Shown here in pieces: positions 1 through 64,000 of a stretch of DNA of 64,000 nucleotides. The first letter of the stretch is position 1, and each line of letters opens with the position of its first letter. A model generated the notes under the pieces. It had not been told where the DNA came from. It searched no databases and saw only the letters and a list, made by a program, of their open reading frames with translations. The translations under genes and the position numbers were made by a program. The DNA comes from Apibacter raozihei (GTDB lineage: Bacteria; Bacteroidota; Bacteroidia; Flavobacteriales; Weeksellaceae), in assembly GCF_004014855.1 (NCBI RefSeq), contig NZ_CP034930.1:3205716-3269715 (forward strand). The letters are read 5' to 3'.

Positions 1-281
1 AAATCTTTGTGTCCGGGAGTATCCAGAATATTAATCTTCTTTCCTTTATATTCAAAAGCCAATACCGAAGTAGCTACAGAAATACCTCTTTGCCTTTCAA
101 TTTCCATAAAATCCGAAGTGGCTCCTTTTTTTACCTTATTGCTTTTTACAGCTCCTGCTTCCTGAATAGCGCCTCCAAAAAGCAACAATTTTTCAGTAAG
201 TGTGGTTTTACCTGCATCGGGGTGAGAAATAATTCCAAAGGTTTTACGCCTGTGTATTTCTTTTTCTAAAGTAGTACTCAT
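1..281 (-). CDS. prfC: Peptide chain release factor 3, N-terminal part (cut by window edge)
   Basis: The first ~93 residues of a translational GTPase are visible, reading leftwards from an ATG at 279-281. The protein begins [20 protein letters not shown] and continues with the P-loop (HPDAGKTTL), the switch I region with [12 protein letters not shown], and the switch II motif LDTPGHKDF. The [10 protein letters not shown] form, rather than EIERGITI of EF-G/LepA, is typical of RF3, which recycles RF1/RF2 after termination. The remainder lies outside the window. Confidence is high for RF3, because the opening and the switch sequences match that family and not EF-G or TypA. Confidence 0.93.
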
Positions 282-375
282 TATTAAAATTTGAATAAAT
301 GTCTGCAAATATAAAATAATTATAAGTTTGCTTCTCTATATGCTCCACAATAATTGCTATGAGCAACATAGTAAA

Positions 376-1236
376 CTATGAAAACAGAATGGTTTTATTC
401 TTATAAACCAAAACCCTCCGGTTAATATGACTTTCTATAGCCCGGGATAAAACTATTTTTTCCAAATCTCTTCCTTTTCGAACTAAATCCTGAACACTAT
501 CCCGGTGTGTTATTCTGGTTATATCCTGTTCTATAATCGGCCCTGCATCCAGCTCTGCGGTAACGTAGTGACTTGTAGCTCCTATAAGCTTGACTCCACG
601 CTCATATGCAGCATGATAAGGCCGTGCTCCTACGAAAGCGGGTAAAAACGAATGATGTATATTTATAATTTTATCGGGATAATTTATAATGAATTGATCA
701 GACAATATTTGCATGTAACGGGCCAGTACTATGAAATCAATTTGGTTTTCTTCCAGCAAATGCTTTTGCTCTGCTTCTATTTCTTCTTTATTTGTACTGT
801 TAATTTTTAAAACATAATATTTAATCCCGAATTTTTCTGCCACCCATCGTAAATCTTCATGATTACTTATTATCAACGGTATTTCTACCTTCCACTCCCC
901 TGCCGTATATCTTGCCAGTATATCAAACAGGCAGTGAGACATTTTAGATACAAAAACTGCCATTTTAGGTTTATAATCATTAAAATACAAGCTAAAAGTA
1001 AGATTGTATTTTTTTGCATATAAGGTTTCAAAATAGTCTTCTATCTTGTCTCTGGGAATAACAAAATTTGAAAGATCCCACTCTATACGCATAAAAAACT
1101 GATTTTCCTGCTTGTCTACATGTTGTTCCAGATTGATGATATTCCCCCCATTAACATTAATAAAATCTGTAACAGCAGCAACCAATCCGGGCTGATCAGG
1201 GCAGTGTATTAGAATAATAGCTTGTGAATTTTTCAT
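376..1236 (-). CDS. purU: Formyltetrahydrofolate deformylase
   Basis: Hydrolyses 10-formyl-THF to THF and formate, balancing one-carbon pools and feeding formate to purine synthesis. The 286 residues match the usual length. An N-terminal ACT domain (about 1-85, opening IILIHCPDQPGLVAAVTDFI) is followed by a formyltransferase domain. The catalytic region contains NIHHSFLPAFVGARPYHAA and GATSHYVTAELDAGPIIEQD, with the family's His and Asp residues. It is transcribed leftwards as a single gene, away from the divergent two-component system at 1356. A sequence resembling a -7 box (CAAATATA, complement of TATATTTG) lies at 1275-1282, but I see no good -33 partner. Confidence 0.95.
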   Translation of the reverse strand: MKNSQAIILIHCPDQPGLVAAVTDFINVNGGNIINLEQHVDKQENQFFMRIEWDLSNFVIPRDKIEDYFETLYAKKYNLTFSLYFNDYKPKMAVFVSKMSHCLFDILARYTAGEWKVEIPLIISNHEDLRWVAEKFGIKYYVLKINSTNKEEIEAEQKHLLEENQIDFIVLARYMQILSDQFIINYPDKIINIHHSFLPAFVGARPYHAAYERGVKLIGATSHYVTAELDAGPIIEQDITRITHRDSVQDLVRKGRDLEKIVLSRAIESHINRRVLVYKNKTILFS

Positions 1237-1355
1237 ATTTATATAGGTATATTAATTTGATACGAAATAGTATACAAATATACTTTATTTAGTAATTTAC
1301 CGGGATTTAATGCCATAAATAAAATGTGTATTTTTACATTCTTTAATTGAATAAT

Positions 1356-2027
1356 ATGAAAATACTTGTAATTGAAGATGAACCGGAATTATGCCAAGTG
1401 ATTTGCCAATCCCTGGAAAAAGAAATGCATATTGTTGAATCTGCCAATAATTATAAGACCGGGTTAGACAAAATCATATCTTTTGATTATGATTGTATTC
1501 TTCTTGATATTATGCTTCCTGATGGAAGTGGTATGGACTTATTGAAAAATTTAAAAAATGAGGGTAAAAAGGATTCTGTAATTATAATTTCTGCAAAGGA
1601 TTCTTTGGACGATAAAATTGAAGGATTAGATTTAGGTGCTGATGATTATCTGACTAAACCTTTTCATCTTGCAGAACTTCATGCCCGCATAAAATCCGTG
1701 CTTAGAAGAAACAATCATAACGGACAATCCTTAATTGTATGGAACAATATTAAAATGTCTCCTGAAAACAGAACGGTTGAAGTAAATTCTTCTTTACTTA
1801 ATCTTACTAAAAAAGAGTTTGATCTACTTTATTATTTCCTTATAAATCCTAACCGGTTAATATCTAAAACAGCTATTGCAGAACATGTTTGGGGCGATTA
1901 TATGGATGAGGCAAGCAGCCTGGACTTTGTTTATTCCCAGGTAAAAAATTTACGAAAAAAGCTTAAGGATCATGAAGCCGACATCAATATTCAAGCGGTA
2001 TATGGTTTAGGATACAAAATGATTTAA
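1356..2027 (+). CDS. OmpR/PhoB-family response regulator
   Basis: The receiver domain (about 1-115) begins MKILVIEDEPELC, with the phospho-acceptor Asp at about residue 51 (DCILLDIMLPDGSG) and the conserved Lys in DDYLTKPF. A C-terminal winged-helix DNA-binding domain (about 130-223) contains LTKKEFDLLYYFLINPNRLISK and ends in YGLGYKMI. I chose the ATG at 1356 over an in-frame TTG at 1347, because the receiver fold starts directly there. The partner histidine kinase follows 13 bp downstream, so the two form an operon. Regulated genes and the stimulus cannot be told from sequence; related flavobacterial systems often respond to metals or envelope stress, which is inference only. Confidence 0.92.
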   Translation: MKILVIEDEPELCQVICQSLEKEMHIVESANNYKTGLDKIISFDYDCILLDIMLPDGSGMDLLKNLKNEGKKDSVIIISAKDSLDDKIEGLDLGADDYLTKPFHLAELHARIKSVLRRNNHNGQSLIVWNNIKMSPENRTVEVNSSLLNLTKKEFDLLYYFLINPNRLISKTAIAEHVWGDYMDEASSLDFVYSQVKNLRKKLKDHEADINIQAVYGLGYKMI

Positions 2028-2040
2028 TCTTACTTTTTGT

Positions 2041-3312
2041 ATGCGTTTACATAATTATACACTGAAATACCTTACGATTGCACTCTTACTTGTAATTTCT
2101 CTTTGGGCTGCTCTTTTTTATGCTTTTATTTTAGATGAAGTGTATGATAATATAGATGATGGACTCAAAAACTCTAAAATTGAAATTATTAAGGAAGCAT
2201 ATAAAGATCCTGAAATTTTAAATACCCGGGAATTCGGAATTAATAATTTCAGAATTACTCCTATGCCGGAAGGTGATTATCCTTCTAAAAGCAAAATTAT
2301 TACTACTCAGGAATATCTGGAGTTTGATGACGAAGATGAGCCTGTAAGATTATTAACCGCTTATTTCTACGATTCTGATAATAACCCTTATAAGTTGGAA
2401 GTGAAAACTTCTATGATTGAAGAAGATGATTTACTTGCCGATTTAAGTATTGCTTTATTGGTTTTATATCTGGTTCTTATAATAAGCATTTTTTTATTAA
2501 ATTATATTTTATTAAAAAAGGTATGGAAATCATTTTATGATTTATTAAATAAATTAAAAAAATATATTCCGGGAAATAAATCCAGCTTTACATCCACTCA
2601 AACAAAGATTAAAGAATTTAAAGACTTGGAAAATGAAATTGAAAAAATGATGATCCGAAACGAGAATAGCTTCAATCAACAAAAATTGTTTATATCTAAT
2701 GCCGCTCATGAGCTTCAAACTCCATTAGCTATATCCATCAATAAACTAGAACTTTTAGCGGAAGATCCTCAAATTACAGAAAAACAATTAGAAGGAATTT
2801 CTTCTATTACCAACAGTTTAAATCGTCTGGTTAAACTTAATAAATCTTTATTACTGCTGACCCGTATTGAAAATAACCAGTTTCATGAAAATGAAAATAT
2901 ATCTTTTAATGATATAATTAAAAACAGCTTAACTGATTTTACTGACTTTGCTGAATATAAACAAATTTCAATCGAACTTACAGAGATTGGTAATTTTGAA
3001 TTTAATATGAATAAAGGGCTTGCTATAACTTTGATTAATAATTTGATAAAAAACGCCATTATCCATAATTACCCTACAGGTAAAATTATTATTACTATAA
3101 GCCAAGACTATTTCCTCATACAAAATACCAGTATTCAAACAGTACTTGACGAACAACTCATCTTTAACCGATTTTACAGAAATTCGAATGACTCCCAGTC
3201 TACAGGCTTAGGCTTATCCTTAGTTAAAACAATAATTAACTCTTATCCTAAATTATCTATTCAATATACTTTTAATGATTTTCATAGTTTTAAAATTTAC
3301 CAAATTATATAA
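2041..3312 (+). CDS. Membrane sensor histidine kinase
   Basis: Partner of the response regulator just upstream. The 423 residues show a first transmembrane helix (about 9-30), a periplasmic sensor loop of ~100 residues rich in Asp/Glu (about 31-132), a second helix (about 135-158), a HisKA dimerisation domain with the phospho-accepting His at 223 (AAHELQTP), and a HATPase_c domain with the N box (INNLIKNAIIHN) and the G2 box (TGLGLSLVKTI). The C-terminal ATPase domain is short but complete. No sensory domain family is recognisable in the loop; its acidity would be consistent with cation sensing, but that is not shown. Confidence 0.92.
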   Translation: MRLHNYTLKYLTIALLLVISLWAALFYAFILDEVYDNIDDGLKNSKIEIIKEAYKDPEILNTREFGINNFRITPMPEGDYPSKSKIITTQEYLEFDDEDEPVRLLTAYFYDSDNNPYKLEVKTSMIEEDDLLADLSIALLVLYLVLIISIFLLNYILLKKVWKSFYDLLNKLKKYIPGNKSSFTSTQTKIKEFKDLENEIEKMMIRNENSFNQQKLFISNAAHELQTPLAISINKLELLAEDPQITEKQLEGISSITNSLNRLVKLNKSLLLLTRIENNQFHENENISFNDIIKNSLTDFTDFAEYKQISIELTEIGNFEFNMNKGLAITLINNLIKNAIIHNYPTGKIIITISQDYFLIQNTSIQTVLDEQLIFNRFYRNSNDSQSTGLGLSLVKTIINSYPKLSIQYTFNDFHSFKIYQII

Positions 3313-3917
3313 TTAGTTTTTTACAATATAATTACAACTCTGTTGTTTATTCTCTCTTTAATCCATTAAATATTAAGCCATTTGCTCAGTGTTTTTTAAA
3401 TTTATTCAACGGATCATATAAAGTCTTTTAATATAAAAAAAGATTTATTTTGTTTTAATACTTTTATTTACATATCATTTTGTTAATCAGTATATAATAT
3501 GTTAAAATTTATTTATTTTACCTAAATAATACATTTATTATAAAATATTGTTTAATTTTGCAAACATTTCTTTTTCATTATAAGGTAATAAATATATAAT
3601 AATACATCATTAATAAAAAAATACTATGATTTTAAATTTAACTAATAATAAAATTAATTAATTTATTTGCAAAACGTTGTTGTCCGATAACTTATTTTTC
3701 AATAATATGTAATAAAAAAATTCGCTCTTTATTACTTCACCTCTCCAAACTATTGATTAATAACATTTTCAACTCTTTGTATAGTCCTTTAACATATACA
3801 ATCTATGCTGTTAACCTGTATATGTATGAGATATCATTCTCTTAATATTTTATGGAGTAAGCTTTATGCTTAATGTTACTTGTATGTTAGAAAATAAAAA
3901 TATAAATTCTTTTATAA
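3313..3917. other. 605-bp AT-rich gap with an inverted repeat
   Basis: No open frame with coding character is visible on either strand, and base composition falls well below that of neighbouring genes. The one structure I can point to is a perfect 9-bp inverted repeat, ACATATACA at 3792-3800 and TGTATATGT at 3817-3825, with a 16-nt loop. It lies about 90 bp before the orphan gene at 3918. No clear TAnnTTTG promoter or T-tailed terminator was found. Confidence 0.5.
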
Positions 3918-4310
3918 ATGGAAGAAAATACAAAGCTTTCTGTAAGAAAAAACAATCTTATTAAAAATAAATTTGAACCTAAAATTCTCAACCGGCAAGA
4001 TAATAATGCCAACGAGGAATATATTTCTAAGTTAAAAAACATAGCAAAAAATTATAATAAAAAATCTGTTTTTGAAGTTGGCGATTTAGTACAATGGAAG
4101 ACAGGTCTAAAAAACAGAAAAAAACCCGAATATAATCAACCGGCTATTGTTATAGAAGTACTGGAAGAACCTATTAATGAACATATAAATGATAAAGTAG
4201 GGGTTTCCAACTTAAATGAAAAATTATCTTTAGCCTTGGGTTTTTTGTCAGAAAATAATGAATTTCAAATTTCTTATTATTCTCAAAAAAGATTTGAACA
4301 TTATATTTAA
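3918..4310 (+). CDS. Hypothetical protein with a small basic C-terminal domain
   Basis: A 130-residue protein that I do not recognise. The first ~50 residues are charged, Asn/Lys-rich and probably disordered. From about residue 55 there is a compact-looking segment FEVGDLVQWKTGLKNRKKP followed by QPAIVIEVLEEPI, which has the look of a small beta-barrel (SH3-like) fold, and the protein ends in a Tyr/Phe-rich tail. It has no signal peptide or membrane helix. It stands alone between two AT-rich gaps, so context gives no function. The ATG at 3918 is the only sensible start. Confidence 0.6.
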   Translation: MEENTKLSVRKNNLIKNKFEPKILNRQDNNANEEYISKLKNIAKNYNKKSVFEVGDLVQWKTGLKNRKKPEYNQPAIVIEVLEEPINEHINDKVGVSNLNEKLSLALGFLSENNEFQISYYSQKRFEHYI

Positions 4311-4392
4311 CTCTCTGTGCCTGAAAATTAAATTCCTAATTCTTTCCTAAATTTACATTTAGGTTTGTATCCCGTTATTAAAATTAGTTGTA

Positions 4393-4848
4393 ATGAAATA
4401 CAAAATAATAGTTCTAGGAATTTTAATTTGTGCCTCCATAGTTTTTATCTCTATGCGTTTTTATTCCGTAGGTGAGACCATTGTAACGAAAGACCAGTTA
4501 CCTGAGAAAGCCTCAGCATTTATTCAACGTCATTATGCTCATCATAATTTAAATTATATAATTAGAGAGCAGAAATTTTTTAGTACAAAATATGAAGTCA
4601 AATTTACCCATGGAATGGAAATAAATTTTGATTCTCAAGGAAACTGGACAGAGATTGATGCAAAATATGCTACCATTGATTATTCCGTTTTTTCTCAAAA
4701 AATCGGATTTTATCTAGCCTCCCACTTTCCCGGTACTCAAATTTTAAAAGCTGAAAGGAAAAATTTCGGAAGACAGGAAATAAAAATATCTAACGGGCTG
4801 GAACTGCTCTTCTCATCACAAGGAGAATTTAAAAGTCTGGAAGATTAA
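4393..4848 (+). CDS. Exported PepSY-like (BLIP-like) protein
   Basis: A 151-residue exported protein. Residues 1-25 form a hydrophobic signal or anchor segment (IIVLGILICASIVFISM). The mature part has two copies of a PepSY-like unit: the first has LPEKASAFIQRHYAHHNL then YEVKFTHGMEINFDSQGNWTEID, and the second has SHFPGTQILKAER then QEIKISNGLELLFSSQGEF. This two-repeat layout matches the periplasmic PepSY-like proteins of Bacteroidota, whose function is not established. A TAGGTTTG sequence at 4360-4367 could be its -7 box, and overlaps a CCTAAAT/ATTTAGG inverted repeat at 4346-4363. It is monocistronic. Confidence 0.75.
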   Translation: MKYKIIVLGILICASIVFISMRFYSVGETIVTKDQLPEKASAFIQRHYAHHNLNYIIREQKFFSTKYEVKFTHGMEINFDSQGNWTEIDAKYATIDYSVFSQKIGFYLASHFPGTQILKAERKNFGRQEIKISNGLELLFSSQGEFKSLED

Positions 4849-4888
4849 AAAGTTAATTATCTATTTTTTTAAATTAATTTAATTTTCG

Positions 4889-4920
4889 TTGAATTGTATT
4901 TTTTTAAAAAGTTATTTTTG
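4889..4920 (+). promoter_or_regulatory. Bacteroidota-type promoter for the nucleoid-associated protein gene
   Basis: A -7 box TATTTTTG (4913-4920, TAnnTTTG) is preceded by TTG at 4889-4891 (21-bp spacer) or at 4894-4896 (16-bp spacer). The start codon at 4944 lies 23 bp downstream. Confidence 0.6.
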
Positions 4921-4943
4921 CATTTCGTTTCAAGTCTATAATT

Positions 4944-6002
4944 ATGATGATTAATCTGAAAACTGCAGTGATAACCAAATTAACATTGCAATCTGTTGGA
5001 AATAAATTACGGGAAGAAAAAAACACCTATGCCGGTGATTTATTCCATCTCAATGAAAAAGAAGAGGAAGAACTTCTTCCTTTTTTTATGTCTCCTTTTA
5101 AAAAATTGACGGAATACTATCAGTTTACTCATTATACTCAAGATATCAACTTTAATATATTATATTCTCTCTGCAAAGAAATGTTTGATGATTCTATAGA
5201 CTTTGTTGAATTTTCAGACAAAGTACTGGATCATCTTTATGAAAGATCCAATCACCCTCAGATAAAAAGTGGCGAGGTTTTTATCGCTTTGCTGGAAGGT
5301 ATTGATACGGGTCAGGAATCTAAAATATCCGGCATCGGTATTTTTAAACTCGAAAACAAAAATAAATTTTTGCGATTCAGACATTCTGATATTGTAGAAT
5401 GCGCAATTCAAAAAGGATATCGTTTAAATTCATCTCTGGATAAAGGGTGTATCATTCTTAACGTTCAAAAAGACTCCGGTTACCTTTCGTTAATACATGA
5501 TGATGCACGTGTTGAATCGGAATACTGGAAAAAATCTTTTTTAGATGTAGACTACATTAAGGATGACTCTTATCAGACAAAGAATTACATCAATCTGCTC
5601 TCTGATTTTTCTCAGCAAGTTATTTTTGAAGAGAAAGGAAAAAAAGCCCAGACAGAGTTTATAAGTAATTGCCTTCAGGTTTTTAACGAAAATGAAACTA
5701 TAACCGAAGAAATTCTTGAAAAAGAAATATTGGATACGTATGAGGTAGCAGAAGAATTTAAAAATTATAAAAAAGATTATGCTGAGTCTTCCAATATTGA
5801 GTTTTCTCAAATATTTGATGTATCTACTCCTGCCTTAAACCGGGAAAAAAGAAAGATTAAAACTGATATTAAACTGGATACCAACATACAGATTAAGCTG
5901 GATATAAACTCACCTGAATCTTCTGAAGACTTCATGGAACAGGGGTATGATGATGAGAAAAAAATGTTCTATTATAAAGTCTATTTTAATTCTGAAATAT
6001 AG
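4944..6002 (+). CDS. Nucleoid-associated protein, NdpA/YejK family
   Basis: A 352-residue cytoplasmic protein of the 37-kDa nucleoid-associated (NdpA/YejK) family, which is chromosome-associated in other bacteria and whose biochemical role is poorly defined. Family signs are the N-terminal LKTAVITKLTLQSVGNKLREE, the conserved HYTQDINFNILYSL region, the EVFIALLEG strand and KSFLDVDYIKDDSYQTKNYINLL. The C-terminal ~60 residues are charged and divergent. The start is uncertain between two consecutive ATG codons (4944 and 4947). It follows its own promoter and is separated from the phosphopantetheinyl transferase by 66 bp. Confidence 0.82.
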   Translation: MMINLKTAVITKLTLQSVGNKLREEKNTYAGDLFHLNEKEEEELLPFFMSPFKKLTEYYQFTHYTQDINFNILYSLCKEMFDDSIDFVEFSDKVLDHLYERSNHPQIKSGEVFIALLEGIDTGQESKISGIGIFKLENKNKFLRFRHSDIVECAIQKGYRLNSSLDKGCIILNVQKDSGYLSLIHDDARVESEYWKKSFLDVDYIKDDSYQTKNYINLLSDFSQQVIFEEKGKKAQTEFISNCLQVFNENETITEEILEKEILDTYEVAEEFKNYKKDYAESSNIEFSQIFDVSTPALNREKRKIKTDIKLDTNIQIKLDINSPESSEDFMEQGYDDEKKMFYYKVYFNSEI

Positions 6003-6068
6003 GAATTTCAGACATATTTGGTGTATAAGTAGTTTATTTCTTATATTTACTTTTCAATTCACCACAGA

Positions 6069-6698
6069 ATGCCCATCGTAGACTTTATTATACCAGACTA
6101 TTTCACCAGAATTGTTACATGGAAAGTAAGCGAGACCAATGAAGAATTGCTTCGTATTCTCAAACTGAACAATAAGCGTCAAGAAAGATATGAATCGTTA
6201 ACTCCTAAAAGGAAACGTGAGTATCTTGGACTTAGAGCCTGTCTTATGGCTCTGGGACTGGATGAAAAAGTGCAATATACCCCCGAAGGAAAACCTTTCG
6301 TTGAAGGTACATATAACATCTCTGTCACTCATTCTCACGGAATGGTTTGCGTAGGTGCCTCCTCTTTTAATATAGGAGTAGACATTGAGCTGGAAAGAGA
6401 TAATAAAATTAATAACATTAAATATAAGTTTATTCGTGAAGATGAATTTAAATTTATTCCTAAAGAACAGGAAAAAGATTATTTTCATATCATCTGGGGA
6501 CTAAAAGAAGCTTTATATAAAATACACCAGGGAAACTTATGGTCTTTTTTAAATCATTACAGGGTGGAACCATTCAGTTTAAAGGGTGATAAACCCATCA
6601 CCTGCTGGATTATTGATGAAAAAGCCAGCGTAAAGTATTATGCCCGATACAAAAAAATCAACAATTATTACATGGCCTATGTCTTAAACTATGAATAA
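6069..6698 (+). CDS. 4'-phosphopantetheinyl transferase superfamily protein
   Basis: Transfers phosphopantetheine from CoA to a carrier-protein serine. The 209-residue Sfp/AcpT-type protein has the Mg-binding motif GVDIE at 103-107 (Asp105, Glu107) and the second signature WGLKEALYK at 143-151 (Glu147, Lys151). The upstream ISVTHSHGMVCVGAS stretch is also typical. A free-standing enzyme with no polyketide or peptide synthetase nearby suggests either a general ACP activator or a synthase elsewhere in the genome. It is probably expressed with, or just after, the nucleoid-associated protein gene. Confidence 0.88.
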   Translation: MPIVDFIIPDYFTRIVTWKVSETNEELLRILKLNNKRQERYESLTPKRKREYLGLRACLMALGLDEKVQYTPEGKPFVEGTYNISVTHSHGMVCVGASSFNIGVDIELERDNKINNIKYKFIREDEFKFIPKEQEKDYFHIIWGLKEALYKIHQGNLWSFLNHYRVEPFSLKGDKPITCWIIDEKASVKYYARYKKINNYYMAYVLNYE

Positions 6699-6775
6699 TT
6701 TTTTTCATATATTGACATTAACTATCGAAATTTTTATTTTATTTTCATCTGTATTACCATCTAAAATTTAATCCA

Positions 6776-7855
6776 TTGAAAAAAGCACTTATCATTCAAA
6801 ACAAATTTATAGGAGATGTTTTGGTAGCCAGTGTACTGGCTAAAAATTTAAAAAAAAGCATTCCTGACCTTAGTGTTCATTTTTTTTGCTATGATAAAGC
6901 CGTAAGTATATTAGAGAATAACCCATACATAGATAAAGTTATTACCTTTGATGACCAAGAACTAAAAAAAATTTCGGTTCTTTGGAAATATACCAAACAA
7001 ATCAGAAATGAAAAGTATGATATATTAATTGATCCCTATGCAAAGTTACAAAGCCGTTTTATTACTCTGCTTTCCAGCGCTAAGCAAAAAATCAGCTTCG
7101 ACAAACCCTTTTTCAAACATTTTTATACAGATGTTTATAAAGAAGAAAAAGAACCTATGCTTATTCATTGTACTTCCATTGAAAACCGATGTTTATTATT
7201 ATCTCCATTCTTTAAAGATTTTACGACTATTGATTTTCAGACGGAAATATTTCTTACCGATGAAGAAATAAATAACGCCAGAGACTATATGTCCCAGGAG
7301 GGGGTTAATTTTAATAAACCGGTTATTATACTGGGTGTTTTAGGAAGCAGCCTGGATAAGTCCTGGCCTTTAGCCTATATGGCAGAATTGACCAATTTTT
7401 TACTTGAAAATTTTGATATTAATATATTGTTTAATTACGTACCTTCTCAACAAAAAGATGTAGATCAAATCCTTTCTTCGGTTTCACAAAAAGATAAGAT
7501 ATTTACATCTATATTGGGATCTTCAGTAAGAGAATTTGCAGCTATTTTAAAAAATTCAGATGCTCTTATTGCTAATGAAGGGGGAGCGGTAAATATCGCA
7601 AAAGCTCTCTTAAAACCTACATTTTCAATCTTTTCCCCACATAAATTCCGGAAAGACTGGGGCTGTTATGAAAATTTGTTTATACATCAAAGTTTTCACC
7701 TTACAGATATAAACCCCGAAATATACAAACAACACTCTGTTAAAGAGATTCTAAAAACACCTGAACCTTTTTATCTTTTATTGAAGCCTGAAAAAGTTAT
7801 TCCGGTAATTTCCGATTATGTACAAAACGTGTTAAATATTCCTTTATATAAATAA
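6776..7855 (+). CDS. Glycosyltransferase family 9 (heptosyltransferase-like)
   Basis: A 359-residue protein of the ADP-heptose:LPS heptosyltransferase family, which adds core sugars to lipooligosaccharide at the inner membrane's cytoplasmic face. Evidence: the N-terminal KALIIQNKFIGDVLVASVLA, the mid-protein VIILGVLGSSLDKSWPLAYMAEL, and the C-terminal sugar-nucleotide binding region SDALIANEGGAVNIAKALLKPTFSIF. The reading frame has no ATG near its beginning; the only start that gives the expected N terminus is TTG at 6776, so an unusual start codon is used. The donor and acceptor sugars are not deducible. Confidence 0.85.
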   Translation: MKKALIIQNKFIGDVLVASVLAKNLKKSIPDLSVHFFCYDKAVSILENNPYIDKVITFDDQELKKISVLWKYTKQIRNEKYDILIDPYAKLQSRFITLLSSAKQKISFDKPFFKHFYTDVYKEEKEPMLIHCTSIENRCLLLSPFFKDFTTIDFQTEIFLTDEEINNARDYMSQEGVNFNKPVIILGVLGSSLDKSWPLAYMAELTNFLLENFDINILFNYVPSQQKDVDQILSSVSQKDKIFTSILGSSVREFAAILKNSDALIANEGGAVNIAKALLKPTFSIFSPHKFRKDWGCYENLFIHQSFHLTDINPEIYKQHSVKEILKTPEPFYLLLKPEKVIPVISDYVQNVLNIPLYK

Positions 7856-7873
7856 ACCTATAAACGTTAAAAA

Positions 7874-7904
7874 GCAGGTAACTATTAAAAAATAAATTAC
7901 CTGC
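7874..7904 (-). terminator. Intrinsic terminator of the outer-membrane receptor gene
   Basis: An 8-bp stem (TTACCTGC/GCAGGTAA) with a 15-nt loop is followed on the minus strand by TTTTT. It lies just downstream of the receptor stop codon at 7937. Confidence 0.75.
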
Positions 7905-7936
7905 AAAATTAATGTATCAAATGTTTGAAAGAAAAA

Positions 7937-10252
7937 TCACATAATTCCTCCTCCTTTTTTAGTGTTCTCGTCAAAAACTTTTTTATTTATTCTATTAACT
8001 TTCCCAGAATTTAAATTGTAACGAACAGAAAAACTTATATTTCTGCTTTCCCAATCAGAACGTCCTTTGAGATTAGATGGGTTGATCATTTGATATTCCG
8101 AATGGTTGGTATTGAATACGTCAGCCAACCTTATACTGATACTTAATTGATTGTTCATCAACATTTTTCTCAATGAAATATCTACTTTCCATTGTTCATT
8201 ATATGAGTTATAGAGGTCCTTTGACTTAGAATAATATTGAGCTAGAAGTTGAATACTTAAAGAAGGATTAAGAACAAAATTATTGGTTGTTTTAAATATA
8301 TATTTGTCAATATTCCTTTTAGTCCACTGCTCCTGCTTTAATCCAGACACTTCTCCCCAATAGTACTCCAAAGAAGAATTATTTTTCCACCATTTGTAAG
8401 CAGAAAAATTTAAATCAAATTCACCTCCATACTGAGCATTGGCTTTCGTATTCTCGTTAATAATTTCAATATAACTCGGATGCTCTACAAATCTTTGACT
8501 GATTGCGTCTTTAATATCTCTATAAAAAATACCAGCTTCCACATTTAATTTTCCAATATTAGCAGAGGTTCCTACCTGAAATGAATTAGTAAATTCAGGC
8601 TTTAATTTATCATTACCTGAAATAATTATTGTTCCGACTACAAATTGAGGAACCGGAGAGAGTATTCCTGCCCACGGACGATCAATTCTTCGTGAATAAT
8701 TGAAAGACAATTCCATTTTTTTTTCTTTTCCTAATTTATAACTGGTATGTAAAGTAGGATAAATTTGCACATCTGTTGTATTAACCTGAACTGAATTAGT
8801 AAAATCTGATGTTGCTTTTGTATCTGTAAGCTCACCACGTATACCGGCTTTCAAACCAATTCTCTCCCATTGTTTTTTGTATTCTGCATATAAACTATAA
8901 ATATCCCGTTCGAATTTGTATACATTTGCCTGGGCACTTTCGTAATTGTCATTGTATCTGTTAAGCCTTAATTCAGCACCTGCCGTAAACATAGTTTTAT
9001 CAGAAAGAGGATTTGAATAATCCAAATTTGCTCTGATATTTTTTTCTTCAATATGATTTTTTTCCTTTAAACTTATAGAAGAGTTTCTAAATCTATCTTG
9101 ATTATTTTTATTAAAATTTGCTTGAAGTTCTAATTCGTGATCCGATTTATCGAATTTTGATTTATAAAATAAATCATACTCCTGATATTTTGAATTATCT
9201 TTCTGTGACTGATTTATTATACTTTTCATTAAATTATTACTATCGGTACTTTCATTATCCACTCGTAAGTTATTTCCTGATTGTTGCGTATAAACTGATA
9301 ACGTATTTTGAGAGTTTATAAAATAATCAGTTCCTACTTTTACATATCTGTTAATATTTCCTATTGATAACAGATAATCTAATTGAGAATCTGGGTTTCT
9401 TCTCTTTAAATAACCGGAGTTTTGAAAATTATAATCATTATATCCTGCATTTGCGAATAGATTAAATTTTTTATAGCCCAAATTCATATCAATACCGTTT
9501 ACATATTTTGATTTTTTTCCTATTATATATCCGGTATTCAAACCTAAATTAATTCCTTGTTTAGTACTCTTTTTTAAAATTATGTTGATTATTCCTGCTT
9601 TACCTTCAGGTGAATACTTTGCGGGTGGATTGGTTAAAATTTCTATTTTATCTACCAAATAGGGGGGGTATAATTTTAATACCTGATCAAAATCTAAAGT
9701 AGAAGGTTTGCCGTCTATCAAAACTTTAACATTTAAACTTCCCCGTAAAGAAATTTGGTTTGCTTGATCTATGCTGATTCCCGGAATTGTTGTCAATATT
9801 TGAGTTAAATCCGGAGCTGTACCTGCCCAATCATCACCAAGAGTTACGACTTTTCTGTCAATACTATTTTTAATCGTCGTTTTTTTTCCGGTGATTACTA
9901 AATTTGTCAGCGTATGTTCTTTCGTTATTTTTTCCATTTTAATTGATTCCAGATTTACAGATTCACCAGAAATATGAATAGACTGTTTATTTTTTACATA
10001 GCTGAAAATTTCAGTAATAATTTCATACTCTCCTTCAGATATTTCAAATCTGAATTCTCCATTTTCTTCAGTAAAAGTATCATTTACAATACTTCCATTT
10101 TTTAAAATTAATATCATAGCTCCCTCTATACCTATCTGTGTAGATTCGTCAACAATTTTACCTTTTACCTGTGACATTGATTGAGCATATAAAGTACTGG
10201 ATAATACTATTGATATAAGGGTCAAAATTGTACTTAACTGGATTTTTTTCAT
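7937..10252 (-). CDS. TonB-dependent-receptor-like outer membrane protein
   Basis: A 771-residue outer-membrane protein. A signal peptide (1-23, ending in TLYAQ) is followed by a carboxypeptidase-regulatory-like beta domain (about 27-110, KGKIVDESTQIGIEGAMILI), a plug domain (about 125-235, with DLTQILTTIPGISIDQANQISLRGSLNVKVLIDGKPS and NPPAKYSPEGKAGIINIILKK) and a long beta-barrel of the family-3 outer-membrane type to the end. It probably takes up a substrate or binds a ligand with TonB energy. The substrate is unknown: no SusD partner or siderophore gene is adjacent. The final residues are not a clear T9SS tail. Confidence 0.87.
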   Translation of the reverse strand: MKKIQLSTILTLISIVLSSTLYAQSMSQVKGKIVDESTQIGIEGAMILILKNGSIVNDTFTEENGEFRFEISEGEYEIITEIFSYVKNKQSIHISGESVNLESIKMEKITKEHTLTNLVITGKKTTIKNSIDRKVVTLGDDWAGTAPDLTQILTTIPGISIDQANQISLRGSLNVKVLIDGKPSTLDFDQVLKLYPPYLVDKIEILTNPPAKYSPEGKAGIINIILKKSTKQGINLGLNTGYIIGKKSKYVNGIDMNLGYKKFNLFANAGYNDYNFQNSGYLKRRNPDSQLDYLLSIGNINRYVKVGTDYFINSQNTLSVYTQQSGNNLRVDNESTDSNNLMKSIINQSQKDNSKYQEYDLFYKSKFDKSDHELELQANFNKNNQDRFRNSSISLKEKNHIEEKNIRANLDYSNPLSDKTMFTAGAELRLNRYNDNYESAQANVYKFERDIYSLYAEYKKQWERIGLKAGIRGELTDTKATSDFTNSVQVNTTDVQIYPTLHTSYKLGKEKKMELSFNYSRRIDRPWAGILSPVPQFVVGTIIISGNDKLKPEFTNSFQVGTSANIGKLNVEAGIFYRDIKDAISQRFVEHPSYIEIINENTKANAQYGGEFDLNFSAYKWWKNNSSLEYYWGEVSGLKQEQWTKRNIDKYIFKTTNNFVLNPSLSIQLLAQYYSKSKDLYNSYNEQWKVDISLRKMLMNNQLSISIRLADVFNTNHSEYQMINPSNLKGRSDWESRNISFSVRYNLNSGKVNRINKKVFDENTKKGGGIM

Positions 10253-10350
10253 AGGTTGTAAATTTAATTTAATACTTTGTTATACATACTAGTTAATTAT
10301 AAAAGCAACTGTTTTATACAATATGTATGAGTATTATGAAATTTGTTACA

Positions 10351-10387
10351 TACTATATTAATTTTTTTGAAAAAAATTAATATAGTA
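10351..10387. repeat. 37-bp AT-rich palindrome (18-bp arms, 1-nt centre)
   Basis: Perfect 18-bp arms, 10351-10368 and 10370-10387, flank a central G at 10369; the outermost arm bases are TACTATATTAA and TTAATATAGTA. It lies between the receptor gene (start 10252) and the nucleotidyltransferase gene ending at 10530, both transcribed leftwards. It could form a terminator hairpin for the upstream gene (its A/T arms give a T-run in either direction) or be an operator for the receptor, about 100 bp before its start. Confidence 0.6.
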
Positions 10388-10529
10388 CTGACAATCAATA
10401 CACTAAATTAATAAAAACTATGATTTTTTTTAAGTTTGTAATATAGTAAAACTGGAAAATAGTAAAAAAAGAAGTTAAAATTGAAAATAATCAGGTTGAT
10501 ATTAAATAAAAATGCATCCATAAAAAAAT

Positions 10530-11588
10530 CTATTCATATAAATGTTTTCGCATCTCAATTAATAATGATTCAGCAATTTTAGAATCCGGTACATTTTGCA
10601 AAGAAGATAAAGAATATAGATTTTCTATTTCCTTTATTAGATCTTCTGATTTTTGTAGTAATTCTTCATAGGAATACCTGCCATATTTTATATTTAACAA
10701 TTCTTCACGATTTGACCTTCTAACTATTAATTCCCCATTTTGAAAAATATCCCTAGCCACTTCCAGAAGCCTGATGGTATGCATCATATTTTTAGAATCA
10801 TAATTATTCCCATGTGATTCATTTATTTTAAATCTCTCTTTATTTCTTTTATCCACCCAATTCCAATATTCTTTATATTCCTTACAATAAGAGGAATATC
10901 CGTCTTTATTAAAAGACAAGTAAGCAATTTCTTTTTCTCCTTTAGCAATAGAAGATAAGCTAACTTCATTAGTATCATCCTTTTTAGTAATTCCTCTATA
11001 TCCCAAATTACCTTTTTGGTCATAAAACAATGCGTAAATCCCTTTAGAATGAGGAATACTGATTAACCCGCAGTTTTCTTGTTTAAAATTTTTAATTTGT
11101 AACCACTCAGACAGTAAAACAGAATCATATCCGGATAAAACATAGCAGAAATCAAGTACCGATTTTCTTTGCTTCTCGATTGGATTTACTATTTTCTTTT
11201 TCAATCCCTGAGCTTTTTTAATCTGACTGATTGCATAACCGGCAAACGTATCCTTCACCAATTTTGAAAGGAACATGGAAAGATTTAATTTTTCCATAAT
11301 CGGATGTTTATATAGTATGCAGTCTTGGGGAGATGCTAAAACTTCAAGAATGTTAGGGTTATTTTTCACCAATAATTCAACAAACCGGCCTAGTTCGTAA
11401 TAAACTTCGTCATTTGTTTCATTACTGATTTGAGGAATATAATCAAATCCATAAAATTTATCTTTAGGCAAATAATATACACCTCTTATATCTGTGTCTG
11501 AATTTTCCGTATCTAATCCAAAAGCTCTACTTCCACTAATAGCTTCAAATAACAATAGATTTTTATCTTTTATATCCTGAATATTCAT
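10530..11588 (-). CDS. RlaP-type nucleotidyltransferase (PF10127-like), long form
   Basis: A 352-residue member of the DNA polymerase beta-like superfamily. The nucleotidyltransferase signature GSRAFG (Gly19-Ser20) is followed by the DxD metal ligands in SDTDIRG (Asp31, Asp33). The remainder is helical, with a C-terminal EVARDIFQNGEL segment and no recognisable second domain. Relatives (often named YcgL or RlaP) occur in RNA-repair gene neighbourhoods, and their precise reaction is unproved. It follows the shorter paralogue (11653-12420) by 64 bp in the same direction, so the pair is probably one transcript. Confidence 0.78.
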   Translation of the reverse strand: MNIQDIKDKNLLLFEAISGSRAFGLDTENSDTDIRGVYYLPKDKFYGFDYIPQISNETNDEVYYELGRFVELLVKNNPNILEVLASPQDCILYKHPIMEKLNLSMFLSKLVKDTFAGYAISQIKKAQGLKKKIVNPIEKQRKSVLDFCYVLSGYDSVLLSEWLQIKNFKQENCGLISIPHSKGIYALFYDQKGNLGYRGITKKDDTNEVSLSSIAKGEKEIAYLSFNKDGYSSYCKEYKEYWNWVDKRNKERFKINESHGNNYDSKNMMHTIRLLEVARDIFQNGELIVRRSNREELLNIKYGRYSYEELLQKSEDLIKEIENLYSLSSLQNVPDSKIAESLLIEMRKHLYE

Positions 11589-11652
11589 AATATGCAGTTA
11601 ATTTTTAAATTATACCTGAACTTAAATAGTAAAAAATTTTCAACATTTAATA

Positions 11653-12420
11653 TTATCTTTGATCAAATCCCATCTTGTTTATAAAAAAAAGATCTAATTT
11701 ATCTTTTTCAAAAATTACAGTATTTATGGAACCAGCAAATTCTGTACATGACTGAAAAGTTGTATTAATATATTTTTTTAAATTACTATCAATTGTTATG
11801 ATGTGAGATTCTTCAACATCCTTTTTGTATTCTATCAAATTTGTAATCAAATCTTTTAAATTCAAAGGCACTAGTTTAAGGAGCTCTTGTATAGTCATAG
11901 GTGCTATTTCATTTTTTTCCATACACCATTGAGCCGCAAGCAAAGGACGAAGTATATAAAACAATTTTTTGATTTTTATTTCTTCTTCAGCTATTGTTTC
12001 CATTGCTCCTTTCGCCACACCCAGATAATGAAAAATGTTAGATCTTTGATTAAAATACTGATAGCAAATAGCCATTAACTCTTCTTTAAATCCGGCTTCT
12101 TCTTTATAAACGATAGGTGATTGAAGCCATTCGAACGGAGTTGTATTCGATTTTTTTATTAATAGTAAAGTTTTTTTCAAATCCCATCCATTAATGTCGA
12201 GTTCATCATCAATGGCAAAGTTTAAATATAATTCCGGATCCTGTATAGATAAATACTCTTTTTGTTCTCTACTGTAAATAAACCGGACATCATAATCACT
12301 TCCCGGTGAAGGAAAGCCCCATCCTCTACTCCCCGATTCACAGGCAAACCAAATTTTTATTTTCTTTTCTTTTTCAATTGTTGAAATTTTATCCAAAATT
12401 CTATTTCTCATGAGATGCAT
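11653..12420 (-). CDS. RlaP-type nucleotidyltransferase (PF10127-like), short form
   Basis: A 255-residue paralogue of the downstream gene. The signature ESGSRGWGFPSPGSDYDVRFIY carries Gly30-Ser31 and the two metal-binding aspartates (42 and 44), and LDINGWDLKKTLLLIKKSN is also typical of PF10127 proteins. Catalytic residues look intact in both copies. The substrate is unknown; family context elsewhere suggests adding nucleotides to RNA ends. It is the first gene of a leftward pair and starts at ATG 12420 (a second in-frame ATG lies three codons in). A sequence matching the -7 box (TATTTTTG on the minus strand) is at 12429-12436. Confidence 0.8.
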   Translation of the reverse strand: MHLMRNRILDKISTIEKEKKIKIWFACESGSRGWGFPSPGSDYDVRFIYSREQKEYLSIQDPELYLNFAIDDELDINGWDLKKTLLLIKKSNTTPFEWLQSPIVYKEEAGFKEELMAICYQYFNQRSNIFHYLGVAKGAMETIAEEEIKIKKLFYILRPLLAAQWCMEKNEIAPMTIQELLKLVPLNLKDLITNLIEYKKDVEESHIITIDSNLKKYINTTFQSCTEFAGSINTVIFEKDKLDLFFINKMGFDQR

Positions 12421-12533
12421 ATTATCTCCAAAAATAAAAATAATGATTTAAATATTACACAAGTCATCCCTTACTGAATATACAAACACAATAATATCAA
12501 TAAGATAGTTTTACAAAAAAAGCTAAAAAATCT

Positions 12534-12561
12534 AAATTTATTATGCATGCATAATAAATTT
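12534..12561. promoter_or_regulatory. 28-bp perfect palindrome, probable MarR operator
   Basis: A perfect dyad spans 12534-12561, with half-site AAATTTATTATGCA followed directly by its complement. It ends 3 bp before a candidate -7 box (TATATTTG, 12565-12572) and 27 bp before the MarR start codon, so a bound dimer would block RNA polymerase. MarR regulators typically bind such symmetric sites in their own promoters. It also lies between divergent genes (the nucleotidyltransferase pair and the marR-fad operon). Confidence 0.7.
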
Positions 12562-12564
12562 TAT

Positions 12565-12572
12565 TATATTTG
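12565..12572 (+). promoter_or_regulatory. Candidate -7 promoter box of the marR-fad operon
   Basis: TATATTTG matches TAnnTTTG. No convincing TTTG -33 element is present; that region is occupied by the palindrome at 12534-12561. Transcription from here would start about 10 nt before the ATG at 12589. Confidence 0.45.
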
Positions 12573-12588
12573 GTATATGACAAATATC

Positions 12589-13041
12589 ATGAAAAACAGA
12601 ATCACAATAGACTATATATTACGCTCTACCTGGCTTTCTATACAAAAAATGTATAACGAAGAAGCCATTCATTTTGGAGCTACAATGTCAGGTGCTTTTA
12701 CTTTATTATCCATTGATCCGAAAAAAGGAACTCCCAGTTCCTCGTTAGGTCCAAAAATGGGAATAGCTGCCACCAGTTTATCCCGGACACTTAATGACCT
12801 GGAACAACGAAAACTTATAAAAAGGACTACTTCAAAAGAAGACAAGCGAAGCATCATTATAAGCCTAACCCATGAAGGACTTCGTATGAGAGACATATCC
12901 AAACAATATGTAAAAGAATTTCACCATACCATTGAGAAAGAAATACCTATGGACAAATTAACTATTTTCTATGATGTTATGGATGAAATCAATCGAATAA
13001 TCACAAAAAAAAGAATGAAGAAAAATGAAAAAACACATTAA
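12589..13041 (+). CDS. MarR-family transcriptional regulator of the fatty-acid operon
   Basis: A winged helix-turn-helix repressor of about 150 residues. The DNA-binding part reads GPKMGIAATSLSRTLNDLEQRKLIKRTTSKEDKRSIIISLTHEGL, with the recognition helix and the wing Asp-Lys-Arg-Ser of MarR proteins. Of three in-frame ATGs, 12547 lies inside the palindrome and 12577 is only 5 bp after the -7 box, so I prefer 12589. Its stop overlaps the start of the fadN-like gene by 17 bp, which implies co-transcription and a role as acyl-CoA- or fatty-acid-responsive repressor of the beta-oxidation operon, as inferred from position. Confidence 0.85.
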   Translation: MKNRITIDYILRSTWLSIQKMYNEEAIHFGATMSGAFTLLSIDPKKGTPSSSLGPKMGIAATSLSRTLNDLEQRKLIKRTTSKEDKRSIIISLTHEGLRMRDISKQYVKEFHHTIEKEIPMDKLTIFYDVMDEINRIITKKRMKKNEKTH

Positions 13042-15430
13042 TCATGTTACCGTTCTCGGATCCGGGATTATGGGTTCGGGCATTGCATGCATGTTTGCAA
13101 ACATTGGCGTGCAGGTCTTGCTTATCGACATGGCTCCTTCAGAACTTTCAGATTCAGAAAAAGCTAAAGGCTTATCATTGAATGATCCTATAGTAAAAAA
13201 CCGAATTGTAAATAACAACCTTAGAAAAGCCGTTCAATCTAAACCTGCACTTCTATATCACCCCTCTTTTATTGACAGAATTTCTACCGGCAATTTAGAA
13301 GACGATTTACACAAAATTAAGCATACCGACTGGATATTTGAAGTTGTTGTTGAAAATCTGAAAATTAAAAAAAGCATATATGAAAATATTGAAAAATATA
13401 GGATTCCGGGAACTTATATTTCCTCAAATACTTCAGGTATACCTATTCATTTAATGTCTGAAGGCAGAAGTGATGATTTTAAAAAATATTTTGCAGGAAC
13501 CCACTTTTTTAATCCGGTTCGTTACTTACAACTACTAGAGATTATTCCAACCAAAGAAACCTCAAAAGAAGTCATTGATTTTTATTTGATGTACGGAGAC
13601 AAATTTTTAGGAAAAACTACTGTTTTATGCAAGGATACACCCGGATTTATAGGAAATCGAATCGGAGTATATTCCATGTCCAAAATAATATCTTTGAGTG
13701 ATGAACTTGATTTAACTGCAGAAGAAACCGACGTTCTGACCGGCTCTATACTCGGACGTCCTAAAACAGGCACTTTCAAATTAAGTGATTTGGTAGGACT
13801 GGATACGGCCGCAAATGTAACCGAAGGGCTTAAAATTAACTGCCCGGAAGATACAATGATTCAGAATCTGAATGTTCCGGACTTTATGAAATTTCTGACT
13901 GAGCATAAATTTTTAGGAAACAAATCCGGAAAAGGTTTCTATTTTAAAGAAAAAGATGCTGACGGAAAAGATGTACGCTATACTATAGATTTAAGAACTC
14001 TAGAATACAGAATACTTCAAAAACCGAAAATTGATCTTATTGATACAGCAAAACAAGCAAAGGATGAAAAAGATAAATTAAAAATATTGTTATCATCCGA
14101 AAGTAAATACGGAAACTTTTATCGAAAACATTTTGCCAGTTTATTTGCGTATGTTTCATTAAGAATTCCTGAAATATCTGATAATTTATACAGTCTGGAT
14201 GATGCTATGAAAACGGGGTATGCCTGGAAAACGGGGCCGTTCGAACTTTGGGATCAGTTAGGCTTAAAAAATGGAATCGATTTAATTGAAAACGAAGGGT
14301 TTAAAGTTTCATCCTGGGTTAAAGAAATGCAGGAAAAAGATATTCATCACTTTTATCAAGTAGATTCGCATGGAAATACCTTGTATTATGATCAAAACAA
14401 ACAAGCCTTTCAACCCATTCCCGGTCAGGAATCTTTTATTATTCTCAATAATCTTCGTCCTACAAAAACATTATGGCAAAACTCCGGAACAGCAATTGAA
14501 GATTTGGGGGATGGAATTATAAATATTGAATTCCGTTCTAAAATGAATTCGTTGGGAGGTGAAGTTCTGGAAGGAATAAACAAAGGAATAGAACTGGCCG
14601 AAAAAGATTTTCAAGGAGTGGTGATATCAAATCAAGGAACTAATTTTTCCGTAGGTGCAAATCTGGCTATGATTTTTATGTTGGCCATTGATCAAGACTG
14701 GGAAGAATTAAATATGGCTATCGCCCTTTTTCAACAAACAACCATGAGAGTCAGGTATTCTAACATACCTGTAGTAGTTGCTCCTCACGGTATGGCTTTA
14801 GGTGGAGGTTGCGAACTTACTTTGCATGCAGATAAAGTGGTAGCTGCTGCTGAAACCTATATAGGATTAGTTGAATTTGGTGTGGGAGTTATACCGGGAG
14901 GTGGTGGTTCCAAAGAATTTGCTCGAAGGGCTTCTCTCAATTACCTCAAAGACGACGTTAAAACAAACAGATTAAGAAATGCATATATGAATATCGGAAC
15001 TGCAAAAGTATCAACATCAGCTTACGAAGCTATGGACATGGGTATTCTTATTCAAGGAAAAGATACGATAATAGTTAATAAAAACCGATTAATATCGGAA
15101 GCTAAAAAGCAGGCGATTTTACTTGCCGAAAGAGGATATACAAAGCCTTATCCTGAAAAATTTGAAGTTTTGGGCAGGAATGCCTTGGGAATGTTTTACG
15201 TGGGATCAGATCAATTAGTTAAAGGAGGGTACATGTCTGAACATGATCAGCTCATTGCCAACAAACTTGCCTATGTAATGACCGGAGGTAATTTATCTGA
15301 ACCTTCCAGAGTTACTGAGCAATATATACTGGATTTAGAACGAGAAGCTTTTCTTTCTCTTTGCGGAGAAAAAAAGACTCTGGAGAGAATACAATATATG
15401 TTACAAAATGGAAAAGCACTAAGAAACTAA
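13025..15430 (+). CDS. fadN: 3-hydroxyacyl-CoA dehydrogenase / enoyl-CoA hydratase (FadN type)
   Basis: An 801-residue bifunctional beta-oxidation enzyme, hydrating enoyl-CoA and oxidising 3-hydroxyacyl-CoA with NAD+. The dehydrogenase comes first: Rossmann motif VLGSGIMGSGIACMFANIG (about 9-27), then the AGTHFFNPVRYLQLLEIIP stretch and the C-terminal 3HCDH repeat (FLGNKSGKGFYFKEK). The hydratase domain (about 490-700) has NFSVGANLAMIF, the oxyanion-hole GMALGGGCELTLHAD and GVGVIPGGGGSKEFARR. This order (dehydrogenase first) is that of Bacillus FadN, not E. coli FadB. It overlaps marR by 17 bp and precedes the thiolase by 17 bp. Confidence 0.92.
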   Translation: MKKHINHVTVLGSGIMGSGIACMFANIGVQVLLIDMAPSELSDSEKAKGLSLNDPIVKNRIVNNNLRKAVQSKPALLYHPSFIDRISTGNLEDDLHKIKHTDWIFEVVVENLKIKKSIYENIEKYRIPGTYISSNTSGIPIHLMSEGRSDDFKKYFAGTHFFNPVRYLQLLEIIPTKETSKEVIDFYLMYGDKFLGKTTVLCKDTPGFIGNRIGVYSMSKIISLSDELDLTAEETDVLTGSILGRPKTGTFKLSDLVGLDTAANVTEGLKINCPEDTMIQNLNVPDFMKFLTEHKFLGNKSGKGFYFKEKDADGKDVRYTIDLRTLEYRILQKPKIDLIDTAKQAKDEKDKLKILLSSESKYGNFYRKHFASLFAYVSLRIPEISDNLYSLDDAMKTGYAWKTGPFELWDQLGLKNGIDLIENEGFKVSSWVKEMQEKDIHHFYQVDSHGNTLYYDQNKQAFQPIPGQESFIILNNLRPTKTLWQNSGTAIEDLGDGIINIEFRSKMNSLGGEVLEGINKGIELAEKDFQGVVISNQGTNFSVGANLAMIFMLAIDQDWEELNMAIALFQQTTMRVRYSNIPVVVAPHGMALGGGCELTLHADKVVAAAETYIGLVEFGVGVIPGGGGSKEFARRASLNYLKDDVKTNRLRNAYMNIGTAKVSTSAYEAMDMGILIQGKDTIIVNKNRLISEAKKQAILLAERGYTKPYPEKFEVLGRNALGMFYVGSDQLVKGGYMSEHDQLIANKLAYVMTGGNLSEPSRVTEQYILDLEREAFLSLCGEKKTLERIQYMLQNGKALRN

Positions 15431-15447
15431 TTTAAAAGCAAAGATTT

Positions 15448-16626
15448 ATGAAACAAGCATATATAATTACAGGCTATAGAACTGCCGTAGGAAAAGCTTC
15501 TAAGGGAAGTCTCAGATTTGTCCGTCCTGATTGGATGGCCTCTCAGGTGATAGCAAAATTACTTTTAGAAAATCCTTCCATTGATAAAGAACAAATAGAC
15601 GATGTAATTGTAGGTTGTGCTATGCCTGAAGCAGAACAGGGTCTCAACATGGCAAGATTAATTTCGCTTATGGGATTACAAACAGATAAAGTTCCGGGAA
15701 TGACTATTAATCGTTATTGTGCATCAGGCTCGGAAGCTATTGCCATTGCATCAGCGAAAATAAAAAGCGGAATGGCCGACTGTATAATTGCCGGAGGTGC
15801 CGAAAGTATGTCGTACATACCGATGGGGGGCTATAAACCTGTTCCCGAAATAGAAACAGCTAAAAAACATCCTAGTTATTATTGGGGAATGGGACTTACA
15901 GCTGAAGCAGTAGCTCAGGAGTTTAATATTTCCCGTGAAGAGCAAGATGAATTTGCCCTTCAATCTCATGAAAGAGCTATAAAAGCTATAATCGGACAAA
16001 AATTTGATAATCAAATCGTTCCTTTAGAAATTTCATATGATTTTTTGAATGAAAATAATAAACCTGAAACAAAACATTATTCTTTTACTCAAGATGAAGG
16101 ACCAAGAAAGGAAGCCTCACTGGAGGCTCTTTCTAAGCTAAAACCAGTATTTGCAAATAAAGGAAGTGTGACCGCAGGTAATTCTTCTCAAACTTCTGAC
16201 GGAGCTGCTTTTGTTCTGGTAGCTTCTGAGGAATTTATCAGTAAAAACAATCTACAACCTCTGGCCCGACTTGTTTCTTATGGTGTTGCCGGAGTTGAGC
16301 CCAGACTTATGGGAATAGGACCTATTGAAGCTATTCCCCTGGCATTAAAAAAAGCCGGATTGACTTTAAATAACATAGATTTGATAGAACTTAATGAAGC
16401 TTTTGCTTCTCAATCCGTAGCTATAAAAAAACAATTACAAATCAATCCTGATCTACTGAATGTTAATGGTGGAGCAATAGCATTGGGGCATCCATTAGGT
16501 TGTACAGGAGCAAAACTTACCGTACAACTGCTAAATGAAATGAAGCTAAGAAAGAGCAAATATGGAATAGTTTCTATGTGTATTGGTACAGGACAAGGGG
16601 CAGCAAGTATTTTTGAACTTTTATAG
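15448..16626 (+). CDS. fadA: Acetyl-CoA C-acyltransferase (3-ketoacyl-CoA thiolase)
   Basis: Cleaves 3-ketoacyl-CoA with CoA to give acetyl-CoA and a shortened acyl-CoA. The 392 residues are of standard length and carry the nucleophile Cys91 in [15 protein letters not shown], the [16 protein letters not shown] His motif and the second active-site Cys in [15 protein letters not shown]. Second gene for the pathway core in the operon, between the dehydrogenase/hydratase and the acyl-CoA dehydrogenase (48 bp gap). The gene order matches the fadN-fadA-fadE operon of Bacillus. Confidence 0.94.
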
Positions 16627-16674
16627 AGCCTGATGTTGTTAAAACGATAAAATAAACCTTAAAAAAATCAAATA

Positions 16675-18477
16675 ATGGAAACATTAAACTCAATTAATAA
16701 AGCTAAAGGAGCTGCATTTATCACTCAATCAGTTCATTTTGAAGAAATATTTATACCGGAAGATTTTTCAGAAGAACAAAAAATGATGAGAGATACAGTA
16801 AAAGATTTCATTGATAAAGAAGTCATACCTATAAATGAACGCTTCGAAAAAAAGGACTACGCACTAACAGAAGAAATAATGCGTAAAATAGGAGAATTAG
16901 GACTTCTGAGTATTGCCGTTCCTGAACAATACGGAGGAATGGGAGCTGGCTTTGTTTCTACGATGCTCGTTTGTGATTATATCTCAGCAGCTAATGGTTC
17001 ATTAAGTACTGCCTTCGGAGCTCATACCGGAATAGGCACTATGCCTATAACTTTATATGGAACGGAGGAACAAAAAATGAAATATCTGCCTAAATTAGCT
17101 TCAGGAGAATGGTTTGGAGCTTACTGCCTGACAGAACCTGATGCCGGATCTGATGCTAATTCAGGGAAAACAAAAGCCATCCTGTCTGAAGATAAAAAAT
17201 ATTATAAAATTACGGGGCAAAAAATGTGGATATCCAATGCTGGATTTGCTCACTTATTTATTGTTTTTGCAAGAATTGAAAACGATAAAAATATAACCGC
17301 ATTTATTTTAGAAAGAGATGAATCAAACGGACTTTCTTTCGGTGAAGAAGAACATAAACTCGGAATACGATCTTCATCAACCCGGCAGGTTTTTTTTAAT
17401 GAAACAAAGATTCCTGTTGAAAATATATTAGGAGAAAGAAACGGAGGTTTTAAAATTGCAATGAATGCTCTTAACGTAGGTAGAATAAAATTAGCTGCTG
17501 CATGTATAGATTCGCAACGTAGAATAATTACGCATGCAATTCAATATGCTAACGAAAGAGTACAGTTTAAAACTCCTATTTCGGCTTTCGGGGCAATACG
17601 TAAAAAAATAGCTGAGCGAGCTACTTCCATTTATGTCTGTGAATCTGGTTCTTACAGAGCTGCTAAAAATATAGAAAATAAGATTGAAGAACTGATACAC
17701 TCAGGAGCTTCTCACAGTGAAGCAGAGCTTAAAGGAGTTGAAGAATTTGCTATTGAGTGTTCTATTCTAAAAGTCTATGCATCTGATGAAGCTCAGATAA
17801 CTGCAGATGAAGGTATTCAGATATATGGAGGAATGGGCTTTTCTGAAGATGCTCCCATGGAAGCCTCCTGGAGAGACTCCAGAATAGGAAGGATATATGA
17901 AGGTACTAATGAAATTAATGGTTTGGTTGCGATAGGAATGTTAATTAAAAGAGCATTGAAAGGTCAGATCGATTTAATTAACCCGGCACTTTCTATAAGT
18001 AAAGAATTAATGAGTATTCCTTCATTCGATATTCCTGATTATTCTCAAACCCTATCCGAAGAAAAAGAAATGCTTTCTAAACTGAAAAATGTTTTCCTCA
18101 TGATTTCTGGTTCTGCTATTCAAAAATATAAAGAAGAAATAGAAAAACAACAGCATTTATTGCTCAATGCTTCCCAAATACTTATACAAATTTATATGGC
18201 TGAAAGTGCTGTTTTAAGAGCAGAAAAAATTGTAACTAAGTTTCCAACAAATGCAAAAATACCATTAGCAATGGCTCAACTAAATCTTTTCAAAGCTATT
18301 GAAATTATAAAATCTAAAGCAACAGAATCCATCTACTCATTTTCGGAAGGTGATGAACAAAGAATGCTATTATTAGGCTTGAAAAGATTTACTAAGTATA
18401 GCAATCCTCCCAATGTAATAGCGCTAAGTGAAAAAATAGCATCGCATATTATTGAAAAAAACGAATATACTTTATAA
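16675..18477 (+). CDS. fadE: Acyl-CoA dehydrogenase
   Basis: A 600-residue FAD enzyme that makes the trans-2 double bond, the first step of beta-oxidation. The N-terminal helical domain contains FSEEQKMMRDTVKDFIDKEV; the middle contains the FAD/substrate motif YCLTEPDAGSDANSGKT and WISNAGFAHLFIVFARI; the C-terminal helical domain has the catalytic Glu region RIGRIYEGTNEINGL. It is about 200 residues longer than short-chain acyl-CoA dehydrogenases, with a helical C-terminal extension (~420-600), as in Bacillus FadE and very-long-chain types. The electron acceptor (ETF) is encoded elsewhere. The stop codon is only 3 bp before the first sigma-54 promoter of the sRNA array. Confidence 0.93.
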   Translation: METLNSINKAKGAAFITQSVHFEEIFIPEDFSEEQKMMRDTVKDFIDKEVIPINERFEKKDYALTEEIMRKIGELGLLSIAVPEQYGGMGAGFVSTMLVCDYISAANGSLSTAFGAHTGIGTMPITLYGTEEQKMKYLPKLASGEWFGAYCLTEPDAGSDANSGKTKAILSEDKKYYKITGQKMWISNAGFAHLFIVFARIENDKNITAFILERDESNGLSFGEEEHKLGIRSSSTRQVFFNETKIPVENILGERNGGFKIAMNALNVGRIKLAAACIDSQRRIITHAIQYANERVQFKTPISAFGAIRKKIAERATSIYVCESGSYRAAKNIENKIEELIHSGASHSEAELKGVEEFAIECSILKVYASDEAQITADEGIQIYGGMGFSEDAPMEASWRDSRIGRIYEGTNEINGLVAIGMLIKRALKGQIDLINPALSISKELMSIPSFDIPDYSQTLSEEKEMLSKLKNVFLMISGSAIQKYKEEIEKQQHLLLNASQILIQIYMAESAVLRAEKIVTKFPTNAKIPLAMAQLNLFKAIEIIKSKATESIYSFSEGDEQRMLLLGLKRFTKYSNPPNVIALSEKIASHIIEKNEYTL

Positions 18478-18480
18478 TTT

Positions 18481-18496
18481 TGGCACGCAATTTGCA
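18481..18496 (+). promoter_or_regulatory. Sigma-54 promoter, unit 1
   Basis: TGGCACGCAATTTGCA is a full match to the TGGCAC-N5-TTGC(A/T) consensus, with GG and GC 10 bp apart. It begins 3 bp after the fadE stop codon. Confidence 0.78.
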
Positions 18497-18506
18497 TGTT
18501 AAAAAG

Positions 18507-18568
18507 TATTCATAAGGCAGTGAATTTTCATAGTAGTTAGTTTTAACCCCGTTTTATACGGGGTTTTT
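18507..18568 (+). ncRNA. Small RNA unit 1 (about 62 nt)
   Basis: Predicted start about 12 nt after the -12 GC. The conserved block begins TTCATAAGGCAGTGAATTTT at 18509, continues with CATAGTAGTTAG, and leads into the terminator (stem AACCCCGT/ACGGGGTT, 5-nt loop, six Ts). No start codon with a frame of useful length lies inside. Except for the terminator the RNA looks weakly structured, leaving the 5' 35 nt available for pairing. A regulatory role by base-pairing is inferred; targets are unknown. Confidence 0.8.
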
Positions 18569-18600
18569 TATTTATATTTATTTTTTAAATCAAACAATTT

Positions 18601-18616
18601 TGGCACACATTTTGTT
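18601..18616 (+). promoter_or_regulatory. Sigma-54-like promoter, unit 2 (GT at -12)
   Basis: TGGCACACATTTTGTT retains the -24 element and spacing exactly, but the -12 GC is GT. Its sequence is identical to that of unit 6. Confidence 0.62.
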
Positions 18617-18626
18617 TTAAATATAG

Positions 18627-18690
18627 CGTTCATAAGGCAGTGAATTTTCATAGTAGTTAGTTTTAAACCCCGTTTTATACGGGGTTTTTT
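18627..18690 (+). ncRNA. Small RNA unit 2 (about 64 nt)
   Basis: Same invariant block as unit 1, starting at 18629. The terminator has one extra A/T pair (AAACCCCGT/ACGGGGTTT) and seven Ts in the tail. Confidence 0.78.
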
Positions 18691-18722
18691 TATTTTATTA
18701 ATTTACTGAAATATAATAACTC

Positions 18723-18738
18723 TGGCACGCATTTTGCT
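18723..18738 (+). promoter_or_regulatory. Sigma-54 promoter, unit 3
   Basis: TGGCACGCATTTTGCT is a full match to consensus with the GG-N10-GC spacing; with unit 1 it is the best of the six. Confidence 0.78.
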
Positions 18739-18748
18739 TTATATATAA

Positions 18749-18810
18749 TGTTCATAAGGCAGTGAATTTTCATAGTAGTTAGTTTTAACCCCGTTTTATA
18801 CGGGGTTTTT
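18749..18810 (+). ncRNA. Small RNA unit 3 (about 62 nt)
   Basis: Invariant block starts at 18751, again 28 nt after the promoter's first base; 8-bp terminator stem and T5 tail. The base before the block differs from unit 1, so variation ends where the transcript should begin. Confidence 0.8.
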
Positions 18811-18850
18811 ATTTTTAATTAATTACTATCACGCTAAATATGAATAACTT

Positions 18851-18866
18851 TGGCACAAATTTTGTT
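18851..18866 (+). promoter_or_regulatory. Sigma-54-like promoter, unit 4 (GT at -12)
   Basis: TGGCACAAATTTTGTT, identical to unit 5, has the -24 element intact and GT instead of GC at -12. Confidence 0.6.
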
Positions 18867-18876
18867 TAAAATATAT

Positions 18877-18940
18877 TGTTCATAAGGCAGTGAATTTTCA
18901 TAGTAGTTAGTTTTAACCCCGTTTTTATACGGGGTTTTTT
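18877..18940 (+). ncRNA. Small RNA unit 4 (about 64 nt)
   Basis: Invariant block starts at 18879. The terminator loop has one extra T compared with other units while both stem arms are unchanged, as expected if the hairpin is what matters. Confidence 0.78.
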
Positions 18941-18980
18941 ATTTTTAATTATTTACCATCACGCTAAATATAAATAATTC

Positions 18981-18996
18981 TGGCACAAATTTTGTT
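18981..18996 (+). promoter_or_regulatory. Sigma-54-like promoter, unit 5 (GT at -12)
   Basis: Identical to unit 4 through the promoter and leader; GT at -12. Confidence 0.6.
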
Positions 18997-19006
18997 TAAA
19001 ATATAT

Positions 19007-19068
19007 TGTTCATAAGGCAGTGAATTTTCATAGTAGTTAGTTTTAACCCCGTTTTATACGGGGTTTTT
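19007..19068 (+). ncRNA. Small RNA unit 5 (about 62 nt)
   Basis: Invariant block starts at 19009; terminator stem AACCCCGT/ACGGGGTT with T5 tail. The spacer after it repeats the spacer after unit 3. Confidence 0.78.
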
Positions 19069-19108
19069 ATTTTTAATTAATTACTATCACGCTAAATATG
19101 AATAACTT

Positions 19109-19124
19109 TGGCACACATTTTGTT
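19109..19124 (+). promoter_or_regulatory. Sigma-54-like promoter, unit 6 (GT at -12)
   Basis: TGGCACACATTTTGTT, same as unit 2; GT at -12 with exact spacing. Confidence 0.62.
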
Positions 19125-19134
19125 TTAAATATAG

Positions 19135-19198
19135 CGTTCATAAGGCAGTGAATTTTCATAGTAGTTAGTTTTAAACCCCGTTTTATACGGGGTTTTTT
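19135..19198 (+). ncRNA. Small RNA unit 6 (about 64 nt)
   Basis: Invariant block starts at 19137. The terminator has the 9-bp stem of unit 2 and a T6 tail ending at 19198, 14 bp before the convergent pncA stop codon. Confidence 0.78.
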
Positions 19199-19211
19199 GT
19201 CTTTTAACTAT

Positions 19212-19811
19212 TTAATTTGAATTCACAATTTCCCCACCTAAACTTATAAATTCTCTTTTTATCAATTCATAGTTCTCATAACTTATCGGCTTTGTAGCAT
19301 TATCAATAATAAAGGTTTTGAAACCAAGTTTTATAGAGTCCTTAGCTGTAAAATAAACACAAAAATCTGCGGCTAATCCACAAATGTAAACTTCATCAAC
19401 CTTTTTACCTTGAAGATAATTTGATAAACCTGTAGATTTTTTATTTCCATTATCAAAAAATCCACTATAGCTATCGATACCTTTATCCATTCCTTTTCTG
19501 AAAATGGCTTCAATTTTATTTTGATTTAATTCTTTAGAAAACTCTGCCCCCATACTTCCCTGTACGCAATGTGCAGGCCAGAGTGTTTGAGGTAATCCGT
19601 CCAGCTCAATCTGTTCAAAGTTTTTTTTGCCTTCATGCATTGTACTAAAACTTAAATGATTTGCCGGATGCCAATCCTGAGTCGCTACAACCAGTTCATA
19701 GTTTTGCTGAATTTTATTGATTATCGGTATTATATGGTTTCCATCCGTAACAGCTAAATTTCCTCCTGGTATAAAATCGTTTTGAACATCTACAATTATT
19801 AATGCTTTCAT
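19212..19811 (-). CDS. pncA: Nicotinamidase
   Basis: Deamidates nicotinamide to nicotinate for NAD salvage. The 199 residues carry the catalytic triad of the isochorismatase-like fold: Asp8 (VDVQNDFIPGG), Lys106 (FRKGMDKGIDSYSGFF) and the nucleophile Cys151 (GLAADFCV). Metal ligands are visible as TQDWHPANH (Asp47, His49) and WPAHCVQG (His81). I used the ATG at 19811 rather than an in-frame TTG at 19826. The product nicotinate is the substrate of PncB, encoded about 0.5 kb away, so the region is a salvage locus. It converges on the sRNA array. Confidence 0.93.
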   Translation of the reverse strand: MKALIIVDVQNDFIPGGNLAVTDGNHIIPIINKIQQNYELVVATQDWHPANHLSFSTMHEGKKNFEQIELDGLPQTLWPAHCVQGSMGAEFSKELNQNKIEAIFRKGMDKGIDSYSGFFDNGNKKSTGLSNYLQGKKVDEVYICGLAADFCVYFTAKDSIKLGFKTFIIDNATKPISYENYELIKREFISLGGEIVNSN

Positions 19812-19910
19812 ATCTATTTTTTTCAAAAATATGTTAAATATAAAATTTAATTTTTACTTGACTAAATTTCTTAGGCATAACAATTGTTATTATATAATAA
19901 TCAATAAAAA

Positions 19911-19940
19911 TTGATATTTTAATACAAAATTGTAAATTTG
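19911..19940 (+). promoter_or_regulatory. Bacteroidota-type promoter for the DUF2568 gene (and possibly pncB)
   Basis: TTG at 19911-19913, a 19-bp spacer, then TAAATTTG at 19933-19940 (TAnnTTTG). The ATG at 19962 is 21 bp downstream; a frame opening at TTG 19938 would begin inside the -7 box and is therefore not used. Confidence 0.7.
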
Positions 19941-19961
19941 ACAAATTTGTTGATCAAAAAT

Positions 19962-20312
19962 ATGAATTATATATTTTCTATAAATTCTGTTTTAAGGTTT
20001 ATGTTAGAATTAATTTCTATCACAATTTTCATCTGGCTGGGATTTAGTAAATTTAAATTTCCGTTTAATATATGTATTGGAATATTACTTCCTGCTGCAT
20101 TTATTTTCCTATGGTCAGCATACATTTCGCCTGGCTCTCCTAGTCGATCCGGTCATTTTATACGATTTATAATTGAGCTTACAATTTTTATTTCAGCTTT
20201 TTTCCTTCTTAGCTTAAAGCTCTCCCTCAATTTAGGAATTAGTTATTTAATCTTCGCGATTGCAAATAATATTCTAACCCATTGGGGAGATATATGGTTC
20301 GATAAACAATAA
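19962..20312 (+). CDS. Small membrane protein, YrdB/DUF2568-like
   Basis: A 116-residue integral membrane protein with four hydrophobic segments (about 8-27, 33-55, 66-85 and 90-110). The motif LWSAYISPGSPSR between helices 2 and 3, and ANNILTHWGDIWF near the end, fit the YrdB/DUF2568 family of unknown function. The gene lies 53 bp before pncB in the same direction and has a promoter in front, so the two may be co-transcribed. Any connection to nicotinate transport would be speculation. Confidence 0.72.
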   Translation: MNYIFSINSVLRFMLELISITIFIWLGFSKFKFPFNICIGILLPAAFIFLWSAYISPGSPSRSGHFIRFIIELTIFISAFFLLSLKLSLNLGISYLIFAIANNILTHWGDIWFDKQ

Positions 20313-20365
20313 ATTAGAACAAAAGATATAAACATAATAACCCTAATTAAAAACAAAATAATATC

Positions 20366-21529
20366 ATGATAATTAAGCACTTCACGGACAATGATTTATA
20401 TAAATTTTCAGTCATGCATGCCATTCAGAGGCTTTATCCCTGGGCATATGTAAGATATGATTTTATTAACCGGGGTCAAAATGCTTTTCCTGAAGGTTTT
20501 GCTGAAAGATTAAAAGAAGAAATTAACGAAATGACTTCTTTAAAACTTAATAAAGAAGAAAAGCACTTCATTATGAAAAGATGTTATTTCCTGGATCCTT
20601 TTTTTATTGATTTTTTAGAAGGTTATACCTACGATCCGGAAGAAGTGCACATTTCTCAGGAAGGCGGAAAATTAAACTTATATATTGAAGGTTTTTGGTA
20701 TAGAACCGTATTATGGGAAGTTCCTTTAATGGCTCTTATTTCTGAATTATATTTCGAGATGATAGGTACCCAACCTCAGGATATTGAAATAAAAGCTAAG
20801 GAAAAAGCTTTGGGACTTAAAAATCTTGAGGCTGATTATTCGGAATTTGGAACGCGAAGACGTTATTCATTTGATGTACAGGACAGAGTTGTTAAAACCT
20901 TAAAGGAAAACTCAGGTGACTATTTTAAAGGCACCAGTAATGTTTACCTGGCAATGAAATACGATACTATTCCCATCGGCACCATGCCTCATGAATGGTT
21001 TATGTATCATGGAGCACTTTTTGGATATCGCTCTGCTAATATAAAGGCATTAGAAGCCTGGGTAGATGTTTTTCAGGGAAGCTTGGGAATTACTCTGACT
21101 GATACGTATACTTCTGACTCTTTCTTCAAATCATTTAATTTAAAATTAGCAAAATTATTTGATGGTGTTCGTTGTGATAGTGGCAATCCTTTGGAATTTA
21201 CCGATAAAACTATCAATTTCTATCAGGAACATAGAATAGATCCTACCTCAAAGACTATTGTTTATAGTGATTCTTTGAATTTGAACGAGGTAAAAAAAAT
21301 AAAGGAATACGTTAATGGGCGAATTCATGATACCTACGGGATAGGCACTTATTTGTCTAATGACGTAGGCGTTAAACCTCTTAACATGGTAATTAAATTA
21401 ACTCATGTGAAAGAAACTCCTTCTGATGAATATCTGAATGCGGTAAAGCTATCAGATGTATTGGGTAAAAATACCGGTGATGAAAAAGAAATTAATTTGA
21501 GTAAGCTGACTTTAGGCTTGGATGATTAA
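20366..21529 (+). CDS. pncB: Nicotinate phosphoribosyltransferase
   Basis: Condenses nicotinate with PRPP to form nicotinate mononucleotide, with ATP hydrolysis. The 387-residue length is normal. Family sequence includes the N-terminal LYKFSVMHAIQRLYPWAYVRYDFINRG, the EFGTRRRYSFDVQDRVV active-site segment, GTSNVYLAMKYDTIPIGTMPHEWFM (with the autophosphorylated-type His region) and LTDTYTSDSFFKSF plus GVRCDSGNP at the C-terminal phosphate site. A strong terminator follows at 21539. Confidence 0.94.
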   Translation: MIIKHFTDNDLYKFSVMHAIQRLYPWAYVRYDFINRGQNAFPEGFAERLKEEINEMTSLKLNKEEKHFIMKRCYFLDPFFIDFLEGYTYDPEEVHISQEGGKLNLYIEGFWYRTVLWEVPLMALISELYFEMIGTQPQDIEIKAKEKALGLKNLEADYSEFGTRRRYSFDVQDRVVKTLKENSGDYFKGTSNVYLAMKYDTIPIGTMPHEWFMYHGALFGYRSANIKALEAWVDVFQGSLGITLTDTYTSDSFFKSFNLKLAKLFDGVRCDSGNPLEFTDKTINFYQEHRIDPTSKTIVYSDSLNLNEVKKIKEYVNGRIHDTYGIGTYLSNDVGVKPLNMVIKLTHVKETPSDEYLNAVKLSDVLGKNTGDEKEINLSKLTLGLDD

Positions 21530-21538
21530 AAAATAAAT

Positions 21539-21564
21539 AACGGCAGATTTTAAAATCTGCCGTT
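21539..21564 (+). terminator. Intrinsic terminator of pncB
   Basis: A perfect 26-bp palindrome with 13-nt arms (AACGGCAGATTTT and its complement), followed by TTGGTTTT. Confidence 0.85.
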
Positions 21565-21619
21565 TTGGTTTTCCTAAATTTTACAACAATAAAACTAACT
21601 ATAAACTAAAATTCATTGT

Positions 21620-22090
21620 ATGCATATAAAACATTTACTTACAGCTCTGAGTATCTTAATTACTATTATAGTAAATGGTCAGAAAAAAGTGACTCAAGGA
21701 ATTGCTCTTAACCTTGGGTATTCTTATGTAAATACCAATACCGGCTATTTTGGAGGAGAATATGGCTATCGATTTAATTCGATTGACTGGACGGGTATTA
21801 CCATAGGAGCCGGTGCCTTTATGGGGAATTTCAATCGTGAGTTTAAATTCATACCGGAAGCTCATGTTACTTATTCTCATGCAGTTCTTTTAGGTGAGTT
21901 TTCTATAACTCAACACAATATAAACCCTAGCATAGGATTACACTTATTCAATTTAATGCGCCTTAAGGTGGGCTATAGCTGGAAAATGGGCAATGAAAAT
22001 GTAAGAATGCAAGGCATTACCTTCGGATTAAACGTTTTACTTGGAAGTTCCGGGTTTTATGATGATTTAAATCTAAACGTAGTACATTAA
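21620..22090 (+). CDS. Small exported protein, copy 1 of a tandem pair
   Basis: A 156-residue protein with a signal peptide (1-20, ending in VNGQ). The mature part alternates polar and hydrophobic residues and is rich in Gly, Tyr and Phe: GIALNLGYSYVNTNTGYFGGEYGYRF, then FKFIPEAHVTYSHAVLLGEFSIT, then GITFGLNVLLGSSGF. This looks like a small outer-membrane beta-barrel of about eight strands. I do not recognise the family. The next gene is a clear paralogue, so the pair arose by tandem duplication. Single-gene spacing and a hairpin (TACGATA/TATCGTA, 22153-22175) separate them. Confidence 0.7.
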   Translation: MHIKHLLTALSILITIIVNGQKKVTQGIALNLGYSYVNTNTGYFGGEYGYRFNSIDWTGITIGAGAFMGNFNREFKFIPEAHVTYSHAVLLGEFSITQHNINPSIGLHLFNLMRLKVGYSWKMGNENVRMQGITFGLNVLLGSSGFYDDLNLNVVH

Positions 22091-22230
22091 ATTAGCCTGT
22101 TTAATTATTTTTTATAGTTTAAACTCAAATCAAAACTATAAAATAATTTAATTACGATAGTTTATAAGTATCGTATTCTTACGTAAGCTTAAAATGAAAT
22201 TATAATATTAAATTTGAAAAAAAATTGTAA

Positions 22231-22686
22231 ATGATAAAACAGTGTTTCATACTTATTTTGTTTATATGTACACTAGTAAAAGCTCAGGCTCAGTCACAGG
22301 GTGTTGCATTAAATGTAGGTTATTCTTATATTAATACAAATGCTGGTTATGTAGGAGGAGAGTATGCTTATCGGTTTGACCCTGAAAACTGGCATGGCAT
22401 AGCCTTAGGAGCAGGAACTTTACTGGGAAGTTTTAACGGAGATTTTAAATTTGTGCCCGAAGCGCACGTTACCTATTCCAATACATTATTCTTAGGAGAG
22501 TTTTCAATCACTCCTCATAACATTAATCCAAGTCTGGGAATTAACGGAATGAATATATTCCGTCTTAAAATCGGATACAGCTGGGAAATCGGTAATGATA
22601 AAATAGGAATGAAAGGAATAACTTTTGGAATTAATTACCTATTAGGTTCCAAAGGATTTAAAGATCAATTTGAACTTAAACATTAA
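22231..22686 (+). CDS. Small exported protein, copy 2 of a tandem pair
   Basis: A 151-residue paralogue of the preceding gene, collinear over its full length: signal peptide 1-21 (ending KAQAQ), then GVALNVGYSYINTNAGYVGGEYAYRF, GDFKFVPEAHVTYSNTLFLGEFSIT, and GITFGINYLLGSKGF. Conserved positions are mostly aromatic and Gly residues, as expected for a barrel, and the differences fall mainly in loops and in the C-terminal tail. Function unknown; outer-membrane location is inferred. Confidence 0.7.
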   Translation: MIKQCFILILFICTLVKAQAQSQGVALNVGYSYINTNAGYVGGEYAYRFDPENWHGIALGAGTLLGSFNGDFKFVPEAHVTYSNTLFLGEFSITPHNINPSLGINGMNIFRLKIGYSWEIGNDKIGMKGITFGINYLLGSKGFKDQFELKH

Positions 22687-22718
22687 AAAAACGCGTAAAC
22701 TAAATTTACGCGTTTTTT
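22685..22718. terminator. Bidirectional terminator
   Basis: A stem of ACGCGTAAA and TTTACGCGT with a 5-nt loop, flanked by an A-run and a T-run. It serves both the exported protein gene (+) and the sugar operon ending at 22722 (-). Confidence 0.85.
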
Positions 22719-22721
22719 ATT

Positions 22722-23981
22722 TTATAATACTTTGCTTACATTGTTTTTGACCCCTTCAGTAATACTTCCACCTAAAGGTAAGTTGGGTATAATGGTTGCC
22801 TGCAAGGCGTGATAAATATCTGGTTTCCCTAACCAGATACGTTCCGTAGGTTTGTTATTTTCATCTAAATTATGAAACCAACTTCCCTTTTGATGATCCA
22901 CCAAATACTTGTCAATATATTCCCAAAGTAATTTATATTTGTCATCATATGCAACGTTTCCTGTTCTTCTAAGAAATGAAACGGCAGCTGCAGACGCCTC
23001 AGCCAATGTCCAGTGAAGACGGTCTCTCACAATGGGTTTTTCATCAAAATCAACCGTATAAACTATTCCCGGTTTACCATCTACGTCCCAACTTTCTTTC
23101 CACGCTTTTTCAAAAAGTTTTTCAGCATCCTCCAAAAGCCATTCAGGAACTTCCATCTCATTTTTATACAACTCTGCTTCTAGGCCTACAAGCAAACGAC
23201 TCCACTCAAAACCGTGCCCCGGTGTTATTCCATAGGGTCTGAACTGGTTATTTTTATCTTCTTTGTTGTAATCTTTTATTTCTTCCCATTGGGGAGTGAA
23301 ATGCTCAATTACACTGTAATGATTTTTTTTAGCATGTACGTGAATAATTCTTTCCACTATTTTTAATGCTCGTTGTAACCATTTGACATCTTGAGTTGCA
23401 GAAAAAACAGCAAGAAAAGCTTCTGTAGAATGCATATTACTATTAGCTCCTCTGTACGATTCTAAATCTGACCAGTCATAATCATAACTTTCCAACATAG
23501 CTCCTTCTTCCTCACTCCAAAAATATTTTTCTAAAATATGAATAGCTTTTTCCAATAAAAGCTCACCATCCTTACGTCCGGAAATTTTTGCAGAGGATCC
23601 GGCTAATGCTATAAAAGCATGTATGTAAGCCTGTTTTCTTCCAGCATCTCCTAATCCTCCAATTGAATAAAACCATCCATCGTGTTCTTTATCATTAATT
23701 ACGTCTAATAGAACTTTTACGCCGTGATCTGCAATTTTACCATACTCAGGAAATTTCATAGATGCTAATGAGTAACAATGAGTCATACGAGCATTTTCCA
23801 TTGTATCCAATGCTTTATTAATCAAATTCCCATTATCATCCAAATATCCGAAACCTCCTTGTTTCAATACAGAATTGAGACCAAATTTTAACAACTCGTT
23901 TCCTTGCTGATGCAAGTATTGTTGGTGATCTTTCGATTTTACCCAACTAGATTCTATATCGTGCTCTTTATAGTTTTTCAT
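22722..23981 (-). CDS. N-acylglucosamine 2-epimerase family sugar epimerase/isomerase
   Basis: A 419-residue alpha/alpha-barrel enzyme of the AGE family, which includes N-acylglucosamine 2-epimerase, cellobiose 2-epimerase and mannose isomerase. Visible features are MTHCYSLASMKFPEYG, GWFYSIGGLGDAGRKQAYIHAFIALA, the conserved SNMHSTEAFLAVF, TPGHGFEWSRLLVGLE and RLHWTLAEASAAAVSFLRR, which supply the barrel's His and Arg residues. The ATG at 23981 sits 10 bp after the upstream transporter; a longer frame to 24044 would overlap that gene and I reject it. As last gene of the operon it probably interconverts the imported sugar. The exact substrate cannot be told. Confidence 0.85.
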   Translation of the reverse strand: MKNYKEHDIESSWVKSKDHQQYLHQQGNELLKFGLNSVLKQGGFGYLDDNGNLINKALDTMENARMTHCYSLASMKFPEYGKIADHGVKVLLDVINDKEHDGWFYSIGGLGDAGRKQAYIHAFIALAGSSAKISGRKDGELLLEKAIHILEKYFWSEEEGAMLESYDYDWSDLESYRGANSNMHSTEAFLAVFSATQDVKWLQRALKIVERIIHVHAKKNHYSVIEHFTPQWEEIKDYNKEDKNNQFRPYGITPGHGFEWSRLLVGLEAELYKNEMEVPEWLLEDAEKLFEKAWKESWDVDGKPGIVYTVDFDEKPIVRDRLHWTLAEASAAAVSFLRRTGNVAYDDKYKLLWEYIDKYLVDHQKGSWFHNLDENNKPTERIWLGKPDIYHALQATIIPNLPLGGSITEGVKNNVSKVL

Positions 23982-23991
23982 ACTTTTATTT

Positions 23992-24876
23992 TTAAGATTT
24001 ATCGTATACACCTGATAAGTAAATGAAGAATAATCCCAGTACAATGATAGACATTCCTATAATGGCTGAAATCCATTCTTTTCTTGTTTTTTTCTCTTTA
24101 TTAATATATACACCGGCAATAACTGAAACTATTATAGAAGCTTGTCCTACAGGATAAGCTACCGATAAACCTAATTTCATTTGTGAGACTAAAATTGCCA
24201 GATTACCAATAGCCCATACCACTCCTACGATGCTATTTTTCATTGCGGTAAAATTATATGGATTGATCTTAAAAAATAAAAATGCTATTAAGGTAACTCC
24301 AATAATCTGACCTACTGATTGAGGTAAAAGACTTGACCAACCATCAATTCCAAAGTATTTTAAAATCCCAACATAAAGGGTAAATCCTAACGTAGAAAGA
24401 AGATTAACTGCTATACCTCTCCCCCATTGTATCTTTTCACCTTTTTTTCCTTCTTCCGGTTGTTTATAAGATGTAAATACAATACCTATAATTATCATAG
24501 CAAGAGCTATAAAACCGAATATTTTAGAATTACTTGTTGCCCAATCTCCTAAAAAAACACCTAATAAAGAGGTTCCAATTATCTGTGTTCCATTTGAAAT
24601 GGGCATGGATTTGGAAACACCTAAATACTTAAGTCCTTTATACTGGCAAACAGAACCTAGCGCCCAGAAAAGTCCTGAGGCTAGTCCTATCCAAATAATG
24701 TGAGGATTTAACTCCGGTTTCCTTATTGCATAAACAACAATTGCAAAGATAAAACTTCCTATTGCAATTCCGAAAGATTGTTCTATAGCCTTACCTCCTA
24801 TTAAAGTAGAAATAACCGGTACCATACCCCAGGATAAGATGGGAATACAGGCTATTAAAAAATCAATTATACTCAT
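23992..24876 (-). CDS. GRP-family sugar transporter (glucose-uptake-protein-like)
   Basis: A 294-residue inner-membrane protein with about ten hydrophobic helices, of the glucose/ribose porter group in the drug/metabolite transporter superfamily. Typical segments are LIACIPILSWGMVPVISTLIGG, SGLFWALGSVCQYKGLKYLGVSKSMPISNGTQIIGTSLLGV and VVWAIGNLAILVSQMKLGLSVAYPVGQASIIVSVIAGV. In Bacillus the related GlcU is encoded next to a glucose dehydrogenase, as here. It lies between the second dehydrogenase (22 bp) and the epimerase (10 bp). Uptake of an unphosphorylated sugar is inferred. Confidence 0.86.
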   Translation of the reverse strand: MSIIDFLIACIPILSWGMVPVISTLIGGKAIEQSFGIAIGSFIFAIVVYAIRKPELNPHIIWIGLASGLFWALGSVCQYKGLKYLGVSKSMPISNGTQIIGTSLLGVFLGDWATSNSKIFGFIALAMIIIGIVFTSYKQPEEGKKGEKIQWGRGIAVNLLSTLGFTLYVGILKYFGIDGWSSLLPQSVGQIIGVTLIAFLFFKINPYNFTAMKNSIVGVVWAIGNLAILVSQMKLGLSVAYPVGQASIIVSVIAGVYINKEKKTRKEWISAIIGMSIIVLGLFFIYLSGVYDKS

Positions 24877-24898
24877 TAGTTATTCTTTTTATAAAGTT

Positions 24899-25678
24899 TT
24901 AAGCGTCTTGTCCTAATATTGATAAAGCTCCGTCTACGGTATACGTTGAACCGGTAACGTATGAACTTGCCTGAGAAGCTAAAAATAAAGCTACATTTGC
25001 TACTTCTTCAGGAGAACCTCCTCTTTTCATGGGAATTATGTTTTCTTTTTCTTTCAAAACATCTTTATCATCCATTACTTTCTTGTTCATAGGGGTCAAA
25101 ATCATACCCGGAGCAATATTATTCACGGTTAAACCTTTTGGTGCCAGCTCAATAGCTAATGTTTGAGAAAGATTTCTCATACCTGCTTTAGAAGCATTAT
25201 AATCTGCATTTCCTGGCTTACATATATATTCGTGAATGGAAGTAACATTTATTATTCTTGAATTCTGGTAAGAATCATGCTTCTTTTTAAGTTGTAGAAA
25301 TTCTTTAATGCAATAAAACGGACCATATAAATCAGTTTTTATAGTATTATCCCAAGTTTCAATATCCATATCTTCTACATTAATATTTTGTCCGTTTACT
25401 CCTGCATTATTCACTAAAATATCAATGTCATTAAAGTCTTTTTCAACTAAAGCAAAAAAACTTTTTATTTGCTCTAAATCAGAAACATCTACCTGATATG
25501 CTTTAACTTTTACATTCAAACTTGACAATTCTTTTTCTAACTGTTCTGCTCTCTCTTTCCCTGAATGATATGTTATAATTACGTTAGCTCCTTCCTGAGC
25601 AAATTTGGTGGCCATAGCTTTACCAATACCGGAGCTTGAACCGGTAATAAGTGCGGTTTTGTTATTTAATTGTCCCAT
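24899..25678 (-). CDS. SDR-family oxidoreductase (first of a pair by position, second transcribed)
   Basis: A 259-residue classical short-chain dehydrogenase. Visible are the cofactor motif TGSSSGIG (12-19), the structural NNAG motif, the catalytic Ser in NVTSIHEYICKPGNADYNASKAG with Tyr-x-x-x-Lys, and IAPGMILTPMN after it. The C terminus YVTGSTYTVDGALSILGQDA is typical of glucose 1-dehydrogenase-like SDRs. It follows the other SDR gene by 48 bp. The two differ enough in the substrate loop (e.g. HEYICKPG versus HERIPKPH) to suggest different sugar positions or epimers. Confidence 0.87.
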   Translation of the reverse strand: MGQLNNKTALITGSSSGIGKAMATKFAQEGANVIITYHSGKERAEQLEKELSSLNVKVKAYQVDVSDLEQIKSFFALVEKDFNDIDILVNNAGVNGQNINVEDMDIETWDNTIKTDLYGPFYCIKEFLQLKKKHDSYQNSRIINVTSIHEYICKPGNADYNASKAGMRNLSQTLAIELAPKGLTVNNIAPGMILTPMNKKVMDDKDVLKEKENIIPMKRGGSPEEVANVALFLASQASSYVTGSTYTVDGALSILGQDA

Positions 25679-25726
25679 AAATAAATTTTTTAAAGTTTTT
25701 TTTAAGTATTTTAGAGTTTTATAATT

Positions 25727-26524
<798 letters not shown>

Positions 26525-26555
26525 TTATTAAAATTTATTAATGTTATTTATAATT

Positions 26556-26563
26556 CAAAGGTA
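26556..26563 (-). promoter_or_regulatory. Candidate -7 box of the sugar operon
   Basis: TACCTTTG on the minus strand (TAnnTTTG), 40 bp before the first gene's ATG. No clear -33 element at the usual distance. Confidence 0.45.
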
Positions 26564-26691
26564 TAAAAAATAATTTTATTTTTTTTTTATACCAAACAAT
26601 TGAATAATTTTACGTGAAATTAAATCACACTAGAAAACTCAACTTCTGTTGCTTTTTCTGTCTATTATTTAAATCAACAATTAAACCAAAA

Positions 26692-27753
26692 ATGATTATG
26701 GAACTATTCTTAATTATTGGAACTTATACCCAAGGAGGTAGCAACGGTATGTATGTCTATAAATTTAATCCTGAAACTGGAACATCCAGCTATTCAAGCA
26801 GTGTTGCTATCAACAACCCCTCTTACCTTGTGGTAAACCATCAGGAAAACCACATATACTCTGTAAGCGAAAATGAAGACAATGAAAATTCTACAGTTAA
26901 CGCTTTTACTTTTGATAAAAAAGAAGGGAAAATAGTTTTACAAAACTCTCAGCAGGTATTTGGGGCTGCACCGTGTTACATCAATATCGGTAAAAAGGAT
27001 AGATATGTCGTTACAGCTAATTATATCGGTGGGAGTATTTCGGTATTTAAAACAGATATGGACGGCAGTCTTCTTCCCATTATTCAACAAATTAACTTTT
27101 CCGGTAGTAGTGTTCACGATGTTAGGCAAAATCAGTCTCACTTGCATTGTGTTGTATTTTCACCTGACTATAATCATTTGTTTGCTACTGATTTAGGAAG
27201 CGACAGAATTTACAAATTTGATGTTGATTATGATCATGAAGGAAGTTTCCTTTCCTTCGGTACTCCTCCATATGTTGAGGTTACTGCCGGATCCGGCCCT
27301 CGACATTTAACTTTCCACCCTAATCAGAAATACGCATATTTGATTAATGAACTAGGTGGTACGGTAACTGTTTTTGAATACAGTAATGGGAATTTAGTGG
27401 AAATACAAACTACTATTTCGGATAAATTTAAAGCAGAAGGAAGTGCTGATATTCATATTCACCCGAATGGGAAATTTCTTTATGCTTCCAATCGTTTAAA
27501 AAAAGATGGAATCTCCATTTTTAAAATTAATGAAAATGATGGCAAAATTACCCGCATCGATTATGAAAGAACTGATATACATCCACGAAATTTTATTATT
27601 TCTCCTAATGGTAAATTTTTATTGGTAGCTAATCAGGACAGCAATACCATTCAGACATTTTCTATAGATCTGGAAACCGGATTACTTAGTGATAATCAAG
27701 AAGATATAATCATTGACATGCCTGTATGCCTGAAGTTTATTTCTATCTGTTAG
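26692..27753 (+). CDS. Lactonase family protein (6-phosphogluconolactonase-like beta-propeller)
   Basis: A protein of about 353 residues of the seven-bladed-propeller lactonase family (YbhE/Pgl type), which opens gluconolactone or 6-phosphogluconolactone. Signature stretches are FLIIGTYTQGGSNGMYVYKF, NPSYLVVNHQENHIYSVSEN, VVFSPDYNHLFATDLGSDRIYKF, GSGPRHLTFHPNQKYAYLINELGGTVTVF and DIHPRNFIISPNGKFLLVANQDSNTIQTF. I start at ATG 26692; an upstream in-frame GTG at 26614 would add a 26-residue Cys/Phe-rich piece that does not look like a normal signal peptide. It is divergent from the sugar-dehydrogenase operon, and hydrolysing that operon's product is the obvious role. Confidence 0.85.
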   Translation: MIMELFLIIGTYTQGGSNGMYVYKFNPETGTSSYSSSVAINNPSYLVVNHQENHIYSVSENEDNENSTVNAFTFDKKEGKIVLQNSQQVFGAAPCYINIGKKDRYVVTANYIGGSISVFKTDMDGSLLPIIQQINFSGSSVHDVRQNQSHLHCVVFSPDYNHLFATDLGSDRIYKFDVDYDHEGSFLSFGTPPYVEVTAGSGPRHLTFHPNQKYAYLINELGGTVTVFEYSNGNLVEIQTTISDKFKAEGSADIHIHPNGKFLYASNRLKKDGISIFKINENDGKITRIDYERTDIHPRNFIISPNGKFLLVANQDSNTIQTFSIDLETGLLSDNQEDIIIDMPVCLKFISIC

Positions 27754-27805
27754 TTTTTATGATTAATATTAGGTTAAATCCTTTAAAAAATCGGTAAGAC
27801 ATACC

Positions 27806-27834
27806 TTTGTTCTGGCAATAATTAAGTAATTTTG
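27806..27834 (+). promoter_or_regulatory. Promoter of enolase gene
   Basis: TTTG at 27806-27809, 17-bp spacer, TAATTTTG at 27827-27834. The start codon at 27870 is 35 bp downstream. Confidence 0.7.
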
Positions 27835-27848
27835 CTTAGATTTTTTAA

Positions 27849-29162
<1,314 letters not shown>

Positions 29163-29183
29163 CTTTTTAAAAAAGTATTCTAT

Positions 29184-29224
29184 AAAAAAACAGGGTTTAA
29201 TTTGAATTAAACCCTGTTTTTTTT
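29184..29224 (+). terminator. Intrinsic terminator of eno
   Basis: Stem AAAACAGGGTTTAATT with its complement around a 2-nt centre, followed by eight Ts. Confidence 0.9.
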
Positions 29225-29534
29225 ATTTGAATTTTTGAATGCTATGCAACTTTTAAATTGTGATTTTTATCATATTTTCTTGAATTTTATTAATCTAATT
29301 CAATTTTTTAAATGGGTGTAAAAATTATATTTTCTGTTTTTTTTCAAAAAATATAAACTATATACACAATAATAATAAAGATAAAAACACATTAACTTAT
29401 CAATATACAAACACTTATAGTTTAATAAATGACTTGATTTTTTTTTTATATATTTTTTTTTTGTTAGTAATTTTTATTTCATATATTTCAGTCTATAAAA
29501 TAAATTAAAACCAACATAAAATAATAATCAAGAT
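29225..29534. other. eno-gltA intergenic region, T-rich
   Basis: After the terminator there is no coding signal. One dyad, TGAT-TTTT-ATCA, lies at 29261-29272; it has the core layout of FNR-type sites but could be chance in such AT-rich DNA. The 75 bp before gltA contain long T-tracts and no clear TAnnTTTG match. Confidence 0.4.
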
Positions 29535-30818
29535 ATGTCTGACACAGTAAAAATACAGTATAATGGTAAGGAGTATGAATATCCGATAGTAGACAGTGTA
29601 ATTGGAGATAAAGGTATTAATATTAATAAGTTAAGGGATGAAACAGGTCTTATTACTTTAGATATAGGTTATAAAAATACCGGAGCTACCAAAAGTAAAA
29701 TCACTTATCTGGATGGGGATCTAGGACAATTATATTACCGTGGATATCCTATTGAACAGATTGCTGAAAAATCTACTTTTACTGAGGTTATGTATTTGTT
29801 GTTAGAAGGAGAACTTCCGAGAAAAGAGCAGCTTTCACAATTCGAGGCAGATATTAAACAAAACAGTCTGGTGAGTGAGGAAATGAAGCAAATTTTAAAA
29901 AGCTTTCCTCGTTCAGCTCACCCTATGGGTGTATTATCAACATTAACCAGTGCTTTAACCGCATTTAATCCTCATGCTGTAAATGTAAAATCGGAAAAAG
30001 ATTTATATAATGCTTATACTATGCTTCTGGCTAAATTCCCTGTTTTATGTGCCTGGACTTATCGTCTAAAATTAGGTCTACCTTTAAATTATTCAAATAA
30101 TAGCTTGGATTATCCTCATAATTTTTATCAGATGATGTTCCGAAAACCAACCGAAGAACTTGAAGTGGATGAAGTTGTTGTGAATGCCATTGATAAATTA
30201 TTAATTCTTCACGCAGATCATGAACAAAACTGTTCTGCTTCTACAGTACGAATGGTTGGATCTGCACATACCGGATTATTTGCTTCTATATCAGCGGGTG
30301 TATCTGCTCTCTGGGGTCCTTTACACGGTGGTGCAAATCAGGCTGTAATAGAAATGCTTGAAATGATTCAAAAAGATGGTGGTGACCTTCAGAAATGGAT
30401 TGATAAGGCTAAATCCAAGGATGATGATTTCAGATTAATGGGATTTGGTCACAGAGTTTACAGAAACTTTGATCCTCGTGCGAAAGTTATTAAAAAAGTG
30501 GCTGATGATTTATTTGAAAAATTAGGCATTCAGGATGAAACTCTTGAAATTGCTAAAAAACTGGAAGAGGTAGCTCTCAATGATCCTTACTTCATAGAGA
30601 AAAAATTATACCCTAATGTTGATTTTTACAGCGGTATCATTTACAGGGTTTTAGGTATTCCTACAGAAATGTTTACAGTAATGTTTGCTTTAGGCAGGCT
30701 TCCTGGGTGGATAGCTCAATGGAAAGAAATGAGAATGAGCGGAGAACCTATCAACAGACCGAGACAAATCTATGTAGGGAATCCTCAAAGAGATTATGTT
30801 CATATAAACGATAGATAA
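29535..30818 (+). CDS. gltA: Citrate synthase
   Basis: Condenses acetyl-CoA and oxaloacetate, committing acetyl-CoA to the TCA cycle. The 427 residues are of the hexameric type I kind. Active-site residues are visible in SALWGPLHGGANQAVIEML (first His), MGFGHRVYRNFDPRA (second His and Arg) and NVDFYSGIIYRVLGIPTEMFTVMFALGR (the Asp and Arg). The N-terminal ~50 residues with TYLDGDLGQLYYRGYPIEQIA are complete. It stands alone between a long upstream gap and a terminator. Confidence 0.97.
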   Translation: MSDTVKIQYNGKEYEYPIVDSVIGDKGININKLRDETGLITLDIGYKNTGATKSKITYLDGDLGQLYYRGYPIEQIAEKSTFTEVMYLLLEGELPRKEQLSQFEADIKQNSLVSEEMKQILKSFPRSAHPMGVLSTLTSALTAFNPHAVNVKSEKDLYNAYTMLLAKFPVLCAWTYRLKLGLPLNYSNNSLDYPHNFYQMMFRKPTEELEVDEVVVNAIDKLLILHADHEQNCSASTVRMVGSAHTGLFASISAGVSALWGPLHGGANQAVIEMLEMIQKDGGDLQKWIDKAKSKDDDFRLMGFGHRVYRNFDPRAKVIKKVADDLFEKLGIQDETLEIAKKLEEVALNDPYFIEKKLYPNVDFYSGIIYRVLGIPTEMFTVMFALGRLPGWIAQWKEMRMSGEPINRPRQIYVGNPQRDYVHINDR

Positions 30819-30862
30819 TACTTTTTACATTATATACCCATATACCAACATTTAATGTATTA

Positions 30863-30900
30863 AAAAAGCTTTAATCTTAGGATTAAAGCTTTTATTTTTT
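30863..30900 (+). terminator. Intrinsic terminator of gltA
   Basis: Stem AAAGCTTTAATC/GATTAAAGCTTT with loop TTAG, followed by TATTTTTTG. Confidence 0.85.
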
Positions 30901-30958
30901 GTAAATTTATCTTTTATTAGAATATATAATTTCATAGCTTAACTACTATTAGAATAAA

Positions 30959-32227
30959 ATGAACGAAAGTTTTTTACATTATGTATGGATGTATAAAAAG
31001 TTTGAGTTATTTGATTTACGAACCACTTCAGGTGAAAAACTTGAAATCATCCATTGTGGAACCTTAAATCCTGATTCAGGACCGGATTTTAACTTTGCTA
31101 AGGTTATTATTAACGGAACTGAGTGGGCAGGAAACGTAGAAATACATGTAAAATCATCTGATTGGATTAAGCATAAGCATGATTTGAATCCGAACTATGA
31201 CAACATTGTACTTCATATCGTTTATGAAGATGATCAGGAAATATTATCATTAAAGCTAAAAAAAATACCTACTTTAGAATTAAAAAATTATATTGCTGCT
31301 AGCTTGATCGACAATTATACTCACCTGGAAAAGAAAGCATATAGTTTTATTCCCTGTGAAAAATTATTTACCAATTTATTACCAAAGCTTTCTATTGGTT
31401 TTACGGAAAAACAGTTCTTTTGTAAACTGGAAGAAAAACAGAAAAAAATATCACAGCTCCTTATTTTAAAAAATAACGATTGGGAAGCTGTTCTCGCTTC
31501 TGTTTTAGCTTATTCATTTGGTCTTAAAATCAATGCGGAAGCATTTGAACAAATATTTATGGAAACTGATTATAAAATTCTTCGTAAACAGTTTTCAAAC
31601 CTTACTCATTTAGAGTCTTTATTGTTCGGGCTTTGCTTTAATCTTGATATGTATGAGGATGAATATGCTGAAATATTAAAAGAACAGTTTAAATTTTTAC
31701 AAGTAAAGTACAGACTCACCAAAACAACTATAAATTTAAAATTTTCTAAGCTGAGACCTGCCAATTTTCCTACTATACGTCTATCACAGCTTTCATGTAT
31801 TTTAACTCAGTATCAAAATTTATTTTCTTATGTTATCGGAGCTAAGACATTGCAACACTATATCTACATTCTTGATGATGTTCAAGCTTCTTCCTATTGG
31901 AATAATCATTATGTTTTTGATAAAATTTCATCTCATAATCAAATAAAAAAGCTTTCATCATCTCAAAAAGAATTAATTATCTTGAATGCTTTTCTCCCCA
32001 TTAAGTTCGCATATTCTAAAAGTATAGGAAAATGCATGGATGACGAAATAATCTCAATTATGGAGGAATTATCTCCTGAAAAAAATACAGTTATACAAAA
32101 GTTTGAGAATTTGGGCATATCATTTAATTCAGCTCTTGAAACTCAGGCTTTTCTACATTTATACAAAAATCAGTGTCTAAATAAAAAATGTCTAAAATGT
32201 GATATTGGTTATAATATTCTAAAGTAG
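30959..32227 (+). CDS. DUF2851 family protein
   Basis: A 422-residue cytoplasmic protein of the Bacteroidota-enriched DUF2851 family, whose function is not known. The N-terminal part has IIHCGTLNPDSGPDFNFAKVIINGTEWAGNVEIHVKSSDW and NYDNIVLHIVYEDD, the most conserved region of the family, with His and Asp residues arranged as in some nuclease-like or metal-binding cores. The middle and C-terminal parts are helical, and the last ~20 residues have a Cys cluster (CLNKKCLKCDIG). No operon partners: the gene is followed by a convergent one. Confidence 0.83.
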   Translation: MNESFLHYVWMYKKFELFDLRTTSGEKLEIIHCGTLNPDSGPDFNFAKVIINGTEWAGNVEIHVKSSDWIKHKHDLNPNYDNIVLHIVYEDDQEILSLKLKKIPTLELKNYIAASLIDNYTHLEKKAYSFIPCEKLFTNLLPKLSIGFTEKQFFCKLEEKQKKISQLLILKNNDWEAVLASVLAYSFGLKINAEAFEQIFMETDYKILRKQFSNLTHLESLLFGLCFNLDMYEDEYAEILKEQFKFLQVKYRLTKTTINLKFSKLRPANFPTIRLSQLSCILTQYQNLFSYVIGAKTLQHYIYILDDVQASSYWNNHYVFDKISSHNQIKKLSSSQKELIILNAFLPIKFAYSKSIGKCMDDEIISIMEELSPEKNTVIQKFENLGISFNSALETQAFLHLYKNQCLNKKCLKCDIGYNILK

Positions 32228-32356
32228 AAAAAAAAGAATATTACTTTTACTATGTAAATAATAAAATTTATAAAGATATATTTAGTGTAAATTAAGTCCT
32301 TTGCTAATTTCAATACAAAATTAGGACAAAAATATGATATAAAATTGAGGATTTCC

Positions 32357-33298
32357 TTAATTTTCAACATCAATTACACCTAAAACTTTATTGTTGTAAA
32401 ATGGGCCTCCTGGATAATGAGCTGTATAATCTAAGTTAAGCCATATTTTACCATCCTGATCGATATGATAGTATAAACTTCTTCCTTTACTTTCTTTATC
32501 AAATAGTTTATGTTTGATAAGAAAATTAATAGACTCTAAATCACTTTCATCTCCTATATACAATTCGGGGTAAATGTGTCCTACTGTATATACTAACCGA
32601 GGTAGACCTCCGACAGCTCTAATGCATGAAGCCATTAATATGGAATGATCGTCGCAATCTCCTGATAAGGTTTTGATTGATTCACTGGCTTTTGCATAAT
32701 ATTCTTGCCCTACAGGATCGTTAACATAAGTCCAACGAGAGTTTATTTCTTTAAATATAGCAAGACATTGAATTGTGGTTCTATATCTACTATCGCTCTG
32801 ATATTCTTTAAAATGCTTATTAATTGCTTCTAAAGCAAAGGTTCTTACTTCAGGATTTGTAAAGTCCATTGCTTTTAATATAAGAGCATCTGAAGAATTA
32901 AATGCAACTTTATTGATCAATATTTTTTGTGGTTTGTTACTATCTTTCATAGAATGTATCATAGCTTGATAATCGAGCGCAAGTGAAGCAAATCCATATT
33001 TATTGGTTAAACTGCCAACAGATAATAGGCCAATAATGCATAAACAAAAGACAAAAAATATTTTTCTGACAAATTTTACAAAAAACCATAAAATGAAAAC
33101 AATTAATGCGAAAATAATTATTCGATCTAAATTAAATTTCCAATTTACGTTGGGTAAATTTCGATGAACAATAATAAATATTGGTAATGAAATGCATAAG
33201 ATTGCTCCATAAACAATCAGTTTTTCTAAAATAGTCCAGAGCTTTTGCCAATCATTTTTGGTATAATTTTTATCTCCTGAATTCTTTTCATTATTCAT
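32357..33298 (-). CDS. Membrane protein with transglutaminase-like domain
   Basis: A 313-residue protein with three predicted membrane helices near the N terminus (about 25-50, 58-78 and 79-100 after the charged start) and a transglutaminase-like cysteine-protease-fold domain. The catalytic sequence is KTLSGDCDDHSILMASCIRAVGGLPRLVYTVGHIYPELYIG, giving the Cys and the His that follows, and LDYTAHYPGGPF near the end. The start at ATG 33298 lies 7 bp after the rhomboid stop; an upstream in-frame TTG would overlap that gene. It is likely the last gene of a three-gene operon with the FAD oxidoreductase and the rhomboid protease. Substrate unknown. Confidence 0.8.
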   Translation of the reverse strand: MNNEKNSGDKNYTKNDWQKLWTILEKLIVYGAILCISLPIFIIVHRNLPNVNWKFNLDRIIIFALIVFILWFFVKFVRKIFFVFCLCIIGLLSVGSLTNKYGFASLALDYQAMIHSMKDSNKPQKILINKVAFNSSDALILKAMDFTNPEVRTFALEAINKHFKEYQSDSRYRTTIQCLAIFKEINSRWTYVNDPVGQEYYAKASESIKTLSGDCDDHSILMASCIRAVGGLPRLVYTVGHIYPELYIGDESDLESINFLIKHKLFDKESKGRSLYYHIDQDGKIWLNLDYTAHYPGGPFYNNKVLGVIDVEN

Positions 33299-33305
33299 AT
33301 CTAAT

Positions 33306-33968
33306 CTATTTTTCTTTATAAACAAAATAAGCTAATACTGATAAAGGTATTAACATGAATAAAAGATACATCGGTTTAAAAGAAATAAATGGATAATCAG
33401 GAAACATAACAATGAAACCTAAGGCTGCTACTATGCCCATTATAGCTCCTCCCAAATGCGCGTCATGCCCAACATTTCCTAATTGTGCTTTCATTCCATA
33501 TACGGAATACCCTAAGTAAATAATACCAAATACCCAACCAGGTATGTTTAAAGGTAATGGAAATATACCTATTGATATTTGTGAATTCAATATGATTGAT
33601 GCAAATAAAATTCCGGATACACCTCCTGAGGCACCTATTGCACTATAATACGGATTTTTTTTATGCATCCATAATGACAATAGATTACCACCTAAAATTG
33701 ATCCCAAATAGGTTATGAAAAAAAATGCAACACCGTAATAAAGCAAAAAAGTTGAAAAAAAATAGAAGGTATACATATTAAATATCAAATGCATCAAATC
33801 CCCATGCAAGAAAGCAGAAGTTAACAATCTATCCCATTGCTTACCCCTCAATATTGCTCCTATATTAAATTTATATCTATCAAAAAATACCTGATCATTA
33901 AAACCTTTATAACTAGTTAAGGCAGTAATTACAATTACACCAATTACAATAATATTTATTTCTCCCAT
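33306..33968 (-). CDS. Rhomboid family intramembrane serine protease
   Basis: A 220-residue, six-helix membrane protein that cleaves substrates within the membrane. The catalytic serine is in AIGASGGVSGILFA and the catalytic His in GHDAHLGGAIMG. Also present are the LLTSAFLHGDLMHLIFNMYTFYFF segment, including the HxxxN motif of the family, and the loop preceding helix 2. It lies 3 bp after the FAD oxidoreductase and 7 bp before the transglutaminase-like gene. Full length for a bacterial rhomboid with no extra domains. Confidence 0.9.
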   Translation of the reverse strand: MGEINIIVIGVIVITALTSYKGFNDQVFFDRYKFNIGAILRGKQWDRLLTSAFLHGDLMHLIFNMYTFYFFSTFLLYYGVAFFFITYLGSILGGNLLSLWMHKKNPYYSAIGASGGVSGILFASIILNSQISIGIFPLPLNIPGWVFGIIYLGYSVYGMKAQLGNVGHDAHLGGAIMGIVAALGFIVMFPDYPFISFKPMYLLFMLIPLSVLAYFVYKEK

Positions 33969-33971
33969 TTA

Positions 33972-35012
33972 TTAATTAAATCTATTTATATCTACTTCTG
34001 CTTGAAGCTCGCTTATATTTTCCATGTATTCATACAATTCTCCTGCCATAGTTGGAGCTAACATAACTCCACGGCTGCCAAGACCATTGAATATGAAAAT
34101 ATTTTTAAGTTTTGGATGTCTTCCTAATAACGGTCTTCTGTCAATTACCGTTGGTCTTATTCCGGCAAATTTTTTTACTATTCTATAATCATAATTTAAA
34201 AACTTATTTAATCCATTAATTAGTTCGTTTTGTCCTTCTTCCGAAACTATATCATCTACTTCTCTATAATAATAAGTTGCACCTACATAATAATAATCAT
34301 TTTCCATAGGCATAACAAAAACTTTAGATTTTACAATGTCTTTTAAATCTAAGCCGTTGGCATGAATAACCATAGTTTCTCCTTTAACTCCCTCCATAGG
34401 TAAATAACTGAAATAAGGATTGGCTTTTAATGCATACCCGTCACAAAAAACAACTTTAGCAGCTTCAACCCCCTTGTATTCAATTGAGTTTTCTAAAATA
34501 TTCAGAGTATTAAAATCAAAAACATCATCGATAAGATTATGTTTGGTAATAAGATATTTCCTATACTCTCTAAGTAATTCTCTAACAAATATTTTCCCTG
34601 AATGCTTGACTCTTCCCATACCATAATCGGCTTTAATATATGGATTAACCGATTGATGAACATTGGGATCTAAAAAAGGAATTAGATTTTCATTTTTAGA
34701 TGATTTTTTTATCCAGGTCTTAACTTCATCTTCATTGGCGAAAATTCTATATAAATCGGATTCGTAAACCAGTTTTACGTTTAGTAGTGATTCAAAGTTT
34801 TTAAACTCTTTTAATAAAACATCAATTTCTTTCTGAGCATTCCATACGGGTGTGAATCTTTTTAAAACTACCGGATTAAACATTCCTGAAGAAACAAAAG
34901 ATGCCGAATTTGAGACAATATCAATGATTTTAAAAGATTTGTTTTCTTTTTCAAGTTTATTTGCTAAACAGGTTCCTGCGAGTCCCTGTCCTACAATGAG
35001 GTAATCAATCAT
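33972..35012 (-). CDS. FAD-dependent oxidoreductase (DAO superfamily)
   Basis: A 346-residue flavoprotein of the D-amino-acid-oxidase-like superfamily. The N-terminal dinucleotide-binding motif is YLIVGQGLAGTCLANKLEKENKSFKIID (about 3-31), and the C-terminal FAD-contacting stretch is GIRPTVIDRRPLLGRHPKLKNIFIFNGLGSRGVMLAPTMAGELYEYM. The substrate domain between them does not identify a substrate; related proteins are glycine, sarcosine or other amine oxidases. It is the first gene of a probable three-gene operon, unrelated in function to the gld operon upstream, from which a terminator separates it. Confidence 0.85.
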   Translation of the reverse strand: MIDYLIVGQGLAGTCLANKLEKENKSFKIIDIVSNSASFVSSGMFNPVVLKRFTPVWNAQKEIDVLLKEFKNFESLLNVKLVYESDLYRIFANEDEVKTWIKKSSKNENLIPFLDPNVHQSVNPYIKADYGMGRVKHSGKIFVRELLREYRKYLITKHNLIDDVFDFNTLNILENSIEYKGVEAAKVVFCDGYALKANPYFSYLPMEGVKGETMVIHANGLDLKDIVKSKVFVMPMENDYYYVGATYYYREVDDIVSEEGQNELINGLNKFLNYDYRIVKKFAGIRPTVIDRRPLLGRHPKLKNIFIFNGLGSRGVMLAPTMAGELYEYMENISELQAEVDINRFN

Positions 35013-35091
35013 AAATGGTGAAAATCTAAGAAGCTAAAAAAATTAATACTAAAGACTAAAAAAGCTAATCTTTGTAAAGACAAAGATAAAA

Positions 35092-35123
35092 AAAAGTCCC
35101 GAATCTAAAGATTCGAGACTTTT
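35092..35123 (-). terminator. Intrinsic terminator of the gldKLMN operon
   Basis: On the minus strand a stem AAAAGTCtCGAATC/GATTCGgGACTTTT with loop TTTA (one mismatch in the stem) is followed by an eight-T run. It lies just after the gldN stop codon at 35142. Confidence 0.8.
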
Positions 35124-35141
35124 GAAATATAAAAGTATTTT

Positions 35142-36080
35142 TTAATAATTCCACATATTATTTTCTTTCTGCAGAATTTCGTTTTTAATTCTATTACTTT
35201 CTTCTAATTGAGCTGATGCATCTCTTGGAATATAATTGGATATTTCTCCATCTCCATATTCAGATTGTGATTTATAAATGATAGAACTAAATCTTCTGGC
35301 ATTAAGCACATCATCATAAGTAATGGAGGAAGATCCATTTTTAGGATTAAACAGTGTATAACTAGACAATACTTCACGGGCTCCTGGATAGAAGATCCAA
35401 AATAAATCTATCATTTCATTATCTCCCTGATATCCTAGTAAAGAGGCTTCTGCCAATGAACCTAACACTTGAGGATCTGGTCCCATAGGAGCAATTCCTA
35501 AAAGTCTGTATTTCATTTGTCCTAACCTTTTATCTATATACCACATTCCTTTAATTTTAATTAACTTTACAGAACGCGTATCCGTTTTGAAATAATCCAT
35601 TCCGGCTGCAATTTCTTCTTGTGTTGGTTCTACACCGGAAGCTCTAATATCCTGTAGCCAAGCAGACTCTTTTACTGCCTGAATTTTGTTTTTTAGATTT
35701 TCCGGGGCAACTTTCATTGTAAAATTGTCATCATCGTACACTTCTGTAATCTGTCCGGAATTTATTCCATTGAATAATGCATCGTATAGAGATACATAAG
35801 TGGCTGTCACATCATCATGCGAATAATAATAAGGTTGATTTAACTTTTCATTTAAATCAATTATTTCCCATACTACTTTCGACCACAGAATATCCTTATC
35901 TTCAATGTATCCATAAGGCAATACAGTTGGTTGGGTTGATATAGTATCAGAACCGTTCACTATATCGTACCTTTCCGTTCTCATTTCTCTTAATTCTTCA
36001 GGTGATTTTGCGTTCAAAATATTTTGAGCAAATGAACCTGTGCTAATTAAGGCTGTTATACAAATTATTAGATATTTCAT
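35142..36080 (-). CDS. gldN: Gliding motility / type IX secretion protein GldN
   Basis: Component of the periplasmic/outer-membrane part of the type IX secretion system, which with GldK forms ring structures. The 312 residues begin with a signal peptide (MKYLIICITALISTGSFAQN). The mature part has LNAKSPEELREMRTERYDIVNGSD, EDKDILWSKVVWEIIDLNEKLNQPYYY, TKTDTRSVKLIKIKGMWYIDKRLGQMKYRLLGIAP and DLFWIFYPGAREVLSSYTLFNPKNGSSSITYDDVLNARRFSS, all typical of GldN/PorN. It is the last gene of the operon, 24 bp after gldM. Confidence 0.95.
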   Translation of the reverse strand: MKYLIICITALISTGSFAQNILNAKSPEELREMRTERYDIVNGSDTISTQPTVLPYGYIEDKDILWSKVVWEIIDLNEKLNQPYYYSHDDVTATYVSLYDALFNGINSGQITEVYDDDNFTMKVAPENLKNKIQAVKESAWLQDIRASGVEPTQEEIAAGMDYFKTDTRSVKLIKIKGMWYIDKRLGQMKYRLLGIAPMGPDPQVLGSLAEASLLGYQGDNEMIDLFWIFYPGAREVLSSYTLFNPKNGSSSITYDDVLNARRFSSIIYKSQSEYGDGEISNYIPRDASAQLEESNRIKNEILQKENNMWNY

Positions 36081-36104
36081 GTTTTACAAAGTAATATTCA
36101 AATT

Positions 36105-37634
36105 TTATAATACGTTAATTACAACTGGTGAAACTGAAGATTGTGATACTCCTGATACTGTTGCTTTAATATTAAATATCAATACCTGATCTCCAGATCT
36201 TGCTTTAGATAAAACACCTCCTGCAGCAGACAATTTATTTCCCGAAACAGTAACAGTAGGCTGTCCTGAAACTTTTACGCTAAATCCTGTAACGGATATA
36301 GATACCGGAAATTCGAAGTCTGGAATATTTGCAGAAATTGTTTGTGCAGCTAACGCTCCGGCACTAACATTAACAACATTTGAGCCACGTACTTCACCTT
36401 GTGCTTTTGGCACATTCTTGATTCTATAGTTATATTGTTTACTTATAGCTTTTCCACTTGAAGTTTTCCCTGAAACTGTAAAGGTAACTGACGTACCTGC
36501 TCCTGGTCTGTATGACCAACCGCTTCCAGCTCTTGAAAGACTTCCTGAAGATGCTTGTAATGACAGAGAAGAAGGTTCTATACCATTCACTGCTGCACTT
36601 AACGGGTTATCAACCCCACGGTAAACAACATTCATTTTATCAGCCATTACTACGGCACTTCCATCCGTTGTTTTCATGGTTTCAGCTACTACTTCATATT
36701 TCTCATTGAAGTTTTCAATTTTGCTTTTTCCATCAGGAGTTATATAAGTAATAGACCCGGATAATGTATGTACTCCTGCTCCACCCGCTGTCATTCCTAC
36801 TACAGCTTTTCCACCGTTTAGTGCTACATTTTGTCCATTTAAAGTTATAGATCCTTTCAAGGATGTATCGTACGCACCAAATCCTACTACTACATCAAAT
36901 CTTTCTCCAGATTTAACATATTTAGGAGACGCAACTATAGGAACAAAGGCTTTTAATTCAATTTCATCCTGCAACTTATTAGATAATAAGTCTCTGACAA
37001 TATTTCCTTCTTCTGTTCTAATATTTGCTTCTAAACGAGTAAGATTAGTCAATGCAGAAATCATCGGTTGATCATAGAATTGCTCTACTAGCCATGATTT
37101 CTTTCCTTTTCCTGAAAAATCAAATAACTGGTTGATTCTGTCTTTAGCTCCGGAAGAAGCTCCCTGAAGAATAAATTTTGTAAAACCTTGGACTTTACTG
37201 ATCATAGTAGCTACTTCTGGTGTTGGTTTATTGTCTGAAATAAAAAACACTTTATTTACTACGTCAGTATTTTGTAATGATTTATAATCGGTTTCAACAT
37301 CAGGTTGCGGAGTTGTATAACCCGCATCTGTTTTTAGTTGTGATTTTACTTTTTCAATTGCTGAAAAAGCTTCGTCCGCTTGTCTTTTTATCTCCTGAGC
37401 TTTTGCTGATATTTCTACATATCCTGCATTACCGTCTTGTTTTTTCTTTTCGATTTGATCGTAAAAAGTCTGGTTATTTTTACTAGCTAGATTAGTAGAT
37501 AATTGCAAAGATTCGTTAACCCCTTCAAAGGATCTTAAAACTTCCCTATCTACATTCATAGCCAACATAGCGATAAACACTAAATACATTAGGTTTATCA
37601 TCTTTTGACGTGGTGTCTGTTTTCCTGCTGCCAT
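36105..37634 (-). CDS. gldM: Gliding motility / type IX secretion protein GldM
   Basis: Half of the proton-driven T9SS motor with GldL; spans from the inner membrane to the outer periplasm. The 509 residues begin MAAGKQTPRQKMINLMYLVFIAMLAMNVDREVLRSF, the single transmembrane helix near 12-30. A coiled-coil-like segment and the four periplasmic Ig-like domains follow (e.g. KAFVPIVASPKYVKSGERFDVVVGFGAYD and RGVDNPLSAAVNGIEPSSLSLQ). The length and domain content match GldM/PorM. It lies 40 bp after gldL. Confidence 0.96.
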   Translation of the reverse strand: MAAGKQTPRQKMINLMYLVFIAMLAMNVDREVLRSFEGVNESLQLSTNLASKNNQTFYDQIEKKKQDGNAGYVEISAKAQEIKRQADEAFSAIEKVKSQLKTDAGYTTPQPDVETDYKSLQNTDVVNKVFFISDNKPTPEVATMISKVQGFTKFILQGASSGAKDRINQLFDFSGKGKKSWLVEQFYDQPMISALTNLTRLEANIRTEEGNIVRDLLSNKLQDEIELKAFVPIVASPKYVKSGERFDVVVGFGAYDTSLKGSITLNGQNVALNGGKAVVGMTAGGAGVHTLSGSITYITPDGKSKIENFNEKYEVVAETMKTTDGSAVVMADKMNVVYRGVDNPLSAAVNGIEPSSLSLQASSGSLSRAGSGWSYRPGAGTSVTFTVSGKTSSGKAISKQYNYRIKNVPKAQGEVRGSNVVNVSAGALAAQTISANIPDFEFPVSISVTGFSVKVSGQPTVTVSGNKLSAAGGVLSKARSGDQVLIFNIKATVSGVSQSSVSPVVINVL

Positions 37635-37674
37635 TTACTTATTTAACTTTTTAATTATAAATTATTAAAAATTA

Positions 37675-38358
37675 TTAAGATTTCATGGCATTGAGCATAC
37701 CACCATATACTTTATTTAAATTATTTAGATTAGTTGTCAATTCAGCTAATTGTTGTTGGAAAGCTTCTGAGTTTTGACCTGCCTTAGATAAATCATCAAT
37801 ATACTTTTGATTTGCTTCAGTATATTTTTTCCCATTGTCTAACTGTAACTGATATAAAGCATTTAAGTTTTCCATATGAGATGATGCTATAAATAACTGC
37901 TCTTTGTATTTTTCTGTAGCAATATTAGCCTCTACTGTTTTATTAATACCTTCTACTGCGGAACCAAAATTCTCAATTCCTCCTCTTAATTTATCCAACA
38001 TATTTACATCTAACTTAGCCTGAGATAGCATTTGATCAAGCTTTGAAGATAAAGAAACTTCTGCTTCTTTTATCGCTTGTGGTGTTTCCACAACTCTTTG
38101 CTTTCTTTCTACTGCTTTTCCATCAGCTAATTCAGGATATACTTTTTCCCAGTCATATTCACCTGCAGGTGTATCAAAAGCAAATACTACAAATATAAAT
38201 GCTTCTACGATAAGACCTGCACCTAAGATAATACTTCCGTCTATTCCTAATAAATTTAAGTGATTAATTTTAAACAATGCTCCTAAGATAACTACTGCTG
38301 CTCCTAAGGAATAAACCATATTAAGGATTCTATCTTTTGAATTTGATTTTGCTGCCAT
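37675..38358 (-). CDS. gldL: Gliding motility / type IX secretion motor protein GldL
   Basis: Inner-membrane partner of GldM. The 227 residues start with two transmembrane helices (about 12-33, NMVYSLGAAVVILGALFKINHL; and about 43-62, ILGAGLIVEAFIFVVFAF), with the conserved acidic residue in helix 2 (Glu in GLIVEAF) that takes part in proton-driven torque in homologues. A cytoplasmic coiled-coil tail follows, ending LNNLNKVYGGMLNAMKS. It sits between gldK (51 bp) and gldM (40 bp). Confidence 0.96.
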   Translation of the reverse strand: MAAKSNSKDRILNMVYSLGAAVVILGALFKINHLNLLGIDGSIILGAGLIVEAFIFVVFAFDTPAGEYDWEKVYPELADGKAVERKQRVVETPQAIKEAEVSLSSKLDQMLSQAKLDVNMLDKLRGGIENFGSAVEGINKTVEANIATEKYKEQLFIASSHMENLNALYQLQLDNGKKYTEANQKYIDDLSKAGQNSEAFQQQLAELTTNLNNLNKVYGGMLNAMKS

Positions 38359-38409
38359 TTTTTTAATTTTTGAAATAATCTATGATTGTCGTATGAAATT
38401 TAAAGTATA

Positions 38410-39822
38410 TTATTTAGTTTGATATTTTGCTGATTTAGGAAATTTACCTTTAGCTCCTTCGGGAATAGTCTGAACTCTTCGGAAACCGATATAACTTCTT
38501 GCTGAATCTTTGTGTTCCCAATCTCTTTCGCTTACCATAAGCATATATCCTATATCTTTCCAGGATCCTCCTTTAATAACTTTTCTAGGATCTTCAATTC
38601 TATTTCCTAAATAAGGATTTAAGGTTGATGAGATTACGTAAGAACTATTATTATATGCTGAAACTGTCCATTCGGATACGTTTCCTGCCATGTCATATAA
38701 ACCAAATCCGTTTTTATGAAATGATTTAACCGGAGCTGTATACAAATATCCTTTTTCACTTTCCATATAATCTCCCCGCTTAGGTTTAAAGTTTGCTAAG
38801 TAACACCCTCTGTCATCAATAAGATAAGGTCCTCCCCATGGATAAGGAGCATTTTCCAAACCTCCTCTTGCTGCATATTCCCACTCAACTTCTGAAGGTA
38901 AACGATAAGGGAAAACTTTTTCTAATTTCTTTTTTCTACTTTGGTTAAAGTCGTTTTTAGATTTGGTACTGTAAGCACAAAACGCTCTTGCCTGATCCCA
39001 AGTCACTCCAACAACCGGATATTTAGAATAAGCTTTATGCCAGAAGTATTGTTCGAAAAGAGGCTCATTAAAAGAGTAGTTAAAATCTCTTAACCACACT
39101 GTAGTATCAGGATAAATAGGAGTTGCTTCTCTTCTGATAAAATCTTCACCTCTTCCTTTTTTCTTAACTGCTTCCAACTGATCTATCCATGTAAATTGAT
39201 AAACTAATTTTCTTGGATCCAGAACTCTTTCGTTATTGAATCTTTCTTCAGGCGGATAGTATAGAGACTCCATAACTTCTGCATAGGAAACATCAGGATA
39301 TCTTGAAGTATTCCATTCAAGAGGTACAGACCAATCTAATTTTTTGGATTCATCGTAACCTTCTCTTCCTCCTCTTTCTGATAACATTTGCTGATATGCA
39401 GACTGTTCATCGTCAGATTTCTGGTTTAAATATGCATAACGGCCGATACCATCATCAGCTCCTTCATCTCCAGCTCTTTGAGCCAATAAGGAACGAACGA
39501 TTGAATCTCTAACATAATTCACAAATATTCTGTATTCGGAATTGGTAACTTCTGTGTCATCCATGTAAAAAGATGAAACAGTAACCGTAGTTAAAGGTGC
39601 TTTTGTGTCTGTTCCAGTAAAGTCCATATCGGATTGTCCCAAAACAAATGCTCCACCAGGAATAGGAACCATACCATACGGCCTTTTATTGTTCCATTGC
39701 TGGCTCTTTTGCGTGACTACAATTTCTCCCTGAACGCCTGGTTTCCCTGCTTTTCCTTTCTTTGACGAATTACAAGAAATTATCGTTGTTGCTGTCAATA
39801 AGAGTAATAATACTTTTCTCAT
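38410..39822 (-). CDS. gldK: Gliding motility lipoprotein GldK
   Basis: Outer-membrane lipoprotein of the T9SS. It has a formylglycine-generating-enzyme (sulfatase-modifying-factor) fold but no known enzymatic activity. The 470-residue protein begins with a lipoprotein signal ending ATTIISC. The fold is seen in MVPIPGGAFVLGQSDMDFTG, YRLPSEVEWEYAARGG, GLYDMAGNVSEWTVSAYNNSSYVI and KVIKGGSWKDIGYMLMVSERDW ending in IGFRRVQTI. I use ATG 39822 rather than an in-frame TTG three codons earlier. It is the first gld gene of the operon. A 118-bp gap separates it from the arginase-fold gene; I found no terminator in it. Confidence 0.95.
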   Translation of the reverse strand: MRKVLLLLLTATTIISCNSSKKGKAGKPGVQGEIVVTQKSQQWNNKRPYGMVPIPGGAFVLGQSDMDFTGTDTKAPLTTVTVSSFYMDDTEVTNSEYRIFVNYVRDSIVRSLLAQRAGDEGADDGIGRYAYLNQKSDDEQSAYQQMLSERGGREGYDESKKLDWSVPLEWNTSRYPDVSYAEVMESLYYPPEERFNNERVLDPRKLVYQFTWIDQLEAVKKKGRGEDFIRREATPIYPDTTVWLRDFNYSFNEPLFEQYFWHKAYSKYPVVGVTWDQARAFCAYSTKSKNDFNQSRKKKLEKVFPYRLPSEVEWEYAARGGLENAPYPWGGPYLIDDRGCYLANFKPKRGDYMESEKGYLYTAPVKSFHKNGFGLYDMAGNVSEWTVSAYNNSSYVISSTLNPYLGNRIEDPRKVIKGGSWKDIGYMLMVSERDWEHKDSARSYIGFRRVQTIPEGAKGKFPKSAKYQTK

Positions 39823-39940
39823 TATAACCAAAGTGTTTCTTTTAAAAAAGTGTAAAACTACTATTTTTTTAGTTTACTTAAAAATTTTGTTTTTTATAAA
39901 CGTAGATATTACCTATAATATTATGTTTTTATTAACTTTT

Positions 39941-41059
39941 TTATAAAAAGCGTTTAAATGTTTTCCAATATTTTTCAGGTATATTACCGTTCAATGCATC
40001 TTCATAATCTTTTTTTGTACAAGGAACTAAAAATACGGGAACATCATCTGCATCTAAACTTACTGTTAACCACCATTTTTCCACATATTTATCTTTTAGA
40101 AAAATCAATTCTTTGTCTTCATGTAAAACTATGTATTTTATATATTCTTCATTTTCATAATAGGGTTGTTGGTTTCTTCCTTCTATGAGATACCATAACA
40201 GTTGAGAAACTAACTTTTCATTCATTTTATTGTGCGAGTATCCTAAAAAATTATAAATACCTGCAATTTTTACTTGTTTGGATAATCCAATGTAGCGGGT
40301 TAATGCACAAATTTCTCTGTTTGTGAATCCATTAGCTGTACTTTCTGTTGATAAGGTTCCGTCGTATGATTCGATAGAATTTAAATTAATACCAACAAAG
40401 TCAGAACTTCTGAATACAGGCTCTGAATTTTTCGGGTTTTCTGTAATTTGACCTAATCTAACTCCCTCGAAATCCAGACTGTTAAAAGCTTTTAATGTTG
40501 AATTGGGGACAAAATAACTTTGATATCCTACGTTTGTAAAATTGAAAAGTAAGTTAGGCTCGTCTATTATCATTCTTGAAAGATAATTTTTATCAGATAA
40601 TTGCTCCTTCATGTTTCCCATATCTATGCGAGTATCCACTGCTGTATAGTTAAGTGGCGTATCTCTTACTGATAATGCTCTGTACACAGAATAATTTAGG
40701 CTCATACTTCCTCCCAAAACAATAGGAAATACCCCCATTTTTAGTAACTCTTCCAATACTTTTTGTAAAGCAAAATATGTGTTTTCAACTTCATTCCCCG
40801 GTATGATATCTCCTAAATCATATAAATCAAAATCCCAATCGTTCCAAACTAATCTATAGAACTCTTCCCGAATCAAGCGAATGTTTGAAAACTCTTTCGC
40901 GTGACCTGCCCCTCTTAAATCTGAGCAGCCGATAAGAACTACACTATTTGCCTTTATTTCATTCTGCCAATAAAATTTTATTCTGGCTCCAACGGAATCA
41001 GGATGAGAATACAATATTGATTCATCAACGGGATGTAAAAAATCCTGCAAGGCTCCCAC
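39941..41059 (-). CDS. Arginase-fold protein without metal ligands (annotated formimidoylglutamase-like)
   Basis: A 372-residue protein of the ureohydrolase (arginase/agmatinase/formimidoylglutamase) fold. The Mn-binding motifs can be located but are altered. GG-His is GGS at 116-118. Asp-Ala-His-x-Asp is DTRID at 142-146, losing the His. Ser-x-Asp-x-Asp-x-x-Asp-Pro is GINLNSIES near 223-231, with both Asp ligands turned to Asn. It therefore should not be a working hydrolase. It begins at a GTG that overlaps the topA TAG by one base (41059), so translation is coupled. It sits between topA and gldK. A structural or regulatory role near the secretion system is inferred. Confidence 0.8.
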   Translation of the reverse strand: MGALQDFLHPVDESILYSHPDSVGARIKFYWQNEIKANSVVLIGCSDLRGAGHAKEFSNIRLIREEFYRLVWNDWDFDLYDLGDIIPGNEVENTYFALQKVLEELLKMGVFPIVLGGSMSLNYSVYRALSVRDTPLNYTAVDTRIDMGNMKEQLSDKNYLSRMIIDEPNLLFNFTNVGYQSYFVPNSTLKAFNSLDFEGVRLGQITENPKNSEPVFRSSDFVGINLNSIESYDGTLSTESTANGFTNREICALTRYIGLSKQVKIAGIYNFLGYSHNKMNEKLVSQLLWYLIEGRNQQPYYENEEYIKYIVLHEDKELIFLKDKYVEKWWLTVSLDADDVPVFLVPCTKKDYEDALNGNIPEKYWKTFKRFL

Positions 41060-43413
41060 TACTTTTTCTTTGCTTTAGTTTTTGTTTGTGCTTTCGCTTT
41101 TGCAGGTGCTTTAGTTTTCGCCTTAGTTTTTGGCTTACTTCCAGATTCTGCAATAATTTTTAAAACCTGCTCTAATGACAATTGAGCTGCTTCTGTATCT
41201 TTAGGAATCTTAAAGTTTTCTTTACCTTGTTTAATATAAGGTCCCCAACGACCATTTAATATTTCTATCACAGGCTCTTCTGTTTCGAAAGATTTTATAA
41301 ACTTGTTTCGATCTGATTCTCTTTTCGCTTCAATTAAATCAACAGCTCTTTCTAAAGTTATAGTAGAAATTTCATCTCCTTCTTTGGGTTTTAAGGAAAC
41401 AAATTTACCATCGTGTTTAACATAAGGCCCGAATCTTCCTGTATTTACTTCTACTTTTTTTTCTTCATAATCACCTAAATACCTAGGTAACTCAAATAGT
41501 TTTAATGCTTCTTCGAGCGTTATGGTACTAATTTGCTGTCCTTTCATTAATCCGGCAAATTTAGGCTTTTCTTCATCTTCAGATTCACCTATCTGGACCA
41601 TAGGTCCAAATCTACCAATTCTGGCATATATATTTTTACCGCTTTCAGGATCTGTCCCTAATAATCTTTCTCCTGTAGCACGATCGGCTGTTTCTTTAAC
41701 TTCTTCTACATGGGGATGAAAATCTTTATAAAAATCTCCCAGCATTTCTTTCCAATTTTCATTTCCACCTGCAATACTATCAAAATCTTCTTCGACTTTA
41801 GCTGTAAATCCATAATCTAATATATTAGGAAAATGATCTGTTAAAAAGCCGTTTACAACCAAGCCTATATCCGTAGGAAGCAACTTTCTTCTGTCTGCTC
41901 CATAGTTTTCAACTTCTACGCTTTCTGTAATTTTTTGATTGTTAAGAATAATTTTTCTAACCTCTCTTTGCTTGGGTTCCAAATCACCAACTTCAACATA
42001 TTGTCTTTTTTGTATGGTTGAGATGGTTGGCGCGTATGTTGATGGACGGCCTATTCCTAACTCTTCTAATTTTCTAACTAAAGATGCTTCATTGTATCTT
42101 GCAGCTGGCCTGCTGAATTTTTCTTCTCCGGTCATTCTATCTAACTGAAGTATTTCCCCATTTTCTACTTTAGGTAGTAATCCACTGTCCTCGTCTTCGC
42201 TATCTTCGTCATTCTGTATCTGATAAAGTTTTAAAAATCCATCAAAAACAATTACTTCTCCCCTAGATGTAAATTTTTCTTTAACATCAGGTGTAGTAAT
42301 ATCAATAATGGTTCTTTCCAGTTTTGCATCTGACATTTGAGATGCTAATGTCCTTCTCCAAATCAGATGATACAATTTTTTTTGTGCATCGTCTCCACCT
42401 GCTTCTTTGACAGCCAGATTGGTTGGACGAATTGCTTCGTGAGCTTCCTGAGCTGATTTATTTTTGGTTGTGTATTGTCGTGTTTGTAGATATTCTTTTC
42501 CAAACTCTTCTGTAACTACATGAACTGCTGCATTAAGTGCTTCTTCAGATAAATTCACACTATCTGTTCTCATATAGGTAATATGCCCGGATTCATATAA
42601 TTGTTGAGCGATTCTCATGGTCCTGCTTACAGAAAAACCTAACCTTGAAGCTTCCTGTTGCAATGTGGAAGTTGTAAAAGGTGCTGAAGGTGTTCTTTTT
42701 CCTGGTCTAGTTTCAACATTGGAAACTGAAAACGTTTTGTCTTTTACTTTTTGTATAAAACCTAAGGCTTCTTCATATTTTTCAAAATCAACATTTAATT
42801 TACTTTTTAAAATATTCTGAGTTTTATTGTAAAAGTTAGCCTCAATTTTATAAGAAGCCACAGGAACGAAATCTAAAATTTGTTTTTCTCTCTCGCATAT
42901 AAGCCTTACTGCAACCGACTGAACTCTACCTGCAGATAGCCCTGCTTTTACTTTTGACCATAAGATTGGCGACATTTCAAAACCTACTATTCTGTCGAGT
43001 ACACGACGAGCCTGCTGAGCATTTACCAGGTTAACATCTATATCTCTTGGATTTTGTATCGCTTTCTGAATTGCATTTTTTGTAATTTCATGGAAAACAA
43101 TTCTTTTTGTTTTCTCAGGACTTAAGTTTAATTCATTATATAAATGCCAGGAAATTGCTTCTCCTTCACGGTCTTCATCGGAGGCTAACCAAACTGTATC
43201 GGCTTTTTTTGCTAATGATTTTAACTTTTTTACAATTTCCTTTTTATCCGGAGAGACCTGATATATGGGTTCTAACGTTTTCATATCAATCCCCATATCT
43301 TTTTTAGCTAAATCTGTTATATGACCATAACTTGATTCCACTTCAAAATCATTCCCCAAAAATTTTTTTATTGTTTTTGCCTTAGCCGGCGACTCCACAA
43401 TTACCAGATTCAT
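41059..43413 (-). CDS. topA: DNA topoisomerase I
   Basis: Relaxes negative supercoils by single-strand passage. The 784 residues have the Toprim domain (about 1-115: LVIVESPAKAKTIKKFLG and the acidic triad in SDEDREGEA, 79-83), and the active-site Tyr280 in SGHITYMRTDSVNLS. The C-terminal region lacks Cys4 zinc fingers and instead has repeated GRFGP/GRWGP units (GRFGPMVQIG, GRFGPYVKHDGKFVSLK, GRWGPYIKQGKENFKIPK). It ends in a Lys/Ala/Thr-rich tail, a common flavobacterial feature. The arginase-fold gene overlaps its stop by one base. Confidence 0.96.
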   Translation of the reverse strand: MNLVIVESPAKAKTIKKFLGNDFEVESSYGHITDLAKKDMGIDMKTLEPIYQVSPDKKEIVKKLKSLAKKADTVWLASDEDREGEAISWHLYNELNLSPEKTKRIVFHEITKNAIQKAIQNPRDIDVNLVNAQQARRVLDRIVGFEMSPILWSKVKAGLSAGRVQSVAVRLICEREKQILDFVPVASYKIEANFYNKTQNILKSKLNVDFEKYEEALGFIQKVKDKTFSVSNVETRPGKRTPSAPFTTSTLQQEASRLGFSVSRTMRIAQQLYESGHITYMRTDSVNLSEEALNAAVHVVTEEFGKEYLQTRQYTTKNKSAQEAHEAIRPTNLAVKEAGGDDAQKKLYHLIWRRTLASQMSDAKLERTIIDITTPDVKEKFTSRGEVIVFDGFLKLYQIQNDEDSEDEDSGLLPKVENGEILQLDRMTGEEKFSRPAARYNEASLVRKLEELGIGRPSTYAPTISTIQKRQYVEVGDLEPKQREVRKIILNNQKITESVEVENYGADRRKLLPTDIGLVVNGFLTDHFPNILDYGFTAKVEEDFDSIAGGNENWKEMLGDFYKDFHPHVEEVKETADRATGERLLGTDPESGKNIYARIGRFGPMVQIGESEDEEKPKFAGLMKGQQISTITLEEALKLFELPRYLGDYEEKKVEVNTGRFGPYVKHDGKFVSLKPKEGDEISTITLERAVDLIEAKRESDRNKFIKSFETEEPVIEILNGRWGPYIKQGKENFKIPKDTEAAQLSLEQVLKIIAESGSKPKTKAKTKAPAKAKAQTKTKAKKK

Positions 43414-43760
43414 ACTCAGAAATTTTTCGCGAAATTAGAAATTTTTTATCAATATATAGTTTTAAGTTTTATTTTTTATTTATTTACTTTATAATTTTAG
43501 CTCTATGTAATACATTAATATTCATATTAATGTAGTCAATTGCTTATCATCTTAATAAAATCTTAATTATTATTTATTCATTGTTTTTTTTACTTTAATT
43601 CTTTGATTTGTAAATTCTCAAACTTTCATTTTTTCTTTTTTTACTGTTTTTTATAGATATTTATTTTATTTATTAAAAACTTATTCCGTATATTAAAATT
43701 TTATCTATAGTCTTATTATGTAGATTTATAATTTAAACGATAAATTAAGGGTTTAAATAA
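43414..43760. other. 347-bp AT-rich gap between topA and the SUKH-like pseudogene
   Basis: No gene, no clear promoter match and no hairpin with a T-run was found. Divergent promoters for topA (minus) and for the gene at 43761 (plus) must lie here. Confidence 0.4.
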
Positions 43761-44470
43761 ATGACAAAAGGACAGGTTATAGAAAAATTAGTTCAGCTTG
43801 TAAAAGGTGAGCTATCTCCAATAGATTGGTTACAATGGTTTGAAAAATATAAAGACTCAATTGAAGGTATATGCGGAAGATTACGTTTTTTAAAAATGAA
43901 ACCAAAAGATAGTTTTAGTGAGATAAGAAACACTTACTTATCACAAATTACTGCTTATGAATGGCTAAAATCTATAAAAATTACTATTGATTTATCTGAT
44001 AATTATAAAAAGATTGGGAAAAAGAATTTGAAAATTTTGTCACATCTAAACAAAAGAAAACCAGAAACTTAAAAAAAACAACTAAAGAGAGATTTCAATA
44101 TTTGCAATCTGTTTATCCAATTTTATTTAAGCTGATAACCCAAAATTATCATCAAGATTTGTTTATAAGTAAAGGCAAAAGTTATAACGAAATTAAAGAA
44201 AAGGAAAATTCACTGGCAATTATTTTTTCTGAAGACATTATCGAATTTTTTTCAACAATTTCAAAATTTCAATTTGAGGGCATTTCGATCCATTTTGATG
44301 AACTTGCGCCTCTCAACAAAGAGCAGTTAAATCTTCTCATATTAGGAGAGTTTTGGCTTTATGGTGACGGAGATAAAATAGTATACAATTCTGAAGACCA
44401 TAAAGTTTATAGTTTTGCTCATGAGTATCGTCCTCCACAATTGATAAAGATTGCTGATTCATTAAAGTAA
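43761..44470 (+). pseudogene. SMI1/KNR4 (SUKH)-like protein, interrupted by a frameshift
   Basis: Two frames make one likely protein. The first, 43761-44072, begins MTKGQVIEKLVQLVKGELS and is good to about residue 82 (SDNYK). The second frame is open from 44009 and gives KDWEKEFENFVTSKQ and onwards through YLQSVYPILFKLI to the stop at 44470. The join is at the A-run at 44007-44011: one more A would merge them as SDNYKKDWEKEFENF. The C-terminal part, with FSEDIIEFFSTISKFQFEGISIHFDEL and LYGDGDKIVYNSEDHKVYSFAHEYRPPQLIKIAD, resembles the SUKH fold found in many immunity proteins against secreted toxins. A sequencing error or a real inactivation cannot be told apart; no toxin gene is adjacent. 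Confidence 0.65.
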
Positions 44471-44705
44471 TTGGTTGATAAGGTTTTTGTTAAGTATCTA
44501 AAAGGCTACGAAAAGCAATAATTTAAATTTATATAATTAATTTTCAATAATTTATATCAATAAAAAATCGTAACTCCGTTTTTTTTCAGCTAGGACTCAT
44601 ATAAACACTATTATAGGTAAACTTAAGCTAAATACAGTCACACAAATATTTATCTAAACTAAAACATAATGAGAATTCTCTTTCATAATTGCATTAATTT
44701 TAATA

Positions 44706-45461
44706 TCAAGAACTTATTTTTCTAATAAACAATTTATATTCTTCCTTTAATGGTAATTCTTTATTTACGATCAGATTTTTCTTCTTACCTATCATTTTTT
44801 GATTGTTAATTTCATTTATTCCTTCTTTTTTTATTTCCTCCCAATAGACACCTATTCCTCTTTTTTGCCATTTGGGCAAATCATTAAAATTTAAACCGTT
44901 GCTAAACAATAGTTCATTTTTCTTCGCTACATTCATATTTAACATTTTTTCAGTCACTTCATTTTTGGAATATCCCTGTTTTCTTAAATTCCAATATACA
45001 TGTCCATTTAATGAATTTTTATACGCATCGTCCATTCTCCACTGAAAATAGTCGTAGACAAGTTCTTTATTAGGTAACTCAGATAATCGACAATCAAACA
45101 CTACTGCTTCTCCTATCAACATTGAAAATGCAGCACTTACCTCTCCCGCTAAAATGGAAATATATTTACTTCTTTTTCTTGAAAAAGAATTTTCATTGAT
45201 ATCAAACAACAAGGAAATTTCGTCACTTTGTGTGTATCCGTATAAAATTTTAATTCCACTCTTAAGTACATGTTTGACTGTCTCTACCATCATTTCGGAA
45301 AATTTTTCATCAAACGGCGTTTCAAATGAATATTTTTCTTTGGTTAATTTGGTAAAACCTCTTCCATCTAAACGAGCTATAATATACATTTGAGGAATTA
45401 CCGAACGATCTGCAAGAGTTTCAAAACATTTCATCTTAGCATTTAAATTTTTGAAGTTCAT
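44706..45461 (-). CDS. Thg1-like 3'-5' RNA nucleotidyltransferase
   Basis: A 251-residue protein of the tRNA-His guanylyltransferase (Thg1) family. The fold is like a canonical polymerase palm but adds nucleotides 3'-5'. Visible are the metal-binding IIARLDGRGFTKL (Asp32) and YGYTQSDEISLLF (Asp80, Glu81), ISILAGEVSAAFS and DYFQWRMDDAYKNSLNGHVYWNLRKQGYS, as in bacterial Thg1-like proteins. In bacteria whose tRNA-His gets G-1 from its gene, these act in repair of 5'-truncated tRNAs. The gene lies after acs, separated by a terminator at 45544-45577. Thg1-like genes are sporadic in bacteria, so acquisition by transfer is plausible. Confidence 0.88.
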   Translation of the reverse strand: MNFKNLNAKMKCFETLADRSVIPQMYIIARLDGRGFTKLTKEKYSFETPFDEKFSEMMVETVKHVLKSGIKILYGYTQSDEISLLFDINENSFSRKRSKYISILAGEVSAAFSMLIGEAVVFDCRLSELPNKELVYDYFQWRMDDAYKNSLNGHVYWNLRKQGYSKNEVTEKMLNMNVAKKNELLFSNGLNFNDLPKWQKRGIGVYWEEIKKEGINEINNQKMIGKKKNLIVNKELPLKEEYKLFIRKISS

Positions 45462-45543
45462 TTATTCCCTTATTTAAATTTATTCATAAATTTCATAAAA
45501 AATAGCAACAAAATAAATACAATTATTTTATAATTCCCAAAAT

Positions 45544-45577
45544 AAAAAAGCTGTTCATACGTATGAACAGCTTTTTT
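45544..45577. terminator. Bidirectional terminator after the double acyl-CoA synthetase gene
   Basis: A perfect palindrome with 17-nt arms (AAAAAAGCTGTTCATAC and its complement) and no loop bases between the arms. It ends the leftward synthetase gene, whose stop is at 45597. Confidence 0.88.
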
Positions 45578-45596
45578 TAAAATAAGTTGATATTGA

Positions 45597-48500
45597 TTAT
45601 ATACGTTTTTCTATAATCTGATCTACGACTTCAGGATTTAGTAAGGTTGAAGTATCTCCTAGGGCATCAAGTTCATTGGATGCTATTTTCCTTAATATTC
45701 TCCGCATAATTTTTCCCGAACGCGTTCTTGGTAAACCCGGAACAAATTGTATTTTATCCAATTTAGCTATCGGACCAATAGTTCTTGATATTCTTGCCTG
45801 TATTTCTTTTCTGACATCTTCTTCGTTTTCGGGTTTTTCGAATGTTATTACGAATGCATATAGTGCATTTCCTTTGATATCATGAGGAAATCCAACCACT
45901 GCGGACTCTGTTATTAAATAATGCTCATTGATAACATTTTCAATAGGTGCTGTTCCCAAGTTATGGCCGGATACAATTATCACATCATCTACACGACCTG
46001 TAATTCTATAATTTCCATTAGTATCTCTAAGAGCTCCATCACCTGTAAAATATTTTCCTTGGTAAGCAGAAAAATAAGTATCTGCATATCTTTGGTGATC
46101 TCCATAGATAGTTCGAGCCATTCCGGGCCAAGGAAACTTAATACATAGATTACCTTCTCCGCTGATTGATTTCAGTTCCTTGCCTTCAATGTCCAGTAAG
46201 CACGGCTGAATTCCTGGTAACGGCTGCGTAGCAAATGTTGGTTTTGTGGTGGTTATACCCGCCAGAGGCGCTATCATTATTCCTCCGGTTTCCGTCTGCC
46301 ACCAGGTATCGGCTATTGGACAGTTTCCTTTGCCTACTTTGTCATTATACCAATTCCAAGCTTCTTCGTTGATCGGCTCTCCTACTGAGCCTAAAACTTT
46401 TAATGAGCTTAAATCATAATCTTCTACAAAGTGAAGAGGCTGAGCTTCTAATGATCGTATTGCTGTTGGTGCTGTATAAAAATGAGTTACTTTATATTTA
46501 TCCACTATGTTCCAAAACCTTCCAAAATCAGGATATGAAGGTGTGCCTTCAAACATTATTGAAGTTACTCCTGAGCATAAAGGAGCATATACGATAAACG
46601 AATGTCCGGTAATCCATCCAATATCAGCGGTACAAAAATATACATCTTCCGGATCGCCTATCTGAAATACATTTTTAAAAGAATAGGTTGTATAAACCAT
46701 ATATCCTCCGCAGGTATGTACCATTCCTTTAGGCTTTCCTGTAGAGCCTGATGTATATAGAATAAATAAAGGATCTTCTGCATCCATCTCCTCTGCAGGA
46801 CATTCCGGGCTGGCATCTTTGATTAAGTCATGCCACCAAAGATCCCGATTAGGTGCCATCATTACCGGTTTATTTGATCTGTTCAGAACTATTACACTTT
46901 CAATTGAGGAAGTGTTTTCTAAGGCTTCATTTGCGATTCCTTTTAAATCTACGTATTTATTTCCTCTGTAATTTCCATCACAGGTTATGAGTAGTTTGCA
47001 TTGCGAATCGTTAATTCTGGCAGCTAAAGCTGAGGATGAAAACCCAGCAAAAACAACTGAATGAATAGCGCCGATACGAGCACAGGCTAAGAGGCTTATT
47101 TCTAATTCGGGAACCATAGGTAAATAAATACAAATTCTATCCCCTTTGCTAACTCCTTTACTTTTAAGGACATTAGCAAATTTACAAACTTCTTCGTGTA
47201 ATTGTTTATAGGTCAAAATTCTGTTTGGTTCCGTTGGTCCATTAGGTTCCCATATGACAGCTATTTTATCACCATTTTTTTCAAGATGCCTGTCCAGACA
47301 ATTTTCCGTAATATTTAATTTTCCTCCTTTAAACCATTTAAAATCTGCATTTTCAAAATTATATTCCAAAACAGAATCCCAACTTTTTTTCCACCTGAAT
47401 GTCTGAGCTATTTCTGCCCAAAATTGTTCGGGCTGATCTAAACTTATATCGTAAATTCGCTCGTAGTCTATTCGGTTTTTAACAACCAAATCATCTATTG
47501 TTTTCTCTTTTAAAGCAAATTTTGAAACATTTTCCAGCTGAAAATCTTGTTGTATTTCATTGATAACCGAAGGATTTTTAGTAACTTCTGGGATCACAAA
47601 TTCTTCTCCATCTGCTATCTTTCTGATTATATCACGAAGAATGCTTCCTGATTTAGTTTTAGGTAAACGTTTAACATACACCACTTGTTTTAAATCAGAA
47701 ATAATTCCCATTTTTTCAACAACCATTCTTCTTAGTTCCTCTGTCAAACGAAACGGATCTGCTTGTTCAAATGCTTTAATTACAGGTACAGCTACTACAG
47801 CCTGTCCTTTTATAGCATCTTTCACTCCTATAACTGCTACTTCAGAAATTTTTGGATGAGCATTGATAATATTCTCGATTTCCAGTACAGATAACCTTTG
47901 TCCGGCAACATTGATGACATCCCCCAGATTTCCCGTAGTATAAAAATTACCTTCTTCATCACAGTATCCTCCTGCACCTGAATTATAATAATCAGCTAGT
48001 TTTTCTGAAACAAATAAATCTTCCGGTTTATTATTCATGATAAAACTATAAGAACCGGGCGGCAAAGGTTTGGTAGCTGCGATTATACCTATTTTACCGG
48101 AATCTTCTTCCTGACCTTCTCCACTTACTACCTTCATATCAAAGCTTCTGACAGATTTTCCTATTGAGTCCGGATATTGATCTTTCGTCCCTTTTTTTAT
48201 TTCCTTACCTAGTAGCGGCCATGCTGCCTCAGTTGTCCACCAAAGACTAGTCAGATCGACATTAATTTTCCTTTGAATCCAATCAATAACATCTTTTCCG
48301 GAATCATCACCCGAAAGGACAATGCGATTTAATGACTGTAAAGAGTATTTTTCAATAAATAATCCCTTAGGATCTGCATCAATGATCTTTCTGAGATTAA
48401 TTTGAGGCGTTAATAAAACGCTAACTTTATTTTCCTGTATTAGTTTCCAGTATGATCCCGGATCGGGTGTTCTTGTTGAACTTCCTTCATATATTATCGA

Positions 48501-49385
48501 TGGATTTCTATTGATCATAGGGGCTAAAATCATAAAGCTATGGCTGATTCCGCCTCCTCTATCGTAAGCGGTAAAGAAAACTTCGTCTGGATTACATTTA
48601 ATAATATTCACCATTAAATCTTTTAAGGAAACAGCATAATCACCGGTATTATAAACAGCCCCCCTGGCCTTTCCTTTTACTCCGGATGTATATAAAATAT
48701 AAGCAGGCGAGTCAGCCTGAATTTCTACATAGCTTTCAGGTTGCGAATTTTCTAATAACTCATCAAAATCTATATCTAATGAACTGTTGGAATGTAAAAA
48801 ACCTAATTTCCTATTATATAACAATATATTTTGAGGAGTGTGGTCTGATTTAGATAATGCTTTGTCTATGATAGGTTTGTAAGATATTATCCTATCTACG
48901 TCAATACTTGATGTAGCTGTAATAATTAGTTTAGGCTTGCAATCATTAATCCTTAATGCCAGTTCACTTGCCGAATAACCACTGTAAACAACTGAAAAAG
49001 TGATTCCAAGCCTTGCGCATGCTAAGATTGAAAATACCGTCTGAGGAATCATAGGCATATATAATAAAACTATATCCCCTTTTTTTAATCCTAATTGTTT
49101 CAGTCCTCCGGCTAACTTTTCTACTTTTTGTTTGATTTGACTGTATGTATATTCTCTTCTTGTCTGCGTAACGGGTGAGTCGAAAATAAAAGCGGTGTTT
49201 TCTCCATATCCGTCTTCGATATGCTTATCTATGCAGAGATAAGATAAATTTGTAATACCATCTTCAAACCAATTTGATTTACCTTCTTTATATGAGTAAA
49301 ATTTCTGTGGGGAGGTAAACCACGATATTTTACCTGCTTCTTTCATCCAATAATCTGAAATTGTAATCATTTCTTGTGTCTCCAT
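45597..49385 (-). CDS. Fused double AMP-dependent acyl-CoA synthetase (inactive-looking PrpE-like half + acetyl-CoA synthetase)
   Basis: A 1262-residue protein with two adenylating modules. The C-terminal module (about 640-1262) is a complete acetyl-CoA synthetase: nucleotide loop TSGSTGKPKG (878-887), WWQTETGG, TGD and catalytic lysine 1225 in LPRTRSGKIMRR. The N-terminal module (about 1-600) resembles propionyl-CoA synthetase PrpE but is altered where catalysis occurs. Its loop is TSGVKGKARG (233-242), the TGD motif is TGN (484-486), the Arg of the following GRxDD-type hinge is missing (NLGDVINVAGQRLS), and the lysine of SGK is Ser581 (KTKSGSILR). It converts acetate (perhaps propionate) to acyl-CoA; only the second half should be active. 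Normal synthetases are about 630-650 residues. It is an uninterrupted frame, so this is a true fusion and not a sequencing artefact. Confidence 0.88.
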   Translation of the reverse strand: METQEMITISDYWMKEAGKISWFTSPQKFYSYKEGKSNWFEDGITNLSYLCIDKHIEDGYGENTAFIFDSPVTQTRREYTYSQIKQKVEKLAGGLKQLGLKKGDIVLLYMPMIPQTVFSILACARLGITFSVVYSGYSASELALRINDCKPKLIITATSSIDVDRIISYKPIIDKALSKSDHTPQNILLYNRKLGFLHSNSSLDIDFDELLENSQPESYVEIQADSPAYILYTSGVKGKARGAVYNTGDYAVSLKDLMVNIIKCNPDEVFFTAYDRGGGISHSFMILAPMINRNPSIIYEGSSTRTPDPGSYWKLIQENKVSVLLTPQINLRKIIDADPKGLFIEKYSLQSLNRIVLSGDDSGKDVIDWIQRKINVDLTSLWWTTEAAWPLLGKEIKKGTKDQYPDSIGKSVRSFDMKVVSGEGQEEDSGKIGIIAATKPLPPGSYSFIMNNKPEDLFVSEKLADYYNSGAGGYCDEEGNFYTTGNLGDVINVAGQRLSVLEIENIINAHPKISEVAVIGVKDAIKGQAVVAVPVIKAFEQADPFRLTEELRRMVVEKMGIISDLKQVVYVKRLPKTKSGSILRDIIRKIADGEEFVIPEVTKNPSVINEIQQDFQLENVSKFALKEKTIDDLVVKNRIDYERIYDISLDQPEQFWAEIAQTFRWKKSWDSVLEYNFENADFKWFKGGKLNITENCLDRHLEKNGDKIAVIWEPNGPTEPNRILTYKQLHEEVCKFANVLKSKGVSKGDRICIYLPMVPELEISLLACARIGAIHSVVFAGFSSSALAARINDSQCKLLITCDGNYRGNKYVDLKGIANEALENTSSIESVIVLNRSNKPVMMAPNRDLWWHDLIKDASPECPAEEMDAEDPLFILYTSGSTGKPKGMVHTCGGYMVYTTYSFKNVFQIGDPEDVYFCTADIGWITGHSFIVYAPLCSGVTSIMFEGTPSYPDFGRFWNIVDKYKVTHFYTAPTAIRSLEAQPLHFVEDYDLSSLKVLGSVGEPINEEAWNWYNDKVGKGNCPIADTWWQTETGGIMIAPLAGITTTKPTFATQPLPGIQPCLLDIEGKELKSISGEGNLCIKFPWPGMARTIYGDHQRYADTYFSAYQGKYFTGDGALRDTNGNYRITGRVDDVIIVSGHNLGTAPIENVINEHYLITESAVVGFPHDIKGNALYAFVITFEKPENEEDVRKEIQARISRTIGPIAKLDKIQFVPGLPRTRSGKIMRRILRKIASNELDALGDTSTLLNPEVVDQIIEKRI

Positions 49386-49867
49386 GTTTTAGTTTATTTT
49401 ATACATTTTTGGTTTTCTCTTATTACTACTAAAAATATAAAATAATTTGAATAAAACATCCGATTCATGAAATCCTTTAGCAATTAATCAAAAATATTGT
49501 TTTTTAATTTTGATATTTTAATTAAAAAATCATAGCTTTTACTAGTATTAATGCTGTTTTATATGATTTTTATCATAAAATTCAGTTTTTTTAAGACTAT
49601 GAAATAATTATAAAATTATTAATTAAGATTAACAAAACACAGTTTCTTCCTCATATTTTAATTTATATAGTTTATTTATTAATAATTACAATCCCCACAA
49701 GAACTATCATATATTATTTTAGTCATAAAATATTTAATTTTTTATTCATTATAGTATCCCTTTCTAACACTATTCACTCTTTCAATCATTATACAGTGGA
49801 AAGAATTTATAAGTGAATAAATTTAATATTTTATTAAAATGAAGAATCTGATTAATGTGTATAAAAA
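49386..49867. other. Upstream region of the acyl-CoA synthetase gene
   Basis: No gene. An ATGAT-TTTT-ATCAT dyad at 49563-49576 matches the FNR/CRP-type core layout and resembles a site upstream of gltA (29261-29272). Otherwise AT-rich without clear promoter. Confidence 0.4.
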
Positions 49868-49890
49868 AAGGGACACAAAATGCATCCCTT
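49868..49890 (-). terminator. Intrinsic terminator of the aspartate kinase gene
   Basis: On the minus strand, stem AAGGGA/TCCCTT followed by a seven-T run (49861-49867 region). Confidence 0.7.
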
Positions 49891-49914
49891 GTATTTTATT
49901 GAAACAATTACAAC

Positions 49915-51234
49915 TTAATAACCAAATAATTTCTGATTAAGCGCTTGTAATGCATCTTTTTTATATTTACTATCAATTACAACTGATATATTATGTTCAC
50001 TTCCTCCATAAGATATCATATGTAAAGGAATCTCCTTAAAAGCATCCAAGATTTTTACCCCATATCCGGATTCGTTTTTAGCTATATTACCGACAATAGC
50101 AATAATAGTCTGATCTTTTTCTACTTCAACGTTAGCCACTTCAGTAAGCTCCGCCATTATATTGTCCAGATTTGCCGGATTGTCAATGGTTAACGATACT
50201 GCTACCTCAGAAGTAGTTATCATATCTATTGAAGTTTTATATTTATCGAATATTTCAAATATTGTTTTAAGAAAACCATAAGCTAGCAACATTCTTCCAC
50301 TTCTTATGGTAATTGCATATATTCCATCTTTAGCAGCAACTGCACGAATTCCTTCCGGCGTATCAATATCTCCTATCAACGTTCCTTTTGCCTCAGGCTG
50401 CATGGTATTTTTTAATGCTACGGGTATTCCCCTTTTTTGAGCAGGAAGAATGCAGGTAGGATGTAAAATTTTAGCTCCGAAATAAGCAAGTTCTGCTGCT
50501 TCATCAAAACTTAGTTCATCTACAGGATGCGTTTTGTCTACAAAACGAGGATCATTATTATGCATACCATCTATATCTGTCCAGATCTGAATTTCTTTAG
50601 CATCTATTACAGCCCCGATTATACAAGCAGTATAGTCACTTCCTCCTCTTTGCAAATTATCTATATCCCCCTGAGAATTTCTACATATATAGCCTTGAGT
50701 TATAAAAAAATCAATATCCGGATATTTGTTTAGTTCTTCCTTGATTTGCTCTTCTATATACACCATATCAGGCTCACCGTCTTTATTAATTCGCATAAAT
50801 TCAAGCGCAGGCAGAAGAATAGACTTTTCTCCTATCTCACTTAAATAATAATGAAACATGGTTGTACTTAATAATTCGCCCTGAGCTAAAATAATTTTTT
50901 CTTCTTTTGACGTAAAAAGAGGAAGATCTGTAAATGAAAGAAGGTAATTAAAATACTCATTAATCATTTCATGACCCTTCTTTAAAATTGTTTCATTTTT
51001 ATATAAGTCATTTATTTCTTTCTTATATTTGTCTTCCAGAGCTTTTATTAACTCTTTTGCTTTTTGTGTATTTTTTTCATACAACGAAGCTGAAATTTCA
51101 ACTAATGCGTTAGTTGTTCCACTCATTGCTGAAAGTACTACTATTTTAGAATCCTGACTTTTTGTTAACTCCGCCAGATTTTTTATACGTTCGGCACTTC
51201 CTACGCTTGTACCGCCAAATTTTAATACTAACAT
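49915..51234 (-). CDS. lysC: Aspartate kinase (monofunctional)
   Basis: Phosphorylates aspartate, the first step to lysine, methionine, threonine and diaminopimelate. The 439 residues begin MLVLKFGGTSVGSAERIKNLA (Lys-Phe-Gly-Gly substrate motif). They continue with the kinase fold (QGYICRNSQGDIDNLQRGGSDYTACIIGA, IWTDIDGMHNNDPR, LSFDEAAELAYFGAKILHPTC). The C-terminal part has two ACT domains (about 295-439, e.g. ITIRSGRMLLAYGFLKTIFEIFDKYKTSIDMITTSEVAVSLTID), where an amino-acid effector would bind. It is not fused to homoserine dehydrogenase. The ATG is at 51234. A -7-like TATTTTTG lies at 51261-51268 on the minus strand. Confidence 0.95.
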   Translation of the reverse strand: MLVLKFGGTSVGSAERIKNLAELTKSQDSKIVVLSAMSGTTNALVEISASLYEKNTQKAKELIKALEDKYKKEINDLYKNETILKKGHEMINEYFNYLLSFTDLPLFTSKEEKIILAQGELLSTTMFHYYLSEIGEKSILLPALEFMRINKDGEPDMVYIEEQIKEELNKYPDIDFFITQGYICRNSQGDIDNLQRGGSDYTACIIGAVIDAKEIQIWTDIDGMHNNDPRFVDKTHPVDELSFDEAAELAYFGAKILHPTCILPAQKRGIPVALKNTMQPEAKGTLIGDIDTPEGIRAVAAKDGIYAITIRSGRMLLAYGFLKTIFEIFDKYKTSIDMITTSEVAVSLTIDNPANLDNIMAELTEVANVEVEKDQTIIAIVGNIAKNESGYGVKILDAFKEIPLHMISYGGSEHNISVVIDSKYKKDALQALNQKLFGY

Positions 51235-51421
51235 TTTTTCTCCTTTTAATAAAACCTAGACAAAAATACATATTTTAGTATTTATTTACACCTGATTTAT
51301 ATTAAAAATTAAATGTTTGAATTTTATTAAAGATCATTTAAAAATTTACAGAAAAATTTATTATTAATCTGTATTTGATTGCTTGTAGTAAAATAGGAAA
51401 AGACCTACCTAATATAAAAAA

Positions 51422-51447
51422 GATGAACCTTAATAGTAAGATTCATC
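51422..51447 (-). terminator. Intrinsic terminator of the small helical protein gene
   Basis: Stem GATGAA..CTTA / TAAG..TTCATC with one mismatch and a 4-nt loop, followed on the minus strand by a run of Ts. It lies just after the stop at 51481. Confidence 0.7.
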
Positions 51448-51480
51448 CTCAAAATTCAATAAATGTATATATTTAAAAGG

Positions 51481-51771
51481 TTATTCTTCTTTACCTTTTG
51501 AAATATCGCGCATCTTTCTTTTAGCATCTGTAGTCATATCTTCAACTTTATCGCCTACCTTGTCTCCAAAGTCACTGGCTTTATCAGATATTTTGCTAAA
51601 AAACGAAGATATAGACTCTTTAAAACTGCTATATTTTCCTTTAAAAAATTTTTCCCAATCTACTTCCAGTCCTTCTTTATCCATAAAATCTTTTACAATA
51701 GATAATGATTTTAAAGCTTGTTCTTCTGTTAATCCTGCTTCTTTCTGAAGTCTTTCTACTATGTTTTCCAT
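51481..51771 (-). CDS. Small charged helical protein, unknown function
   Basis: A 96-residue cytoplasmic protein that I do not recognise. The first half (ENIVERLQKEAGLTEEQALKSLSIVKDFMDKEGL) looks like a helical bundle resembling the DUF2267-like short domains; a Trp-containing turn follows, and the second half is an amphipathic helix rich in Lys, Asp and Ser (FFSKISDKASDFGDKVGDKVEDMTTDAKRKM). The latter repeats roughly every 11 residues, like LEA/YtxH-type stress proteins that contact membranes. Monocistronic with its own terminator. A stress role is a guess. Confidence 0.6.
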   Translation of the reverse strand: MENIVERLQKEAGLTEEQALKSLSIVKDFMDKEGLEVDWEKFFKGKYSSFKESISSFFSKISDKASDFGDKVGDKVEDMTTDAKRKMRDISKGKEE

Positions 51772-52143
51772 AACTATTTATATTCTTTAAAGTTTTTCTG
51801 TTTATTAATTGTAAACAAAAATCAAGCCTTACTATAATATTTTGTTTCAATTTTTCATATTCGATCTTTTTTTTATAACATATGACCTCTATAACATTTA
51901 TACATTCAATTACATAAATACTTTATTGTTATAATGTAAATAAATTATTCTTTCAGTATCTATTATAGCAACTTTAAATAAGTTATTTTTATACTGAAAC
52001 TATGGTTTCACCACATTCTCTTTTTAGTTTCTTTTCAATATTGATTGTAAACCTATATTTTTTTATCAGTTTTAACATACTTTATATAGTATGATTAAAA
52101 TATTTTTATTAATTTATCGCCCTAAATAAAGATTATAAAAATT
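51772..52143. other. Divergent intergenic region before the glutaminase gene
   Basis: 372 bp without coding signal. It holds two short dyads: TGAAAC-TATG-GTTTCA at 51995-52010 and CATACT-N6-AGTATG at 52076-52093, the second 50 bp before the glutaminase start and thus a possible operator. Confidence 0.4.
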
Positions 52144-53160
52144 ATGAGGAAATTATTTTATTTTATTGCGTTTACTATCTCTTTATCAAATTTTTGTGCT
52201 TCACAAAATCATAAAGAGCATTTCCATGAAAACAGCAAAACCTTACAAAATCTAGATTTGCTATTGACCAATGTATGGCAAGAAAGCAAGGCTTTCATCC
52301 CTCAGGGTCAGGTTGCTGATTATATTCCGGAATTAAGTAAAGCCAATAAAAACCTAGTAGGTGTTGCTTTTATGGATCAATCAGGAAAATTATATACAAA
52401 AGGTGATACTAAAAGTAAATTCACCATGCAAAGTATTTCCAAAGTGGTAGCTTTAATGATAGCTACTAAAGAGAGAGGAGAATCGTATATCTTTGAAAGA
52501 ATGGGATATTACGGAACAGATGCTGCTTTCAACTCCTTTTCTGAGCTTCAGTCTAAAAAAAAGCCATTGAATCCTATGATGAATGCAGGTGCAATAGTTA
52601 CCACATCATCAATTAGCGGTACAGGAGATGAAGCCTACCAAAAAATCTTAAAAATGGTAAGATATATAACTAAAAATGAATCTATCAATATTAATCAGGC
52701 TGTGTATCTTTCTGAAAAAGAAACCGGAAACAGAAACCGAGGAATGTTTTATTTATTAAAAAACTATGGTCTTTTCGATGCTGTAGATGAAGAAAGTCTA
52801 AATAATTACTTCAGACAGTGCTCTATTGAAGTTGATGCAGAAGATTTAGCTAAAATTGGATATTTTTTTGCTCATAACTGTACACGTTTTGACGGGGACA
52901 AAACTTATTATAACCCTGATATGAGCAAGTTAATTAATTCTGTTATGCTAAACGGCGGAATGTATGATTACAGCGGAGAGTACTCCCGAAAAGTTGGTTT
53001 ACCTTCCAAATCCGGTGTTGGAGGAGGAATTATGGCTGTAGTTCCAGGAAAATACGGAATTGGTACATTTAATCCTTCTTTAGATGAACAAGGAAATTCT
53101 GCACCTGGAGTTTACATCATGGAGAAACTTAGCAAAGAATTAAATTTAAGTATTTTCTAA
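52144..53160 (+). CDS. glsA: Exported glutaminase
   Basis: Hydrolyses glutamine to glutamate and ammonia. The 338 residues have a signal peptide (about 1-20, ISLSNFCAS), which is unusual, since most bacterial GlsA proteins are cytoplasmic. The serine-dependent beta-lactamase-like fold is shown by FTMQSISKV (Ser97-x-x-Lys100), the substrate-binding NPMMNAGAIVTTS, YLSEKETGNRNRGMFYLLKNYG and SGVGGGIMAVVPGKYGIGTFNPSLDEQGNSAPGV. It is the first gene of an apparent operon with two ankyrin-repeat genes (44 bp, then 12 bp). A periplasmic site is inferred from the signal. Confidence 0.9.
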   Translation: MRKLFYFIAFTISLSNFCASQNHKEHFHENSKTLQNLDLLLTNVWQESKAFIPQGQVADYIPELSKANKNLVGVAFMDQSGKLYTKGDTKSKFTMQSISKVVALMIATKERGESYIFERMGYYGTDAAFNSFSELQSKKKPLNPMMNAGAIVTTSSISGTGDEAYQKILKMVRYITKNESININQAVYLSEKETGNRNRGMFYLLKNYGLFDAVDEESLNNYFRQCSIEVDAEDLAKIGYFFAHNCTRFDGDKTYYNPDMSKLINSVMLNGGMYDYSGEYSRKVGLPSKSGVGGGIMAVVPGKYGIGTFNPSLDEQGNSAPGVYIMEKLSKELNLSIF

Positions 53161-53204
53161 ATTTTATAATCCTTAAAAACCTATATTTAATTTAAACGAT
53201 AACT

Positions 53205-54827
53205 ATGAAAGAAATTAATGGTGTCTCATTTGAAAACTGGGCATGTGCATGTGGAAATATTTCAGCAGGAATGTCTAAAGAAGAGGTATTTACTGTTTTA
53301 GGAATTTCTTCTGAATCATGGGAAAATATTAATTCGGAATGGACACAAAACCTTAGTGCAATTATTACACAGGATCCTACTAAAACAATTCAATATGCCG
53401 GATATTTATCTAACCCCAAACAGGGTAAATTTGCTGAAACGGTTCAAAATGCAAATGCTGATTTGAATAGTGAATTAACAATTCCTGACTTTAATACTTT
53501 TCAGGAAATATTTATGAAACTGAATGATGAAAATCAAAATGAAGTTTTGACTAAATACGGGTTAACTCCTGATAACTGGAACAAAATATCAAACCATTAC
53601 AATCAAACCGTAGAAGATTTAACAAAAGATCTCACACTTAAAGAAGCTCATCAGAAAGGAAATTACTTAGTTATTAAAAACAAAATTTTAAATTCTCCTC
53701 AGGAATACAAAGAATTAGGCAAGTTCGATCAACAGAATTTAGTTAATGATCTGGCGCGTGGAAAATATTTTTCAATTATTTTTGATATTATCAATGCCAA
53801 TCTGGAGGAAATGGACTTATCTGAAATTGATAAACTAGAGGGTAGTTTTGTTGAAACTGTATTTAAAGGACTTTCTTTCCCTAAGCCAGTACCTTTTCCA
53901 AAAAATGAATCTGACCTGATTCTGATAACAGAACCTGATATTATACAATTTATAGATCGTTTTTGTGATCATATCAAAAATATTGATGAAAATACGAATG
54001 TAACCTCTTTATTTAAATGGGCTATTACTAAAAAGTTGCCTTTACCTATTGACGCACTGGAATTATTAATTCAAAAAGGATGCTCCGTTTCAATTTATGA
54101 TGCTTCAGACAATTCTCTTTTACATTATTTATTACCAGAAAACTATATATCTTTTTTACTAAATCATGGATTAGATCCTAATCATAAAAATAAAGGCGGT
54201 GTAACTCCATTAGAGTTGGCTTTAAGTAACAATGCTGAAGTTGTTAAAACACTTCTTGAAAATGGTGCAGATCCTCAACATAAAAATAAACAGGGAAACT
54301 CTCTGTTTTATGTAGCTTTGATGGACCTTATGAATCCAGATTTATATGATCTTTTATGTGAATATGATACACCTGATTTTGAAGATTTAAACAAAGACGA
54401 AACCTCTTTTTTATTCAACTATATTAAAAAATTAGATGAATATTCCAGCAATACTGAGCTAAAATGCCTTGAAAAACTACTGGAACAGGGAGCTGATCTT
54501 TCCATTTCTTGCATGTATTACGGAGAACCTACTACACCTTTAAAAGAAGCTGTAAAAAAACCTTTTGCTGTATTTGAAATTGTTATGAATCACTTTTACG
54601 GAGATATTAATGAAACCGATGATAATGGAAATACGTTACTTCATCAGGTTTGTGGCTATAATATTAATTTTCAGGCTGAAGATGCTGTTCAGGTTTATAA
54701 AAAAGCCAAGTTTCTTATAGAAAAAGGAGCTGATGCTTCTATTCGTAATAATGAAGATAAAACAGCCTTGGATTTGGCTGTAACTGATAATTTAAAAGAA
54801 AAAACCGTAAAATTATTATTAAATTAA
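53205..54827 (+). CDS. Ankyrin-repeat protein with a doubled N-terminal motif
   Basis: A 540-residue protein without a signal peptide. Residues 1-175 hold two related segments: FENWACACGNISAGMSKEEVFTVLGISSESWENINSEW and, less conserved, FQEIFMKLNDENQNEVLTKYGLTPDNWNKISNHY. Each ends in a Gly-(L/I)-x-x-(D/E)-x-W-x-x-I pattern. From about residue 270 to the end are ankyrin repeats (GVTPLELALSNNAEVVKTLLENGADPQHKN; GNTLLHQVCGYN...AKFLIEKGADASIRNNEDKTALDLAV). Ankyrins normally mediate protein binding. It is co-directional with the glutaminase gene and the next ankyrin gene, 12 bp apart. Confidence 0.8.
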   Translation: MKEINGVSFENWACACGNISAGMSKEEVFTVLGISSESWENINSEWTQNLSAIITQDPTKTIQYAGYLSNPKQGKFAETVQNANADLNSELTIPDFNTFQEIFMKLNDENQNEVLTKYGLTPDNWNKISNHYNQTVEDLTKDLTLKEAHQKGNYLVIKNKILNSPQEYKELGKFDQQNLVNDLARGKYFSIIFDIINANLEEMDLSEIDKLEGSFVETVFKGLSFPKPVPFPKNESDLILITEPDIIQFIDRFCDHIKNIDENTNVTSLFKWAITKKLPLPIDALELLIQKGCSVSIYDASDNSLLHYLLPENYISFLLNHGLDPNHKNKGGVTPLELALSNNAEVVKTLLENGADPQHKNKQGNSLFYVALMDLMNPDLYDLLCEYDTPDFEDLNKDETSFLFNYIKKLDEYSSNTELKCLEKLLEQGADLSISCMYYGEPTTPLKEAVKKPFAVFEIVMNHFYGDINETDDNGNTLLHQVCGYNINFQAEDAVQVYKKAKFLIEKGADASIRNNEDKTALDLAVTDNLKEKTVKLLLN

Positions 54828-54839
54828 AAACCTACGTAT

Positions 54840-56195
54840 ATGTCAATGTCTTTTATTATAGCCTGCGAACAAGGAAATCGCAAAATAGCAGAATTACTTA
54901 TTGAACAAGAAGGTTCTGATGTAAACTATACGGATGAACAGGGACGGACAAGTCTGCATTATGCAGCTCATCACGGTTTTGTTGAAATTTGTAAGAAACT
55001 TATTGACAGGGGAGCAGATATCAATTATGAAGACCATAATGGGGAAACTCCCTTATTTTTTGCGGCTTTACAAAATCAAACCCAAACGATTAAACTTTTG
55101 CTAGAGCATAATGCTGCTATGGAAATTAAAGATTATCAGGGAAATAATCTACTTCATATTTCTACCAGAAATGGTCAAAAGCCCCTATGTGAGTTGTTTA
55201 TTGCAAAAGGAATGGATATAGAAAGCGTTAACAATCTTGGAGAAACGCCTTTGATGTTATCAATACTTTATAAAAAGAAACCTTTAATGGATTACTATAT
55301 TGAACAGGGGGCTGATATTCATGTTACCACAAAAAACGGAAACAATCTACTTCATTTAGCCTTGCAGGATGGTAATTTACCTATTATAAAACAATTAGTT
55401 GAAAACGGATTATCTATTGATACACCGAATTCTAACGGAACTAGCCCTTTATTGCTGGCTTGTATGACTAATAACGCTATGCTGACTAAATATTTTTTAG
55501 AAAAGGATGCTGATATTTTTCAAACAAATACAGAAGGTATTTCTCCTATCTACTACGCATGTGCATATAATCAGAAACAAATTGTACAGCTTTTTATTCA
55601 AAAAGGATTAGATGTCAATTATCAAACACCTTCCCAGGGAGATATTATATTAGGAAGTTATCTGGATTTTATTGAATCTGCTCAAGATATATCTTCTGAA
55701 AGCCTCTATCACCTTAACAGCAGTTACACCAGCGGAGGAGAAAGTCTTTTACATATATCAGTTAAAAACGGACATTTATATATGGCTGAACTTTTAATTA
55801 AAAACGGAGCAAATGTAAATGTTCAAGACGAATCCGAAAATACTCCATTACATTATGCTGCTGCAAATGGTAAGAAAGATTTAGTTAAACTATTGATTGA
55901 TCATGGTGCAAACGCAAATCTATCCAATGTAAGAGAACAGAAACCTATTGATTATGCTAACATTAAAGGATATAACGAAATTGTTTCAATTATCTTAGGT
56001 ACTACCGGCATGGATTCAAAATCTGAGAATCTAAAATCAACTGCTGAAATTCAGACCAATTTTTCTAGTCAAAATTCTTTATCAAAAGAAGATATTAAAA
56101 CTAAACTAAAAGAATTAAAAGAACTCTTTGAAGAAGAGCTTATAACCGAGGAAGAATTTAATTTAAAGAAAAAAGAATTGCTAAATCAATTATAA
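54840..56195 (+). CDS. Ankyrin-repeat protein with C-terminal SHOCT-like domain
   Basis: A 451-residue protein that is mostly ankyrin repeats (about ten, from residue 1 to about 385, e.g. GRTSLHYAAHHGFVEICKKLIDRGADINYEDHNGETPLFFAALQNQ and NTPLHYAAANGKKDLVKLLIDHGANANL). After a Ser-rich linker it ends in LSKEDIKTKLKELKELFEEELITEEEFNLKKKELLNQL, the SHOCT motif often found at the ends of membrane-associated or oligomerising proteins. There is no signal peptide or membrane segment, so cytoplasmic unless secreted by another route. A terminator follows, closing the glutaminase-ankyrin operon. Confidence 0.85.
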   Translation: MSMSFIIACEQGNRKIAELLIEQEGSDVNYTDEQGRTSLHYAAHHGFVEICKKLIDRGADINYEDHNGETPLFFAALQNQTQTIKLLLEHNAAMEIKDYQGNNLLHISTRNGQKPLCELFIAKGMDIESVNNLGETPLMLSILYKKKPLMDYYIEQGADIHVTTKNGNNLLHLALQDGNLPIIKQLVENGLSIDTPNSNGTSPLLLACMTNNAMLTKYFLEKDADIFQTNTEGISPIYYACAYNQKQIVQLFIQKGLDVNYQTPSQGDIILGSYLDFIESAQDISSESLYHLNSSYTSGGESLLHISVKNGHLYMAELLIKNGANVNVQDESENTPLHYAAANGKKDLVKLLIDHGANANLSNVREQKPIDYANIKGYNEIVSIILGTTGMDSKSENLKSTAEIQTNFSSQNSLSKEDIKTKLKELKELFEEELITEEEFNLKKKELLNQL

Positions 56196-56201
56196 ATTTT
56201 T

Positions 56202-56236
56202 AAAAACTCTCTTTTAAGTTTTAAAAGAGAGTTTTT
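56202..56236. terminator. Bidirectional terminator
   Basis: Stem AAAAACTCTCTTTTAA with its complement, 3-nt loop and an A-run on one side and a T-run on the other. It serves the ankyrin operon (+) and the symporter gene ending at 56239 (-). Confidence 0.9.
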
Positions 56237-56238
56237 AT

Positions 56239-57642
56239 TTAGTCTTTCAAAATGACATCCGGATCGTTAAATATATTCATATTCATATTTCCTGTTTCTT
56301 TATCAACTATGACAGCAGAAGTTAAAGAACCGGACACATTAGCCATCGTACGAGGCATGTCTATAATAGGATCTATGGCTAATACCATTCCTATTAAAGG
56401 AAAATATTCACCTAGTCCCATACCGGAAAGTACAATTGTAGCTGCTATTGTTGCTGTTCCCGGAATACCGGCCACTCCAATGGAGCCTATAACAACTACA
56501 ATAACAAGCATTATGTAAAACTGGGCATCCATAGGTATACCGATCATGTGAGCTACCATGATAGCTATCAAAGCAGGAAAGAAACCTGCACACCCATTCA
56601 TTCCCATCGTACTTCCTAAAGAACCTATTAGGTTAGCCGTTCCACTGCTTACTCCCATACGTTCTGTTAAAGTAGCTATTGTTAGTGGTAAAGTTCCTAC
56701 TGAAGATCTACTGGTAAATCCCATCAACCACACCTCCACCGATTTTTTTACAAACAGCAATGGTGAAATACCATGTAAAGAAACTAACAAAACATGTATC
56801 AAAAGCATAAGAATTGCTGCTATATAAACAGATAAGACAAAGCCGGAGACTTCCATGATTGCAGGAATACCATTAGATATAATTGTCCTTGAAAGCAATG
56901 CAATGACTGCATATGGCATATATTTTATAATAGTCATGGTTACTGACATAACTATTTTATAAAGTCCTTCTATTAACTTTTTAAATAAACCGATAGCTTC
57001 AGGATTTTTTTTCTCCATTCTATTCGCTCCTAAACCAATTAAAGCAGAAAATATGACCAGACCAATAATATTTTCAGTATTCATAGCTGATACAATATTG
57101 CTAGGTACTAAATTTACAAAGGTATCTACCAGATTTGTCATTTCTCTTCCTTTCATCTCAATAGGCAAAGTGTTATGAGTATAGCCTAATGAAAAAATAT
57201 TTCCTAATAAAATACCTACTATACAAGCTATTCCTGTAGTAAAAAGCAACCAGAATATTCCTCTGAATGCTATTTTAGGTAGATCCTTCTGACCAGAAAA
57301 ATCGATAATTACTTTAACAATTGAAACAAATACCAGCGGTATTACCAACATACGTATGAACGATATAAATATTCTTCCGAATAATCCATACCAAGTTGCT
57401 GTTTCCTGCATCCATATTAAAGGTTCTTTCTGAAACCCCGTTAAACACTGAATTCCTAACCCCAGAACTATGCCCATACCTAAACCGGCAAACATTCGTA
57501 ATGAAAAGCTTACTTTTTTATCCTGAAGTTTTTTTATAATATAAAAACTTATTAACAATGCTGCAATAGCAAATAACGTCTGATAGTGGGTCAAACTCAA
57601 ATAATTTTCAAAAAAATTTCCTGTGAAAATTTTAGTATCCAT
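56239..57642 (-). CDS. Cation:dicarboxylate/amino-acid symporter (possibly cystine, TcyP-like)
   Basis: A 467-residue inner-membrane transporter of the DAACS family with eight helices and two re-entrant loops. It shows the conserved FGRIFISFIRMLVIPLVFVSIVKVI, the serine-rich re-entrant loop TSRSSVGTLPLTIATLTERMGV and the second loop GIPGTATIAATIVLSGMGL. The opening part, with helix FAIAALLISFYIIKKLQDKKVSFSLRMFAGLGMGIVLGLGIQ, is as in Bacillus TcyP-type cystine carriers rather than GltP. Substrate cannot be fixed from sequence. It converges on the glutaminase-ankyrin operon, and a glutamate carrier would pair with glutaminase, but that is speculation. Confidence 0.85.
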   Translation of the reverse strand: MDTKIFTGNFFENYLSLTHYQTLFAIAALLISFYIIKKLQDKKVSFSLRMFAGLGMGIVLGLGIQCLTGFQKEPLIWMQETATWYGLFGRIFISFIRMLVIPLVFVSIVKVIIDFSGQKDLPKIAFRGIFWLLFTTGIACIVGILLGNIFSLGYTHNTLPIEMKGREMTNLVDTFVNLVPSNIVSAMNTENIIGLVIFSALIGLGANRMEKKNPEAIGLFKKLIEGLYKIVMSVTMTIIKYMPYAVIALLSRTIISNGIPAIMEVSGFVLSVYIAAILMLLIHVLLVSLHGISPLLFVKKSVEVWLMGFTSRSSVGTLPLTIATLTERMGVSSGTANLIGSLGSTMGMNGCAGFFPALIAIMVAHMIGIPMDAQFYIMLVIVVVIGSIGVAGIPGTATIAATIVLSGMGLGEYFPLIGMVLAIDPIIDMPRTMANVSGSLTSAVIVDKETGNMNMNIFNDPDVILKD

Positions 57643-57898
57643 ATCTTATTTATCTCTTAAAAATTTATGCTTGATTTGCTTAAGTGGCAATTTAATGTAA
57701 AAAGAGTCTATGATTTACACGCTGTTTCAGCATGTAAATAACATTTTATAAAACAAAAATTAAGCCTAAAACTTTATCTTTTATAGAAGTAATGCGAACA
57801 GGCTATAAGTTTTAGTTATAAATGTAAGTTTAATATATTTTTAATTTAATTAAAATACTCATTTACAATAACTTAAACCATTACTTATGAATTGATTA

Positions 57899-57928
57899 TT
57901 TGAGAATAGTTAAAATATACTAACTTTG
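57899..57928 (+). promoter_or_regulatory. Promoter of dnaE abutting the start codon
   Basis: TTTG at 57899-57902, 18-bp spacer, TAACTTTG at 57921-57928. Only 6 bp separate the -7 box from ATG 57935, so the transcript should be nearly leaderless. Confidence 0.7.
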
Positions 57929-57934
57929 TAGTAT

Positions 57935-60900
57935 ATGAAATTTTTAGTTTTTGACACTGAAACCACAGGTTTACCGGCCAATGCCAATGCTCCTGTTTCC
58001 GATTCTGACAACTGGCCCCGAATGGTACAAATTGCCTGGCAATTACATGATGAAAATGGGGATTTAGTAGAAAACTATGACTTTATAATAAAGCCGGAAG
58101 GTTATGACATCCCCTTTAATGCACAAAAAATTCACGGTATAAGTACTGAAAAAGCATTAGCTGAAGGGCATGATCTTAAAACTGTACTTGATCAATTTAA
58201 CCAGGTATTGGCAGAAAATCCGATTTTAGTCGGACAAAACATCAGTTTTGATATACCCATTGTTGGAGCTGAATTCTATCGAAAATCATTAGAAAATAAC
58301 ATAGCTGAATTAAATCTTATTGATACAGCACAGGAAGGAACCAGCTATTGCGCTATTCCCGGAGGACCTGGAGGAGGCTTTAAATACCCTAAACTTTCGG
58401 AACTTTATGAACGTTTATTTGGTTATGGTTTTGATGAAGCCCATAATGCGGCAGCTGATGTAAATGCCACAGCCCAGGCATTTTGGGAATTGGTTCGGCT
58501 ACGACAGGTATCTGCCAAAAAATTATTTTTTACGGAAGAAGAGCTAAATCGTTTTATCGAAAACCATCCTTCTCCGTTTAAAGCATTTGATATTATTGTT
58601 AGACAGCAGGTTAATGAATTTAATCAAAAATTAAAAGAAAAGCAATCACAAGTTAAAAAATCAATTGATGAAATTGATTTTTCCCATTTTTTTCATTTTC
58701 ACAATCATTCGGTATATTCAATTCTTACCTCTACCAGCAAGCATTCCGATTTAATTAAAAAAACATTGGAGTATAAGATGCCTGCTTTAGGAGTGACGGA
58801 TTTCGGTAACTTAATGGGAGCTTTTGCTTTTCTAAATGAAATAAAAAAAGTTAACAGCTCTATTAAGGAACATAATAAAAAAGTGGAAGCCGGTGAGCTT
58901 AACGAACCTGTAAAAAAAGAAATTATTCCTATTGTGGGATGTGAACTTTATATTTCAGAAAATTATCTTCAGAATAAATTTACTAAAGACAATCCGGATA
59001 GAAGATATTCTCAGATATTGCTAGCAAAAAACCATGCAGGATTTAAAAATCTATCCAAACTTTCCACCTTCGGATATAAAGTCGGCTTATATGCAGGATA
59101 TCCGAGAATAGGTAAAGAACTGATTGAACAATATAAAGAAAACCTTATAGCTACCACAGGAGGTTTATCTTCCGAAATACCAAGTCTTATTCTGAATGTT
59201 GGTGAAAAACAAGCTGAAGAAGCATTTGTTTACTGGCATAATTTGTTTGGTGAAGATTTTTATGTAGAACTTCTAAGACATCACCTGGATGAAGAAGAAC
59301 ACTTAAATAAAGTTTTACTACGCTTTGCGGAAAAGTACGGAGTTAAGGTTCTTGCCCAAAACGATACTTTTTATATTAATAAGGAAGAAGCAGAAACTCA
59401 GGACATTCTCCTTTGCATTAAAGACGGTGAAAAACAATCGACTCCTATAGGAAGAGGTTTTGGAAAACGATATGGATTACCTAATAATGAATACAACTTC
59501 AAATCTCAAAAAGAGATGGCTTTGTTATTTTCCGACATTCCGGAAGCCATTGAAAACTTTGAGGATTTTATAAAAAAATTTGAACCTTATCAGCTGGCTC
59601 GTGAAGTGCTGTTACCCAAATTCGATATTCCTGATGAATTTAAAGATCCTCAAGATGATATTGATGGAGGAAAACGCGGTGAAAATGCATACCTTGCTCA
59701 TTTAACCTGGGTGGGTGCTAAAAAAAGATATGGAGATACCCTTCCTGAAGAAACTCGAGAGAGATTGCAGTTTGAACTTGAAATTATTGCTAAAACAGGG
59801 TATCCCGGGTATTTTCTTATCGTGCAGGATTTTACCTCACAAGCTCGTAAAATGGGAGTAGCAGTCGGTCCCGGACGTGGTTCTGCAGCAGGTTCAGCTG
59901 TTGCCTACTGCATCGGTATTACTAATATAGATCCGATAAAATATGATTTACTTTTTGAAAGGTTTCTTAATCCTGACCGGGTATCGCTTCCTGATATTGA
60001 TATCGACTTTGACGATAGAGGTCGTGAACGTATCATTCAATGGGTTGTAGATAAATATGGTGAAAATCAGGTAGCTCAAATAATTACTTACGGAACGCTC
60101 GCAGGAAGGTCTGCCATACGTGATGCTGGAAGAGTGCTGGAACTTCCATTAAGCGATACGGATCGATTGTCCAAAAATCTTCCTCCCAATCTTAATCTTA
60201 CTAAGCTTAAAAACAGAACTGAAGCCGATCTGCAAAAAGATTTCGGTAAAGAAGAAGCCGAACCGGTATTACAGCTTAAACAAAAATTTAAATCAGATGA
60301 TTTGGAGGGAAAAGTAATTCAAAATGCCTTTCAATTGGAAGGAAGCTTAAGAAATACGGGAGTACATGCCTGTGGAGTCATTATTACTCCGGAAGATATA
60401 ACCAATCTTATACCCGTATCAGTAGCCAAAGATTCCTCTCTATTGGTTTCTCAATTCGATAACTCGGTGGTAGAAAGTGCGGGGCTGCTCAAAATGGACT
60501 TTTTGGGGCTTAGAACCTTAACCATTATCGGAGATACCATAGAAATCATACGAAAAAGAACAGGACAAACTCTCAATCCGGATGATTTCCCTCTGGATGA
60601 TGAGACAACATATGAAATTTTTAAAAACGGAAATACTGTCGGTATATTCCAATACGAATCGCCTGGGATGCAAAAGCATTTAAAAGCCTTGCAACCCGAT
60701 AAATTTGAGGATCTTATCGCCATGAATGCTTTGTATAGGCCGGGCCCCCTCCAATATATTCCCAACTTTATTAATCGTAAGCATGGTAAGGAGGAAATAA
60801 CCTATGATCTTCCTGATATGGAAGAATATCTGGCAGATACTTATGGTATAACTGTGTATCAGGAACAGGTAATGCTCTTGTCTCAAAAATTAGCCGGATT

Positions 60901-62305
60901 TAGTAAAGGTGATGCCGATGTGCTTCGTAAGGCTATGGGTAAAAAACAAATCGATGTCTTAAATAAAATGGAAGCCCGTTTTCTGGACGGGGCTATTGAG
61001 CGAGGACATCCTGAAGAAAAATTAAAGAAAATATGGGAAGACTGGAAAGCTTTTGCTCAATATGCTTTCAACAAATCCCATTCAACCTGCTATGCCTTTA
61101 TTGCTTTTCAGACCGCTTATTTAAAAGCTCATTATCCGGCTGAATTTATGGCTGCCTTGCTAAGTAATAACTTGAATAACCTGACTACTCTTACTTTTTT
61201 TATGGAAGAATGTAAAAATATGGGGCTTGAAGTGCTGGGACCTGATGTGAATGAAAGTGATTATGAATTCACCGTTAATGAAAAGGGAGCTATTCGTTTT
61301 GGAATGGGTGCAATTAAAGGTATTGGTGAAAATGCTGTGGAGGCTATCGTTAAAGAAAGAGTAACGAATGGAAAATATACGAATTTATTTGAATTTTTTG
61401 AAAGGGCAGATTTAAAAAACATAAATAAAAAAGTACTGGAAAATTTAGTGCTGGCCGGAGCATTCGATGAATTAGGAAATTCTAACCGTGCCCAGTTTTT
61501 TGCTGAGGAAAACGGCTCTTCAACTATAGAAAAACTTGTACGCTATGGAACCGCCTATCAGGACAATAAAAATTCTGCTCAAAATTCTTTATTTGGTGAT
61601 TTGGGCGACGGAGGTTTTGATGTTATGAAACCTTTAATTCCAACTACTGAGGAATGGAGTACCATGTATAAACTTGGAAAGGAAAAAGAAGTTGTGGGAA
61701 TCTATATTTCCGCTCATCCCATGGATAATTATAAATATGAAATTGCTTTGGTAAAGCCCATGGATATATCTGAAGTTAATGAAAATAAGGAAAAATATAT
61801 TAATAAGGAAATTTATATTGCCGGAATGATCAGCCGTTTTGAGCATAAAGATATTAATGATGGCAGAACAAGAATTGCATTTTTTGATGTAGAGGATAAG
61901 ACGGGTACTATTTCTTTAAAACTTAAAAAAAATTATTTGGATCTTCAAAAATATTTGATTCCTAACTTGTTTGTTTTAGTAAAAATTATGGTTGGCGTTA
62001 TTCGTGATAACGGCTTTGTTTATATAAATGTTATTTCTATTGAAGAATTAAGTGATATAATAGGAAAACATGCTAAGAAATTAACTATTAAAATTAATCT
62101 AGAGGATTTAGATGAAAATACGCTTGCTACATTAAATAAAGTTTGTGATGAAAACGCAGGTTCGAAAGATATTCATTTTGAAATTCTTGATAAAAAAAAT
62201 AATTTGTTTTTAGAAACCGCTTCTATGAACAAACGTGTAAACATAACCAAAGAAGTTTTAGATACGATTAAAGATGAACTCTTCCTGGATTTCAGATTAA
62301 ATTAA
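57935..62305 (+). CDS. dnaE: DNA polymerase III alpha subunit with N-terminal proofreading exonuclease
   Basis: The replicative polymerase, 1456 residues. Residues 1-190 form a DnaQ-like 3'-5' exonuclease with all DEDDh residues: Asp7 and Glu9 (VFDTETTGL), Asp106 (NISFDIPIVG), His170 and Asp175 (AHNAAADVNA). A PHP domain follows (from about 251, FFHFHNHSVYSIL); its metal motif TDHGN is altered to TDFGN (289-292). The polymerase palm has GPGRGSAAGSAVAYC and the acidic LPDIDIDFDDRGRERIIQWV (about 685-700). Later come the helix-hairpin-helix region (GAIKGIGENAVEAIVKER) and an OB domain (EIYIAGMISRFEHKDINDGRTRIAFFDVEDKTG). Fusion with epsilon is usual in Bacteroidota. Complete and intact. Confidence 0.96.
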   Translation: MKFLVFDTETTGLPANANAPVSDSDNWPRMVQIAWQLHDENGDLVENYDFIIKPEGYDIPFNAQKIHGISTEKALAEGHDLKTVLDQFNQVLAENPILVGQNISFDIPIVGAEFYRKSLENNIAELNLIDTAQEGTSYCAIPGGPGGGFKYPKLSELYERLFGYGFDEAHNAAADVNATAQAFWELVRLRQVSAKKLFFTEEELNRFIENHPSPFKAFDIIVRQQVNEFNQKLKEKQSQVKKSIDEIDFSHFFHFHNHSVYSILTSTSKHSDLIKKTLEYKMPALGVTDFGNLMGAFAFLNEIKKVNSSIKEHNKKVEAGELNEPVKKEIIPIVGCELYISENYLQNKFTKDNPDRRYSQILLAKNHAGFKNLSKLSTFGYKVGLYAGYPRIGKELIEQYKENLIATTGGLSSEIPSLILNVGEKQAEEAFVYWHNLFGEDFYVELLRHHLDEEEHLNKVLLRFAEKYGVKVLAQNDTFYINKEEAETQDILLCIKDGEKQSTPIGRGFGKRYGLPNNEYNFKSQKEMALLFSDIPEAIENFEDFIKKFEPYQLAREVLLPKFDIPDEFKDPQDDIDGGKRGENAYLAHLTWVGAKKRYGDTLPEETRERLQFELEIIAKTGYPGYFLIVQDFTSQARKMGVAVGPGRGSAAGSAVAYCIGITNIDPIKYDLLFERFLNPDRVSLPDIDIDFDDRGRERIIQWVVDKYGENQVAQIITYGTLAGRSAIRDAGRVLELPLSDTDRLSKNLPPNLNLTKLKNRTEADLQKDFGKEEAEPVLQLKQKFKSDDLEGKVIQNAFQLEGSLRNTGVHACGVIITPEDITNLIPVSVAKDSSLLVSQFDNSVVESAGLLKMDFLGLRTLTIIGDTIEIIRKRTGQTLNPDDFPLDDETTYEIFKNGNTVGIFQYESPGMQKHLKALQPDKFEDLIAMNALYRPGPLQYIPNFINRKHGKEEITYDLPDMEEYLADTYGITVYQEQVMLLSQKLAGFSKGDADVLRKAMGKKQIDVLNKMEARFLDGAIERGHPEEKLKKIWEDWKAFAQYAFNKSHSTCYAFIAFQTAYLKAHYPAEFMAALLSNNLNNLTTLTFFMEECKNMGLEVLGPDVNESDYEFTVNEKGAIRFGMGAIKGIGENAVEAIVKERVTNGKYTNLFEFFERADLKNINKKVLENLVLAGAFDELGNSNRAQFFAEENGSSTIEKLVRYGTAYQDNKNSAQNSLFGDLGDGGFDVMKPLIPTTEEWSTMYKLGKEKEVVGIYISAHPMDNYKYEIALVKPMDISEVNENKEKYINKEIYIAGMISRFEHKDINDGRTRIAFFDVEDKTGTISLKLKKNYLDLQKYLIPNLFVLVKIMVGVIRDNGFVYINVISIEELSDIIGKHAKKLTIKINLEDLDENTLATLNKVCDENAGSKDIHFEILDKKNNLFLETASMNKRVNITKEVLDTIKDELFLDFRLN

Positions 62306-62478
62306 TTTCTTATGCAAACTATTCTACTATTTAGAAAAATTATTTAATAGTACAATATAAAGTAAAATTCAAAGTATTTGTATTTTTTAAAATTATAATG
62401 AACTATTTTTTTCTATAATTTTTTACTTATTTTATATATAACAAAAAGTTCAACATTTACTTATTTTCAATAATATAA

Positions 62479-62513
62479 GGGCTGTTTTTGAATTATAATT
62501 CATAACAGCCCTA
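62479..62513. terminator. Hairpin between dnaE and the lipoprotein gene, possible terminator
   Basis: Outer stem AGGGCTGTT/AACAGCCCT enclosing an inner TGAATT/AATTCA stem. There is no good T-run on either side, so termination efficiency is uncertain. Confidence 0.5.
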
Positions 62514-62519
62514 ACATTA

Positions 62520-63743
62520 TCAATAGTTTATAATTTGACCCTTATTTACTTCTAATGTCCAATAGCAATTTCCAGCAGTATGCTCAACAAAAGTATTATT
62601 TTTAGTATTATAATTTAGAGTGGAAAAAATAAAATTTCTTCTATATTTAACTTGATAAATCATATCATCTCCAGACTTAAAAGGAAGCTTTGCATCAATT
62701 CTATATTTTTTACCTGCCAATTCTAATCCTAAATTTGCTTCCCAAAATCTGCCAGATCCTTGATCTTCTTCAACTAACATAAATGCTAAATCTATATCAT
62801 TAGGTTGTGAATCTGATACCATAACGGCATTAACATCTGTCCATCTCTTTTTGGAAATATCCTTTCTACTTCTTGTAATTCTTACTCTACTAATATTCGG
62901 ATTCACATTCCTTAAATCATCAACAGTATTTATTTTAAATTGATCTACTGCACCTATGTGAATGACAAATTCAGATCCTCCATTAGCCCAATCATCATAT
63001 TGCTTGCTAGCCATAAATTTTCCTATTTTAATCGAATATATTGGATCACCAACTTTTTCAATTTCGTATAAATTTGTATTAATCTTATTTATTGCTTTTT
63101 TTGATGAAAATAAGACGTTATCTTTATTTATAAATTTATTATTAGAAAAATCAGGTATTTCTTCGTAAGGCAATGTATTTAAATTAATTACAATTACAGG
63201 ATTTCTTTTTGCATATTCCTCATCAACAAATAAAGTATCTGTTTTTATAGTTCCTTCGGGTAGTATAATACTTTTAAATGCTGTATGTATATTTTTGTTA
63301 TCATCAGCGAAAGTAATAACAGGGATAGTTTTTTGATCCCAGTCTTCTGAATATGGCCAGTATATCTGAATATTTGAATTAGTAAGCTTATCTAAAATAT
63401 TATTTCTTGATAAAGACAAACTATTAGTAAGCTTTTGTTTTAATGAAGAGTTCGTTGTATTGATAATTTTATTATTTTGATTAAAATTTAATATTTCTCT
63501 AAAATAATAGCATTCATCTAAACCATATTCTAATGACTGGGATATTGATTGATGAATTTCTTTGTAATCTTCTAAATCTAAATTTAAATTTGAAAGTAGT
63601 ACAGCTACTTCTTCTAACATTTTTTTATCGGTAGATAAATTAATATTATTACTGGTTCCCAAATTTGAATCCGTCTGGTTGAAATCTTCATTACAAGCAA
63701 CGAAAATTGTAGCTAGTAATAAAACAAAATAAATTTTTTTCAT
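62520..63743 (-). CDS. Lipoprotein of unknown function
   Basis: A 407-residue exported lipoprotein. The signal MKKIYFVLLLATIFVACNED has a lipobox ending at Cys17. After it is an Asn/Ser-rich linker, then two globular-looking regions: residues about 45-180 with QIYWPYSEDWDQKTIPVITFADDNKNIHTAFKSIILPEGTIKTDTLFVDEEYAKRNPVIVINL, and a later region with VRITRSRKDISKKRWTDVNAVMVSDSQPNDIDLAFMLVEEDQGSGRFWEANLGLELAGKKYRIDAKLPFKSGDDMIYQVKYRRNFIFSTLNYN. I do not recognise the family with confidence (DUF3103-like proteins have a similar opening). It is monocistronic in this window and faces leftwards. Confidence 0.75.
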   Translation of the reverse strand: MKKIYFVLLLATIFVACNEDFNQTDSNLGTSNNINLSTDKKMLEEVAVLLSNLNLDLEDYKEIHQSISQSLEYGLDECYYFREILNFNQNNKIINTTNSSLKQKLTNSLSLSRNNILDKLTNSNIQIYWPYSEDWDQKTIPVITFADDNKNIHTAFKSIILPEGTIKTDTLFVDEEYAKRNPVIVINLNTLPYEEIPDFSNNKFINKDNVLFSSKKAINKINTNLYEIEKVGDPIYSIKIGKFMASKQYDDWANGGSEFVIHIGAVDQFKINTVDDLRNVNPNISRVRITRSRKDISKKRWTDVNAVMVSDSQPNDIDLAFMLVEEDQGSGRFWEANLGLELAGKKYRIDAKLPFKSGDDMIYQVKYRRNFIFSTLNYNTKNNTFVEHTAGNCYWTLEVNKGQIINY

Positions 63744-63877
63744 ATTTTCTCATATTTAACTACAGCTAAAATAAGATAAAAATAAATTACAAAAAAAATA
63801 AAATAAAGGTTAAAAAATTAGAATATGTGAAAAATTAACAAATATTATATTAAAATAATTATTTTTATATAACTAAT

Positions 63878-64000
63878 TTAATTTTCATATATTTTCCAAT
63901 CTTTAAAAAACCCTTCAGTTCCAATATCCACAAAAAAACCAATGCCTCCTTTTTGTTTATCACCTAGTTTCAAATCATTTACAATAAGCGAAGGTTCTTC
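63878..64000 (-). CDS. C-terminal end of a protein (cut by window edge), carbohydrate-binding-like
   Basis: Only the last 40 residues are in the window. They include SLIVNDLKLGDKQKGGIGFF, then VDIGTEGFFKDWKI and the end YEN, reading leftwards to a TAA at 63878-63880. The LxVNDLxxGxxxGxIGxFVDIGTxGxFxxxKI pattern resembles the last strands of laminin-G/family-16-type jelly-roll domains of Bacteroidota. The main function of the gene is outside the window. Confidence 0.6.
   Translation of the reverse strand, partial: EEPSLIVNDLKLGDKQKGGIGFFVDIGTEGFFKDWKIYEN

Follow-up and report, generated by a model that had tools for sequence, protein, structure and literature searches.

A predicted small RNA family of Weeksellaceae with sigma-54 promoters and a core antisense to translation start sites

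To our knowledge, very few small RNAs (sRNAs) have been characterised in Flavobacteriia. Bacteroidota ribosomes hardly use Shine-Dalgarno pairing. The redundant, dispersed Qrr sRNAs of Vibrio are each transcribed from a sigma-54 promoter of their own and repress translation by pairing; the LhrC sRNAs of Listeria are encoded by tandem multicopy genes with individual promoters and terminators, are under LisR/housekeeping-type control and carry CU-rich loops. FopS of Bacteroides (RF04319) has seeds that pair beside the start codons of SusC homologs, preventing their translation, and the protein RbpB counters it (PMC11697453). The sigma-54 promoters of Flavobacterium psychrophilum serve chaperones, Lon, envelope genes and the putative regulatory RNA Rfp36; the housekeeping sigma factor there has TAnnTTTG as its -7 box (PMC9723704). 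A literature search on sigma-54 sRNAs in Bacteroidota gave no paper covering the whole combination, and a survey of the sigma-54 regulon (PMC12316311) makes no mention of sRNAs.

The window, by which we mean the whole 64-kb stretch of DNA analysed here, sits in a 3.29-Mb single-contig Apibacter genome (Weeksellaceae). At 18481-19198 of its forward strand we read six units directly, each with a -24/-12 promoter, a block and a terminator. The array and its neighbours are laid out as follows.

16675..18477, forward strand: acyl-CoA dehydrogenase gene (fadE-type), upstream neighbour; from Pfam and synteny
18481..18495, forward strand: unit 1 sigma-54 promoter TGGCACGCAATTTGC; from sequence and shuffle expectation
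18507..18570, forward strand: unit 1 sRNA, predicted ends; +1 near 18507, block 18509-18546, terminator stem 18545-18566 plus T-run
18601..18615, forward strand: unit 2 sigma-54 promoter TGGCACACATTTTGT
18627..18692, forward strand: unit 2 sRNA, predicted ends
18723..18737, forward strand: unit 3 sigma-54 promoter TGGCACGCATTTTGC
18749..18811, forward strand: unit 3 sRNA, predicted ends
18851..18865, forward strand: unit 4 sigma-54 promoter TGGCACAAATTTTGT
18877..18941, forward strand: unit 4 sRNA, predicted ends
18981..18995, forward strand: unit 5 sigma-54 promoter TGGCACAAATTTTGT
19007..19069, forward strand: unit 5 sRNA, predicted ends
19109..19123, forward strand: unit 6 sigma-54 promoter TGGCACACATTTTGT
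19135..19199, forward strand: unit 6 sRNA, predicted ends
19212..19826, reverse strand: nicotinamidase-like (pncA) ORF, convergent, downstream; named from sequence

An initial annotation had described six repeats with -24/-12 promoters, a 28-nt gap, an invariant 38-nt block and perfect terminators, and direct reading confirmed every detail. The promoters, which start at 18481, 18601, 18723, 18851, 18981 and 19109, all follow TGGCAC-N5-TTG(C/T) with a gap of 10 nt from GG to GC or GT, a correct spacing in all six copies and one conserved across genera. In every unit the block TTCATAAGGCAGTGAATTTTCATAGTAGTTAGTTTTAA (38 nt, without a single difference among the six) lies 28 nt from the promoter start, and the terminator is a perfect CCCCG/CGGGG stem of 8-9 bp, including flanking A-T pairs, followed by a T-run. 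The strict promoter TGGCACNNNNNTTGY has six matches in the 64 kb, all within the array, where shuffles lead one to expect 0.10; the 36-nt core of the block is likewise found only in the array within the window (expected 0.00). From the spacing between the -24 box and the block, the predicted +1 falls 1-3 bases 5' of the block. In the predicted fold of the RNA, a 5' hairpin of 6 bp precedes a core that stays open and then the terminator (z = -3.7 for unit 1 and -4.2 for unit 2). The predicted sRNA thus has its own promoter, an unpaired conserved seed and an intrinsic terminator, and is without a long ORF.

The first promoter begins 4 nt past the stop codon of the acyl-CoA dehydrogenase gene. 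Because no terminator lies between, the unit 1 terminator probably also ends the acyl-CoA dehydrogenase operon. By synteny, a fadE-type gene also adjoins the single-copy sRNA locus in two other Apibacter genomes (G005 and G006), and the pncA-like ORF stands beside the array in three more (G002, G004 and G008). A second locus in the window's own genome was considered and rejected, as the two extra matches there are one terminator-only and one AT-rich.

All nine Apibacter genomes carry the sRNA family, in 1-12 tandem copies: six in the window's genome, twelve in G004 and one each in G005, G006 and G007. Intact blocks number 41 in eight of these genomes, the ninth having a 1-nt insertion. Across the 41 copies the block changes at isolated positions only, while leaders, spacers and terminator stems differ widely. 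The strict promoter is retained in 37 of the 41, and a perfect stem of at least 5 bp with a T-run in 39, one of the two exceptions being cut by a contig end. The stems themselves change complementarily on both strands (CCCCGT/ACGGGG, GTCTCAC/GTGAGAC and CCCTACTTT/AAAGTAGGG). Among five decayed copies the promoter is left in one and the stem in two; promoter, RNA and terminator occur together in intact copies and are lost together in most decayed ones. Recent duplication within a genome cannot explain this pattern, because the block is kept across species while its flanks diverge, and the pattern is what selection on a transcribed RNA would predict. Such selection had been proposed for this locus, and it is conservation in other species, not the identity of the six copies itself, that bears the proposal out. 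We also observed a core variant, TTCGTAG, in the first intact array copy of three Apibacter species (G002, G004 and G008; copies at L016:8873 and 8662, L018:7865 and L019:4086), which may point to a paralog retained for another group of targets.

Beyond the genus, a covariance model built from the Apibacter copies (R1) matches 141 of 296 Weeksellaceae genomes, and the matches show the RNA GATTCTCATGTTTAATTTGAGTTTTCATGGTTATTAGTTTTTA and a terminator behind TTGGCAC-N5-TTG. A second model (R2), run on a sample of 396 genomes of the order, has matches in 75, which are without exception Weeksellaceae; no genome of another family in the sample has one. The sRNA also occurs in Bergeyella. In most genera outside Apibacter it is single-copy at ndk/rsgA: at 23 loci the sigma-54 copy adjoins a divergent ndk and, in many of them, a convergent rsgA (genes named from their sequences). 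In Chryseobacterium the model search found 1-6 copies per genome, at dispersed positions. The tandem form stressed in the initial annotation is therefore a trait of Apibacter, the RNA being single-copy or dispersed elsewhere. Most genera have C-G as the first pair of the hairpin, where Apibacter has U-A, both sides having changed.

Sigma-54 dependence, too, was claimed at the outset; the promoters support it for all six window copies, and some Chryseobacterium copies are without a sigma-54 promoter. Certain copies in that genus have a degenerate -12 (TTTCA), and others lie behind a TAnnTTTG housekeeping promoter, with the RNA start at the same distance as in sigma-54 copies. The unchanged start under two promoter types provides independent confirmation of the 5' end. 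With the TAnnTTTG paralogs (L167, L169, L174, L175, L177, L178 and L182), a single genome has the same RNA under both sigma factors.

At Rfam's curated (gathering) thresholds neither the window nor the sRNA in related loci has a match. A CRISPR, tRNA-like or known Rfam element was ruled out, there being no gathering-level match, and weak matches to RyhB, rimP, STnc260 and others seem to be noise arising from the terminator. A tmRNA with a partial antisense match near the Chryseobacterium copies was also sought, and none was found. The proposal of tandem sigma-54-dependent genes for a new sRNA is thus supported by the presence of rpoN, the lack of an Rfam match, occurrence in nine of nine congeners and spread across Weeksellaceae. 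Judged by its sequence, this is a previously unlisted sRNA family of Weeksellaceae with changeable copy number and sigma factor.

The rpoN gene, on which the proposal depended, is present in the window's genome. As rpoN is universal in Weeksellaceae, its co-occurrence with the sRNA is uninformative. The genome also encodes two activators with full sigma-54 interaction domains. The first has a Fis-type HTH, and its gene lies between miaB and lptE; the second (L106:1264-2499, reverse strand) has a receiver and an AAA domain, with no obvious HTH or DNA-binding domain in the ORF read. At several loci (L059, L063, L068, L070, L072 and L185) we noted a GGAAAATTCT-like element ~30-60 nt upstream of the -24 box. 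It sits between the ndk promoter and the sRNA promoter and is possibly a candidate activator-binding site.

The core of the RNA, UUUUCAURGUWRUUAG, is single-stranded and antisense to CTAATAACC-ATG-AAAA, and in Apibacter the complement of the core reads CTAACTACT-ATG-AAAA. We searched for exact antisense sites with a design that left out the sRNA itself and with the reversed pattern as control. The search returned 58 sites in 51 of the 296 Weeksellaceae genomes, versus none for the control. When 53 distinct sites were inspected, in 27 the ATG opened an ORF of 55 aa or more, six were variant sRNA copies and 20 were others. Roughly 2 ORF-start sites would be expected by chance, a figure derived from the local composition of 532 sampled starts and extrapolated to 296 genomes on the assumption of ~3,500 genes per genome. 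Predicted sRNA-target duplexes range from -19 to -35 kcal/mol.

Candidate targets include the start of csgF, after csgE; short precursor peptides of RiPP-like type; a membrane protein of 120 aa and a small, basic secreted protein, each in four species; and a lipoprotein, where a homologous pair has the site in two genera. In orthologous candidates the site is kept and the flanks have diverged. Two leaders carry triple sites 34-36 nt apart. In four g23 genomes (L270-L272 and L290) the leader belongs to an MFS transporter gene that follows a LUD-domain gene, and in two g9 genomes of another genus (L277 and L291) to a lipoprotein gene. A general search for double antisense sites stayed at background level except for these two real triple-site leaders. 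No SusC homolog was found behind the start-codon sites inspected, and the candidate targets differ among genera, none being common to the whole family.

RiPP/bacteriocin-like precursors with a full antisense site at the start codon were seen at L219, L225, L246, L307 and L313; one such site extends to ~22 contiguous pairs. Five Chryseobacterium loci (L228, L235, L242, L245 and L241, at ~position 1510 in each; four orthologous) instead hold an intergenic exact antisense copy of the core with a terminator directly after it. These terminator-linked elements are candidate sponge RNAs.

Sites were sparser in Apibacter. Outside the array, the window's own genome has no antisense site with 0 or 1 mismatch; its best site (G000:1273133) reaches 20 bp with G-U pairs, which is not beyond chance. 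G-U-containing sites occur in G000 and G001, and Apibacter site counts are no higher than control. One strong site, with 19 contiguous pairs, lies at the start of a 220-aa membrane protein in G003. A single conserved Apibacter target was sought and dropped, since searches that allowed at most 3 and at most 2 mismatches gave only arrays and scattered sites. With up to two mismatches, most genomes likewise show no excess of antisense sites over control. Start-site complementarity exceeds chance for Weeksellaceae, not for Apibacter alone.

These sparse results bear on whether the match is a generic Weeksellaceae start-site consensus, with one or a few real targets and most of the 27 ORF-start sites coincidental. 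A consensus of this kind would account for targets that vary between genomes, for two-mismatch counts near control in most genera and for own-genome sites without support beyond chance. We nevertheless regard it as unlikely: Weeksellaceae start regions are A-rich, with a consensus of ATAAAAAAA or AAAATAAAA, whereas CTAATAACC has P = 1.7e-5 before ATGAAAA and stood before none of 532 sampled starts. Exact sites are also ~tenfold above expectation, and triple tandem sites are hard to produce by chance.

The RNA might also be real and its core mainly a titrating decoy for a protein (RRM/RbpB-type or another RNA chaperone), with antisense pairing secondary. At 36 nt in Apibacter, the core surpasses most seeds in both length and invariance, high copy number fits titration, and Bacteroidota sRNAs bind RbpB, which counters FopS (PMC11697453). 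A decoy would, however, share its motif with mRNAs in the sense orientation, whereas the enriched sites are antisense and lie on start codons; the Apibacter core variants (G to A, A to G), moreover, keep pairing. We judge a decoy to be quite improbable.

It is highly implausible that the repeats serve only as terminators of the acyl-CoA dehydrogenase operon, or as coding sequence for a peptide of six residues (GTG AAT TTT CAT AGT AGT TAG), without a regulatory RNA: fadE and unit 1 are not separated by any other terminator and one block variant changes GTG to ATG, but every unit has its own promoter, synonymous changes are absent, and other genera have the RNA elsewhere (ndk/rsgA), without the mini-ORF and with the core kept as RNA.

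We therefore return to repression at start codons by a sigma-54-induced sRNA that is FopS-like in action, which we consider the probable reading. Because its conserved single-stranded core mirrors the translation start site, the sRNA most likely represses genes for envelope and secreted proteins, whose start codons it would mask. The array would comprise six redundant genes for one ~62-nt regulatory RNA. An enhancer-binding activator would switch on RpoN (sigma-54) polymerase, and each copy would then be made from its own -24/-12 promoter. The RNA would begin with a short hairpin (AUUCAU/GUGAAU in Apibacter, CUCA/UGAG in other genera), followed by the unstructured core UUUUCAUAGUAGUUAGUUUU and the intrinsic terminator. 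Pairing of the core across the start codon (CUAACUACU-AUG-AAAA in Apibacter, CUAAUAACC-AUG-AAAA in the rest of Weeksellaceae) would keep ribosomes from entering, chiefly on genes for secreted proteins, lipoproteins and small peptides. Redundant copies could give dose control and a burst, as the initial annotation suggested. The trigger, perhaps envelope or protein-folding stress, is the weakest step of the proposal; it draws on the F. psychrophilum sigma-54 regulon, which motivates it and does not prove it.

Such a family would offer a concrete, widely conserved case, with named sites, for how an sRNA blocks initiation where there is little Shine-Dalgarno pairing. It also allows a single RNA to be compared as it naturally occurs under two sigma factors and in 1 to 12 copies, and a link to FopS across two classes is possible.

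Among known systems, Qrr has redundancy and sigma-54 control in common with the Weeksellaceae sRNA, but belongs to another phylum, differs in sequence and is dispersed; the Weeksellaceae sRNA has no gathering-level match to Qrr or to any other Rfam sRNA family. LhrC resembles the Apibacter array in its tandem copies with their own promoters and terminators, with no sequence relation by Rfam. Rfp36, compared by description, is a sigma-54-driven independent small transcript in a related family (PMC9723704); kinship with it is unsupported, because R2 has no matches in the sampled genomes from other families of the order.

The closest parallel is FopS. The initial annotation knew of no Bacteroidota sRNA of this form, a view that has to yield to FopS as a close functional parallel with a similar seed. 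Both RNAs are multicopy in Bacteroidota, are ~60-70 nt long and appear to place a single-stranded seed before an intrinsic terminator. When the FopS seed UUUUCAUGGU-AUUAG is compared with the core UUUUCAUGGUUAUUAG, an equal or better score is reached by 7 of 2000 shuffles; with the Apibacter form, by 2 of 2000. The single-stranded R1/R1' seed of FopS, UUUUUCAUGGUAUUAGAUUU, is similar to the core with a 1-nt indel (p ~0.001-0.004 from shuffles), and the core is unpaired on folding. FopS is also the most informative sub-threshold Rfam match: the RF04319 model scores at best 23.6 bits (Apibacter) and 16.2 bits (G009), a range of 16-24 against a gathering threshold of 56 bits. In contrast to FopS, the Weeksellaceae sRNA has an extra 5' hairpin, sigma-54 promoters, a tandem array in Apibacter and a different terminator. 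FopS uses sigma-ABfr, whereas all six window copies have -24/-12 promoters and only some Chryseobacterium copies have TAnnTTTG. Below the Rfam threshold and with a different promoter, the Weeksellaceae sRNA does not belong to FopS; to the extent that sequence is a guide, its mode of action is FopS-like. We tentatively raise the possibility, which we hold to be less than even, that FopS in Bacteroidales and the present family in Flavobacteriales share descent or have converged on one phylum-wide device, a core antisense to a start-codon address, CTAAT(A)ACC-ATG-AAAA. Genes would gain and lose this address, sometimes in triplicate, sponge RNAs would buffer it, and promoter swapping (sigma-54/housekeeping) together with copy number (1 to 12) would set the dose.
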